Positions 1 to 43,162 of a stretch of DNA of 43,162 nucleotides are shown here, piece after piece. Source of the DNA: Baaleninema simplex PCC 7105 (lineage in GTDB: Bacteria > Cyanobacteriota > Cyanobacteriia > Cyanobacteriales > Geitlerinemataceae); the NCBI RefSeq assembly GCF_000332355.1, contig NZ_KB235959.1, positions 457,231-500,392 of the forward strand, written 5' to 3'. Made by a program: the position numbers and the translations under genes. The notes under the pieces are model-generated. The model saw nothing but the letters and a program-made list of their open reading frames with translations. It was not told where the DNA came from and did not search any database. Numbering within the stretch: the stretch's first letter is position 1; each line of letters opens with the position of its first letter.

Positions 1-60
1 CTCCCTCTCTCCCCCTCTCCCCCTCTCCCCCTCTCCCCCTCTCCCTCTCTCCCTTGCTCC
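1..60. repeat. CT-rich tandem tract (CTCCCC units)
   Basis: A nearly pure pyrimidine tract of CTCCC/CTCCCC units at the window edge. The same kind of tract recurs at 14899-14998, and as purine/pyrimidine runs at 21884-21960. It is low-complexity intergenic DNA with no coding potential I would trust. Confidence 0.8.
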
Positions 61-126
61 CCTTCTTCCCATCTCGGTTAAACTGGCTGTATGACCGATT
101 GGCATCACAGAGCGAGATAGCTTCTC

Positions 127-642
127 ATGGAATCCCAACTCGTTTGGCAATACGGCAGCAATAGCCCCAATAACTCCGATAATTTAGAGACAATTCGTCG
201 TTGGTGGGGTAAGTTAGCGGGCAAAGAAATCCTTTGGCAGCAGCGTTTGCTTCCCGACGGCGGAAACAGCGACGATTTGGATTGGGAACCGCAGCGATTC
301 GACGATCGCTTTGCGATGACCGACCCAGAACTCAAGGGCATCACGATTTACTGGCGCAAACCCGAGGAAACGGACACGCATAATATTACCGCCCGTCAGT
401 TCGAACTCGACGAATCGCGACAGCAGCTTTACATCTATCCCAAATCTCAGCCTAAAGTCGTGTTACGGGTAGCAGTTCCCACGATCGTTTACGAATCCCT
501 AGAAGTGAAGCCGTCGGCGTTGAACTGCGTCGCAGGAGACGGAAAGGCATTATTGGTATTGCGGGACGAGTCGCAACGGTTAGAAGTTACGGTGAAGTTA
601 GACGGGACGCTGTTAGACAAGCTCAAATCTCAACTGTCTTGA
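127..642 (+). CDS. Hypothetical protein, 171 aa
   Basis: An open frame starting at ATG 127 and ending TGA, with codon use like the surrounding real genes, including HIP1-type GATCGC motifs read in frame. The product is soluble, with no signal peptide or membrane segment. The N-terminal third is acidic and rich in W and Q. The C-terminal half (about residues 85-171) alternates hydrophobic and polar residues, which suggests a beta-rich fold. I do not recognise a family or catalytic motif. It is isolated from its neighbours and preceded by a CT-rich tract. That it is a real gene is inferred from length, composition and the absence of a better frame. Confidence 0.7.
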   Translation: MESQLVWQYGSNSPNNSDNLETIRRWWGKLAGKEILWQQRLLPDGGNSDDLDWEPQRFDDRFAMTDPELKGITIYWRKPEETDTHNITARQFELDESRQQLYIYPKSQPKVVLRVAVPTIVYESLEVKPSALNCVAGDGKALLVLRDESQRLEVTVKLDGTLLDKLKSQLS

Positions 643-736
643 ACGCCTATTATTGCAAACTGCCTATTTCGGGTCTTTTTACAACTTTTCTATCTCCGTC
701 CTAAACCGATTGAAGGCGACTCGACTCCTCACCCTG

Positions 737-1027
737 TTAACTTTCCGTCACTCGCTCGAGTTGAGCCGTCCACAGGTCGGGAGAATCGTTATAGGTATCG
801 AGTTGTAGAATACGATAGCAAACCGGGCCGTCTCGTGCCGGAAGGACGAGGAGATCGCCGGATTTAGGGAGATCTCTCGTACTCGTAATATAAGCACTGT
901 TAGCGTCTTCAGTCGGCTCGAAGATATAATCGCTCTCAGCGGACAAACCCGTGTAGTCGTAAGTCCGATTTTTTTCGGAAAACAACCACGAAAGGACTGA
1001 CTTTAACACAGAACTCACGAGAAACAC
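737..1027 (-). CDS. Small hypothetical protein, 96 aa
   Basis: A minus-strand frame with a probable GTG start at 1027 (another GTG lies three codons in) and stop at 737. A purine-rich stretch upstream could serve as a weak ribosome site. The first ~17 residues are hydrophobic with a following K/R, then the chain is acidic and polar. The C-terminal half (SGDLLVLPARDGP, then a stretch ending TAQLERV) reads like a compact beta domain. I do not recognise a family. The overlapping longer minus frame (936-1214) looks like chance. The gene stands alone between two unrelated regions. Moderate confidence, based on amino-acid composition and lack of rival frames. Confidence 0.55.
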   Translation of the reverse strand: MFLVSSVLKSVLSWLFSEKNRTYDYTGLSAESDYIFEPTEDANSAYITSTRDLPKSGDLLVLPARDGPVCYRILQLDTYNDSPDLWTAQLERVTES

Positions 1028-1242
1028 GATACATACGTACCTTCGTTCGGTACGCCATAAAGGGTTGGGCGAGAAGAGGGCAAGCTAAATAAGTATTTCG
1101 ACCTGGGCAGTTCAGACCAAACCTCAACTCGACCGACAATGATTCCAGGAAGCTCTGAGGGCGATCACGTTCGATTTTGCTCAAATCTGTCGCGATTCTC
1201 CACTCGTCTATCAATTTTCGACGGTCTTCACATCCACCGCCT

Positions 1243-1464
1243 GCTTCAATGGTTCAGTGGTGCAGAAAACTTTTCGAGATCTGGGATTGACAAATTACAT
1301 CAAATATGTATTTGAATTCAATCCAGATCCCCGGCATCTTGGAGATGCCGGGGATCTCCGGCAACCATTTACCGATCTGGGATTTTGCGGGCAACCCTTT
1401 AATACGGCGATATCTTTTCTAACAAGGGTTTCAGGACTTTTCTGCACCACTAAGGCTTCAATGG
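1243..1464. mobile_element. MITE-like element with terminal inverted repeats and 10-bp direct repeats
   Basis: Two inverted termini face each other: TTCAGTGGTGCAGAAAA at 1253-1269 and TTTTCTGCACCACTAAG at 1438-1454. They match at 15 of 17 positions, the inner 14 perfectly. Outside them lies a perfect 10-bp direct repeat GCTTCAATGG at 1243-1252 and 1455-1464, as expected for a target-site duplication. The ~202-bp interior has no convincing gene (a frame from 1257 to 1598 runs through it but is repeat-derived) and holds the palindrome at 1325-1357. It is best read as a non-autonomous transposable element mobilised in trans. The parent IS family is not identified. Confidence 0.75.
1325..1357. 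repeat. Perfect 15-bp palindromic hairpin, copy 1
   Basis: AGATCCCCGGCATCT, spacer TGG, then the exact reverse complement AGATGCCGGGGATCT. A close relative with the same spacer and arm length lies at 36477-36509. This marks a dispersed palindromic family rather than a terminator, because no U-run follows and no gene ends here. Confidence 0.85.
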
Positions 1465-1577
1465 AACGCTATCTCGGGCCGGTATCTAAATTACTCTTTA
1501 AGATATCGAAGCGATCGCCAATTGGATCTAAATTGAAACTTAAATTTAAGGAGAGATATCGCGATCGCGACGGGCAA

Positions 1578-1625
1578 TACTCCATCCTTTTCCAATAAGC
1601 TAGGTTTCAAGAAGTCTTCACCACA
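1578..1625. repeat. Dispersed intergenic repeat, copy 1
   Basis: The segment beginning TACTCCATCCTTTTCCAATA and continuing AAGCT-GGTTT-, then TTCACCACA, recurs with few changes at 40040-40087, 38 kb away. Both copies are intergenic and neither is coding. Confidence 0.75.
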
Positions 1626-1626
1626 T

Positions 1627-1713
1627 CCCCCCTTAGCCCCCTATCCCCCCTTCGCCCCCCTTTCAAAGGGGGGTTGGGGGATGGTTGGGGGGATGGTTGG
1701 GGGGATAGAGGGG
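1627..1713 (+). repeat. C-run/G-run tract with G-quadruplex potential
   Basis: C-runs (1627-1660) are followed by the perfect inverted repeat CCCCCCTTT-C-AAAGGGGGG (1655-1673). Five plus-strand G-runs of four to six follow (1668-1673, 1676-1680, 1687-1692, 1699-1704, 1710-1713), separated by 2-6 bases. Part of this is a 12-bp tandem unit, ATGGTTGGGGGG. Such a run satisfies the usual G-quadruplex pattern and can compete with a long C/G hairpin. Confidence 0.8.
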
Positions 1714-1838
1714 CTTGTCTGACTGGGGCAAACCCGTGTTTGAGATTCGGATTTCGGAAGAAATGGCCGCGATCGCGCTCTCGCATCAGACTCGGTTCTC
1801 GGAAAAAACCCCAGCGTGGGAAGGAGAAGTGGGGTAGC

Positions 1839-2142
1839 GGTTGACATCCTCACCGCCCTGGAAGGACGGTGATTCCCAAACCTCGCGATTTGGGTTCCTG
1901 CTTCCTTCTCTCTCGAGTTTTTCGCAGTTGCTCTCCGGATCGAGATCCTTCAAGTCTTACACTCGCTTCACAGGCTGTAACGGTGTGTCCCACCGCCAAA
2001 ATTCCAATTCAATTGGAGTTTTAGGCAAACTTACTAACTTGGGTTTCGTTAGCCAGTTTAACCATTCACGTCCATTGTACTGTAAAGCCGCCCTAGAAGG
2101 CTTGCCCTGAGCTAAGTCGAAGGGGCGGGGTTTTAGACCCAA
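1839..2142 (-). mobile_element. IS200/IS605-type element remnant (right end plus decayed tail)
   Basis: Read on the minus strand, this stretch ends with a hairpin CACCGTCCT-TCC-AGGGCGGTG (plus coordinates 1851-1871, one G-U pair) and then GATGTCAACC. This is the layout I know from the right ends of cyanobacterial tnpB elements. A second short stem (CCCAAA/TTTGGG, 1875-1894) sits beside it. Upstream on the same strand is a short frame (1957-2142) without recognisable TnpB catalytic or zinc motifs, interrupted by a stop. No intact transposase is present, so this is a fossil. Assignment rests on remembered family end sequences and needs a database match. Confidence 0.45.
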
Positions 2143-3250
2143 AATTTTCGATAACCTTTCCCGTTTGTGGGTCGAAGGCGAGCAGGCGATCGCTCGGAAA
2201 CCTCACCCACACGCGTTCTCCTGGGGTCAAACGAACCGCTGGCGATGTCAGAAAGTTTAAAATTGGCGGGGTTTTCGCGCTTCGAGAGGGAATCGCCGCC
2301 CGCACCAACGTTTCCCGTCCGAGAGGTTCGACAATGCTCACCTCGACCTGAATCTGTCCGCGTTCGGTATCGGCCAGTTCTACGTCTTCCGGGCGAATTC
2401 CGAATTCGATCCCTCGTCCGGCTTGTTGAAAAGACTGTAAAGCGTTCGTCGAACTGTCGTCGAGGGGAAATGCGGGCAGTTTTTGCCCCTCGAGATCGAA
2501 TTGCACTCCGTCGTAAGTGGCATAAAACAGGTTCGTCGGGGGACTTCCGAGAAAAGTGGCCACCATGCGGTTGACCGGGCGATCGTACAACTCCAAGGGC
2601 GTTCCGATTTGTTGGATGCGACCGCCATCGAGAATCACGATGCGATCGGCCAGGGTCATGGCTTCGACTTGGTCGTGGGTGACGTAAATCGTGGTAATCC
2701 TCAGTTGCTGGTGCAGTTCTTTAAGCTGGGCGCGGGTTTCCTCTCGCAGTTGCGCGTCGAGATTGCTGAGGGGTTCGTCGAGGAGAAACGCGCGCGGTTG
2801 GCGAACGATCGCCCGTCCTAACGCCACCCGCTGCTGTTGTCCCCCGGAGAGCTGTTTGGGTTTGCGATCGAGTAAATGGGCGATATCAAGCGCGGTAGCG
2901 GCGCGATCGATCCGCTCGCAGATCGTTTTCGGGTCGGTGCGACGCATTCGCAAGCCAAACGAGAGGTTCTCCTTCACGGTCATGTGAGGATACAGAGCGT
3001 AATTTTGAAACACCATCGCCACGTCTCGCTGTCGTGCTGGAACGCCATCGATGCAAGTTTCGCCGATGTACAGATGTCCTGAAGTGGCCCGTTCTAATCC
3101 GGCGATCGTCCGTAAAATGGTCGATTTTCCACAGCCAGACGGCCCGACCAATACCCAAAATTCACCCCCCGGAACCTCGAAGGTGATGTCTTCAACAGCG
3201 GTAACGTTTTGAAACTGACGGGTAATTCGTTCTAGGCGAACCGTTGCCAT
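2093..3250 (-). CDS. ABC transporter ATP-binding protein, MalK/UgpC type
   Basis: The cytoplasmic ATPase of a carbohydrate-type (CUT1) ABC importer. The sequence shows Walker A GPSGCGKST (about residues 37-45), a Q-loop VFQNYALYPH, signature LSGGQQQRVALGRA (about 134-147), Walker B FLLDEPLSNLD and the switch histidine in YVTHDQ. The C-terminal ~140 residues form the TOBE/regulatory region of the MalK/UgpC/MsmK family, including FGIRPEDVELA. No permease or binding-protein gene adjoins it. It may be a shared ATPase serving several importers, as MsiK and GgtA-like proteins do; this is inference. The last ~10 residues (PLRLSSGQAF) are encoded by a CCCTTCGACTTAGCTCAGGG-type repeat, so the native C-terminus was probably replaced. 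The start ATG at 3250 fits the family start. Confidence 0.92.
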   Translation of the reverse strand: MATVRLERITRQFQNVTAVEDITFEVPGGEFWVLVGPSGCGKSTILRTIAGLERATSGHLYIGETCIDGVPARQRDVAMVFQNYALYPHMTVKENLSFGLRMRRTDPKTICERIDRAATALDIAHLLDRKPKQLSGGQQQRVALGRAIVRQPRAFLLDEPLSNLDAQLREETRAQLKELHQQLRITTIYVTHDQVEAMTLADRIVILDGGRIQQIGTPLELYDRPVNRMVATFLGSPPTNLFYATYDGVQFDLEGQKLPAFPLDDSSTNALQSFQQAGRGIEFGIRPEDVELADTERGQIQVEVSIVEPLGRETLVRAAIPSRSAKTPPILNFLTSPAVRLTPGERVWVRFPSDRLLAFDPQTGKVIENFGSKTPPLRLSSGQAF

Positions 3251-3403
3251 ATTTTAGACTCGAGCATTGAGTTGACTGTTTGGCAAGTAGATGCAACGTG
3301 GGGATGCGATCGCCATCGACTCGACGAGCGATCGCCTGCGACGCAGTGGGGCGGGGTTGCAGGTCGATGTTAGCACGTTCGCTTTCCTCGATTTCTCGAC
3401 GAT
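3251..3403. other. Short intergenic region with HIP1-type sites
   Basis: About 150 bases between the DUF2126 gene and the ABC ATPase on the same strand. It holds GCGATCGC-like octamers and no convincing promoter or terminator, so read-through between the two genes is possible. Confidence 0.4.
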
Positions 3404-5677
3404 TCAGGGTCTGATACGCCGCAAATCCAGAGTGAGGGGAAATTCTGCATCCGGTAACGCCTCGACGATATCGACTGGGTGCGATCGCGATCGGGGTACG
3501 ACAAACCGCTCGCAGCAACGCGATCGCGCCTCTTCTGCATTTTGAGGAAACGTCGTATCCAACGGGCGATCGGGCGGTTCGACACAATAAATACACTCGG
3601 CGATCGCCGTATGGGTGTCCGATTCCACGAGGGCGAAATGCAGCGGGGCGTGGGGGGCGATCGCCGGATGCAACAGCGTTTCGTGGGTTCTGGCACGAAA
3701 TCGCACCCCTGCGACCCACTCGCCGGGCGTTCCAGACCGTCCCAGAGGTACTCGATCGCCGTTGCAGGTGACGGCGTAGTGCCTCAACCGTCGTTCGTCG
3801 CCAGACAGCTTCACCTGAACCCGTTCCATCGTGTCGTCGACGTATCGCGCCGTTCCCGATTTCGACATTTCTTCCCCAAGAACGTTCCAGGGTTCGATGG
3901 CGTGGCGCAACTCCAGTGTCAATCCGTCCCGATGCACCACGCCGTATTGTGGAAAACGAAACTCGAAAAACGGGGCGAACCAATCTAACTCGAAGGAATA
4001 TCCAGCCTGTTGTAAGTCGTCGAGAACCGCGCGAAAATCGAGTTCGAGATAGTGGGGCAACATGAAGCGATCGTGTAGCGTCGTTCCCCAGCGCGTTAGG
4101 GGTTCGGTGTAGGGAGTTTCCCAAAACCAGGCAACGAACGCCCGCACTAACAACAGTTGTAACAGGCGCATTTCTCGGGTCGGCGGCATGGCGATCGATC
4201 GCAACTCCAGCAACCCCAACTGTTGGCGCGGGTTCTTGACTGGAAACAGTTTATCGATGCAAAAAGCAGTGCGGTGGGTGTTCCCCGTCACGTCGATCAG
4301 GAGGTTTCGCAACAGGCGATCGATCGCCCACGGCGACAAATTTCGCCCCCGTTCGAGGTGAGAAAAGGCCAGATCTAACTCGTACAAACTCTCGTGTCGC
4401 GCTTCGTCAACTCGGGGCGACTGACTGGTGGGGCCGACAAACCGACCGGAAAAGAGATAGGAGAGACTGGGGTGGTTTTGCCAGTAGCTAATGAAACTCC
4501 GCAGTAAATCGGGGCGGCGTAACAGGGGGCTGTGCTGGGTGGTTTTTCCGCCGAGGGTGATGTGGGCGCCACCGCCGGTACTCAGTCGTCTTCCGTCGCG
4601 ATCGAACTTTTCGGTTCCCAAGCCGCAGCGTCGTGCTTCTTCGTACAAAATGGTCGTGCGATCGACCAATTCTCGCCAGGATGCGGCGGGGTGAACGTTA
4701 GCTTCGATGACACCGGGATCGGGGGTAATGCAAAATCCCGCGATTCGGGCGTTTCCTGGCGGCGGATAGCCTTCGATCGCCACTTTCACCCCCGTTTCGG
4801 CCGCCGTGGTTTCGATCGCCGCGATCGCGTGGAGGAAACACGCCGCCCCCGTCAACGGTGGGACGAACACGTACAACGTTCCCTGGCGAACTTCGACGCA
4901 CAGGGCGATGCGAATACTGTTGTCCGAGGCTTCGATGGGGGTGGGGGCGACGGCGAGGGTTTCCCCGAGGGGAAGAACGGCTTCTTCGAGGAATCTTGTC
5001 GGTTCGGGAAGGGTTTGTAACGGTAAGCGCAACCCCAGCGGTGAATTGCCCTCGAGCAGCGTGAGGGTCGGGGTAGGATGCTTCGAGGGGGAAACCTGCC
5101 AGCGACAGGAACACCAGGACACGCGATCGCCGTGAAAAACGGGTAACAGCGGCAAAACATATCCGGCTTTCTCGGACGAGTCGGCCTCGTAAGCCGGACA
5201 GATGCAGCGCTCGGACACGCCGAGATGTCGGACGAGACACTCGATAAATGCTGTGGCGGTGTCGAGATCGTAACCGTCGGACTGGCCGTCTTCGGAGAGC
5301 AAACGGCGATCGCGCCATATGGCAACGCCGTCTTGTCGCCAGTAGTAGCCCAACGCCCAACGAGGATCGCGTTCGCCGGGATAGAGTTTCCCCAGGCCGT
5401 AGTGCAGCAATCCTCCCGGCTTGTCAAACCGTCTGGCCAGACGTTGCAACAACTGTCCGGCGATGTGGCGTTTGTCGTCGCCGAGGGCTTCGGTGCGCCA
5501 CTGGAGCGACTCGAAATCGTCTTCGGAGACGAACGTGGGTTCTCCCCCCATCGTCAGTTCTACGCCGAGGCGTTGTAGCTGTGTTTCGACCCAATCCCCC
5601 AGGCGATCGATCGCTGAAGCCTTTGGAGACGCGATCGCCTCCCTCGTCAGCCTGCTCTCGTGTGACGTACCCACCAC
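3404..5677 (-). CDS. DUF2126 family putative amidoligase, stand-alone
   Basis: A 757-aa protein matching the DUF2126 (COG4196) 'putative amidoligase' family. Recognisable blocks are LTMGGEPTFVSEDD near residue 41, HYGLGKLYPGE and YYWRQDG near 92-115, VIEANVHPAASW in the middle, LSTGGGAHITLGG shortly after, and the terminal LTLDLRR. The family is related to carboxylate-amine ligases, and the glycine/His/Glu-rich blocks are the likely nucleotide/metal site. Many homologues are ~1,100-aa fusions with an N-terminal transglutaminase-like domain. Here the frame begins directly with the DUF2126 part, and only 6 bp separate it from the upstream gene, so that half is missing. The chemistry of the family is unproven. 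It is probably co-transcribed with the Met-rich zinc-ribbon gene upstream. Confidence 0.85.
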   Translation of the reverse strand: MVGTSHESRLTREAIASPKASAIDRLGDWVETQLQRLGVELTMGGEPTFVSEDDFESLQWRTEALGDDKRHIAGQLLQRLARRFDKPGGLLHYGLGKLYPGERDPRWALGYYWRQDGVAIWRDRRLLSEDGQSDGYDLDTATAFIECLVRHLGVSERCICPAYEADSSEKAGYVLPLLPVFHGDRVSWCSCRWQVSPSKHPTPTLTLLEGNSPLGLRLPLQTLPEPTRFLEEAVLPLGETLAVAPTPIEASDNSIRIALCVEVRQGTLYVFVPPLTGAACFLHAIAAIETTAAETGVKVAIEGYPPPGNARIAGFCITPDPGVIEANVHPAASWRELVDRTTILYEEARRCGLGTEKFDRDGRRLSTGGGAHITLGGKTTQHSPLLRRPDLLRSFISYWQNHPSLSYLFSGRFVGPTSQSPRVDEARHESLYELDLAFSHLERGRNLSPWAIDRLLRNLLIDVTGNTHRTAFCIDKLFPVKNPRQQLGLLELRSIAMPPTREMRLLQLLLVRAFVAWFWETPYTEPLTRWGTTLHDRFMLPHYLELDFRAVLDDLQQAGYSFELDWFAPFFEFRFPQYGVVHRDGLTLELRHAIEPWNVLGEEMSKSGTARYVDDTMERVQVKLSGDERRLRHYAVTCNGDRVPLGRSGTPGEWVAGVRFRARTHETLLHPAIAPHAPLHFALVESDTHTAIAECIYCVEPPDRPLDTTFPQNAEEARSRCCERFVVPRSRSHPVDIVEALPDAEFPLTLDLRRIRP

Positions 5678-5683
5678 AGCCGT

Positions 5684-6250
5684 CTAACTCAGCCGATGGC
5701 CGCAACTTCCACAAAAGCGATCGCTCGCTCCCACGGAGGCGCCGCATTGCGTGCAGAACCGCCGCTGATTTTCCGGGCGATCGCCCATCGACGGCGACGA
5801 TCCCATTTTCATTTCCATGTTCCCCATCCGCATTTCCATCGGATTGGCGTTCATTTCCATATCTCCCATTTTCATGGGTTTCATGGGTTCCATTGGCTTC
5901 ATGGGTTCCATGGGTTTCATGGGTTCCATTGACGGTTTCGAGGCAGCGGGCATCTCGTCGATTTCGTTTAAGGGAATGCGTTCGCGATCTGACGAGGCAA
6001 CGGTTTGACTTTGCATTTGCTGCCCTTGGATTTGAATTGTGCGATCGCCGCGTTCGGTTTGCACGTGCAGCACGACACCGTTCGGCGTGCGATACATCGT
6101 CGGCGGTGCCGTCCAAGCTCCCGTTTCAAAGCCGCTGCTCGACTGTTGTTGTTGTCCCGCACCGCTGCTGACGGTGGTGACGACGGTTTGCGTTCCCCGG
6201 TTGTCGAGATAAACCCTTCGATCGCCGCCGAGTTCGCATACGTAAGCCAT
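5684..6250 (-). CDS. Met-rich protein with C-terminal zinc ribbon
   Basis: 188 aa in three parts. Residues 1-95 look like a beta-type domain beginning MAYVCELGG. Residues 100-155 are extraordinarily methionine-rich (18 Met), with MEPMKP repeated three times and then MEM/MKM clusters. Residues 164-186 form a zinc ribbon with Cys pairs 166/169 and 180/183. No signal peptide, so it should be cytoplasmic. The Met-rich block could bind soft metals such as Cu(I), or be a repeat-expanded linker; both are inference. The stop lies 6 bp before the DUF2126 start, indicating an operon and perhaps a partner role. The DNA of the Met block is an imperfect tandem array (5872-5935) prone to length change. Confidence 0.85.
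   Translation of the reverse strand: MAYVCELGGDRRVYLDNRGTQTVVTTVSSGAGQQQQSSSGFETGAWTAPPTMYRTPNGVVLHVQTERGDRTIQIQGQQMQSQTVASSDRERIPLNEIDEMPAASKPSMEPMKPMEPMKPMEPMKPMKMGDMEMNANPMEMRMGNMEMKMGSSPSMGDRPENQRRFCTQCGASVGASDRFCGSCGHRLS
5872..5935 (-). repeat. Tandem coding repeat (Met-Glu-Pro-Met-Lys-Pro units)
   Basis: Plus-strand motif CATGGGTTTCATGGGTTCCA and variants repeat in 6/12/18-base steps, encoding the MEPMKP units of the zinc-ribbon protein. In-frame slippage would change the number of methionines without breaking the gene. Confidence 0.85.
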
Positions 6251-6555
6251 AATTCTTAACCTTGACTGGTCACTCGATAGGCAGATTTTCTATGGTTTTA
6301 TTTTAGGCTAAGCCTTCAGTTTATTCGTTATTTTTTAATATTAATGTTGGATTTATAAGGTGTTTGTTATGAATTAATGACAGAGGGGATCGTCTCGAAT
6401 TTTTTAGTAAATTTCGAGTTCGATTTTAACCTCACCTCAACCAGTTTTAACGGGGTCTGATTTTCCACCCTCCTCTTCGTCTCCTCCCCCCCCCATCACC
6501 CTCCACGCCTCGCCGCCAAAGAGAGATATGTTATGTTGATGAGGAGAATTTGCAA
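6251..6555. other. Divergent intergenic region
   Basis: 305 bases between the divergent zinc-ribbon and membrane-protein genes. It is AT-rich near 6290-6370 and C-rich near 6465-6500. Both genes' promoters must lie here, but I cannot assign a confident -35/-10 pair. No RNA gene or repeat was seen apart from the C-run. Confidence 0.5.
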
Positions 6556-7311
6556 ATGTTAACAATTACGTTGTTTTACTATCCGTTCACCGATCCAACC
6601 CTCTATCGACAGCGATCGCAGCCCTCTGAAGACCAGCGATCGGGGTCGAACGTACTGGCAGAACCCGCGTGGCAGGTCTTCGCCGCCGCCGTATTTCTCG
6701 TGTCCGTTCCCGTGTTCGCCGAAGCGCCCCTCGTGCGGAACTTCCCGTGGATAAGCGTGGTGCTGACGCTGTTTTGGGTGGGATCGAGCGGCGTATTGCT
6801 CTCGCGACGAAAAACCTGGCTGTGGGGCGATTTACTGTTGGGTTTCGCCGGAAGTTGGCTGGCAGGTGCCATTTACTGGGGCTGGTTGCGCTGGGAGCCG
6901 CTACTCCACCTTCCCGTTGAATTTATCGCCCTACCGCTACCCCTGTGGTGCATCAGTCGCCGACGCCTGCTCGTCGGAAGTTGGTTCGCCATCGGCTCCT
7001 TATTTGGAACTGTCGTAACTGATGTATATTTTTATTTAGTCGATCTGATGCCGCACTGGCGTCAGTTGATGCAAGTCGATGCAGAATTCGCCATGCCGAT
7101 TTTCCAGGCTGCGATCGCCAAAGTCCAAACGCCGTGGGGCATCGGTTGCGCGATCGTCTTGGGAAGCGTGCTGTTTTTATCGGGAATTTTACCCCTAGGT
7201 GCCGCTTGGAAATCCCCCAACACTTCCCTTCACCGTTGGGCGTTTTCCGGCGCAGTTCTGAGTACGATTTTCGTAGATACACTGTTTTGGTTCGCTGCTC
7301 TAGCGGCTTAA
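6556..7311 (+). CDS. Polytopic membrane protein, DUF3120-like
   Basis: ATG 6556 is preferred over the upstream TTG 6550 because GAGGAG at 6541-6546 then has normal spacing. The ~251-aa product has a short polar N-terminal region, then about six hydrophobic segments. One begins AWQVFAAAVFLVSVPVF; others include WGDLLLGFAGSWLAGAIYWG and GCAIVLGSVLFLSGILPLGA. The loop WLRWEPLLHLPVEF is notably aromatic. It resembles the cyanobacterial DUF3120 integral membrane family, whose function is unknown; I recall this pattern rather than having searched it. Transcribed alone on the plus strand. Confidence 0.75.
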   Translation: MLTITLFYYPFTDPTLYRQRSQPSEDQRSGSNVLAEPAWQVFAAAVFLVSVPVFAEAPLVRNFPWISVVLTLFWVGSSGVLLSRRKTWLWGDLLLGFAGSWLAGAIYWGWLRWEPLLHLPVEFIALPLPLWCISRRRLLVGSWFAIGSLFGTVVTDVYFYLVDLMPHWRQLMQVDAEFAMPIFQAAIAKVQTPWGIGCAIVLGSVLFLSGILPLGAAWKSPNTSLHRWAFSGAVLSTIFVDTLFWFAALAA

Positions 7312-7594
7312 TATGGGGATAGGGTGTATCGAGCCGAGCGGGTTAACCTCGCGTTAGAGGTCGTTCGGGGAAGACAGGTCTGAGAGATCTCACACGCGAT
7401 CGCCATTGCCGAGCTTCGCGTCGAGTGCGTTGGCGTCCGAACCACCACGCCTTCTGTTAGGCTAGAGTCGCCAAACTCGCGCCAAGACGCGATCGGTTGC
7501 GTGCGAAACCAAAAGAGCGCAGATTCGACAAAATATAAAAAAGATACAAAGCGACGTAGCTCTCCCCCTGTTCCGTCAACCTGTCGTAGAGAGA

Positions 7595-8608
7595 GTGCCT
7601 GTGGTGACCTGGAAATCTGCCCCCCATCTCATCCTGCGAACCGAATCTGGCTCGCGTTACCTTCCCTTATCGGGAAATAACTGCTGGACGTTCGGCCGCA
7701 GCGATGACAACCAGATTACACTCCCCGATCGATGGGTGTCCCGCGCTCACGCCATGGTTCAGCAAACAGATTTGGGTGAGTTTTACTTAATCGATCTCGG
7801 TTCTCGCAACGGTACGTTCGTCAACGGACGACGGGTCAGCGTTCCCGTACGCCTCAACAACGGCGATCGCGTCACCCTCGGCCAAACCGAACTGACGTTC
7901 TATTCTCCCACCAAAACAGCCCCCGACCCGGACGACACCGATACAGAAGACTCCGGCGCCACGGCGGTTTTATCAGTACGGCGGTTGATTTCAGTCATGG
8001 TGGTCGATATTCGAGACTTTACCGTCTTGACCCGCCAGCTCGACGAACGAATGCTCTCAGAAATCATCGGAACCTGGTTTCGACGGGCCGGAAATATCAT
8101 CCGCGAAGCGGGAAGTTGGGTCGATAAATATATCGGCGATGCGGTGATGGCGGTTTGGTTCCACAGCGCCCCGGAAATCGGCCAGGAAGGCGTCAGTAAA
8201 GAAGAAGTACTCCGCATCTGTCAAGCGTTGGGAGAACTGCACCACATGACGCGGGAACTCAGCGATCGCTACCCCCTCCCGTTCCCGTTGCGGATCGGTG
8301 CGGGGGTCAATACAGGATACGCGATGGTGGGGAATACGGGAACCGGCGATCGCCCCGACTACACCGCCCTCGGAGACACCGTCAACGCAGCCTTTCGCTT
8401 AGAATCCGCCACGAAAGAACTCCACAAAGACGTGGCCTTGGGCGAAACGACCTATCACTATCTCAGCGCCATCAAAGCCAGTCGAGACCTGTTTGAAGAA
8501 CACCGCGTCATCCTCAAAGGCTACGATCGCCCCACCCTCACCTACGCCGGTAGTTTCGACGATCTCGATTCCTTCGTGCGCGTCAGCTATCAAGAAATCG
8601 AAGTTTGA
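7595..8608 (+). CDS. FHA domain-class III adenylate cyclase
   Basis: 337 aa with a GTG start at 7595; AGAGAG lies just upstream and later GTGs exist. The N-terminal FHA phosphothreonine-binding domain (about 28-105) shows FGRS 33-36, SRAH 49-52 and DLGSRNGTFVNG 67-78. After an acidic linker comes a class III cyclase domain (about 130-320). Metal aspartates are D138 (VVDIRDF) and D182 (KYIGDAV). Adenine-selecting K178 and T257 are present, as are transition-state N264 and R268 in GDTVNAAFRLE. All catalytic positions are filled, so an active adenylate cyclase is predicted. There is no membrane segment, so it is cytosolic. The FHA domain suggests control by Ser/Thr kinase phosphorylation; no kinase gene lies in the window. 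Confidence 0.93.
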   Translation: MPVVTWKSAPHLILRTESGSRYLPLSGNNCWTFGRSDDNQITLPDRWVSRAHAMVQQTDLGEFYLIDLGSRNGTFVNGRRVSVPVRLNNGDRVTLGQTELTFYSPTKTAPDPDDTDTEDSGATAVLSVRRLISVMVVDIRDFTVLTRQLDERMLSEIIGTWFRRAGNIIREAGSWVDKYIGDAVMAVWFHSAPEIGQEGVSKEEVLRICQALGELHHMTRELSDRYPLPFPLRIGAGVNTGYAMVGNTGTGDRPDYTALGDTVNAAFRLESATKELHKDVALGETTYHYLSAIKASRDLFEEHRVILKGYDRPTLTYAGSFDDLDSFVRVSYQEIEV

Positions 8609-8690
8609 CCGTCCCGACGAGAAAAGTACGCATCGGACGAATTTCGCGCGATCCCCATCGAACGAGCCGTGATAGAGATGTCGTGGAAAA

Positions 8691-8699
8691 TGGTACTAT
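8691..8699 (+). promoter_or_regulatory. Candidate extended -10 promoter of psbU
   Basis: TGG followed by TACTAT (8694-8699) matches the extended -10 form TGnTAnnnT, 43 bases before the psbU ATG. No good -35 hexamer is visible 16-18 bases upstream. Confidence 0.4.
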
Positions 8700-8741
8700 T
8701 GACGGTAAAACTTGCATATCATCGAGAGAGGGATTGAATTA

Positions 8742-9131
8742 ATGAAACGACTGGTGCGCCTGTTAACGGTTGTTTGCTTGCTCGTCGGTTTGGCGGGATG
8801 GGTCGGACTGCCTCAACCTGCCATGGCCAACGAAGGAGGAGCATTGAAAAACTCCTTCGACGTCAAACTCAAAACGGAGTTTGGAGAGAAACTCGATCTC
8901 AACAACACCAACCTCCGGGCGTTCCGCAAATATCGCGGGATGTATCCCACGCTCGCTACGCTCGTGATCGAACACGCTCCTTACGAAAACGTCGAAGACG
9001 TGCTAGATATTCCGGGGTTGAGCGAACGTCAGAAAGAAATTCTGCAAGCGAACTTAGATAAGTTCACAGTGACCGAACCCGAATCCTTCCTCATCGAAGG
9101 CGACGATCGCATTAACAACGGGATTTACTAA
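8742..9131 (+). CDS. psbU: Photosystem II 12 kDa extrinsic protein PsbU
   Basis: 129 aa from ATG 8742, preceded by GAGAGAGGGA; the frame is open further upstream but family and signal peptide favour this ATG. The N-terminus is a typical lumen signal (MKRL, hydrophobic core, cleavage after PAMA at residue 29). The mature ~100 residues carry the PsbU helix-hairpin-helix fold: [20 protein letters not shown], then [20 protein letters not shown]. PsbU sits on the lumenal face of photosystem II and stabilises the Mn4CaO5 oxygen-evolving cluster. It is the clearest marker that the host is a cyanobacterium. It is monocistronic-looking, with a hairpin just after the stop. Confidence 0.96.
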
Positions 9132-9140
9132 AAAACGATG

Positions 9141-9159
9141 GGAGATCGCGTCGATCTCC
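9141..9159 (+). terminator. Hairpin after psbU
   Basis: GGAGATCG-CGT-CGATCTCC, a perfect 8-bp stem 10 bases after the psbU stop. No U-run follows, so termination is possible but unproven. Confidence 0.4.
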
Positions 9160-9308
9160 GTCCCGATCGCGAAAACGTTTAAAACTTCCAACGCCCCTTG
9201 TACACTGAGGTAAAGAGAAATCGGTTGCGACGACAGCCGGTCTCCAAGGGTTGCCAGCGGCATCCAAATTCCTTCAGGTCAAACATCGAACAAGGGGCGA
9301 TTTTTATT

Positions 9309-11042
9309 GTGAGTTCACCGACGTTTGAGGTTCAGTCTCTCCCGACACTCCCGCCGAGCTTCGATGCGATCGTGGTGGGGTCGGGAGCGGCGGGACTCTA
9401 CGCCGCTTTGTGTTTGCCCGATTCCCTCAACGTCGGCTTGCTGACAAAAGACGAAATTCCACTCTCCGCCAGCGATTGGGCCCAGGGCGGAATTGCGGCC
9501 GCCGTAGCGGAGGACGATTCCCCCAAACTCCACATTGAAGACACCCTCAAGGCGGGAGCTGGACTGTGCGACAAACCGGCCGTGGAGTTTCTAGCCGAAC
9601 GAGCGCCCGACTGTATTCGATCGCTCGTCGAATTGGGCGTTTCCTTCGACCGCCAAGACGACCGGCTGGCCTTGACCCTCGAAGCCGCTCACTCCCGCCG
9701 TCGCGTTCTCCACGCCGCCGACACCACCGGACGCGCCGTCGTCAGTACCCTGGGACGACAAGTCGCCCGACGCCCCAACATTACCCCCATCTCTCGGGCG
9801 TTCGTTCTCGACCTGTGGCTCGACGAAACGGGACGCTGTCAGGGGGTTGGCGTGCTGTATCGCGGTGAAATTTGCTGGGTCAAAGCTCGGGCGGTCGTTT
9901 TGGCCACGGGGGGCGGCGGCCGGGTGTTCGCCAAAACCACCAATCCTTCAGTCAGTACGGGGGACGGGGTGGCCTTGGCCTGGCGGGCTGGGGCGATCGT
10001 GCGCGATTTAGAATTTTTCCAGTTTCACCCCACGGCGTTGATGAAACCCGGTGCGCCTCGGTTTTTAATTAGCGAAGCCGTGCGAGGGGAAGGGGCGCAT
10101 CTCGTCGATGCTGAAGGTCGCCGTTTCGCGTTCGATTACCATCCCGAAGGGGAGTTAGCCCCCCGCGATGTGGTCAGCCGTTCGATTTTTAACTACCTTC
10201 GCAGTACGGGTCTCGATCCCGCCGAGGCCCACGTCTGGCTCGATTTTCGCTCGATTCCCGAGGAACGGATTCGCAAACGGTTTCCGAATATCGTGCGGGT
10301 GTGTCGTCAGTGGGGCGTCGATGTCTTTTCCGAACCGGTTCCCGTGGCGCCGGCCGCGCACTATTGGATGGGGGGAATCGCCACGGATTTACAGGGGCGC
10401 ACGTCGATCGAGGGACTGTACGCTGTCGGCGAAACTGCCAGCACGGGCGTTCACGGCGCGAACCGACTGGCGAGTAATTCTTTGCTCGAATGTATCGTGT
10501 TCGGGGCGCAGTTGGGACATTTGGAACTGCTCGAGACGGCGATCGCAGACACTCCCCCCGCGACGCAGCACGACGCGATCGACCTCAGCGGCGCGCGAGG
10601 GGCGATCGAACAGTTACGTCACGATTTACCTCGATTGGTGTGGCAGAGTGCGGGGATTTCTCGCGACGCGCGCACGCTGGAATTTGCCCTCGATCGCATC
10701 GCGGCTTGGAAAGCAGAATTCGCCGCCTCGTCCCTTTCGCGACAGATAAACGCCCTCGTTCGAGGTCGCACGGCCGATATCGGTGCTGACGGCGATAGCT
10801 CGTCGCTCCTAGCTTGGGGGGAAACGCGCAACCTCCTCGATATTGCCGAATTAATTCTCAAAAGTGCTGCGTTTCGCACTGAAAGCCGAGGCGGTCACTA
10901 CCGCAGCGATTTTCCTCACAGCGATCCGCAGTGGCGCGTTCATACTCTCGGACGCGGCGATCGACTCTGGTGCAGTTCCATTCTCGAAGACGATCTCGGG
11001 CAAAATGTAACTCAAACAACAGATCGCAGCGAAACAGCGTGA
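9309..11042 (+). CDS. nadB: L-aspartate oxidase
   Basis: A flavoenzyme that oxidises L-aspartate to iminoaspartate, the first step of de novo NAD synthesis; NadA (15075-16046) uses the product. GTG 9309 gives 577 aa. The frame is open to 9198, but those 37 residues look non-native. Motifs in order: dinucleotide-binding IVVGSGAAGLYAAL (21-34), SDWAQGGIAAA, the flavin loop ATGGGGRVFAKTTNPSVSTGD, FFQFHPTAL, EAVRGEGAHLVD, APAAHYWMGGI with the catalytic-region His, and TGVHGANRLASNSLLE. The C-terminal helical domain of the succinate dehydrogenase/NadB family follows. Length is slightly above the usual ~540 because of N- and C-terminal extensions. nadA is not adjacent. Confidence 0.95.
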   Translation: MSSPTFEVQSLPTLPPSFDAIVVGSGAAGLYAALCLPDSLNVGLLTKDEIPLSASDWAQGGIAAAVAEDDSPKLHIEDTLKAGAGLCDKPAVEFLAERAPDCIRSLVELGVSFDRQDDRLALTLEAAHSRRRVLHAADTTGRAVVSTLGRQVARRPNITPISRAFVLDLWLDETGRCQGVGVLYRGEICWVKARAVVLATGGGGRVFAKTTNPSVSTGDGVALAWRAGAIVRDLEFFQFHPTALMKPGAPRFLISEAVRGEGAHLVDAEGRRFAFDYHPEGELAPRDVVSRSIFNYLRSTGLDPAEAHVWLDFRSIPEERIRKRFPNIVRVCRQWGVDVFSEPVPVAPAAHYWMGGIATDLQGRTSIEGLYAVGETASTGVHGANRLASNSLLECIVFGAQLGHLELLETAIADTPPATQHDAIDLSGARGAIEQLRHDLPRLVWQSAGISRDARTLEFALDRIAAWKAEFAASSLSRQINALVRGRTADIGADGDSSSLLAWGETRNLLDIAELILKSAAFRTESRGGHYRSDFPHSDPQWRVHTLGRGDRLWCSSILEDDLGQNVTQTTDRSETA

Positions 11043-11167
11043 TTCAATACCGTTTGGGTTGGATCGGGGTTTTTGGAAGTTTTGGGGGGTTTTTAGACTT
11101 TGAAGGTGATAATCGAGAGTATTTTGACCGATGCTTGGCAATGTAATTTTTCACACTCTTCCCTTCA

Positions 11168-11197
11168 TTCGAGCGATCGGGGCGAAAATCGCTCGAA
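11168..11197 (-). terminator. Hairpin downstream of small secreted-peptide gene
   Basis: TTCGAGCGAT and ATCGCTCGAA form a perfect 10-bp inverted repeat with a 10-base loop, 17 bases past the stop of the minus-strand 65-aa gene. No U-run. It partly overlaps HIP1-like sequence. Confidence 0.4.
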
Positions 11198-11213
11198 CGG
11201 GTTGAAAGAGGTG

Positions 11214-11411
11214 TCATTCGTAACAGCGGCTGCCGCTTCCCGGTCCAGTGGGAACACCCGGTTCGACGTCTGGCTCGTATTCCGAGAGTTCCCGAGGAAG
11301 CAATACGTCACCTGTCGGGGAAGACTCAGCAGCCAAAACAGACTCTCCGGAGATCGTGCAGGCACCCACTGCCAGAATTACCATGCTAGTGATTTGTAGG
11401 AACGTCTTCAT
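11214..11411 (-). CDS. Small secreted peptide, 65 aa
   Basis: ATG 11411 is chosen because GGAG lies about 11 bases upstream and it begins a clean signal sequence, MKTFLQITSMVILAVGAC; the frame stays open to 11483. Cleavage is likely after SVLA (residue 27), leaving ~37 residues that are acidic and Pro/Gly-rich, ending GPGSGSRCYE. A near-lipobox (VGAC, Cys18) means a lipoprotein is an alternative. I do not recognise a family. It is isolated, with its own candidate promoter and a hairpin after the stop, so it is probably a free-standing unit. The mature region has one Cys (residue 63) and no repeated motif. Confidence 0.65.
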   Translation of the reverse strand: MKTFLQITSMVILAVGACTISGESVLAAESSPTGDVLLPRELSEYEPDVEPGVPTGPGSGSRCYE

Positions 11412-11507
11412 CGCTCGAACAGCTCCATCACTACGATAACGAACAATTCGGTCAGATGCAGTCTCTCGAAATGGGTCTGGCAAACTTCTTTCTACGATCT
11501 CATTTCT

Positions 11508-11516
11508 ACTATATCA
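11508..11516 (-). promoter_or_regulatory. Candidate extended -10 for the secreted-peptide gene
   Basis: On the minus strand TGA is followed by TATAGT (plus coordinates 11508-11513), an extended -10 match about 100 bases before the ATG. No clear -35. The rest of 11412-11764 holds AT-rich sequence and HIP1 sites but no gene. Confidence 0.4.
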
Positions 11517-11764
11517 GTATTTTTACGGATATACCTAGGGAGAATCTGGAACATTTCTTAAAATTATAAATTTCTTAACAAGACTATAACAAATACAATA
11601 GTTCGTTAGAGTCGAGAGGGGTTTTCCAACTGGAAAATGACAAAAATTCGACGCGTCGAAGTTAAAGTTTTGTAAAGAGCCAGCGATCGCCCGATTCCGA
11701 CGGGAACGAGTGACATTGAGCGATCGCCACCGCTGCTGCGATACGATCGTTTGTCACATCTTAG

Positions 11765-13045
11765 CTAACACCAAGTCCGAAGCACCCGCCCGTTGACACG
11801 AACTCCCAGACCGGGAGCGTTCGAGGAGCGCGACTCGAGCGCTTGCGCCGAGAGGCTTTGAGGGGTGTTGGGATCGAACAACAACAACTCTGCACGATCG
11901 CCTGAACTTAAAGTGGGCGGCGACTGCTGCAAACAGTGCGCCGGGTTCGTACTCGTTGCTTGCCAGAGTTCCAACGGCGTCCATCGACCCGAGGCGACCA
12001 ACTCGTTCCACAACAGAACAAACGAATATTGTAACCCAATTGCACCCGCTGGCGCTTCCGCAAAGGCTACGGTTTTTTCTTCGTAGGTATAGGGGGCGCG
12101 ATCGATGGCGATCGCGTCGAGAATTCCTGACTTGACCCCTTCAGCTAAAGCAGCGCGATCGCGAGGAGTTCCCAACGGGGGATCGAGGCGAAAACTCGTA
12201 TCGTACTCCGCCAAATCCGTCGTATCCCAAATCAAATGCGTCCAAGGGGTGCTAGCCGTGACCGGAAGTCCCCGGCGTTTGGCCTCGGCGACGATTTCCA
12301 CACTGCGGGCGGTCGAAACCCGCATCACGTGAACGGGGGTATCGAATTCCGCCACCGCCTCGAGTAGAGCAGTCAACGCCGCCGTTTCCGCCATCGCCGG
12401 AAGTCCTGGGAGTCCCAATCGTAGAGCATCGCCCCCTTCTCGAGCGACCCCTTCTCCGGCCAAACGGCGATCGCACGGATAAAAGGCCAGAGGACGCCGC
12501 AAACCCTGGCCGTATTCCAACACCCGACGCACGAATACCGGATTAGACAGGGGGGAACCGTCCGTAAAGCCGACAACGCCCGCCTCGGCCAAGTCTCCTA
12601 ACTCCGCCATGCGATCGCCCTCGAGGTTCTGCGTCAACGCCCCCCACACCTGTAGCTGCGGGGGATTCCATCGAGGCGCGATCGACCCCAGTTTTTCCCA
12701 ACGCGAGTACAACTGGGCGACGCCTGCGGGGGTATCGATGGGAGGAACCGTCTTCGGAAGTAGCGTCACGCGGGTATAGCCCCCCGCGATCGCCGATTTC
12801 GCCAAAGATTCCAGAGTATCGCGCTCCTCAAATCCCGGTTCGCCCGTACGACCGTATAAATCCACCAAGCCCGGACCGAGAATCGCACCTCGTGCGTCAA
12901 TTTCCTCCGTCTCGGGTAGATCGTCGTCCAAGCGATCGGCGATCGCGCGAATCGTTCCGTTATCGAGCCAAACATCCGCCACGCGATCGGTCTTCGAGAG
13001 CGGATCGATCGTGCGAACCTGACGCAAGACTTCCTTTGCAGCCAT
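11765..13045 (-). CDS. Dihydroorotase homologue lacking metal-binding residues
   Basis: ATG 13045 (GAGGAGGGA directly upstream) gives 426 aa; GTG 13057 overlaps that ribosome site and is less likely. The fold is an amidohydrolase of the dihydroorotase (PyrC/AllB) family: ILGPGLVDL...GEPG at 55-71, YDTSFRLDPPLGTPRDR at 281-296, YEEK at 321-324. The catalytic set is gone. DxHxHLREPG reads DLYGRTGEPG (62-71), HVSTA has Arg242 for His, TPHH reads TPWTH (266-270), and TDHAPH reads IDRAPY (314-319). Family precedent is PyrX-type inactive dihydroorotases that support aspartate transcarbamylase as structural partners. I infer a non-catalytic role in pyrimidine synthesis, not active ring closure. It is common to see such proteins annotated simply as PyrC. 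Confidence 0.85.
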   Translation of the reverse strand: MAAKEVLRQVRTIDPLSKTDRVADVWLDNGTIRAIADRLDDDLPETEEIDARGAILGPGLVDLYGRTGEPGFEERDTLESLAKSAIAGGYTRVTLLPKTVPPIDTPAGVAQLYSRWEKLGSIAPRWNPPQLQVWGALTQNLEGDRMAELGDLAEAGVVGFTDGSPLSNPVFVRRVLEYGQGLRRPLAFYPCDRRLAGEGVAREGGDALRLGLPGLPAMAETAALTALLEAVAEFDTPVHVMRVSTARSVEIVAEAKRRGLPVTASTPWTHLIWDTTDLAEYDTSFRLDPPLGTPRDRAALAEGVKSGILDAIAIDRAPYTYEEKTVAFAEAPAGAIGLQYSFVLLWNELVASGRWTPLELWQATSTNPAHCLQQSPPTLSSGDRAELLLFDPNTPQSLSAQALESRSSNAPGLGVRVNGRVLRTWC

Positions 13046-13083
13046 TTCCCTCCTCACAGTGATGTCCCAACAAGACGACGGTT

Positions 13084-14463
13084 CTACAACGCACCAGCAG
13101 CAGTGCGATCGAACAACTCGCCGTTTTCGTTCAAATGAAGCGTGACGTTCGAGGTTTGCAAAACCGGTTTTCCGTCAGGACCGTGGGGATAGTCGATAAC
13201 GCTGACCGCCCCGTTTCCTTGCTTGAAGTTCCAGAAATGGTCCGGTCCCAAATCGAACAGCGAGGCCAAAATCGCCTTATTAATCGCATCGTGGGCGACA
13301 ACGATTCCCGTCAGCGGGCGATCGCTCTCCCCATAGGCTTTCACGATTTCGTCCCACGCCAACTTCGCCCGATCCCAAACCTGTTGTAAATTCTCCCCTT
13401 CCGGCATCTGTACCGTTTCCGGTTGCGTCTTCCAGCGCTCGAGTAACTCGCCGTATTCCCCTCGAATCTCAGATTCCAGCTTCCCTTCCCAGAGACCATG
13501 ACCGATTTCTCGCAGGTTCTCGTTCGTCGTCAACGCGACCCCAGGATGGTGTTCCAAAATCAACTCCGCCGTTTCCTTGGGGCGCAACATCGGACTCGTC
13601 ACCGCAAAGTCTAACTTCACCGACTTCAACAACTGAGCCACCCGACGCCCCTGGGCGCGACCGTTTTCATTGAGCGGAACGTCGATTTGACCCTGAAAGC
13701 GCGATTCCCGGTTCCACTGCGTTTCCCCGTGACGTACCAACAACAGCCTCGGGCCGCGATGGGGCTTGCGGGGTGAGGGAAACGGATCTTCACTGAGATG
13801 GCCGATTTGGTTCATCGACTCCATCTGAACTGTATCGCTCAAACCGCCCGAGAATCGGAAAATCGAAATACCGCAGTTCGACTGTTGAATCCCTTGATAG
13901 TCTTGCGGACCGACCCCTAACGCCGTACTAATCGAGCAGCGGTTAATCCCATTGTGGGCGACCACTGCCACCGTTTGACCGGCGTGTTTCGACAGCACGA
14001 ACTCCCAAAACTGCTTCGCCTGTTCGTGCAGCGACAAAATCGGGAAATGGTCTCGCGTTCCGCCGTCTTCAGTAGGAACGACCATTTTGAACTCGTGGGG
14101 ACGAGCTTTCCAGAGGCGATAGTCGTCGGGAAACGTTTCCATCACCTCGTCCCGACGCCGATCTTCCCACAGCGGCAAATCCACTTCTCGCAGTAAATCG
14201 GAAACCGTCGGCGTCAGACTTCCATCTTCAGATAGCGTTTGGCAGATAATCTCCGCCGTTTGAGACGCCCGTTGCAGGGGACTGCAATAGACTGCATCGA
14301 ACGAGATTCCTGCCAACGCGCGGCCAGTTTGACGGGCAGTTTCCCGCCCGAGTTCAGTTAAAACAGACTTGTCGCAGCGTCCTTGAATGCGACCTTCGAG
14401 ATTGTACGTACTTTGTCCGTGACGGATTAAGATGACGGTAGTAGCCAGGGGTCTGTCCTCCAT
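13084..14463 (-). CDS. Double-domain histidine phosphatase (phosphoglycerate mutase family)
   Basis: 459 aa from ATG 14463, containing two complete histidine-phosphatase domains in tandem. Domain 1 (about 10-220) has the phospho-acceptor motif LIRHGQSTYN and late VVAHNGINR. Domain 2 (about 240-440) has LVRHGETQWN, the conserved SPMLRPKETAE and VVAHDAINKA. Both His and both RHG boxes are intact, so both halves may act. Substrate cannot be read from sequence. Phosphoglycerate mutase, phosphoserine phosphatase or a sugar phosphatase are all possible in this family. A GGAGG inside the first codons, eight bases before CTG 14448 (LATTVILIRHG), suggests the true start could be that rare codon. It follows the dihydroorotase homologue's strand, 38 bp upstream, so the two may be one operon. 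Confidence 0.88.
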   Translation of the reverse strand: MEDRPLATTVILIRHGQSTYNLEGRIQGRCDKSVLTELGRETARQTGRALAGISFDAVYCSPLQRASQTAEIICQTLSEDGSLTPTVSDLLREVDLPLWEDRRRDEVMETFPDDYRLWKARPHEFKMVVPTEDGGTRDHFPILSLHEQAKQFWEFVLSKHAGQTVAVVAHNGINRCSISTALGVGPQDYQGIQQSNCGISIFRFSGGLSDTVQMESMNQIGHLSEDPFPSPRKPHRGPRLLLVRHGETQWNRESRFQGQIDVPLNENGRAQGRRVAQLLKSVKLDFAVTSPMLRPKETAELILEHHPGVALTTNENLREIGHGLWEGKLESEIRGEYGELLERWKTQPETVQMPEGENLQQVWDRAKLAWDEIVKAYGESDRPLTGIVVAHDAINKAILASLFDLGPDHFWNFKQGNGAVSVIDYPHGPDGKPVLQTSNVTLHLNENGELFDRTAAGAL

Positions 14464-14748
14464 TAACGTTCGCCAAATCGGTATCTGGCAGGGGGTCGCT
14501 TCGTCAGAGTCCGGCAACGCTCGCCACTTTAACGGTACGGCGTCGCAGGTGTTCGCCTGCGATATCTCCCACTACAGCGGAGCGTAAAAACTCGCAAAAA
14601 TTAAATTTTGAACGATGCTTGACGTCGGGGTCTGTGGTCGGCCGAACGTCAGACGCATCCCAGTGCAGGCGAAGCTGCTCCCTGTGAATCATACCGAAAA
14701 ACCGTCCCAGACAGGAGAGCTTTCAGATCGGGATGAACTCAGCTTTTA

Positions 14749-14781
14749 CAGTCACCAGTCACCAGTCACCAGTCACCAGTG
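14749..14781. repeat. Heptanucleotide tandem repeat (CAGTCAC)
   Basis: CAGTCAC repeated 4.7 times without error. Short heptamer repeats of this kind are typical of cyanobacterial intergenic DNA. Confidence 0.9.
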
Positions 14782-14815
14782 AAGATAGGGAACAGCGGAT
14801 CTGGGAACAGCAATC

Positions 14816-14878
14816 GTAGGGTGCGTGACCTAAAGACCAGAAAAGTATCCGGTCTTACCGGCCAACTCGTCACGCACC
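14816..14878. repeat. Inverted-repeat element GTGCGTGAC...GTCACGCAC, copy 1
   Basis: Outer arms GGTGCGTGAC (14820-14829) and GTCACGCACC (14869-14878) pair perfectly. Inner AAGACC...GGTCTT pairs as well. A related element is at 17561-17630. It is probably a miniature dispersed element of the cyanobacterial GTAGGGTGCGT type. Confidence 0.7.
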
Positions 14879-14898
14879 GACTCCATAGGGTATTTCTT

Positions 14899-14998
14899 GT
14901 CTCCCCTTCTCCCCTTCTCCCCTTCTCCCCCTCTCCCCTTCTCCCCTTCTCCCCTTCTCCCCTTCTCCCCTTCTCCCCTTCTCCCCCTCTCCCCTTCT
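14899..14998. repeat. Tandem CTCCCCTT tract
   Basis: About a dozen copies of CTCCCCTT with CTCCCCCT variants directly upstream of the nadA promoter region. The spurious frames across it are repeat-derived. Confidence 0.9.
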
Positions 14999-15022
14999 TC
15001 AGATATTTTTGGTAAAAACCAC

Positions 15023-15047
15023 TATAATTCAGTTAACCATAGGTTAA
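15023..15047 (+). promoter_or_regulatory. Candidate nadA -10 box with overlapping palindrome
   Basis: A consensus TATAAT (15023-15028) is followed at once by TTAACC-ATA-GGTTAA (15033-15047), a perfect 6+3+6 palindrome about where transcription would start, 28 bases before the nadA GTG. The position would suit a repressor operator. No good -35 is visible. Confidence 0.4.
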
Positions 15048-15074
15048 ATCTAAGAAGACGATATCGCTGCCACT

Positions 15075-16046
15075 GTGTTTACCACTGCACGTTCTCCTCA
15101 AACTACCCGCGTTTCAGACCTTCCCGAGGATCTGTTCGAGGCGATCGCCACGCTCAAACGCGACCTCAACGCTGTTGTCCTCGCCCACTATTACCAAGAC
15201 CCTGACATCCAAGACATCGCCGACTACATCGGAGATTCTCTCGGGTTGTCTCGTCAAGCCGCCGACACCAACGCGGACGTTATCGTCTTTGCGGGGGTTC
15301 ACTTTATGGCGGAAACGGCGAAAATCCTCAACCCCGATAAATTGGTGATTCTCCCCGATCTCGCGGCGGGATGTTCTTTGGCCGATAGCTGTCCGCCAGA
15401 GGCGTTCGCCCAATTTAAAGCCGCACATCCCGACCACCTCGTGGTGTCTTACATCAACTGCACGGCGGCGATTAAGGCGATGAGCGATATCATTTGCACC
15501 AGTTCCAACGCCGTCGATATTGTCAACCAAATCCCCAAAGATCGGCCGATTATTTTCGCCCCCGATCGCAACTTGGGGCGGTACGTGATGGAACAAACCG
15601 GCCGCGACTTACTGTTGTGGGACGGAAGCTGCATCGTTCACGAAAACTTCTCGGAAAAGAAAATCGTGCAACTGCGTGTCGAACACCCCGAAGCGGAAGT
15701 CATCGCACACCCGGAATGCGAACCCCCCGTGTTGCGTCACGCGGACTACATCGGTTCGACAACGGCGTTACTCAAATACGCGAAACAGAGTGCAAAAGAC
15801 TCGTTTGTCGTCGCTACCGAACCCGGTATCATTCACCAAATGCAGAAAGCGATGCCGCAAAAAGAGTTTATTGCTGCACCGCCAACGGGAAATTGTGCTT
15901 GCAATGAATGCCCCCATATGCGGTTGAATACTCTCGAAAAACTCTATCTGTCTATGAAGTATCGCCAACCGGAAATTACGATGCCGGAAGAGGTTCGACA
16001 AGCGGCACTGAAACCGATTCAACGAATGTTGGAAATGAGTCGGTAG
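15075..16046 (+). CDS. nadA: Quinolinate synthase A
   Basis: Condenses iminoaspartate from NadB with dihydroxyacetone phosphate to quinolinate, using a [4Fe-4S] cluster. 323 aa with a GTG start at 15075. Family blocks are present: [20 protein letters not shown] near 34-53, [14 protein letters not shown] near 72-85, and [23 protein letters not shown]. Cluster cysteines lie in [17 protein letters not shown] and TGNCACNEC. The sequence ends with [13 protein letters not shown], usual for the family. Length is normal. It stands as its own unit with a strong terminator downstream. nadB, the preceding enzyme, is 4 kb upstream on the same strand with opposite-strand genes between. Confidence 0.96.
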
Positions 16047-16111
16047 GTGACCGTCGTTTTCGATATGTTCGTTCTGTCATTTCTTCTGACCTAAATCCAG
16101 TATGAAATCGA

Positions 16112-16151
16112 AGCCTAGATTCATAAAAAATCTGGGCTTTTTTGATTTTTA
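16112..16151 (+). terminator. Rho-independent terminator of nadA
   Basis: AGCCTAGATT, loop CATAAA, then AATCTGGGCT (one G-U pair) followed by TTTTTTGATTTTT. A classic stem plus U-run 66 bases past the nadA stop. Confidence 0.85.
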
Positions 16152-16209
16152 GAAAATAGCCGTTAAAATAGTCTGAGAACTCAAACGAAATGGCTGAGTA
16201 TTCCTTGAG

Positions 16210-16440
16210 ATGGTAGATACATTCGATCGCAAATATTCCAATATTCAACGTTGGATCGTAGAACATGACGGATGGATTCAGCTTGGCGACGACCCAGACG
16301 GTCCTTTGACCTCGTTCGTTCGCGCTCTCGATATGGGTAGAATGCCTTGGGAAGGTCGCTCGCAATACCGTAGTCTAGACGAGGCATTGCAAGATTTGGA
16401 TTCAGCGTTAGCCCAAATTTTGAAAAAGCTTTACGGTTAG
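16210..16440 (+). CDS. Small conserved-looking hypothetical, 76 aa
   Basis: ATG 16210 to TAG 16440, with a weak CTTGAG ribosome site. Soluble, with four Trp/Tyr-rich clusters and two acidic patches. It starts MVDTFDRKYSNIQRWIVEHD and ends in a likely amphipathic helix, SLDEALQDLDSALAQILKKL. I do not recognise the family. It lies 21 bp before the EcfT-like gene on the same strand, so it may share its transcript. Codon use fits the host. Confidence 0.75.
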   Translation: MVDTFDRKYSNIQRWIVEHDGWIQLGDDPDGPLTSFVRALDMGRMPWEGRSQYRSLDEALQDLDSALAQILKKLYG

Positions 16441-16461
16441 GCGATCGGCTACAATTTCGGA

Positions 16462-17481
16462 ATGGATTTACTGCGTTCTCTCCCCCTAGGCTTGTACCTG
16501 GAAAAACCCGTTACCTGGCTGCACCACCTCGATGCCAGGGTAAAACTCGTCTGGTTGATGAGTTTTCTCGTCACGCCACTTTTAGCAAATCCGATTTGGC
16601 GTATATCTCTCGTAGTATTCCTGATTTTCATCACGTTAGCAGCGGCAATTCCCTTACGGGTGTGGCGACAACAGATGGGATGGTTGATATTTTTCTGTCT
16701 GACGGTGCTTCTCATCGGCGCGATCACCCCAGACAGTCTCACCGATACCCACCAACCCCGTCTCCCCGCCGACGAACTCGCGTTCGCCCAACAAGAGGCG
16801 ATCGTTCCCGAAGAACCCGATCGCAATCCCTGGTACGATCCCTTTGGCTGGGGAGTTGAGGAAGAAGACGCCAACGACGCGACAGATACCGCTACCACTC
16901 CAACAATTCCCGATTTAACCGAACTCCCGCAACCGACGGACTATCGTTATATATGGTTCGATCGCGGGCCGTTGGCGATTACCCGCCATTCTCTCGATCT
17001 GGCCGTTAGCATTAGTACGCTGCTGTTTACGCTGATTTACAGCACGAACCTCTATTTATTGACCACGTCACCCGAAGCGATTACCGACGGGTTAGAAGAC
17101 CTCATGCGACCGTTGCGTTGGTTCGATCTTCCCGTGACCGAAATCGCCTTGACGCTCACGCTCTCCTTGCGCTTTTTGCCCTTAGTTTTAGAAGAAATTC
17201 AAAACCTCTCGCGATCGATCCAAACTCGCGCCATTAACTGGAAAAAACTGGGATTTCGCGGAACCTCAAAAATCTGGCTCGTCGTCGCCGAACGCTTGCT
17301 CGAAAACCTACTGTTGAGGGCGGCGCAAATCTCCTCGGCGATGGAAGTTCGCGGTTTCACCAGTCCCGATCGCCATCGCGTTCTCTGGCACGAGTCTCGC
17401 TTGCGCGTCTCTGATTTCGTGGCGATCGCCCTGTTAATCATCTTCTGGGGCGTCCGCGTTATCTGGGGATGGGAAGCGTAG
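16462..17481 (+). CDS. EcfT/CbiQ-like transmembrane protein
   Basis: 339 aa, related to the T component of energy-coupling-factor importers, the membrane scaffold that couples ATPases to a substrate-binding S unit. N-terminal TM segments (about 28-90) follow LHHLDARVKLVW. A polar, acidic insert of ~60 residues (about 100-160) interrupts the membrane part. Then come TMs and the two coupling helices with RSIQTRAINW and SSAMEVRGF, the positions of the Ala-Arg-Gly motifs. The first motif is degenerate (RAIN). A final TM closes the chain. No ATPase or S-component gene is adjacent, so the vitamin or metal substrate is unknown. Cyanobacteria and plastids carry such solitary CbiQ-like proteins. Confidence 0.85.
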   Translation: MDLLRSLPLGLYLEKPVTWLHHLDARVKLVWLMSFLVTPLLANPIWRISLVVFLIFITLAAAIPLRVWRQQMGWLIFFCLTVLLIGAITPDSLTDTHQPRLPADELAFAQQEAIVPEEPDRNPWYDPFGWGVEEEDANDATDTATTPTIPDLTELPQPTDYRYIWFDRGPLAITRHSLDLAVSISTLLFTLIYSTNLYLLTTSPEAITDGLEDLMRPLRWFDLPVTEIALTLTLSLRFLPLVLEEIQNLSRSIQTRAINWKKLGFRGTSKIWLVVAERLLENLLLRAAQISSAMEVRGFTSPDRHRVLWHESRLRVSDFVAIALLIIFWGVRVIWGWEA

Positions 17482-17560
17482 TCAGGGAAGAGGGAAAAGG
17501 GAAGAGTGACGTGAAATCTTATCTCGTCATCCTCTCATCTCGTCATTAACCGGTTGGGGC

Positions 17561-17630
17561 GGTGCGTGACGCGGTAATACCATTGACCTGAATTCGATCG
17601 CATTTTCTCGCCGCGTCACGGCACCCTACC
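17561..17630. repeat. Inverted-repeat element GGTGCGTGACGCGG, copy 2
   Basis: GGTGCGTGACGCGG (17561-17574) pairs with CCGCGTCACGGCACC (17611-17625, one inserted base), and CCTACC follows. Related in the outer arms to 14816-14878. Confidence 0.7.
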
Positions 17631-17675
17631 GATTCTCATCATCCCCTCATCTCATCATTATCTCATCACCTGCCA

Positions 17676-18755
17676 TTAAACCGGGTGATAGAAGAACGCT
17701 AAGCCGACGACGGCGTAAGTAGCGATGAGTAATACCCCTTCTAACCAATCCGATCGCCCGTCGGAACTGACGGAATTTGCTAAAGCTACAGCGACGACGA
17801 CGGCGACTAACTCGAACGGGTTAAAGTTTAAATCCATCGGTTGACCGAAAACCCAACCCGCTAAAACCAATACGGGAGCGACGAATAAGGCGATTTGCAA
17901 ACTCGATCCCATGGCCACGGTCATCGAGAGATCCATTTTGTTCTTCATAGCCACAGTAACGGCTGTGGCGTGTTCGGCGGCGTTCCCGATAATCGGTACG
18001 AGAATCGCCCCGGTAAACAATGCGGTCAATCCCAGGCTTTCGGTGGCGGGTTCTAAGGAATCGACCAGTAACTCGGACTCGTACGCGACGGCGAGGGTAC
18101 AAACCAGTAAAACCCCCGACCACAGCCAGGGATTGGGTCTTTCTCCCGCTTCGCCAGAATGGGTTTCGAGTTCGGCTTCTCCCACGTCGCAGAGGTAGGC
18201 GTGGGTTTTCATGGAAAATAGCAGGGTCAGTCCGTAGACGACGATGAGAACCACTGCTACAGCACTGGAGAGTTGGCGAATGGTGGGTTCTGTAATGCCG
18301 TTGGAGGTGATGACGACGGCGGTGGGAATCAAAATCGCGACGGTGGCGAGGTTCATGGCGGAGGCGTTCAAGCGAGCCATGACCGATTGAAAGGTTTGTT
18401 CTTTGTACCGCAGACCCCCGAGGAACATGGACAGTCCCATGACAAGGAGCAGGTTTCCGAGAATCGAGCCGGTGATGCTGGCTTTGACCACTTCGATCGA
18501 TCCGGCTCTCAGGGCAATCAGGGCGATAATCAGTTCGGTGGCGTTGCCGAAAGTGGCGTTGAGCAGTCCGCCAACAGTGGGGCCGACGACAACGGCTAGT
18601 TCTTCGGTGGCGGCTCCCATCCAGGCGGCCAGGGGAACGATCGCACAGGCGGCGGTGATGAAAATCCAGGTGTCCCCCCACTCGAAGACTTCAGCGGAGA
18701 TCGAAATGGGGACGAACGCCAACAATGCAAGAAAAATTAAGTTTTTGACGGACAT
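17676..18755 (-). CDS. Calcium/proton exchanger (CAX family)
   Basis: 359 aa, with about 11 hydrophobic segments and no cleavable signal. It shows both signature repeats of the family: GLLNATFGNATELIIALIAL (about 62-81) and VPIIGNAAEHATAVTVAMKN (about 254-273). The acidic residues (Glu in GNATE and GNAAEH) exchange Ca2+ for H+. The central loop between the halves (VGEAELETHSGEAGERP) is acidic, as in microbial CAX proteins. By family it exports cytosolic Ca2+, in bacteria across the plasma membrane. ATG 18755 begins a normal N-terminus. It stands alone, convergent with the EcfT-like gene. Confidence 0.93.
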   Translation of the reverse strand: MSVKNLIFLALLAFVPISISAEVFEWGDTWIFITAACAIVPLAAWMGAATEELAVVVGPTVGGLLNATFGNATELIIALIALRAGSIEVVKASITGSILGNLLLVMGLSMFLGGLRYKEQTFQSVMARLNASAMNLATVAILIPTAVVITSNGITEPTIRQLSSAVAVVLIVVYGLTLLFSMKTHAYLCDVGEAELETHSGEAGERPNPWLWSGVLLVCTLAVAYESELLVDSLEPATESLGLTALFTGAILVPIIGNAAEHATAVTVAMKNKMDLSMTVAMGSSLQIALFVAPVLVLAGWVFGQPMDLNFNPFELVAVVVAVALANSVSSDGRSDWLEGVLLIATYAVVGLAFFYHPV

Positions 18756-19273
18756 TGGGTTTCGTTGTGCTGTTGGATCGCAATACCACCGTCCAGCATA
18801 AAGGGAGATTTGAATTCTGGTGGCGTTCTGCTGGAAGCGATCGCCCGCTTCGACGGAAAGTTGGGATCGCTGGGATCGCCGCGAGGTCGGAAATTAAGTT
18901 GACTTTGACCGTTTTAAAGACTTCGATCGGGATCGTTTGTCATCAAAAACTAGGATCGTTGACGAACTGTAAAATAACGCAATTGTTCGTTACAAGATTT
19001 GAAAATAAGAATGAGAGTGGTACAATAAAGCAAATTAAAACTGCGATACACTTAAAGTCCAGCGTCGCGTTTTAGGAAAGTTTTTTTCAGTCGTTCGAGC
19101 GCTACAGAGAACACACTTCAAAAGATTTGAGGTGGGTGTCTCGTCCGCTTTTAACCCCCATCGCACGCCATTTTACGTCGTCTCGATCCCTTGCATCTCG
19201 AAAGACGAAACACGGCGATCGCGAACGTGACGAAACGCTCGAAAAACTAACGCAAGAAGCGAAGAGAATTCCC
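18756..19273. other. Intergenic region upstream of the GH57 gene
   Basis: About 520 bases. The GH57 frame is open back to 19127, but that stretch lacks family similarity. It holds one good sigma-70-like promoter (18999-19026), HIP1-like sites and no other gene or RNA that I can support. Confidence 0.5.
18999..19026 (+). promoter_or_regulatory. Candidate sigma-70 promoter of the GH57 gene
   Basis: TTGAAA (18999-19004), a 16-base spacer ending TGG, then TACAAT (19021-19026): near-consensus -35, extended -10 and -10. This leaves a 5' leader of about 240 bases to ATG 19274. Confidence 0.5.
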
Positions 19274-21883
19274 ATGACTTTCACGTCCAAAGCTAACTCC
19301 ATCGGTGCAACAGAGGGACAGTCCGCTCCAGCGATCGCACCTCGCGTTACGGCTAAAGGGGTGTGCGTCACCCTCCACGGACATTTCTACCAACCGCCGC
19401 GAGAAAACCCCTATCTCGACGCGATCGAACACCAACCGAGCGCTCGTCCCTTTCACGATTGGAACGAACGCATCCATTACGAATGCTATCGTCCCAACGC
19501 CTTCGCCCGAGTTCTCAACGATCGCGGCGAAGTGGTCGAAATCGTCAACAACTACGAGTATCTCAGCTTTAACATCGGGCCGACCTTGATGAACTGGCTG
19601 GCGCGGTACGACTTGGAAGTCTACGAACGCATCCTCGAAGCCGATCGCCGCAGTTGCGATCGCCTCGACGGCCACGGCAACGCCATCGCCCAAGTCTATA
19701 ACCACATCATTCTTCCGCTGGCGAACGATCGCGACAAACGCACTCAAATTCGCTGGGGGAAAGCCGACTTCAAATCCCACTTCGGACGAGATCCCGAAGG
19801 AATGTGGCTGGCAGAAACCGCCGTCGATTACCCGACCCTCGAAGCCCTCATCGACGAAGGCATTAAGTTCCTGATTCTCGCCCCGTCTCAAGTCGAACGC
19901 TGTCGGGTGTTACCGAACGAAGACACTCCCGATCCCGATTGGCACGAAGTCGGCGGCGGACAGATCGATCCGACTCGTCCCTATCGCTGCTACCTAAAAA
20001 ATGCAGACGGACAGCCCGATTCCACCCGTCCCTACATCGACATCTTTTTCTACGACGGGCCGATTTCTCGAGACATCGGCTTTAACGACTTGTTATCCAA
20101 CGCCAACACCCTAGCCGGTCGGTTGGGGATGGCCGTTCACGGCGATCGCCGTCCCGCACAACTGATTTCGGTTGCGACCGATGGCGAAACCTTCGGCCAC
20201 CATAAAGGCGGAACCGAAAAATGTATCGCTTACAGCTTCACCCAGGAATTCCCCAACCGGGATTGGACGGTGACGAATTACGGCCACTACCTGAGTCAAA
20301 ACCCGCCGCAGTGGGAATGCGAACTCAAACCCGTCACCGCTTGGAGTTGTTCTCACGGGGTCGAGCGCTGGCGAGACGACTGTGGCTGTGGCGGCGGCGG
20401 CGGAACTCAGCAGAAATGGCGTCGCCCCCTGCGAGACAGCCTCGATTGGCTGCGCGATCGCCTGGTAGACCTCTACGAACGAGAAGCAGGGCGCTTGTTG
20501 CGCGATCCTTGGGTCGCACGGGACGAGTACATCGGGGTGTTGAAAAATCGCTCGAAAGAAAACGTCGCCGCGTTCCTGTCCCGTCACCAACGACACGCCC
20601 TCAACGCCGAAGAACAAATCGACGTCCTGCGTCTGCTGGAAATGCAGCGACACAGCCTGTTGATGTACACCAGTTGCGGTTGGTTTTTCGAGGAACTGTC
20701 CCGCCCTGAAGGGACGCAGATTTTACGGTACGCCGCACGAGCGATCGAACTGGCCGGACAGGTAACGGGGTGCGATCTCGAACCGGAATTCGTACAGCGG
20801 TTAGCCCAAGCCCCGAGTAACGTTCCCTTCTTCAAAGACGGGGCGGCGGTATACGTTCACAACGTCAAACCCGCCCAAGTCAGCCTCGAACAAATCGCCG
20901 CCCACTACGCCATCAGTTCCCTGTTCCAGCCCTACCACCCCGAACAGCGGGTGTACTGCTACCAGGCGCGACAACTGGACTACCAACTCCAGCGCATGGG
21001 AACTCTGACCTTGGCGGTGGGTCAACTGCAACTGACCTCAGAAATCACCTGGGAAACCCTGAATTTGAGCTTTGCGGTGTTGCACCTGGGAAGTTTAGAT
21101 TTTCACTGCTGCATTCAACCGTTTGCCGGTCGCTTAGAATACCGTCAAAAATCCCAGGCGTTGTTCGAGGCGTTGGAATCGACGAGTGCGGCGCAAACCA
21201 TCTTGACGATGAATCACTACTTCGACGGGAAAACCTTCGGCTTGTCCGACTTGTTCGCCGAAGAAGAAGAGCGGGTGATCCATCAAATCGAACGGGAAAC
21301 CCTCAAACGGCTCGATCGCCTCTACGCTCAGGTGTATCGGGAAAACTACGGCGTGTTGAAAGCCTTCCAGCGCAACGATTTACCCGTACCGCGCGAGTTA
21401 CAAGTGGCGGCAGAAATCGCCCTCAGCCAACGCTGTCTCGAAGCCGTGCGCGGTTTGGTGCAGCAGGTGGGACGCTTGGCCGATCGCCCGTTGAAAAAAG
21501 ACTACTGGGTGGAATTGGAGGCGATCGCCACCGAAGCCGTCAGTTTGCGCTGTCACCTCAACGTACCGGAGGCGAAACAGTCCCTCGAACAGTTGATTTG
21601 GCGAACCCTATGGCACGTGTTGCACGCTGACGATTTCGCCGGAGGTCTCGATCGCGTCCTTGAGATCGACAAACTCGTTCGACTGTCTGACAAACTGCAA
21701 TTGGGCTTGTCTCTCGATCGCATTCAGGAATTGTATTACAACTGGTTGCACGGTCACGTAGGCAATTGGTGTCCGATGTTAGCCGCTGTCGAGCCGGACT
21801 TCGCCGCCGTTCCCGACACCCTGAGCGCCTTGTTAGAACTCGGCAATTCCCTCGGTATCGATACCACAGTTTGGCGCAGTTAA
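19274..21883 (+). CDS. Glycoside hydrolase family 57 protein with DUF3536
   Basis: ATG 19274 (after GAAGAG) gives 869 aa. The frame is open to 19127, but the region upstream is unlike the family. The N-terminal GH57 barrel shows TLHGHFYQPPRENPY, DPEGMWLAETAVDYPTLE with the likely nucleophile Glu, and LISVATDGETFGHHKGG with the likely acid Asp. GH57 enzymes act on alpha-glucans (amylase, branching or transferase activity). The C-terminal ~500 residues match DUF3536, helical and of unknown role. A Cys/Gly cluster, CGCGGGGG, sits in a loop between them. Cytosolic, with no signal, so a role in glycogen or storage-glucan metabolism is likely but unproven. Monocistronic. Confidence 0.92.
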   Translation: MTFTSKANSIGATEGQSAPAIAPRVTAKGVCVTLHGHFYQPPRENPYLDAIEHQPSARPFHDWNERIHYECYRPNAFARVLNDRGEVVEIVNNYEYLSFNIGPTLMNWLARYDLEVYERILEADRRSCDRLDGHGNAIAQVYNHIILPLANDRDKRTQIRWGKADFKSHFGRDPEGMWLAETAVDYPTLEALIDEGIKFLILAPSQVERCRVLPNEDTPDPDWHEVGGGQIDPTRPYRCYLKNADGQPDSTRPYIDIFFYDGPISRDIGFNDLLSNANTLAGRLGMAVHGDRRPAQLISVATDGETFGHHKGGTEKCIAYSFTQEFPNRDWTVTNYGHYLSQNPPQWECELKPVTAWSCSHGVERWRDDCGCGGGGGTQQKWRRPLRDSLDWLRDRLVDLYEREAGRLLRDPWVARDEYIGVLKNRSKENVAAFLSRHQRHALNAEEQIDVLRLLEMQRHSLLMYTSCGWFFEELSRPEGTQILRYAARAIELAGQVTGCDLEPEFVQRLAQAPSNVPFFKDGAAVYVHNVKPAQVSLEQIAAHYAISSLFQPYHPEQRVYCYQARQLDYQLQRMGTLTLAVGQLQLTSEITWETLNLSFAVLHLGSLDFHCCIQPFAGRLEYRQKSQALFEALESTSAAQTILTMNHYFDGKTFGLSDLFAEEEERVIHQIERETLKRLDRLYAQVYRENYGVLKAFQRNDLPVPRELQVAAEIALSQRCLEAVRGLVQQVGRLADRPLKKDYWVELEAIATEAVSLRCHLNVPEAKQSLEQLIWRTLWHVLHADDFAGGLDRVLEIDKLVRLSDKLQLGLSLDRIQELYYNWLHGHVGNWCPMLAAVEPDFAAVPDTLSALLELGNSLGIDTTVWRS

Positions 21884-21970
21884 GAGAGGGAGAGGGGAAG
21901 AGGGGGAGAAAGGGAGAAACTCTCAACTCTCAATTGTTTTCTCTCCTCATCTCATCATCCCCTCACCTCG

Positions 21971-22633
21971 CTACAACAGTCCTCGATAGCGGATAAATAG
22001 TAAAATGGCCGCCCAAGAGCCCAACGCCACCTTAATGGCTACCAAAATATTCAAAATCGGTATCCAACCGCCGCTGATGAGGGTTCCCACCTCGCCGTGG
22101 GGCGGTTCTATCCCCACCAAAGACAACCCGGCCAGCACAATAAACACCAATACCGAAATCTTCTCCCACGTCGCGGCGTGCCAGCGTTGGTAAATCGCTT
22201 CCATCCACTGAGGCGAAGAGGTAATCGCCACCAATCCGATCGCCGTTCCGCCAGCCACCCCAGCCGCAAAACCACCGCCGGGACTGAGATGTCCTCGAAT
22301 CGCCAGTTCGATGCTGATGAGAGCCGAAATCGTCGCCCCCAGACGGGCCAGCACGATCGACGGGCCGTCGTTAAATTGATAGACCGTACAGGTGGGGCGT
22401 TCGTCCGCCAGCAGAAACCGCACCCCTAAAATTGCCAACGTAAAGACCACCACTTCAAAAATCGTGTCGTAGAGGCGATTTCTAAAAATAATGCCCGACA
22501 CCGCATTGGGGACGCCGCTGTCTTGCACGATGGTTTCAACGATCGAAACATCCGTCAAGTTGAGATCGGGATCGGGAAAAAACAGTATTTTCAAGCACAG
22601 AGCGATCCCCGCAGCCAAATAAACCCACTTCAT
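21971..22633 (-). CDS. mrpB: Mrp antiporter subunit B with fused MbhE-like N-terminus
   Basis: 220 aa. Residues ~95-220 form the MnhB/MrpB membrane domain (LARLGATISALISIELAIRGHLSPGGGFAAGVAGG, here spanning two segments). Residues 1-75 resemble the C-terminal MbhE-like piece that normally ends MrpA: a TM, a short loop with NAVSGIIFRNRLYDT, then EVVVFTLAILGVRFLL. So part of MrpA appears fused to MrpB. The start overlaps the previous stop (ATGA). Last gene of the operon. The complex exchanges Na+ for H+ across the membrane. Confidence 0.85.
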   Translation of the reverse strand: MKWVYLAAGIALCLKILFFPDPDLNLTDVSIVETIVQDSGVPNAVSGIIFRNRLYDTIFEVVVFTLAILGVRFLLADERPTCTVYQFNDGPSIVLARLGATISALISIELAIRGHLSPGGGFAAGVAGGTAIGLVAITSSPQWMEAIYQRWHAATWEKISVLVFIVLAGLSLVGIEPPHGEVGTLISGGWIPILNILVAIKVALGSWAAILLFIRYRGLL

Positions 22634-23307
22634 GATGAAGTCTCCGTTGAATCGTCCGACATTCCCATTTCCGGCGGCTTCTTCAAACCGCTCGAGTCAG
22701 TGGGGTTGACATAAACTAACTCCGCCGTAGGGGGGAGTTGCCCCTGTAAGATCTCGTAGAGCCGCCGGACTCGCGTCTGAAGCTGGTAAACGGGCGCAGA
22801 ATCTGACGCCGGAGACTCTGCCGGTTCTGACTTCAAGGTCTCCTTCGAGGTCAGCCAAATCGTATGCACGTCTTTAGTCGTTAGAGCAGCTTGTAACGCC
22901 AGCGGACTGGCGTAAGTCACCAGTTCGAGACGCATATGATATTTTCCCAGAGATTGCCGCAGTGCCGAGAGAACTGGAGCCGTTGGGTGAGATCGATCGA
23001 TCTCCGAGACGGCGACGATCTCAGCCTCACCCGACGTTGAGATGGTCTCGGGAGCCAGAACCCCAACGCGCATCATCAAAGAAGAGCGCACCGCGATCGC
23101 ATACAGCGTAATCGAGAGCATCGTCCCGACGAGAGCTTCCGTCAGCGCCACGTCCGCCGCCCCAAACAGAGCGTACACGAGGGCAGCGACAGCCCCTAAA
23201 ATGCCGCGAATCACCAGAGCGTGGTAGGGATTGACCTGCGTGACCAACATTCCCGCCGTTAACGGCAACAAGGCGACGATCGCCACCACGTACCAATCCT
23301 CAGTCAT
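22630..23307 (-). CDS. MbhD-like (MrpA tail) subunit with long soluble C-terminus
   Basis: 225 aa. The first ~80 residues hold three TM segments of the MbhD/DUF4040 type (PYHALVIRGILGAVAALVYA, FGAADVALTEALVGTMLS), which are found near the C-terminus of MrpA in other bacteria. The remaining ~145 residues (about 81-225) are hydrophilic, beginning APETISTSGEAE and containing QLQTRVRRLYEILQGQLPP. They match no Mrp subunit that I know. The start overlaps mrpG by 8 bp and the end overlaps mrpB by 4 bp. The soluble tail should lie in the cytoplasm if the topology follows MrpA, and a regulatory role is only a guess. Confidence 0.8.
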   Translation of the reverse strand: MTEDWYVVAIVALLPLTAGMLVTQVNPYHALVIRGILGAVAALVYALFGAADVALTEALVGTMLSITLYAIAVRSSLMMRVGVLAPETISTSGEAEIVAVSEIDRSHPTAPVLSALRQSLGKYHMRLELVTYASPLALQAALTTKDVHTIWLTSKETLKSEPAESPASDSAPVYQLQTRVRRLYEILQGQLPPTAELVYVNPTDSSGLKKPPEMGMSDDSTETSS

Positions 23308-23578
23308 TGCCTCCTCCCTCCGTCGAACAGTAGGCCAGCACGTAGCCCAGCACCGTATTCCAGATGGCCAGAGAAATCAGCGCCAGTACCAACAGCGGCC
23401 ATTCCTTGGGAATTTTCAGCAGTAGACCGACAATGACCGCCATCGATCCCAAGGTATCGGAGACCGAGAGGCTATGGAGTTTATAGAGTACCGATCGATG
23501 TCCCAAAAGCGGCCAAGTCCCCCAAAACCAGAAGACAACGCCAAGTCCCATCAATCCATAACTCAAAGCATCTATCAT
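23300..23578 (-). CDS. mrpG: Mrp antiporter subunit G
   Basis: 92 aa with three TM segments of the MnhG/PhaG family: FWFWGTWPLLGHRSVLYKLH, SDTLGSMAVIVGLLLKI and LAIWNTVLGYVLAY. MrpG is a small accessory membrane subunit of the Mrp Na+/H+ antiporter. It overlaps mrpF upstream by 4 bp (ATGA) and the MbhD-like gene downstream by 8 bp, so translation is likely coupled. Family length and hydrophobic pattern are normal. Confidence 0.88.
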   Translation of the reverse strand: MIDALSYGLMGLGVVFWFWGTWPLLGHRSVLYKLHSLSVSDTLGSMAVIVGLLLKIPKEWPLLVLALISLAIWNTVLGYVLAYCSTEGGGND

Positions 23579-23829
23579 AATTCGTTTAAGCGTCTGAGAA
23601 CGTGAGCCAACAACATTAACGCCGCATTACCGACACTTAAAATCAATACCCCCACCACGCCGATCGTCCAGTCGTCCCGCAAGACGGCAACCACCAAAAT
23701 CAAGATCGACGTTTTCGTTGCGATGCTGGCAAAAGCCAGCATTTTTTGCCAGATGTTGTCATCCTGCCAAGCTTCGTAAATCGGAAGCAGCAAGGCCAAA
23801 ATCATGGTAATTAAGATGGCGTTCATCAT
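23575..23829 (-). CDS. mrpF: Mrp antiporter subunit F
   Basis: 84 aa with three TM segments of the MnhF/PhaF family: an N-terminal ILITMILALLLPIYEAW, a central FASIATKTSILILVVAVL, and VVGVLILSVGNAALMLLA. It overlaps mrpE and mrpG by 4 bp each. A small subunit of the Mrp complex. The charged loop EAWQDDNIWQK between TM1 and TM2 is normal for the family. Confidence 0.88.
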   Translation of the reverse strand: MMNAILITMILALLLPIYEAWQDDNIWQKMLAFASIATKTSILILVVAVLRDDWTIGVVGVLILSVGNAALMLLAHVLRRLNEL

Positions 23830-24254
23830 GGGGTCTCAGGCCCTCCCCGCTCCTGTACTCTCCCGTTTCCGCGTCGCTGCCGACGCACCCAATGCACTTT
23901 ATACCATCCGTCTTCTTGGTATTTCAAAACAATGGTCTTGGGCGTAAAGGTAATCAGAAAAATATCTAGAAAAATCAGCCCGAGGGTGCGATTGGGCTTA
24001 ACCTGTTCCCGAGTCTGAACTTCCTGGGGATGGGGACGAAAGATCATTTCTAGGGCTTCGAGGTAAGCGATGGGAATGGCCTGGAGAATTTCCCAAAGAA
24101 CGTGAAGCCAGTCTTTGAGGACTGCCCGTTTTGTCGAGCTGCGCGGTAAGAGGAAGGCCACCGCCACCCCAATGAAGATATTGGCCGGGCTGAGGTCGGC
24201 GGTGAGTAAAAACCAGATCGTCAGTCGCAGCAGTAAATCTAGATAGCCAATCAT
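23826..24254 (-). CDS. mrpE: Mrp antiporter subunit E
   Basis: 142 aa from ATG 24254, which overlaps the mrpD stop by 4 bp; the frame is open further but that part is antisense-like. Two N-terminal TM segments (LRLTIWFLLTADLSPANIF, GVAVAFLLP) are followed by a cytosolic part containing AIPIAYLEALEMIFRP and the family block LIFLDIFLITFTPKTIVLKY. The C-terminus is basic, then Gly/Pro-rich. MnhE/MrpE stabilises the antiporter complex. Same operon. Confidence 0.87.
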   Translation of the reverse strand: MIGYLDLLLRLTIWFLLTADLSPANIFIGVAVAFLLPRSSTKRAVLKDWLHVLWEILQAIPIAYLEALEMIFRPHPQEVQTREQVKPNRTLGLIFLDIFLITFTPKTIVLKYQEDGWYKVHWVRRQRRGNGRVQERGGPETP

Positions 24255-25684
24255 GCGAGAACCATCCAAAAGAGAGCGATCGCCACTAAACTCATGACTC
24301 CGATTAGATGCTCGAATTCCTCGAGAACGCGGGGGGGCTGTACCAGGACTCGCCGAAATACCAGCCCGTAGGCCAGCCATCCGAGGGCGATCGTGGCTAA
24401 GGGTTTAATGATGTTGGTCGGGTTGTACGCTTCGTAATACACGCCGTTGGCAACGAAAAGCCCTGCCACCAACAACCCAACGGCCAGCCAAAACCCCGGT
24501 TTTGCCTTCGATTCGGCTTGAGTGTCGTGGGGCAGAAAAACGAACTTGGCAAAAGAAATTGCCGTTCCGACGGCGGCTAGATTCATGGCGACGACTTGCC
24601 AGGGCAGAAGGTTTTTCATGGTCAGGACTTTCGCTCCAAATCCAGACAGCAGGGGAAAACCCGAAATTGAAAAGCTGGCAACGGCCAAGGGCAGCCAAAC
24701 TTGGGTGGCGATCGGTTCGAGCCGAAGTGTCTTGAGGTTGCGGCTCGGTAGGTTTCCGGCAATGAGAAAGAGTGCGGATTTGACGAGTCCGTGGGTGAGG
24801 GCGTAAAATCCCGCCACCTCGGGCGCGGCCAGAACGAAGCCCAGTTGTGACACGGTGGAAAACGCCAGCATCCGCTTGGTGTCTTGTTCTAAGACGGTGT
24901 AGACCACGCCCAGCAAGGCAGCGCCGACGCCAAACAACCGCACGAGGGGATCGATTTCTTCGGCGAGCAAAGCGCAACGGACGAGGGGAAAGACTCCGGC
25001 TTTGACGCCGATTCCCGATAACATTGCCGAGACTGGGGTTTCTGATTCTGAGTGAGTCAGGGGCAGCCACAGCCCGGAGACGAAGACGCCTCCTTTGGTG
25101 AGCAGTCCGACAAAGATCAGAGCTTGGGCTTCTGTGGGGGCCTGTGCGAGTCCGGTGAAGGCGAAGGATTGGTGGGTTTGATAGACCATCGCCGCGCCAA
25201 TGAGATAGAACAGCATGGCGGTGTTGCTCACGAACAGGTAGCGCAGCCCCACCCAAATCGATCGATTGCTGCGGGGGTAAGTGATGAGGAGAAAGGCAGC
25301 AATGCCGATGACTTCTAAGGCCACGTACAGGCTGATGAAGTCGGCGCAGATGAAAGCGGAGTTGACGCTTCCGTGGAGGAGGATAATTTGGGTGAAGAAG
25401 AACGCCGGTCGATCGCCAGCCCAGCAGTAGAGTAGAACCGCCAGTGTTACGAGGGCGTTGGTGAGGATAAAGAAACCGCTGAGGGAATCGATCGTCAGTG
25501 TCACCCCGAAGTTGTCGAGGAGTTGTAAAGTAACCGGAGACGACCGTAGCACCTGCTGCATCCCGTAGCCCAGGGATACGAGGGATACCGCCACAGCCAG
25601 GTAGCGAGAGAGCTGTGGCAGTAGGTAAATGCTAAAGCCGACTAAAAACGGCAGAGTAATCCAGGCAATGGAGATCGCAGTCAT
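24251..25684 (-). CDS. mrpD: Mrp antiporter subunit D (NuoM/N-like)
   Basis: 477 aa, with about 13-14 TM segments of the proton-conducting antiporter family (MnhD/NuoN-like). Family residues visible include the TM5-type glutamate in SLYVALEVIGIAAFLL, the TM7-type lysine in VGLLTKGGVFVSGLWLPLTH, the TM8-type IGVKAGVFPLVR, and VLEQDTKRMLAFSTVSQLGFVL and LTHGLVKSALFLIAGN. These charged residues form the proton path. It is the only such subunit in the operon. Cyanobacterial relatives I recall often carry two D subunits. Overlaps both neighbours by 4 bp. Confidence 0.9.
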   Translation of the reverse strand: MTAISIAWITLPFLVGFSIYLLPQLSRYLAVAVSLVSLGYGMQQVLRSSPVTLQLLDNFGVTLTIDSLSGFFILTNALVTLAVLLYCWAGDRPAFFFTQIILLHGSVNSAFICADFISLYVALEVIGIAAFLLITYPRSNRSIWVGLRYLFVSNTAMLFYLIGAAMVYQTHQSFAFTGLAQAPTEAQALIFVGLLTKGGVFVSGLWLPLTHSESETPVSAMLSGIGVKAGVFPLVRCALLAEEIDPLVRLFGVGAALLGVVYTVLEQDTKRMLAFSTVSQLGFVLAAPEVAGFYALTHGLVKSALFLIAGNLPSRNLKTLRLEPIATQVWLPLAVASFSISGFPLLSGFGAKVLTMKNLLPWQVVAMNLAAVGTAISFAKFVFLPHDTQAESKAKPGFWLAVGLLVAGLFVANGVYYEAYNPTNIIKPLATIALGWLAYGLVFRRVLVQPPRVLEEFEHLIGVMSLVAIALFWMVLA

Positions 25685-26022
25685 GGCGTGTTATTTTTTT
25701 CGATTTCACGAATCTCCAGGGTGGGCGTGTCCCGCGACAGTTTCATCGCTCCCACGAGAATTAGGGCTTGGATGGAAAAGCCAATGACGATCGCCGTCAG
25801 AATGACCGCTTGCGGGACGGGATCGGCGTAGTCAACGGCTTCGCCTCCGGTGTCGATCGGTGCTAACAGACCGTCTCGTGCTGCCACCCAGACGTACCAG
25901 GCGATGACTCCTGTACTCATGACATCCATCGCCAAGATTTTCATCATCAGGTTCCGTTTCCAAATGATGCCGAAAAAACCGCAAAAGACGGTGGCAAAAA
26001 TAAAGGCTTCTAAGATAGGCAT
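25681..26022 (-). CDS. mrpC: Mrp antiporter subunit C (NuoK-like)
   Basis: 113 aa from ATG 26022 (MPILEAFIFATVFCGFFG). Upstream codons in the open frame look non-coding. Three TM segments of the MnhC/NuoK type: the first as above, then a second with LMMKILAMDVMSTGVIAWYV and a third with DPVPQAVILTAIVIGFSIQA. First gene of the seven-gene operon that runs to mrpB. Confidence 0.87.
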   Translation of the reverse strand: MPILEAFIFATVFCGFFGIIWKRNLMMKILAMDVMSTGVIAWYVWVAARDGLLAPIDTGGEAVDYADPVPQAVILTAIVIGFSIQALILVGAMKLSRDTPTLEIREIEKNNTP

Positions 26023-26377
26023 GGCTCGGCTCGATCGTCGATACGGGCGGTAGGAGAGGGGTTGAGTTGTGGAAAGGTTAGGCTGGGTCTTGCCCCACAC
26101 TGCGCGATAACTGATGGGGAGAACGTTTTAGCGTCTCCGCGTTTTGCGCGCAAACTCCATAATAAAGGCTAAAGGTGTCATCACACTGTTTTTGACTGAC
26201 TTTTCAACTGTGGAGATCGATCGACCTGTCGAGAGGTAGTACCCTCTCGAGAGCGCGTTTCCCTCGTCTCTCAGCATGGTTGGGGTGCGTTTTTGGGTAG
26301 TGTGAGTCAATGTGAAAGTTGAACGATCGACTGGTATGTGATGGGAATTAAGTATAAATCGGTGGATCGACCGAGAT
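26023..26377. other. Intergenic region upstream of mrp operon with hairpin
   Basis: About 355 bases between mrpC and the downstream end of the restriction gene. It contains TCGAGAGG-TAGTAC-CCTCTCGA (26229-26250), a perfect 8-bp stem, about 210 bases before mrpC. It should hold the mrp promoter, but no convincing -35/-10 pair was seen. A 60-aa minus frame (26128-26310) lacks support. Confidence 0.5.
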
Positions 26378-27499
26378 TTAAAGTCGATTTAACTTGCCAA
26401 TAATTTCCTGCCATTTTTGTTTGTGAATGAGTTGTATTTCTTTGTCTTTTTGTACTAAATCAGAATATCGAGATACAAAATCATCCAAGGAAGCAATAAG
26501 CCTTAGATAATATTTGAGAGTGGGAACTATTCCATTCACAATAACTTGACAGCCGTGTTTTATGGCGATTTCTCTTGTCTGATTTTTAATGTTTTCATAA
26601 TTAATTTCATGCGAAGAAAATATACAATAGCGGCGTGGATTGAATTTGTAAATTTTCTCTCGAGCAATCGCGATCACTGAGGTGTCGATCGGTTTGTTGT
26701 GTTTAATTTCAATAGCTTCTGTCAAATTTTTCTCAGCATCCAAAATTTCAATATCTCCCGCTGTCTTAGATTTTAAGTCTGAGGCTGTATGACTTCCTAA
26801 ATCTTTCAAACTACAGTCATGATATCTCTCAAGCTGTTGCAGCAACACAGTGAAAATCGCATAAAATGCCAAGACAGGTAACTTAGACGCACCGCGAACG
26901 CCATACGTACTGTTGAAATGCAGTGAAAGGCTTTCGACGAGAGAGTCAATATCCAAACGTTCGGGATTTTTTAACGGCGAAATTTCGATATTTTTAGCGC
27001 TATCGCTTATTGTTTTAACCTGCTTGAGTAAAAGCATTAATATAGTATTAGCACAATCGAGATCGATGATTTGAACGTAATAGACGAGTTTTAAAAAAGC
27101 CTTTTTAACCTTTTTATCGCCAATTTTACCTTCATAATTCAAAGTGTAAGGATACGGTTGCTCGAGGGAGCGAGTCAACCAGCCAGTTTCTGCCATTGCT
27201 GGGAGTTCTAAATCTCGTAAAGTGGGTGTAATATACTTAGTGTCTATAGTGCGCCCAGAAAACCCATTCTCTAATTGTTCTTGATGATATCGAATATCTT
27301 GCTTTGGGTTTAAAATTTTATGAACTAAAAGCGTCACTAAGACCGTATAAACGCCTTTGAAAGATAGTGATTTTTCAGCAATCGTGCGTATGTGCTTTTG
27401 GACATATTCAGGTAATTCACGTTCTAATTTTGTAACCTGAGACTCTTCGAGATCGATAGATTTTGAATATAACTCTTTCAGTTTTTGCGCGTGGTTCAT
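26378..27499 (-). CDS. Putative type II restriction endonuclease (PD-(D/E)XK)
   Basis: 373 aa, 2 bp downstream of a cytosine methyltransferase, the usual layout of a type II restriction-modification pair. A PD-(D/E)XK-like active site is visible: AGDIEIL with Asp249, then 14 residues to EAIEIK with Glu264 and Lys266. Upstream, residues 80-122 (FSGRTIDTKYITPTLRDLEL, then SLEQPYPYTLNYEG) probably belong to a DNA-contact region. The recognition site cannot be read. Codon use is AT-rich and poor in HIP1 sites compared with neighbours, indicating transfer. By context it cuts unmethylated DNA at the site protected by the upstream enzyme. Confidence 0.78.
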   Translation of the reverse strand: MNHAQKLKELYSKSIDLEESQVTKLERELPEYVQKHIRTIAEKSLSFKGVYTVLVTLLVHKILNPKQDIRYHQEQLENGFSGRTIDTKYITPTLRDLELPAMAETGWLTRSLEQPYPYTLNYEGKIGDKKVKKAFLKLVYYVQIIDLDCANTILMLLLKQVKTISDSAKNIEISPLKNPERLDIDSLVESLSLHFNSTYGVRGASKLPVLAFYAIFTVLLQQLERYHDCSLKDLGSHTASDLKSKTAGDIEILDAEKNLTEAIEIKHNKPIDTSVIAIAREKIYKFNPRRYCIFSSHEINYENIKNQTREIAIKHGCQVIVNGIVPTLKYYLRLIASLDDFVSRYSDLVQKDKEIQLIHKQKWQEIIGKLNRL

Positions 27500-27501
27500 G
27501 A

Positions 27502-28563
27502 TTACAAGCCAGGAATTGTTAGTTGCACCGGGGGTAAGGGTTGTTTAACCACCGCATCTGGTTGATACCTCGAACTCGAACTAAAAATCTTTTGATTTAT
27601 TACTTCACGAATCAGTTCTCGTACAACCGTTGTCGCGACGGAATTTCCAATTTGACGATAAGCATCTCCGATAACCGAGCTTTTTTTAAACTCTTTCGGA
27701 AAACCCATTATTTTATAGCATTCTTTCAATGTCAATTTACGAACTCTATCTTTCTCGGGTAAATAGATAAAAAATCGTCCAGAAGACTCCTGTGAAGGAA
27801 GCGTGGGATGAACGCCGTCAACGGAGTAAATTCGATTGGGTTGGCGATGGACTCGCGATAAATGCTCGGTATTCGGACGAATTCCCGTTTTCCAAATACT
27901 CTTATTTCGATATCCGACGAAAATCAGTCCTGAATCCTGTTTTTTGGGATTTTCAATGAGAGTGTATTCGTCGGGGGATAAATACTCAAAATTTTCTTCG
28001 TTGTCTAAGAAATCTTTTAAATTGGGAACGGGTTCAATTTTTTGAAGTTTAGAAAAATCGAACTTTTTATACTTAGAACCGACAATAAAAACTCGCTCTC
28101 GATTTTGAGGAAGTCCGAAATCTTTAGCGTTTAGTAATTTATAGGTGACGAGATACCCCAAGCTTTGAAGCGTATTTAAAATGACTTTAAAATTTGAACC
28201 TTTGGCAACGTGAAGCAAATGTTTGACATTTTCTAAAATAATGACTTCGGGTTGCTTCTGTTTTAAAAATTCGCATAAATAGAAAAATATGGTTCCTCGT
28301 TCGTCCGAAAAACCGCGACGCTTTCCGCAGATGCTGAACGGTTGACAGGGAAACCCCGCTGTGACGACGTTCACATCGGAAATTTGGCTAAAGTCCACTT
28401 CAGAAATATCGCCATCGGGGTAATCGCCAAAATTTTCAAAATAGACTTGGCGACAGGATTCGTTTGCTTCACACGAATACAGACATTTCAATCCTGCTTG
28501 TTCGAGTGAAAGTCGAAATCCGCCAATTCCGGAAAATATATCTGCGAAGGTTAACGAAGACAT
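27502..28563 (-). CDS. DNA (cytosine-5) methyltransferase
   Basis: 353 aa with all core motifs: I FADIFSGIGGFRLSLEQAG (6-24), IV GFPCQPFSI with catalytic Cys73, VI ENVKHL (111-116), VIII QNRERVFIVG (near 157-166), IX-X region with LTLKECYKIMGFP and YRQIGNSV. The target-recognition region lies between VIII and IX (about 200-275) and includes GYRNKSIWKTG and SRVHRQPNRIYS, so specificity is not deducible here. It methylates C5 of a cytosine in a specific site and would protect host DNA from the adjacent nuclease. AT-rich like its partner. Confidence 0.93.
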   Translation of the reverse strand: MSSLTFADIFSGIGGFRLSLEQAGLKCLYSCEANESCRQVYFENFGDYPDGDISEVDFSQISDVNVVTAGFPCQPFSICGKRRGFSDERGTIFFYLCEFLKQKQPEVIILENVKHLLHVAKGSNFKVILNTLQSLGYLVTYKLLNAKDFGLPQNRERVFIVGSKYKKFDFSKLQKIEPVPNLKDFLDNEENFEYLSPDEYTLIENPKKQDSGLIFVGYRNKSIWKTGIRPNTEHLSRVHRQPNRIYSVDGVHPTLPSQESSGRFFIYLPEKDRVRKLTLKECYKIMGFPKEFKKSSVIGDAYRQIGNSVATTVVRELIREVINQKIFSSSSRYQPDAVVKQPLPPVQLTIPGL

Positions 28564-28621
28564 TGCTGATTGAATCCGATCTGAGACGATTCTGTGGATA
28601 TTTCAAAAAGTACAATTTATT

Positions 28622-28627
28622 ATTATA
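28622..28627 (-). promoter_or_regulatory. Candidate -10 box of the restriction-modification operon
   Basis: TATAAT on the minus strand in a very AT-rich stretch, about 59 bases before the methyltransferase ATG. No clear -35. Confidence 0.35.
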
Positions 28628-28676
28628 TCATAAAAATAATAAAAAGACGATCGAACGATTGGATTTGAAGCGATCG

Positions 28677-28720
28677 CTCCCCCCCGTAAAAGCATTTCAG
28701 ATCGTTCCTCTACGGGGGAG
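28677..28720. terminator. GC-rich hairpin between glmM and the methyltransferase
   Basis: CTCCCCCCCGTA (28677-28688) and TACGGGGGAG (28711-28720) form a long stem with a 22-base loop. It lies about 45 bases past the glmM stop on the minus strand. On the plus strand TTTT follows; on the minus strand no U-run does. Best read as a possible terminator for glmM. Confidence 0.45.
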
Positions 28721-28766
28721 TTTTACAGCCAAATTTTCAAGCAGATTCCAAAGTTTCAGCTTACCA

Positions 28767-30200
28767 CTACACCAAATGCTGGCGAACGGCAAACACTAAA
28801 TTTTCCGCCCAGCGATCGGCCAGTTCGGCGTTAACCGCTTCTACCATCACGCGAACCACCGGTTCGGTTCCCGAAGCACGAACTAACACGCGACCGAGAT
28901 CTCCCATTGCCGTTTTCGCCTGCTCGATCGCCTGTTGTAAGGGATCGCAATTTTGCCAGTTCGTCCGCAACTCGCGATCTTCCACGCGCACGTTTTTCAA
29001 CAGTTGCGGGTAAGTTTGGAAACTATTATCGACTAATTCCGAAAGCGAAGTTCCGCTGCATCGTACTAACGCCGCCAAGTGTAACGCCGTCATCAATCCG
29101 TCGCCGCTGATGCCGTAATGACTGCAAATCACGTGACCCGATTGTTCGCCGCCTAACATCGATCCGGTTCGGCACATTTCTGCATGAACGTAGCGATCGC
29201 CTACCGGAGTCCGCAGCAGTTTTCCGCCTTGTTTTTCCCAGGCTCTTTCAAATCCCAGGTTCGCCATAACGGTGGAAACAATGAGATTTTCGGGGAGTTG
29301 CTGGGACTTTTGTAGGTGTTGACCCCACAGATAAAGGATATAGTCGCCGTCGATGGGGCGTCCGCGTCCGTCCACCGCCAACACGCGATCGGCGTCGCCG
29401 TCGAAGGCAAATCCCAAATCGGCGTTGTGGTCGAGAACCGCCGCTTGCAGAACTTCCAGATGTGTCGAACCGCAGTTGACGTTGATGCGATCGCCGTCGG
29501 GGCGATCGTGGAGACAAATGACGTCTGCACCCAGTTCGCGGAAGGCTTGGGGGGCGACTTGACTGGCGGCACCCCAGGCTAAATCGAGGACGACGCGCAG
29601 TCCGCAAAAGTCGCGATCGCCGTTGAGGGGAGTTTGCAGCGAGGAGAGATAGTCGCCGACGAGTTCGGGGCGGTTGTAGTGATGCCCCCAACTGTCAATT
29701 TCGCGAGGGTGCAGTTGGCCGCGGATTCCGTCTTCGATTTGGCGTTGTACGTCGTTGGGGAGTTTAACGCCGTCCGCCCCGAAGAATTTGATGCCGTTGT
29801 CTTCGGGGGGGTTGTGACTGGCGGAAATCATAACACCACCTACAGCCTCGGAACAGTGGGTGAGGTAGGCAACGCAAGGCGTCGGACACAAGCCGAGATC
29901 CCACACTTCCAATCCGGCGGCGGTTAATCCCGCTGACAGTGCTGCCGCCAGCATACTGCTGGAGTTGCGCGAATCTTGTCCCAAGACGATCGCCCCGGTT
30001 CCGTAGCGTTCGCGGAGGGCGAGTCCCGCCCAAAATCCTACTTGTAGGGCGAGGGGGGCGTTGAGTAAATCGCCGACTTTACCTCGGATACCGTCGGTTC
30101 CGAACAGGGGCGATTTAGGCAGCGACAGGGGACTCAGGGCAAACGGCGATCGCACCGTTACCGAGCCGTTAAGTTGTCGAACAGCCGGAGACATCACCAT
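28767..30200 (-). CDS. glmM: Phosphoglucosamine mutase
   Basis: Converts glucosamine-6-phosphate to glucosamine-1-phosphate for UDP-GlcNAc, the precursor of peptidoglycan and envelope sugars. ATG 30200 (GGAG 10 bases upstream) gives 477 aa. Alpha-phosphohexomutase landmarks are present: [11 protein letters not shown], active-site serine loop [17 protein letters not shown], metal loop [12 protein letters not shown], substrate loop LGGEQSGH and phosphate-binding [15 protein letters not shown]. The GEQSGH loop and length favour GlmM over phosphoglucomutase or phosphomannomutase. It lies near murD and glycosyltransferases on the same strand, in keeping with envelope synthesis. Confidence 0.9.
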
Positions 30201-30279
30201 ATTCAAGTCACTCCACACAGAACACACTCAACAGGAGAATAGCACGGTTGCACCCGACTTGAAGTCGTACTTCAAACCT

Positions 30280-31917
30280 CTAAAGCTCGTCGCGTCGTTT
30301 TAAAATTGTGATTTCAGGGTTGATTTTGTTCAGGTTTCCCGTTCGATACCTCGGATTTTCTATTGCTTCGTAGCCGTCTAAATACAGTAGGTTCCAAATC
30401 GGTTTGGTTTGGTGTTTTAAAATAGTCTCGTAGCCCGAATCATCGCCATAAAGTTGGACGAAAAAGCTCCAATTTGGAGACGATGGCGTATAAGTGTTTA
30501 AATTCATAAGACTCGTTGTGACAATGTATTGAGGGGATTCTCGGACGAGGTCTTCAAACTCAAAGGTTTTATCGACCGTCACTTCAAAGTCTGCCATTTT
30601 GTTTTCTCGCGGTAAATACCGTTCGATGCCATACATTGTAAGAGTATCGCCGGGTTGTAAATTCTGTTGCATCCAGTTTTCGACGTAATATCTCGAGTCT
30701 TGATGCATGAGTAGATCGATCGACGATCCATAAAAAAAGCTGTAGATAAATAGGGCAGAAACTAAAATTTGAGTCAGAGGATTTGACACAACATTCAAAA
30801 TTCCATCGATCGACTTACCGCCAAATAAGGAAAGGACGATGCAAACTGGAATTAAAAATCGTTCTCGACAAAATGCGATCGGCATTAAAAAAAAGATGTA
30901 GTATGAAATCACAATAATTAAAGTGCTTAATAAAATTTGGTTTCTTCGTGGGTTTCGGAGAGCGAGAACTACACCTGAAAGACAGACTGCAAACAAGGGA
31001 AACCCAAACGATACGACTAAATCTTTTAAAAAACGATGGAACAATCTTAACTGTTCGATCCAATTATGTTTGTTTTCTTCGCTGATTTCTACCCCACTGT
31101 AACTCGCATCACCAAGGATTAGGTCGAGATGTTTTACAAATCCATCCCAGTTAAACAGGAAATTGTGATATATCGCAAACAAACTAACACCGATCGCAAT
31201 GGGTAAATAGATTCGCCGATCGCAAACGAGATTCCAAGCCGAAACTCGAGGGTGTTGTCGATTTTTATATTGGTACAGCTCGAATACGATAAACAACACG
31301 GTTAAAATATATAACCCATAGGCTTGGTCTTTGGTACAAACGGAGGTCGTAGCTGTTGCCGCAAAGAGAATATAGTCTCGGAGTCGATGGTGTTTGAGTA
31401 TCTTGATGTAAAACAATAAAGATAAGCAAAACCAAAAGACATAAGGAATGTCTAGGTTGACTGTTTTCGAGTAATAAATGACCGTGACGGTTAAAGTCAC
31501 AATCAGCGATGAGAAGAGGGCTGCTCGTTTGGAAAGTAGTTCTCGACCACATAAGTACGTGATATAGATCGATGTGGTTCCCATTACCAAGCTGAGACAG
31601 CGTCCGACATAGTATAAAAAGTTATAAACCGGAAGATCGTAAAAGTCTAAGAGTTTCAGCTTTGATAAAAGCCAAATAGGTATATATAGAATGCTAAGTA
31701 TGTAAAAATGAAATGGAGCATACTTAGAATGCCAACCGTTAGAAAACCGTTCGGATATGCCATCCCAAACTTGATAGGGAAGAATTTCATCCATCGCCCA
31801 GCCTAAAAAACTTGGCAATCCCCACCAAATCGCATAAAGATTTAATAAGAAACTCAGTAGGAGAATATAAAACAGCGGTCTTTTAACAACTTGATGTCGA
31901 AAGAGAAGTGATAACAT
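30280..31917 (-). CDS. Polytopic GT39-like glycosyltransferase
   Basis: 545 aa with about 11-12 TM segments in the first ~400 residues, and a soluble C-terminal domain (about 415-545). This is the layout of ArnT/PMT-type (GT39, GT-C fold) enzymes that use lipid-linked sugars at the outer membrane face. An acidic loop after TM1 (GWAMDEILPYQVWDG) offers the catalytic-type Asp/Glu. The second acidic patch is SKTVNLDIPYVFWF. The C-terminal domain has TLTMYGIERYLPREN. The acceptor is unknown. Codon use is more AT-rich than the housekeeping neighbours, often seen for surface-sugar genes. It lies downstream of two GT4 genes and upstream of glmM. Confidence 0.75.
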   Translation of the reverse strand: MLSLLFRHQVVKRPLFYILLLSFLLNLYAIWWGLPSFLGWAMDEILPYQVWDGISERFSNGWHSKYAPFHFYILSILYIPIWLLSKLKLLDFYDLPVYNFLYYVGRCLSLVMGTTSIYITYLCGRELLSKRAALFSSLIVTLTVTVIYYSKTVNLDIPYVFWFCLSLLFYIKILKHHRLRDYILFAATATTSVCTKDQAYGLYILTVLFIVFELYQYKNRQHPRVSAWNLVCDRRIYLPIAIGVSLFAIYHNFLFNWDGFVKHLDLILGDASYSGVEISEENKHNWIEQLRLFHRFLKDLVVSFGFPLFAVCLSGVVLALRNPRRNQILLSTLIIVISYYIFFLMPIAFCRERFLIPVCIVLSLFGGKSIDGILNVVSNPLTQILVSALFIYSFFYGSSIDLLMHQDSRYYVENWMQQNLQPGDTLTMYGIERYLPRENKMADFEVTVDKTFEFEDLVRESPQYIVTTSLMNLNTYTPSSPNWSFFVQLYGDDSGYETILKHQTKPIWNLLYLDGYEAIENPRYRTGNLNKINPEITILKRRDEL

Positions 31918-31977
31918 GGTTCGCTATTTATCTAACAGGTATTATTGGACTATGTACAGTTGTATGAGGTCGTCGAT

Positions 31978-33066
31978 CTAAAGCGTTCGACGACAATATT
32001 GTTGTAAGACTCGGGCAGTTTTCGGCCCGGTTTTATCCCAACTAAACTGATGCGATCGCTCGAGTCCGGCTTGTCGGAGGTGCGATCGCATCGTATTATC
32101 TATGACGACTTGATGCATAGCAGTCGCGATCGTTTCACTATTATAAGGATCGATGAGAATTGCAGCATTTCCGGCAACTTCTGGAATTGAAGCCACGTTG
32201 GAGGCGATAACCGGACACCCACAGGCCATGGCTTCGAGAACGGGTAAGCCGAATCCTTCCCAGAGAGACGGAAATACTAAAGCGATCGCTTGATTCGTCA
32301 AAATGGGGAGATCCTCTCGTTTGACGTAATCGAGAAATTTGACGCGATCGCCGACTCCCAACTCGATGGCTTGAGTTTGCAACTGCGGCGTGTAGCGGCG
32401 ATCGAACGATCCGGCGATCCAAAATTCGCAATCGATGGATTTGGGAAGTTGGGAAAAGGCTGCGATCGCGCGATGTAGGTTTTTATAGGGATCGTGACGA
32501 CCGACGTAGAGGAAATAGTTTTGAGTCGGAAGGTCGAGAAAACGGTAGAGGGTGCGATCGAACCCCAACGGAATCGACACCAATTTGGAAGCGGGAACGT
32601 CATAAAACTTCATGGCATCGTTGGCGGTGGATTCGGAAATACAAATAACTGTTTCTGCCTGTTGCAACACCTGGGGAACGTAATAGCGGTGATAGAGCGT
32701 CATCGGCGAAAACCGCTTGGGAAACCGCAGTGGAATTGCGTCGTACAGGGTTACGGCATAGCGTCCCTTCCAGCCTAACGGGGCTTCGGTGATGGGAGAA
32801 AACAGGAAATTAGACTTCAGTTTTCGGTCGATTCGAGGTAAATCAAACTGCGTCCACCACAGCCGTTTGAGATGTCCGCGAATGCCTTGTTCTGGAGTTT
32901 GTCCGGCGGGAATCGGATAATGTTTGAATTCGGGAAAATGCGATTCGTTAAACGGACGAGCTACCAGTAAGGTAGGGTCGAGATTTCGCAAATGAGGAAC
33001 CACGTTCAGCGCATACGTGCTAATTCCGGTGGGTTTCTCCATTAAAAACGAAAGGTTGACGAGCAA
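31978..33066 (-). CDS. GT4-family glycosyltransferase
   Basis: 362 aa, GT-B fold. The N-terminal half has [10 protein letters not shown] and [18 protein letters not shown]; the nucleotide-sugar half has [36 protein letters not shown] (near 270) and [14 protein letters not shown]. The E-x7-E pair of GT4 enzymes is in that block (EGFGLPVLE). It transfers a sugar from an NDP-sugar to a lipid or glycan acceptor at the cytosolic membrane face; donor and acceptor are not deducible. Its C-terminal half is close to the next gene's, suggesting paralogy. Confidence 0.9.
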
Positions 33067-33100
33067 TGTTGCGATTTCCTTTTAATGTTGTCGATTAATT

Positions 33101-33220
33101 TGTAAGTTAGGTGTAGAAGCGGAACCCAACAGTCAATCGGTTCGTTTTTTGGTCGATTTTTGTAGGTTGGGTGTAAAAACGGAACCCAACAGCGAACCGG
33201 ATTGTTTTTTGTGGTTTTGG
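33101..33220. repeat. 60-bp tandem duplication with GTAGGTTGGGT motif
   Basis: Two copies (33101-33160, 33161-33220) begin TGTAAGTTAGGTGTAGAAGC and TGTAGGTTGGGTGTAAAAAC, and share CGGAACCCAACAG. ACCCAACCTA at 33306-33315 is the inverted complement of TAGGTTGGGT. Related wording, GTAGGTTGAATGGAGCGAAG, occurs at 36212-36231. This is a common cyanobacterial intergenic repeat type. Confidence 0.75.
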
Positions 33221-33322
33221 GACGGATAAATTTAAAATTTTACAATTTGGCTTAAGCCCGAAATTAAATTCCTAAATTTATCGTTTTTGGGTTTCACTAT
33301 GTTCCACCCAACCTATGAAGAT

Positions 33323-34444
33323 TTACTTTGAATATCGATTCAAAACTCCGAGTATTTCCTCAAACATACGATCGCTGTCAAACAATTTTACCCGTTCGAG
33401 TCCCCGTTCTCGTAAGTGCGATCGCAAATTAGAATCGGTGGCGACGCGGTAAATTCCCGCCGCGATACTCTCGACACTCCACGGATCGACATATTCGGCT
33501 GCATCGCCGCAAACTTCGGGAATTGAGGCGGCGTGAGACGCCACAATCGGACATCCACACGCCATCGCCTCCAGAGGTGGAATTCCGAACCCTTCGTAAA
33601 GGGAGGGAAACGCAAAGGCGATCGCATTCCGATATAACGCAGCCAGAGACTCGTCGGGAACGAAGCCCAGAAATTTGACGCGATCGCCAATTCCGAGGTG
33701 TCGGGGATAATCGATAATTTCGCGATCGAGTTTGTTGAGTTTTCCTGCGATCGCCAACTCGAGGTTTTCCACGTTGACACGAGAAAAGGCTTCTATGAGA
33801 CGGCGTATGTTTTTATAGGGACGAGTTTCGCCAACGCACAGAATAAAGAGTTTTAAATAATATTTATTAAGAATTAATGTATCTCTCTTTCTGCGTTTAA
33901 TGTTAAAAACATTATTTTTATATCCTTGATAAATAACGTGAATTGGCTTTTTGGTTATGTTAAATTGACTTTCAATGTCTTTTTTTGTATTGTCAGAAGT
34001 TGTCACGATCGCTTTCGATTTCTTTAAAATTCGTGGCAAAATATATCGAAAATAATATTTTACTCTCGGATAGCTATCGGGAAAAACTATCGGTAAAAGG
34101 TCGTGAACTGTAACGATTTGCGGACAAACCGGAAATAACATTCCTTCCGGTACGGGCGAGTAAAACAAATCAGTTTTTCGTTGAATCAACGAAATCGGCA
34201 ATAGGGTTTGATGCCAAATTAACCGAGTTAAATTATGTTTAAAATCATTTCTGTCGATATTTTGAAACGGAATTCTCGAAACCAAATTTTCGTAATTTCG
34301 ATTTAACAACTTGTCTGCCGTATAAATCGTAAAATTCGAGACATTTGAGTTGAACAACGAACTCAAAATCTCGCCCGTGTAGCGATTTAAGCCGTCGAAC
34401 TTTTCGTGATGGTAGCCACTGGCGTTAAAAGCGAAGTTCGACAC
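33323..34444 (-). CDS. GT4-family glycosyltransferase, mosaic composition
   Basis: 373 aa from a probable GTG at 34444 (VSNFAFNASGYHHEKFDG). The frame is open to 34552, but that part is antisense to murD, and no clear ribosome site is seen. Motifs: LNRYTGEIL, PQIVTVHDLLPIVFPDSYP, FILCVGETRPYKNIRRLIEA, FPSLYEGFGIPPLEAMACG and PEVCGDAAEYVDPWS. The E-x7-E lies in EGFGIPPLE. The first ~230 codons are AT-rich and lack HIP1. The last ~170 are GC-richer with HIP1 sites and strongly resemble the 31978-33066 protein, so a recombinant origin is likely. Same strand, 256 bp upstream of that paralogue; murD's stop overlaps the upstream open frame only. Confidence 0.85.
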   Translation of the reverse strand: MSNFAFNASGYHHEKFDGLNRYTGEILSSLFNSNVSNFTIYTADKLLNRNYENLVSRIPFQNIDRNDFKHNLTRLIWHQTLLPISLIQRKTDLFYSPVPEGMLFPVCPQIVTVHDLLPIVFPDSYPRVKYYFRYILPRILKKSKAIVTTSDNTKKDIESQFNITKKPIHVIYQGYKNNVFNIKRRKRDTLILNKYYLKLFILCVGETRPYKNIRRLIEAFSRVNVENLELAIAGKLNKLDREIIDYPRHLGIGDRVKFLGFVPDESLAALYRNAIAFAFPSLYEGFGIPPLEAMACGCPIVASHAASIPEVCGDAAEYVDPWSVESIAAGIYRVATDSNLRSHLRERGLERVKLFDSDRMFEEILGVLNRYSK

Positions 34445-34475
34445 GGTAGAATAATAAAAGTTTAAAAAGACAGAA

Positions 34476-35825
34476 TCACAAAAATTCCTGGCACAACTGG
34501 CGGAAGCGATCGCCCCGAACCTCAAAATTCGGAAACTGGTCGAAACTCGCACAAGCCGGAGACAACAACACCGTCGCGACGTCGTATTTCGGGGCGATTT
34601 CCTGCGATCGCATCACTGCCCGTTCCATCGTTTCCACAATTTCGTAATCCGAGTATCCCACGCTGTCGAGTTTCTGAGCAAACAGCGACGCTGCCTCGCC
34701 GATGAGTAACACGAACGCCGCTTTCTCCTGAATCTTGTGCAACCAAGCGATCGCGTCCCCTTCCTTCGGTTCCCCTCCCGCAATCAACACCGCAGGAGAC
34801 GCCACCGACGCCAACCCCACCAACGCCGCATCGTAATTCGTCGCCTTGCTGTCGTTGACGAACTGCACGCCGTCGCGACTTCCCAACACCTCCAAACGGT
34901 GGGGAACGCCGGGAAACGTAGCAATAGCATGGGCGATCGCCTCGGCATCGATACCCGCCAATCGAGCCGCTGTCACGGACATTAACAGATTTTGGCGGTT
35001 GTGGGAACCGGGCATTTTCAACGCCGAAACCGAAAGAATTTTCTCACCATCCACCATCACCGCATCGCCGTCGAGGTACGCAAAGGGTTTCAACACCGCC
35101 TCGTTCGTCGTACTCGTCCAATAAGCATTCGGCCATTGCGACGCCACACTTCGCAAATAGGGATCGTCGCCGTTGAACACTTGCAATTCCGACGCCTTGA
35201 GGAGTTTGGCTTTAATGTTGTAGTAATTTTCGAGGGTTTTGTGGCGGTTGAGGTGATCGGCGGTGAACGTCGTCCAAACCCCAATCCGAGGCGTGATGCT
35301 GTTGGACGACTCGATTTGATAGCTGCTGATTTCGGCAACAATCCAATCGAGAGGTGGCTCACCGTTGGCTTGACTCAACGCCAACTCACAGGCAGCGTTT
35401 CCAATGTTGCCACAAGCGGGGGTATTATGTCCGGCGGCTTGGAAAATCGCGGCGGTGAGGGCGGTAGTGGTGGTTTTCCCGTTGGTTCCCGTAATTCCCA
35501 CCCAGGGACAGCTTTGCAAATGTCGCCAAGCCAATTCCATTTCGCCGATGGTTTCGATCCCCAGTTCCCGCGATCGCTCTAAATTGGGCAAATCCCAGGG
35601 AACACCGGGACTGACGACGAGTAAGGCTAAATCGGTATTCGCCTCGGGATCGAAACTCGTTTCCAAGCTAACGGGAATATCCTGTTCGGTGAGTTGCTGT
35701 TGTTGGCGTTGGAGGCTGTCGCTGGTTCCGCGATCGCTCGCCGTCACCCTCCAACCCTTGCGTTTCAACAACTGAGCAGCGGCAACCCCTGACTTTCCTA
35801 AACCGATAACGTGAGCCTTTGGCAT
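34476..35825 (-). CDS. murD: UDP-N-acetylmuramoyl-L-alanine--D-glutamate ligase
   Basis: Adds D-glutamate to UDP-MurNAc-L-Ala in cytosolic peptidoglycan synthesis. ATG 35825 gives 449 aa and the family N-terminus MPKAHVIGLGKSGVAAAQLL; longer starts lie within HIP1-rich DNA. Mur ligase landmarks: ATP loop GITGTNGKTTTT, VAEISSYQIES, TADHLNRHK, GSHNRQNLLMS, HRLEVLG, FVNDSKATNYDA and LIAGGEPKEGD. The C-terminal ADP-contact LSPACASFDQF is in place. All three domains are present. It is the first gene of the minus-strand envelope block. Confidence 0.96.
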   Translation of the reverse strand: MPKAHVIGLGKSGVAAAQLLKRKGWRVTASDRGTSDSLQRQQQQLTEQDIPVSLETSFDPEANTDLALLVVSPGVPWDLPNLERSRELGIETIGEMELAWRHLQSCPWVGITGTNGKTTTTALTAAIFQAAGHNTPACGNIGNAACELALSQANGEPPLDWIVAEISSYQIESSNSITPRIGVWTTFTADHLNRHKTLENYYNIKAKLLKASELQVFNGDDPYLRSVASQWPNAYWTSTTNEAVLKPFAYLDGDAVMVDGEKILSVSALKMPGSHNRQNLLMSVTAARLAGIDAEAIAHAIATFPGVPHRLEVLGSRDGVQFVNDSKATNYDAALVGLASVASPAVLIAGGEPKEGDAIAWLHKIQEKAAFVLLIGEAASLFAQKLDSVGYSDYEIVETMERAVMRSQEIAPKYDVATVLLSPACASFDQFPNFEVRGDRFRQLCQEFL

Positions 35826-36040
35826 AAGCGATCGCAACTCTGACACCAATTCTCACAATCTTATCAGGAATCCTGAGTCTAAAACTTCATTGAGTAATCT
35901 GGAATCGTACTATAGCAGTCCCAAATGGATCGCCAAAAATTAAAACACTCGAAAAAATCTGATTCCCCGTTCCCCGTTCCCCGTTTCCAATTCCCTTTTT
36001 GTCTCAATTTTGTTACACAACTGATTTAGGGTTGCTATAT

Positions 36041-36406
36041 ATAGCAGTACGACTTCGTTTGCGGCTTGTTTTCAGGATAGATCGTTACGATATGGGGTTT
36101 TCAGCCGATCTGTTTCCGCAAACCATCTAGGATTGCCATAGAAAACTCAACTGAGTCGTAAAATCTCGAACCTCAAAGTACCGCAAAACAGTAAAAATAT
36201 GAGTCTGGGGTAGGTTGAATGGAGCGAAGCCGAAACCCAACAGCCGCAAAATTGAGTACTATAGCAATTCTAAATTAGTTGTTTGACAAAATCGGGATAA
36301 AAAGGGGTCTTCGGAGTTTGAGGTGATAATATAGCAGTATGACTTCGTTTGCGGATCGTTTTCAATATGAATCATTGCGGAATGGGGTTTTCAGCCGATC
36401 TGTTTC
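36041..36406. repeat. Pair of 76-bp direct repeats
   Basis: 36041-36116 and 36331-36406 are equal in length and match at about 65 of 76 positions, without gaps. They open ATAGCAGTA-GACTTCGTTTG and close GGGGTTTTCAGCCGATCTG. The spacing is 290 bp. Non-coding. Confidence 0.85.
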
Positions 36407-36476
36407 GGGTGCATCTCAATGAGTGCAAAAACATCAGTTTGGGGTGGCAAAATTCCCGATTAGCACTTCCGGTATA

Positions 36477-36509
36477 AGATCTCCGGCATCTTGGAGATGC
36501 CGGAGATCT
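36477..36509. repeat. Perfect 15-bp palindromic hairpin, copy 2
   Basis: AGATCTCCGGCATCT, spacer TGG, then the exact reverse complement. It differs from copy 1 (1325-1357) by one compensated base pair, preserving the stem. Confidence 0.85.
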
Positions 36510-36559
36510 GGAAATTGAGTGCGCCCAATTCGATGAATTTACATTTTTGAGATGTACCC

Positions 36560-37091
36560 GGAGGATTTCCAAAGCTTATCGAAAAAGTGTTTCCCAATGC
36601 CCAAATTGTCGTCGATAGATTTCACGTTATGAAAGCGGTGAATGACAATCTAAATAAAATCCGAAAGCAGGTGAAGTTTAAAATCAAAATCAAAGGAGCA
36701 AAATGGTTATTGCTGAAAAACCAAAAAGATTAAAAAGAAGAGGAATTGGAAAAATTAGAGGCCGTTTTAAAACAGTCAAAACGTTTACGAAAAGCTTATC
36801 AGCTTAAAGAGGATTTTAGAGAAATTTATGAAACAACTCAAGACCCAGAGAGCGGAAAAAATAAATTTAAAGAATGGTTGTGTAAAGCACAGAGTATTTA
36901 TGGTGATGCTGTCAAGACAATTCGCAATCATCTTAACACATCTTAACACAATATGTAATTATTTCTTGAGCCGAACAACCAATGGTGTTATGGAGGGTAT
37001 TAATAATCGTCTTAAACTGATAAAGCGTCAAGCTTATGGCTTTATAAATTTTGAAAATATGCGAATGCGCTTTCTGTCTTGCTTTACTTAA
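36560..37091 (+). pseudogene. ISL3-family transposase remnant
   Basis: Reading from 36560, the translation GGFPKLIEKVFPNAQIVVDR, then FHVMKAVNDNLNKIRK, matches the DDE region of ISL3 transposases. Lesions follow: TAA in frame at 36731, then a 10-base tandem duplication (ATCTTAACAC twice, near 36932-36951) that shifts the frame. After it the frame resumes with RTTNGVMEGINNRLKLIKRQ and ends at TAA 37091, the family C-terminus. The N-terminal ~half and any left inverted repeat are missing. The copy cannot encode an active enzyme. The palindrome at 36477-36509 lies just before the break. Confidence 0.9.
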
Positions 37092-37254
37092 TAAGTTTTT
37101 CTTATCACCTTGTTTTTGACGTTCTTCTGGGGTCATTGACGACTGGGGAATGCTTTCCTCTCTATTCTCGAACCTCTGTCAATGCGTATTTCTACTCATT
37201 GCATTAACTAGATGCTCCCACCGTATTACCGTATCTCTCCATCACCTCGTTTCC

Positions 37255-37662
37255 TTACCCGAGCGATCGCAACACCCGACACCACCTCGCCGCCAATTCC
37301 ACATCCGTAAACGGAACGTTCACCGACGGTTGCCACTCGGGAAACACGAACTCCAAGGCAATAGATTTACTCTTGCGGGGTAAATTCTCTTCGTCGATCG
37401 CTTCCCCGTTAACGAGCAGGCGAATCTCCTTAACATCTTGTAAAGAAAACGTTTGCAAGTCCACCATGCCCTGACGGGTGGCTTTCCCCCAGGTGATTTG
37501 ATGGTCTTTTTGACCCAATACCGCCAAAATGTCGTACTTGGCGCGATCGAATCCTTCGGCCCAACTGCGATACGCCTCCACTTTCTGAAATTCGTTCCAA
37601 CCCGCCCAAGCCAGGCCGAAAAACAACGCCAATAAGGGCAACCAAATCAAACCCCGTTCCAT
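37255..37662 (-). CDS. Membrane-anchored hypothetical protein, 135 aa
   Basis: ATG 37662, with AGGA about 11 bases upstream. The N-terminal segment RGLIWLPLLALFFGLAWAGW is a single anchor, and Met-Glu-Arg before it suggests the rest faces the periplasm or thylakoid lumen. The ~110-residue soluble part contains VLGQKDHQITWGKATRQG, DVKEIRLLVNG and the C-terminal DVELAARWCRVLRSLG. It resembles conserved cyanobacterial proteins, but I cannot name the family. It is divergent from the subtilase gene, with 190 bp between them. Confidence 0.8.
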   Translation of the reverse strand: MERGLIWLPLLALFFGLAWAGWNEFQKVEAYRSWAEGFDRAKYDILAVLGQKDHQITWGKATRQGMVDLQTFSLQDVKEIRLLVNGEAIDEENLPRKSKSIALEFVFPEWQPSVNVPFTDVELAARWCRVLRSLG

Positions 37663-37853
37663 AATCAGTTCGTCCTACAAACTCAACGATTGAAACTTGC
37701 ACATCTGACTCGCTGTTGCTCTCTCAATCGAAGAATTTCGTTTCAACTTCTCTTTCTCTTCCAGTTTATCTTCCCATCGATCGCCCGTCAGCAATGCGCT
37801 ATCGTGGAACAAATCTCAAGATCGCGCTCTGCCGAACACACGACGAACCGATT

Positions 37854-39701
37854 ATGAAAAAGCTTTTACTGACGTTTCTATTTCTCCTCGGCTTGGGGTG
37901 GGCGTTATCCACCTTTCAAGGACTCGCCGCCCAAGGCACGTACGACTCGATCGTTCTCGACTTTCGTGAAGACATTCCCCCGGCACAAGTCGAACAGCAA
38001 CTCGAGGCGATTCGCAGCCAATACGACCTGCAACCCCGTCTCAACAGCGAATTTTCCGGCACAGACAATGTTTATATCGTAGAGGGCGATCGCCAGAGGC
38101 TGCGCCAACTCAGAAAAGAGTTCGGCAAATTTGTCGAAGCGATCGAACCCAACTATATCTACGGCTTGCCGAAACCGGAACTGTACCGAGACAGCGACTG
38201 TTCCACCTCTACCCCAGAGGATAACGCCGCCCTCTCCCCCAACCGCCCCAACGATCCCCTCTACAGCAAGCAGTGGAACCTGCAAGCGATTAACGTAGAA
38301 GGGGCTTGGCTCGACAGCGACGGTGCAAACGTGACTGTAGCGGTCATCGATACCGGAATTACCCAAGTTCCCGATCTCGAAACCACCGAACTCCTTCCCG
38401 GTTACGACTTCGTCAACGATCGCGAACGAGCCGACGACGACAACGGCCACGGAACCCACGTCGCCGGAACCATCGCCCAATCGACAAACAACAACTTCGG
38501 CGTCGCCGGTATCGCCCACGGTGCCAAACTGATGCCCCTGAAAGTCCTCAGTTCCCAAGGAGGCGGAACCGTCAGCGACATTGCCGAAGCCATTAAATTC
38601 GCCGCCGATAACGGCGCAGATGTCATCAACCTCAGCTTGGGCGGAAGCGGCGAAAGTCAACTGATGCAAGAGGCGATCGACTACGCCTATAACAAAGGTG
38701 TCGTTATCGTGGCCGCTGCCGGAAACGCCAACCAAAACTCTGCCGGATATCCCGCCCGCTATCCCCGCGTTGTGGGCGTTTCTGCTGTAGACGCCTCTGG
38801 CGACAAAGCCCCCTATTCCAACTTCGGTGCAGGGGTAGACCTCTCCGCCCCCGGTGGCAACACGAAAAATGGCGAATCGGGCGGTATCCTGCAACATACC
38901 ATCGACCCCCAAAACGGAACGCCCGCTTTCTTAGCCTTCCAAGGTACGAGTATGGCATCTCCCCACGTGGCTGGGGTTGCGGCGTTGATTAAAGCGGCTG
39001 GCGTTGACGATGCCGAAGACGTGGTTCGCATCCTCAAAGAATCGGCTCGTCCGGTACAGGACGACACCCTCAACCATTTTGGCTCGGGACATCTCGATGC
39101 GAAATCTGCCGTGCAACTGGCGGTTAACGGTCAACTGACGTTTCGCGACTTCTTCCGCTGGTTGCGCGATAACGGCTATTTGAACCCCCGCTTCTGGATA
39201 GACGGCGGAACGATCGCCCTGTTGCCGAAAATTGCGATGGTTGTGGGTTCCTATCTCTTGGCGTGGTTGTTGCGGAATTACTTCCCCTTCCGTTGGAACT
39301 GGAATCTAGCCACGGGGTTGGTGATGGGCAGTTCCGGCGTCTTCGTGTTGCGGAGTCTGTACCTGTTCGATTTACCCCAATGGCCGCTGCGGGTCATGGG
39401 GAGTTCGTTACCGGAGTTAGGAACGGCAATTCAAGGGAATCCGGCTCTCAACCCCATTTTTGCCAGCGTGTTGATTCCGGCTGGGTTAATCTTGTTGCTG
39501 CTGGGACATCGCGATTGGAAATGGTTTGCCGTTGGAACGACACTGGGCGTTGCCAGTTGTTTGGCGGTGAGTGCGGCGATCGATCCCGCGTTGGTGTGGC
39601 TCGGTAGCGGTTGGGTGGCTCGCGGCTTCCTGGCGGCGAACGCCCTCGCCTGCGTTGCGCTGGCTCGTTTAGCAGTGAGACCTGGAGGTGTGACAGGATG
39701 A
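37854..39701 (+). CDS. Secreted subtilisin-like serine protease with C-terminal membrane domain
   Basis: ATG 37854 gives 615 aa with a signal peptide (MKKLLLTFLFLLGLGWALST, likely cut after GLAA). The frame is open to 37716, but only this start begins a signal. Residues ~30-110 look like an inhibitor_I9-type propeptide. The S8 catalytic domain has Asp166 (AVIDTG), His199 (NGHGTHVAGT), the oxyanion Asn291 (AAAGN) and Ser366 (GTSMASP); all are intact. Residues ~450-610 add about five hydrophobic segments, unusual for the family, so the protease probably stays membrane-held with its active site outside the cytoplasm. Its stop overlaps the next ATG, so the two are translationally coupled. Confidence 0.92.
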   Translation: MKKLLLTFLFLLGLGWALSTFQGLAAQGTYDSIVLDFREDIPPAQVEQQLEAIRSQYDLQPRLNSEFSGTDNVYIVEGDRQRLRQLRKEFGKFVEAIEPNYIYGLPKPELYRDSDCSTSTPEDNAALSPNRPNDPLYSKQWNLQAINVEGAWLDSDGANVTVAVIDTGITQVPDLETTELLPGYDFVNDRERADDDNGHGTHVAGTIAQSTNNNFGVAGIAHGAKLMPLKVLSSQGGGTVSDIAEAIKFAADNGADVINLSLGGSGESQLMQEAIDYAYNKGVVIVAAAGNANQNSAGYPARYPRVVGVSAVDASGDKAPYSNFGAGVDLSAPGGNTKNGESGGILQHTIDPQNGTPAFLAFQGTSMASPHVAGVAALIKAAGVDDAEDVVRILKESARPVQDDTLNHFGSGHLDAKSAVQLAVNGQLTFRDFFRWLRDNGYLNPRFWIDGGTIALLPKIAMVVGSYLLAWLLRNYFPFRWNWNLATGLVMGSSGVFVLRSLYLFDLPQWPLRVMGSSLPELGTAIQGNPALNPIFASVLIPAGLILLLLGHRDWKWFAVGTTLGVASCLAVSAAIDPALVWLGSGWVARGFLAANALACVALARLAVRPGGVTG

Positions 39702-39916
39702 TGGTAACGGGAACGGTCAAACGGGTTGCGATGGGTACTGGAACCTGGGCGATCGAAGCTGACAACGGGACGACTTACGAAATTTATCGAGGTGCGCCCC
39801 CGGAATTGCTCGAAGATGGCCTGAAGGTAGAGGTTAACGGTTCGGTACGCGACGATGTGATGACGCTTGCCGCGATCGGGCCTGTTTTGGAAGTTCAGTC
39901 GTTCGAGAAGCGATAA
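39698..39916 (+). CDS. Small hypothetical protein coupled to the subtilase, 72 aa
   Basis: ATG 39698 overlaps the subtilase stop by 4 bp (ATGA), with GGAGG nine bases upstream, which decides the start. Short beta-rich sequence: VTGTVKRVAMGTGTWAIEAD, then LEDGLKVEVNGSVRDDVMT, reading like an OB-type or SH3-type barrel with no membrane segment. I do not recognise the family. Tight coupling suggests it works with, or restrains, the protease, although it has no export signal and so would lie in the cytoplasm. A strong terminator follows. Confidence 0.75.
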   Translation: MMVTGTVKRVAMGTGTWAIEADNGTTYEIYRGAPPELLEDGLKVEVNGSVRDDVMTLAAIGPVLEVQSFEKR

Positions 39917-39944
39917 ACTTCTCTTCCTCTTGTTTGCAATACAG

Positions 39945-39975
39945 AACTCTCCGTCTGGGTACGGGGAGTTTTTCC
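39945..39975 (+). terminator. Rho-independent terminator of the subtilase unit
   Basis: AACTCTCCGT, loop CTGGGT, ACGGGGAGTT then TTTTCC-like sequence: a 10-bp stem (one G-U pair) followed by T's, 28 bases past the stop. Confidence 0.85.
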
Positions 39976-40039
39976 TTGGCTGGAAATTCGCTGTGTTGGG
40001 TGGGGTGAAGAATTGATTGCGCCTGTAGTGATGTGCTGA

Positions 40040-40087
40040 TACTCCGTCCTTTTCCAATAAGCTTGGTTTTAAAACACCTTCACCACA
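40040..40087. repeat. Dispersed intergenic repeat, copy 2
   Basis: Matches 1578-1625: ...TCCTTTTCCAATAAGCTTGG..., with a 3' TTCACCACAG end. The rest of 39976-40362 shows no gene. Confidence 0.75.
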
Positions 40088-40362
40088 GAGACACAGAGGA
40101 CACAGAGAGGTTCTTGCAAAGTTCAGAGAAACTTTGAGATAGGGATGGGATATAGCCAGACCAACTGATTCGTGAAATCCTGTAATCTGAAAGTACTGTA
40201 GCACAGCAATCCCAACTACAGAGGGCGTTCACAACTCAAATGATTCTGCTATATGAAGGAGAAACTGGCTCGAGGCGATCGCAATGTCTGAAGCTTTGAC
40301 CGGATGTTGAGCCTGAGTATCTGTGGATGTTTTGGCAGTGGTGATTGCGGGTGTAACTAGCA

Positions 40363-42940
40363 TTATGCTGCGCTGTATTGTTCTTGAATATACCGAAAAA
40401 TCTTCTCGGTATAACAATCGATCTCCTCTTCACAGTAATCATCCTCGGGTAGACCCGTCTCTGCGTCGTAAAGACGATTGCGAACGAGCGTGCAAACTTT
40501 TGCCCGAGTCTGCTCTTTTTGCGACCAGCCTTCAATTTCAGCTAACTGCGATCGCACGATATCCAACAGTTCTCGGGCAACGGTTTTGACGCGGGCGATC
40601 GATTGCTTGCTGAGGCGATCTTTCCCCTGGCAGAGTAAATCGAAGATGGCGAGATATTCGTCGTCGAGTCCTTCGCGAACGGCGCGGCTGTCTTCTTCGG
40701 AAATGTCGCGGACGAGGGCAATCAGAGCCTCGAAGGTTTGTTCGATCGCCACTCGGTCAGTTTCGCGGTTGTAGTCGAGGACGATTTGTTGGTAGCGATC
40801 GTACAGGTCGAGGCGTTTTTGGTTGCGGTTGCCTTGCAGCATTCGATCGAGCTGATGTTCGATCGCCGTTTTCAGGTCTTGGACGTTAACGTTTTTACGG
40901 GGCGATCGATCGAATTCGGTTTTCAGTAAATCCCAATCGATGGAACCAATATCGTAGAGTTGCCCCGAATCCGCCCCGGCGTCTCGTTCTCGTTCGACGC
41001 GAATCGAATCGCCGATCGACCGTTGCAACTCGAACAGAACGCGATTGAGATCGGCACTGGCTTCGCGGCGTTGGTGAAGTTGCTTGTAAATAGCATCGAT
41101 CGCGCGATATGGTTTGTCGTAAGGACGGGCGATGTGAGAATAGCCCGAGAGCGATGTTTTGATGTTGAAAACCTGACGGGCGAGGACGTTAAATTTGGCG
41201 CGGCTTTCGTCAGTGCTGCAAATGGCGTTGAGAATCGAGCCGTCATTGTGTTCGTCGAGTTGAGCGAGTTTGTCGAATCCCTCGGCCTCGATAAGCTGTT
41301 GCAAGTCGCAGCCGAGATGCTTGACGTGCTGGATGCAGTTGTCGATCTAACTTTCGTAGGATTGCTTGAGTTCGGTTTCGATATCGGGGTAAAGGCTGGT
41401 GTCCTCGGTGTCCGTCTCGTCCTCTGAAACTGGGGCTTCACCTCGGGCGTATTTGGAGAGGGCAGCTCGGAGGCTTTTCAGCAAGCCGTTGTAATCGACG
41501 AGGAGGCCGTTACGTTTGCCCTCAGCGACGCGATTGGCGCGGGCGATCGCCTGCATGAGATTGTGTCCCTGCATGGGTTTGTCGATGTACAGCGTCGAGA
41601 GGGTCTTCACGTCGAACCCTGTCAGCCACATGGCGCAGACGATCGCCAGACGAAAGGGGTGTTTGGGGTCGCGAAATTCAGTGTCGAGTTTTCGGGTTTT
41701 AATCGTCCTGCGGTGGGGTTCGATGTCGATGTCCCACTCGCGAAAGGTGGCGACTTCGTTTTGAGATTCGCTCACCACTACCAGATATTCCGTTTCGGTC
41801 AGCCACTCGAGATGCTCCCGTTTTTCCGTCGCTTCTTGCTCGTCGCGGGCGTGTTTGAGCCGTTTTCGTTGTCGATCGATCGCCTGTTTCCAGTATTTAT
41901 CGATGAAGCCGTGAATCCTGACGGCGGTAATTTTATCGAGGCAGACGAGCATGGCTTTTCCCGTTTGCCAGCGTTCGAGATAGTGAGCCACGAGGTCTTC
42001 GGCGATGCGATCGAGTCGGTCTTTGGCGGTGAGGATGGTGTAATCTTTTCCCAGACGGCGGCGGATACTGGCTTCGTCGTCTGCGTCGAGGTCGTACCGT
42101 TCCAGTTCTTCGGCGATTTTGCGGTTGAAGGCTTCGTCGTTGGAGACCGATGTAACTCGACCGTCGTACTCGAACGTGAGTTTTTCGCCTCGGTTGTCGT
42201 AGTACAGGGGAACCGTCGCCCCGTCTTCGATCGCCCGCTGGAAGTTATAGGTGGAAATGTAGTCTCCGAAGGTTTGCCGGGTTTTCTGGTCTTCGGGGGA
42301 GTTCATCAACGGCGTCCCCGTAAAGGCGATGAAGGCGGCGTTGGGCAGTCCGGCCCGCATATTATCGGCGAGGAGTCCGTATTGGGTGCGGTGGGCTTCG
42401 TCGCAAATGACGATAATGTCGTCTCGCTGGCTGTAGATGGTTCCCGGCTGGTTGAACTTGTGAATCAGCGTGAAGACGTAGCGGTGGTTTTTGCGTAAGA
42501 GTTCGGTGAGGTGTTCGCCGCTGGTGGCTTGGGTTTTGTCGGTGTTCGCCCCGAGGTTAGAAAAAGTACTGGAAATTTGGTTGTCCAGGTCGTCGCGATC
42601 GGTAACGATGACGAAGGTGTAGCTACCGGGTAAAAGACGGTGGACTTTTTCGCCGAGAAACGCCATCGAGTAAGATTTGCCGCTGCCTTGGGTGTGCCAG
42701 AACACGCCGAGTTTGTCGGGGTTGGGACGTTCGAGGCGATCGCGCACGGCAGTAAAGGCGCGGTTCACACCGAGATATTGGTGGTTGCGAGCCAGAATTT
42801 TTGTGGTGGGTTGGGTGGTTTCGTCGAAGAAGATGAAGTTTCGCACGAAATCGAGTAAGTTGGCGGGGGTGCAGAGTCCCATTAGCATCGTTTCCCAATC
42901 CACGCGCCCCGGTTCGCTTTCTTCTAGCGGGACTTAAAAG
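40363..42940 (-). pseudogene. hsdR: Type I restriction enzyme R subunit, broken (hsdR)
   Basis: Minus-strand translation from ~42940 shows the HsdR motor: WETMLMGLCTPANLLDFVRN, Walker A HTQGSGKS, motif II ICDEAHRTQYG, III AFTGTPL, motif VI QAIARANR, then the C-terminal helical region. Two lesions are visible. TAG at 41347-41349 interrupts ...KQSYES, and the same frame resumes at once with IDNCIQHVKHLGCD. The N-terminal ~250-300 residues (the nuclease domain) are absent, because the frame runs into foreign DNA at about 42940. No hsdM or hsdS is in the window. The ATPase part (41347-42903, 518 aa) and C-part (40363-41304, 313 aa) could be made separately but would lack the nuclease. It is a decayed gene. 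Confidence 0.9.
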
Positions 42941-42995
42941 GTAAAATAAAAGCAAAACCCTTGACTGACAAGGATTTAAGGTGGAGAGTGTCCCC

Positions 42996-43162
42996 ATGAG
43001 AGAGACCACCCCAGCCGCTATGCCACCCTGCTTTGAGAAGTGGTGCAAGCGTTTCGACCCCGACTTCAAAACCCAAGAACAAAAAAGGGGTTTAGACACT
43101 ATTTGGGAGGATTACTCGGGGAAAGCCAGCGAAAAAAACATAACTCAGATGGCAAACGACTC
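42996..43162 (+). CDS. IS701-like transposase, N-terminal part (runs off window)
   Basis: ATG 42996 opens MRETTPAAMPPCFEKWCKRF, and the frame stays open to the window end. It is recognisable to me as the N-terminus of a cyanobacterial IS701-type (DDE) transposase; that memory is not a search. Between 43081 and 43138 the correct family sequence (FRHYLGGLLGESQRK) appears in the +1 frame, while what precedes and follows is in frame 0. The shift coincides with A-runs of six (43081-43086) and seven (43132-43138). The element interrupts hsdR near 42940. Its right part is outside the window. Confidence 0.7.
   Translation, partial: MRETTPAAMPPCFEKWCKRFDPDFKTQEQKRGLDTIWEDYSGKASEKNITQMAND

Follow-up and report, generated by a model that had tools for sequence, protein, structure and literature searches.

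A one-MrpD mrp operon without MrpA in Baaleninema simplex PCC 7105 and its counterparts among cyanobacteria

Seven overlapping genes at the locus

The window analysed here is a 43,162-nucleotide stretch of the Baaleninema simplex PCC 7105 genome, of which positions 21971-26022 carry seven minus-strand genes in the order C-D-E-F-G-MbhD-B, each overlapping the next (by 8 bp at the G/MbhD junction and by 4 bp at the other five); an earlier sequence-only reading had this order and these overlaps right. The MbhG/NuoK-like mrpC (25681-26022) matched PF00420 at 74.5 bits and NF005620 above its cut-off, with chain 6u8y_G as best solved relative (E 4e-20), and mrpD (24251-25684), which encodes the sole antiporter-like subunit in the operon (MbhH/NuoN-like), matched PF00361 at 128.3 bits and NF005564 at 829 bits, with 6cfw_H as best solved relative (E 2e-19). 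Both mrpE (23826-24254; its putative start is the ATG within the mrpD stop) and mrpG (23300-23578) stayed below all NCBIfam cut-offs; they matched PF01899 (34.9 bits against a cut-off of 27) and PF03334 (64.0 bits, above cut-off), respectively, and against the PDB their profiles scored weakly (best E 0.0064 for MrpE and 0.054 for MrpG). The gene for the MbhD-like protein (22630-23307) matched PF13244 at 55.2 bits, and mrpB (21971-22633) matched PF04039 at 77.2 bits and NF009219 along its full length. Six of the seven subunits (C, D, E, G, MbhD and B) therefore have Pfam matches above cut-off, including the group-3 Mrp subunits B, C, D, E and G, which are all encoded and clustered here, and PDB matches were clear for D, B, C and MbhD.

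The remaining gene, mrpF-like (23575-23829), was assigned by position and size, since its family matches were absent or weak: it had no MrpF Pfam match up to E 1, PF04066 was unmatched genome-wide, and the best NCBIfam MrpF match reached only E 0.029. Its profile found no PDB match up to E 10 and aligned to three canonical MrpF proteins of the same phylum with an hhalign probability of 0.5. In an alignment made by eye, the column of the essential MrpF Asp35 appeared to hold Ala, Ser, Gly or Thr, followed by a basic residue (179 Lys and 2 Arg, n=181); as the profile comparisons were empty and the alignment was by eye, we do not claim this replacement.

The sequence-only reading had also placed an MbhE-like segment on the N-terminus of MrpB. 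The corresponding Pfam family, PF20501, scored 14.4 bits on MrpB, under its cut-off of 27, and had no match in the genome, so that the assignment rests on a profile search, which does support it: a profile of MrpB from eight relatives matched the MBS chain 6u8y_E (E 2e-13), the MrpA C-terminus (7d3u_A residues 717-877, E 0.001) and MbhE of MBH (6cfw_E, E 0.005). The MbhE-MrpB fusion equals MbsE of the archaeal MBS. Within it, MrpB D56 and E60 are kept in 184 of 185 sequences, the remaining row being a gap, and probably stand at the place of D792/E796 of A. flavithermus MrpA, which are described as Na+-exit residues (PMC7419157).

MrpA and MrpD in this genome and across cyanobacteria

A genome-wide PF00361 search of this 97.9%-complete assembly returned eight proteins: the MrpD described above and seven that belong to NDH-1, namely three NdhF/NdhD pairs plus a solitary NdhD-type protein; therefore, neither a NuoL-type mrpA nor a second mrpD was found in it. 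The sequence-only reading, which hinged on neither gene lying elsewhere in the genome, was thus borne out in its absence of a NuoL-like MrpA body and in its single D, and it was also right to set MbhD apart and to place an MbhE-like segment on MrpB. The only MbhD of the genome lies in a 248-aa open frame. Mrp group 1 is marked by a separate full-length MrpA, which was not found in the assembly, and group 3 by a genome without full-length mrpA (NuoL-like plus MbhD/E), as is the case here.

This reading had further held that one D is odd for a cyanobacterium, where two would be expected, but among the 91 MrpD-bearing genomes of a 145-genome sample of the class, 81 have one D. Similarly, MbhD lies in a frame too short for MrpA in every class genome that matched it (93 of 93), an MrpA-sized frame around MbhD being seen in two genomes from elsewhere in the phylum, and the same seven-gene order recurs in 19 of 29 relatives, at 64 of 77 loci of a phylum sample and at 66 of 80 named loci. 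That this genome alone has lost mrpA or an mrpD is thereby ruled out. Although the best-studied bacterial Mrp complexes contain the large MrpA subunit, the MrpA-less operon is normal for cyanobacteria and has already been described in print: one source defines 'group 3' Mrp by the words 'no mrpA, only mrpD' (PMC8415708). Our finding chiefly corrects an expectation: a review presents the cyanobacterial Mrp as a two-D cluster (PMC5703873), whereas one-D operons are commoner than two-D operons in these samples.

Where two D genes do occur, a quick D tree placed D1 and D2 of one locus as sisters at 6 of 14 two-D loci, three further loci fell into one joint D1/D2 clade, and the two copies lay apart in the tree at the other 5. 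At most of these loci the copies look like later duplications, and the tree suggests that a single D was duplicated repeatedly to give the two-D operons, contrary to the earlier expectation. One-D cyanobacterial clusters lend themselves to asking how many proton paths are required in an Mrp, and laboratory strains that carry one, such as Anabaena 7120, are available.

Conserved residues and a soluble domain on MbhD

The key MrpD residues E124, K197, K228, K302 and K352 are all present. Across 177 different operon MrpDs of 400 aa or more, the proton-path residues E124, K197, K302 and K352 occur in all, and K228 in 165. MrpC differs from canonical Mrp in that it is without both cation-binding histidines: Asp33 is found in 169 of 169 sequences, the His37 position holds Thr in 166 of 169, and the His40 position holds Ile or Val in all 169. 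These cation-site residues, with their invariant Asp, appear MBH/MBS-like and merit follow-up. Because both histidines are missing, the ion or its coupling could differ; the sequence-only reading had raised a possible difference in ion coupling from the make-up of the complex, but what supports it are MrpC and MbhD residues shared across the class, and no rearrangement specific to this one genome.

The same reading had described a stand-alone three-TM MbhD. The protein is indeed alone, and residues 1-73 of its model match both 6cfw_D (Z 11.5) and the C-terminal part of MrpA (7d3u_A, Z 11.4), but about 150 further residues follow the three TM helices, largely as a predicted folded, cytosolic domain from about residue 76 (22630-23082). 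This domain is predicted to resemble, weakly, one lobe of the type-II periplasmic-binding-protein (PBP-II) fold: the best Foldseek E value was 3e-3, with none at 0.001 or better; VIA gave Z at most 7.5 for the domain alone (rmsd 3.3 over 91 residues) and Z 8.0 for the whole model (rmsd 3.3 over 93 residues); and the NlpA Pfam family was hit in 4 of 30 members (best E 0.035). In the membrane part, Glu57 is present in 179 of 185 sequences, one turn off the canonical Glu706 column.

One tentative and on balance doubtful idea is that MbhD throughout the class carries a PBP-II/LysR-effector-like single-lobe domain, which may sense a ligand or partner and thereby regulate an Mrp with one proton path, together with a rebuilt cation site in which MrpC Asp33 and MbhD Glu57 replace His37/His40 and Glu706. 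If this were true, both the regulation and the H+/Na+ stoichiometry would set these complexes apart from canonical Mrp. The unannotated domain is in any case a concrete loose end.

Interpretation and comparison with known systems

Gene content, homology, conserved residues and distribution were shown for this locus itself, which is very probably an ordinary group-3 Mrp (CPA3) operon of the cyanobacterial kind, encoding a Na+/H+ antiporter driven by the proton motive force (pmf). For assembly, ion, direction and stoichiometry, we infer that the seven subunits would form one membrane complex exchanging cytoplasmic Na+ for external H+, with the proton motive force as drive. Protons would pass through the single antiporter-like subunit MrpD, and Na+ would follow an MrpE/F/G-MbhD-C-B path, with coupling close to the MrpC/MbhD/MrpD cavity and an exit at Asp56/Glu60 in the MbhE-like part of MrpB. 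Such a complex would export Na+ from the cell and steady cytoplasmic pH, thereby supporting Na+-dependent bicarbonate uptake.

Published work on cyanobacteria provides the setting. The Anabaena 7120 operon all1837-all1843 is reported to be induced 5.4-fold on CO2 stepdown (PMC4915528, PMC7699953), and an Anabaena mrpA mutant is salt-sensitive, as cited in PMC8949462. Overexpression of Mrp from Synechocystis 6803, 7002 and 7942 made S. elongatus UTEX 2973 more salt-tolerant, in an account where the D-gene count is unstated (PMC7264159), and the Aphanothece two-D cluster is reported to be a Na+/H+ antiporter (PMC5703873). In the literature searched, vesicle measurements were not found for any cyanobacterial complex with one D. 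Several points count against the antiporter reading: MrpF is only positionally assigned; MrpC is without the canonical histidines, so that ion or coupling could differ; and the P. furiosus Mrp, also MrpA-less and with one D, is proposed by its investigators to run with H+ out and Na+ in, its deletion leaving optimal Na+ or pH unchanged by their account.

Three other explanations were weighed. That the complex is reduced or ancestral, set apart from other cyanobacteria by its missing mrpA and one mrpD, agrees with the content of this genome and with the five two-D loci whose copies lie apart in the tree, some two-D states therefore being older; it is nevertheless largely refuted and highly improbable, given the short MbhD frame throughout the matching class genomes, the prevalence of one D and the nine two-D loci with sister copies or a joint clade. 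The state being class-wide, and with MrpA-sized MbhD frames in two out-of-class genomes, the 'minimal ancestor of MBH/Mrp' proposed from the sequence alone is unsupported.

It is also quite unlikely that the complex works with a partner instead of standing alone, whether a subunit of NDH-1 or some unknown module for energy input, as MBH and MBS do with hydrogenase-like arms. Its set of subunits is that of the Mrp-like module in MBH/MBS, whose chains are the closest solved ones for B, C, MbhD, E and D, and PMC8415708 states that what drives the MrpA-less Mrp of Pyrococcus is unknown; against this, no hydrogenase-like redox arm was found among the four neighbours scanned (by Pfam, a C5 methylase, a protein without match, a phosphohexomutase and a Na/Ca exchanger), and the stand-alone P. 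furiosus Mrp is described with a phenotype, sensitivity to medium acidification, and with Na+ as coupling ion. Exchange of K+ or Ca2+, proposed because the coupling site differs from canonical Mrp at the MrpC positions 33, 37 and 40 and at MbhD Glu57, would fit the reported response of the Anabaena operon to Ca2+ shifts (PMC4915528), but it is hardly probable in view of the Na+/H+ antiport reported for Aphanothece and of the Na+ pumping reported for MBH and MBS, whose sites are related.

As a group-3 Mrp, the operon can be set beside several named systems. By published gene order, no difference was seen from Anabaena (Nostoc) sp. PCC 7120 all1843-all1837, which has one mrpD (all1842), then E, F, G, an 'mrpA' (all1838) in the position of MbhD here, and mrpB (all1837); a review calls it group 1 (PMC5703873), a label not suggested by the short MbhD frame seen across the class. 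The clusters of Aphanothece halophytica (mrpCD1D2EFGAB, with 'mrpA' named ahead of mrpB) and Synechocystis 6803 are filed under group 3 and, by description, share the order bar extra copies (PMC5703873), but have two mrpD where this operon has one. The stand-alone Mrp of Pyrococcus furiosus (mrpEFGBB'CD), as described, likewise has no MrpA, one MrpD and no energy-input module; its MbhD and MbhE are fused (its MrpB), whereas here MbhE is on MrpB and MbhD alone, as in MBS, and its proposed direction, H+ out and Na+ in, is opposite to the one given above. MBS of P. furiosus (6u8y) shares with this operon a lone MbsD and MbsE as an MbhE-MbhF fusion, and MBH (6cfw) a single MbhH corresponding to the one MrpD. 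Both carry a redox arm, and MBS also MbsH', which are absent from this operon; the closest solved chains are those of MBS for B, C, MbhD and E, and that of MBH for D.

Gene content of the operon and its genome

The seven mrp genes lie on the minus strand in the order C-D-E-F-G-MbhD-B, from 26022 down to 21971, with overlaps of 4 bp, except between G and MbhD (8 bp), and these gene coordinates confirm the seven overlapping genes described in the sequence-only reading. C, D, E, G, B and the MbhD-like protein (hereafter MbhD) are above the Pfam cut-off, and four of the proteins pass curated NCBIfam models over almost their full length: MrpB (NF009219), MrpD (NF005564), MrpC (NF005620) and MbhD (NF005630, a model still named "hypothetical protein"). 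The scores of E, F and G reach no NCBIfam cut-off, and F (MrpF, 23575-23829, minus strand) has no MrpF match in Pfam. Since PF04066 (MrpF) matches nothing in this genome and nothing in the Synechococcus elongatus control either, though that control does match MbhD, the MrpF of the operon appears to lie beyond the reach of this model.

Neither a NuoL-like mrpA nor a second mrpD was found elsewhere by a PF00361 search of the genome, which returned eight proteins: three NdhF/NdhD pairs, one lone NdhD-type protein and the MrpD of the operon. MbhD (PF13244) is also present once. The same assembly yields no NdhB by PF00361 or TIGR01770, yet NdhB was found at >400 bits in three of four other genomes searched, all three being cyanobacteria of the same order and the fourth lying outside the class Cyanobacteriia; something is thus missing or hidden in this assembly, and the lack of NdhB is probably an assembly gap.

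Two neighbors of the operon were also recorded. On the way from the operon to a phosphohexomutase, at 26378-28563 (minus strand), lie the genes of a C5 DNA cytosine methylase of 353 aa and, 2 bp away, of a 373-aa protein with no Pfam match, which together look like a restriction-modification pair. A Na+/Ca2+ exchanger-family protein (PF01699) is encoded at 17676-18755, on the same strand as the operon.

Distribution of the arrangement and number of mrpD copies

PF13244 matches were found in 97 of 292 genomes of the phylum, 93 of them in the class. In all 93, MbhD is encoded in a frame of 162-329 aa, too short for MrpA, so that the arrangement is not the unusual one that had been supposed; in two of the four PF13244-bearing genomes outside the class, MbhD belongs to a frame that spans 797 or 865 aa and includes an antiporter-like part. 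Operon shape was then counted in three sets that share species and were not added up, with D scored at ≥350 bits on the operon strand, within ~11 kb towards the D side and 3 kb towards the B side, or within 9 kb in either direction for the named loci, as far as the contigs reach, and with three regions outside the class (L150-L152) left out. The order C-D-E-F-G-MbhD-B was seen in 19/29 relatives (all those with a match in the relatives search, own genome excluded), in 64/77 class genomes with a PF13244 match not already among the relatives, and in 66/80 named loci, which are the best 80 of 357 and hence close kin. Two adjacent D genes occur in 4/29, 4/77 and 2 of these, respectively, and a further D lies nearby in 2/77 class genomes and in 3 named loci; what is left (6, 7 and 9) comprises loci truncated at contig ends, partial clusters, and one-D orders in which a small gene is split, swapped or additional. 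A genome-wide search found MrpD at E 1e-60 or better, a threshold that would miss more diverged copies, in 91 of 145 class genomes. Two matches were found in 11, including G361, which looks like one gene in two pieces on two contigs; with G361 set aside, 10 genomes have two MrpD and 81 have one, at odds with the expectation that cyanobacterial operons have two.

Some clusters are dispersed or altered. Five genomes have incomplete clusters, G301 and, beside G025, three from genera of family f13 among them; all five contain both MrpD and MrpB, and two of the five, G137 and G145, have two MrpD each. Among the dispersed loci L060, L089, L108, L135 and L136, the first has MbhD alone and the others E-F-G-MbhD(-B), with C and D not nearby; MrpD is elsewhere in the genome in 5/5, and MrpB is inside the cluster in L108, L135 and L136 and elsewhere for L060 and L089. 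Two MrpD were counted in each of the genomes that hold L135 and L136. In G301, the genome of L089, the MrpB match is spread over two frames that overlap (residues 1-129 and 117-220; C2:1423625-1424294), so that the gene is split or frameshifted within its MrpB part. In the otherwise normal one-D operon L061, mrpD and mrpE are separated by ~1.1 kb of additional sequence (7729-8860).

How the two-D loci arose was approached with a tree of 132 antiporter-like proteins, built by a quick method with SH-aLRT only and with long branches flagged by the tool. Of the 14 two-D loci, six (L054, L062, L064, L102, L119, L185) have their two copies as sisters and three more (L083, L084, L090) have both copies within one common clade, so that for most of them the tree favors a one-D starting point with recurrent duplication, a pattern that gene conversion would also produce; in the other five (L039, L096, L155, L156, L166), the copies lie apart. 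The NuoL-like MrpA may have been lost in the class or may never have been present there, and the proposal that the MrpA-less complex resembles a minimal ancestor of MBH/Mrp systems is therefore unsupported.

The arrangement is already known, since it is covered by the definition of group 3 (without mrpA and with only mrpD, at times in several copies; in a passage of PMC8415708), by Anabaena all1837-all1843, listed with a single mrpD, and by the Acaryochloris order, printed as mrpCDEFGAB in a section of PMC8949462. The Anabaena cluster responds to Ca2+ shifts and is induced at low CO2, according to excerpts of PMC4915528 and PMC7699953, which also give its gene list. Cyanobacterial clusters are presented as two-D in an excerpt of PMC5703873, where the Anabaena cluster is assigned to group 1.

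The MbhD soluble domain and the N-terminus of MrpB

Beyond its three helices, MbhD has ~150 further residues that make up a predicted cytosolic C-terminal domain (22630-23082, minus strand), variable in sequence, with a motif in 168/185 rows by a simple pattern. Much of this stretch is well folded in the AlphaFold model (10-residue blocks at pLDDT 83-97), and loops of lower confidence lie at 50-75. Foldseek gave nothing at E 0.001 or better, the best match of the domain alone being 1xs5 (E 3e-3, TMq 0.31, rmsd 2.4 over 74 columns). Most of the Foldseek rows listed are, by their names, what we take to be PBP-II folds: periplasmic binding proteins, LysR-type effector domains and porphobilinogen deaminase. 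Nearly all VIA-align 2 rows for the domain alone are of the same fold by name (Z 6.2-7.5), among them the isolated domain 1 of TmArgBP (6gpc_A, Z 6.4, 3.8 Å over 96 residues), and the whole MbhD model matches porphobilinogen deaminase at Z 8.0, all these values being at or under the trust level of 8 of the tool. Pfam NlpA matches weakly in 4/30 members. The domain is predicted from its model to resemble, weakly, one PBP-II lobe, and a regulatory role would be speculation.

The MbhE-like segment proposed at the N-terminus of MrpB stays under the Pfam cut-off (14.4 bits vs 27), though a profile of eight relatives shows that the proposal was right: its matches are MBH MbhE (6cfw_E), a C-terminal stretch of Dietzia MrpA (7d3u_A 717-877) and, best of all, 6u8y_E of MBS. 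Since this chain, MbsE, is described in part of PMC8415708 as an MbhE-MbhF fusion, the fusion has a solved precedent.

Proton path, cation site and likeness to solved complexes

Of the proton-path residues of MrpD, E124, K197, K302 and K352 are present in 177/177 sequences and K228 in 165/177. E124, K197, K228 and K352 align with MrpD residues in PDB alignments. Some of these roles are also given in PMC7419157, as is the Na+-exit pair D792/E796. Because MrpA and MbhE chains align in the MrpB profile search, MrpB D56/E60, kept in 184/185 rows (the other row being a gap), would stand at the place of this pair. Canonical Mrp has a cation site with MrpC His37/His40 and Glu706, whereas these operons differ: the His37 and His40 places hold Thr in 166/169 and Ile or Val in 169/169, and the Glu706 column in MbhD holds Gly in 185/185. 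A Glu one turn before this column (179/185, otherwise Gln) matches MbsD Glu58, and MrpC residue 33 is an invariant Asp at the place of MbhG Asn34. The MbhD site is thus of the MBS type, and the MrpC site a variant of its own, since the MbhG Asp37/MbsG Glu37 place is mostly Ser (158/169).

As the operon provides a single H+ path and lacks a redox arm, pmf-driven Na+/H+ antiport would be the likeliest mode, perhaps at a lower H+:Na+ ratio, its stoichiometry and direction being inferred. The stand-alone Pyrococcus Mrp likewise has a single MrpD and no energy-input module, but the ion direction proposed for it is opposite, both as told in part of PMC8415708, and we therefore hold slightly less firmly, though still with good confidence, that this is a normal cyanobacterial group-3 Mrp antiporter operon. 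Among solved complexes, MBS supplies the best relatives of B, C, MbhD and, weakly, E, MbhH of MBH is the best relative of D, and for G the MrpG and MbsC chains tie (E 0.05-0.08).
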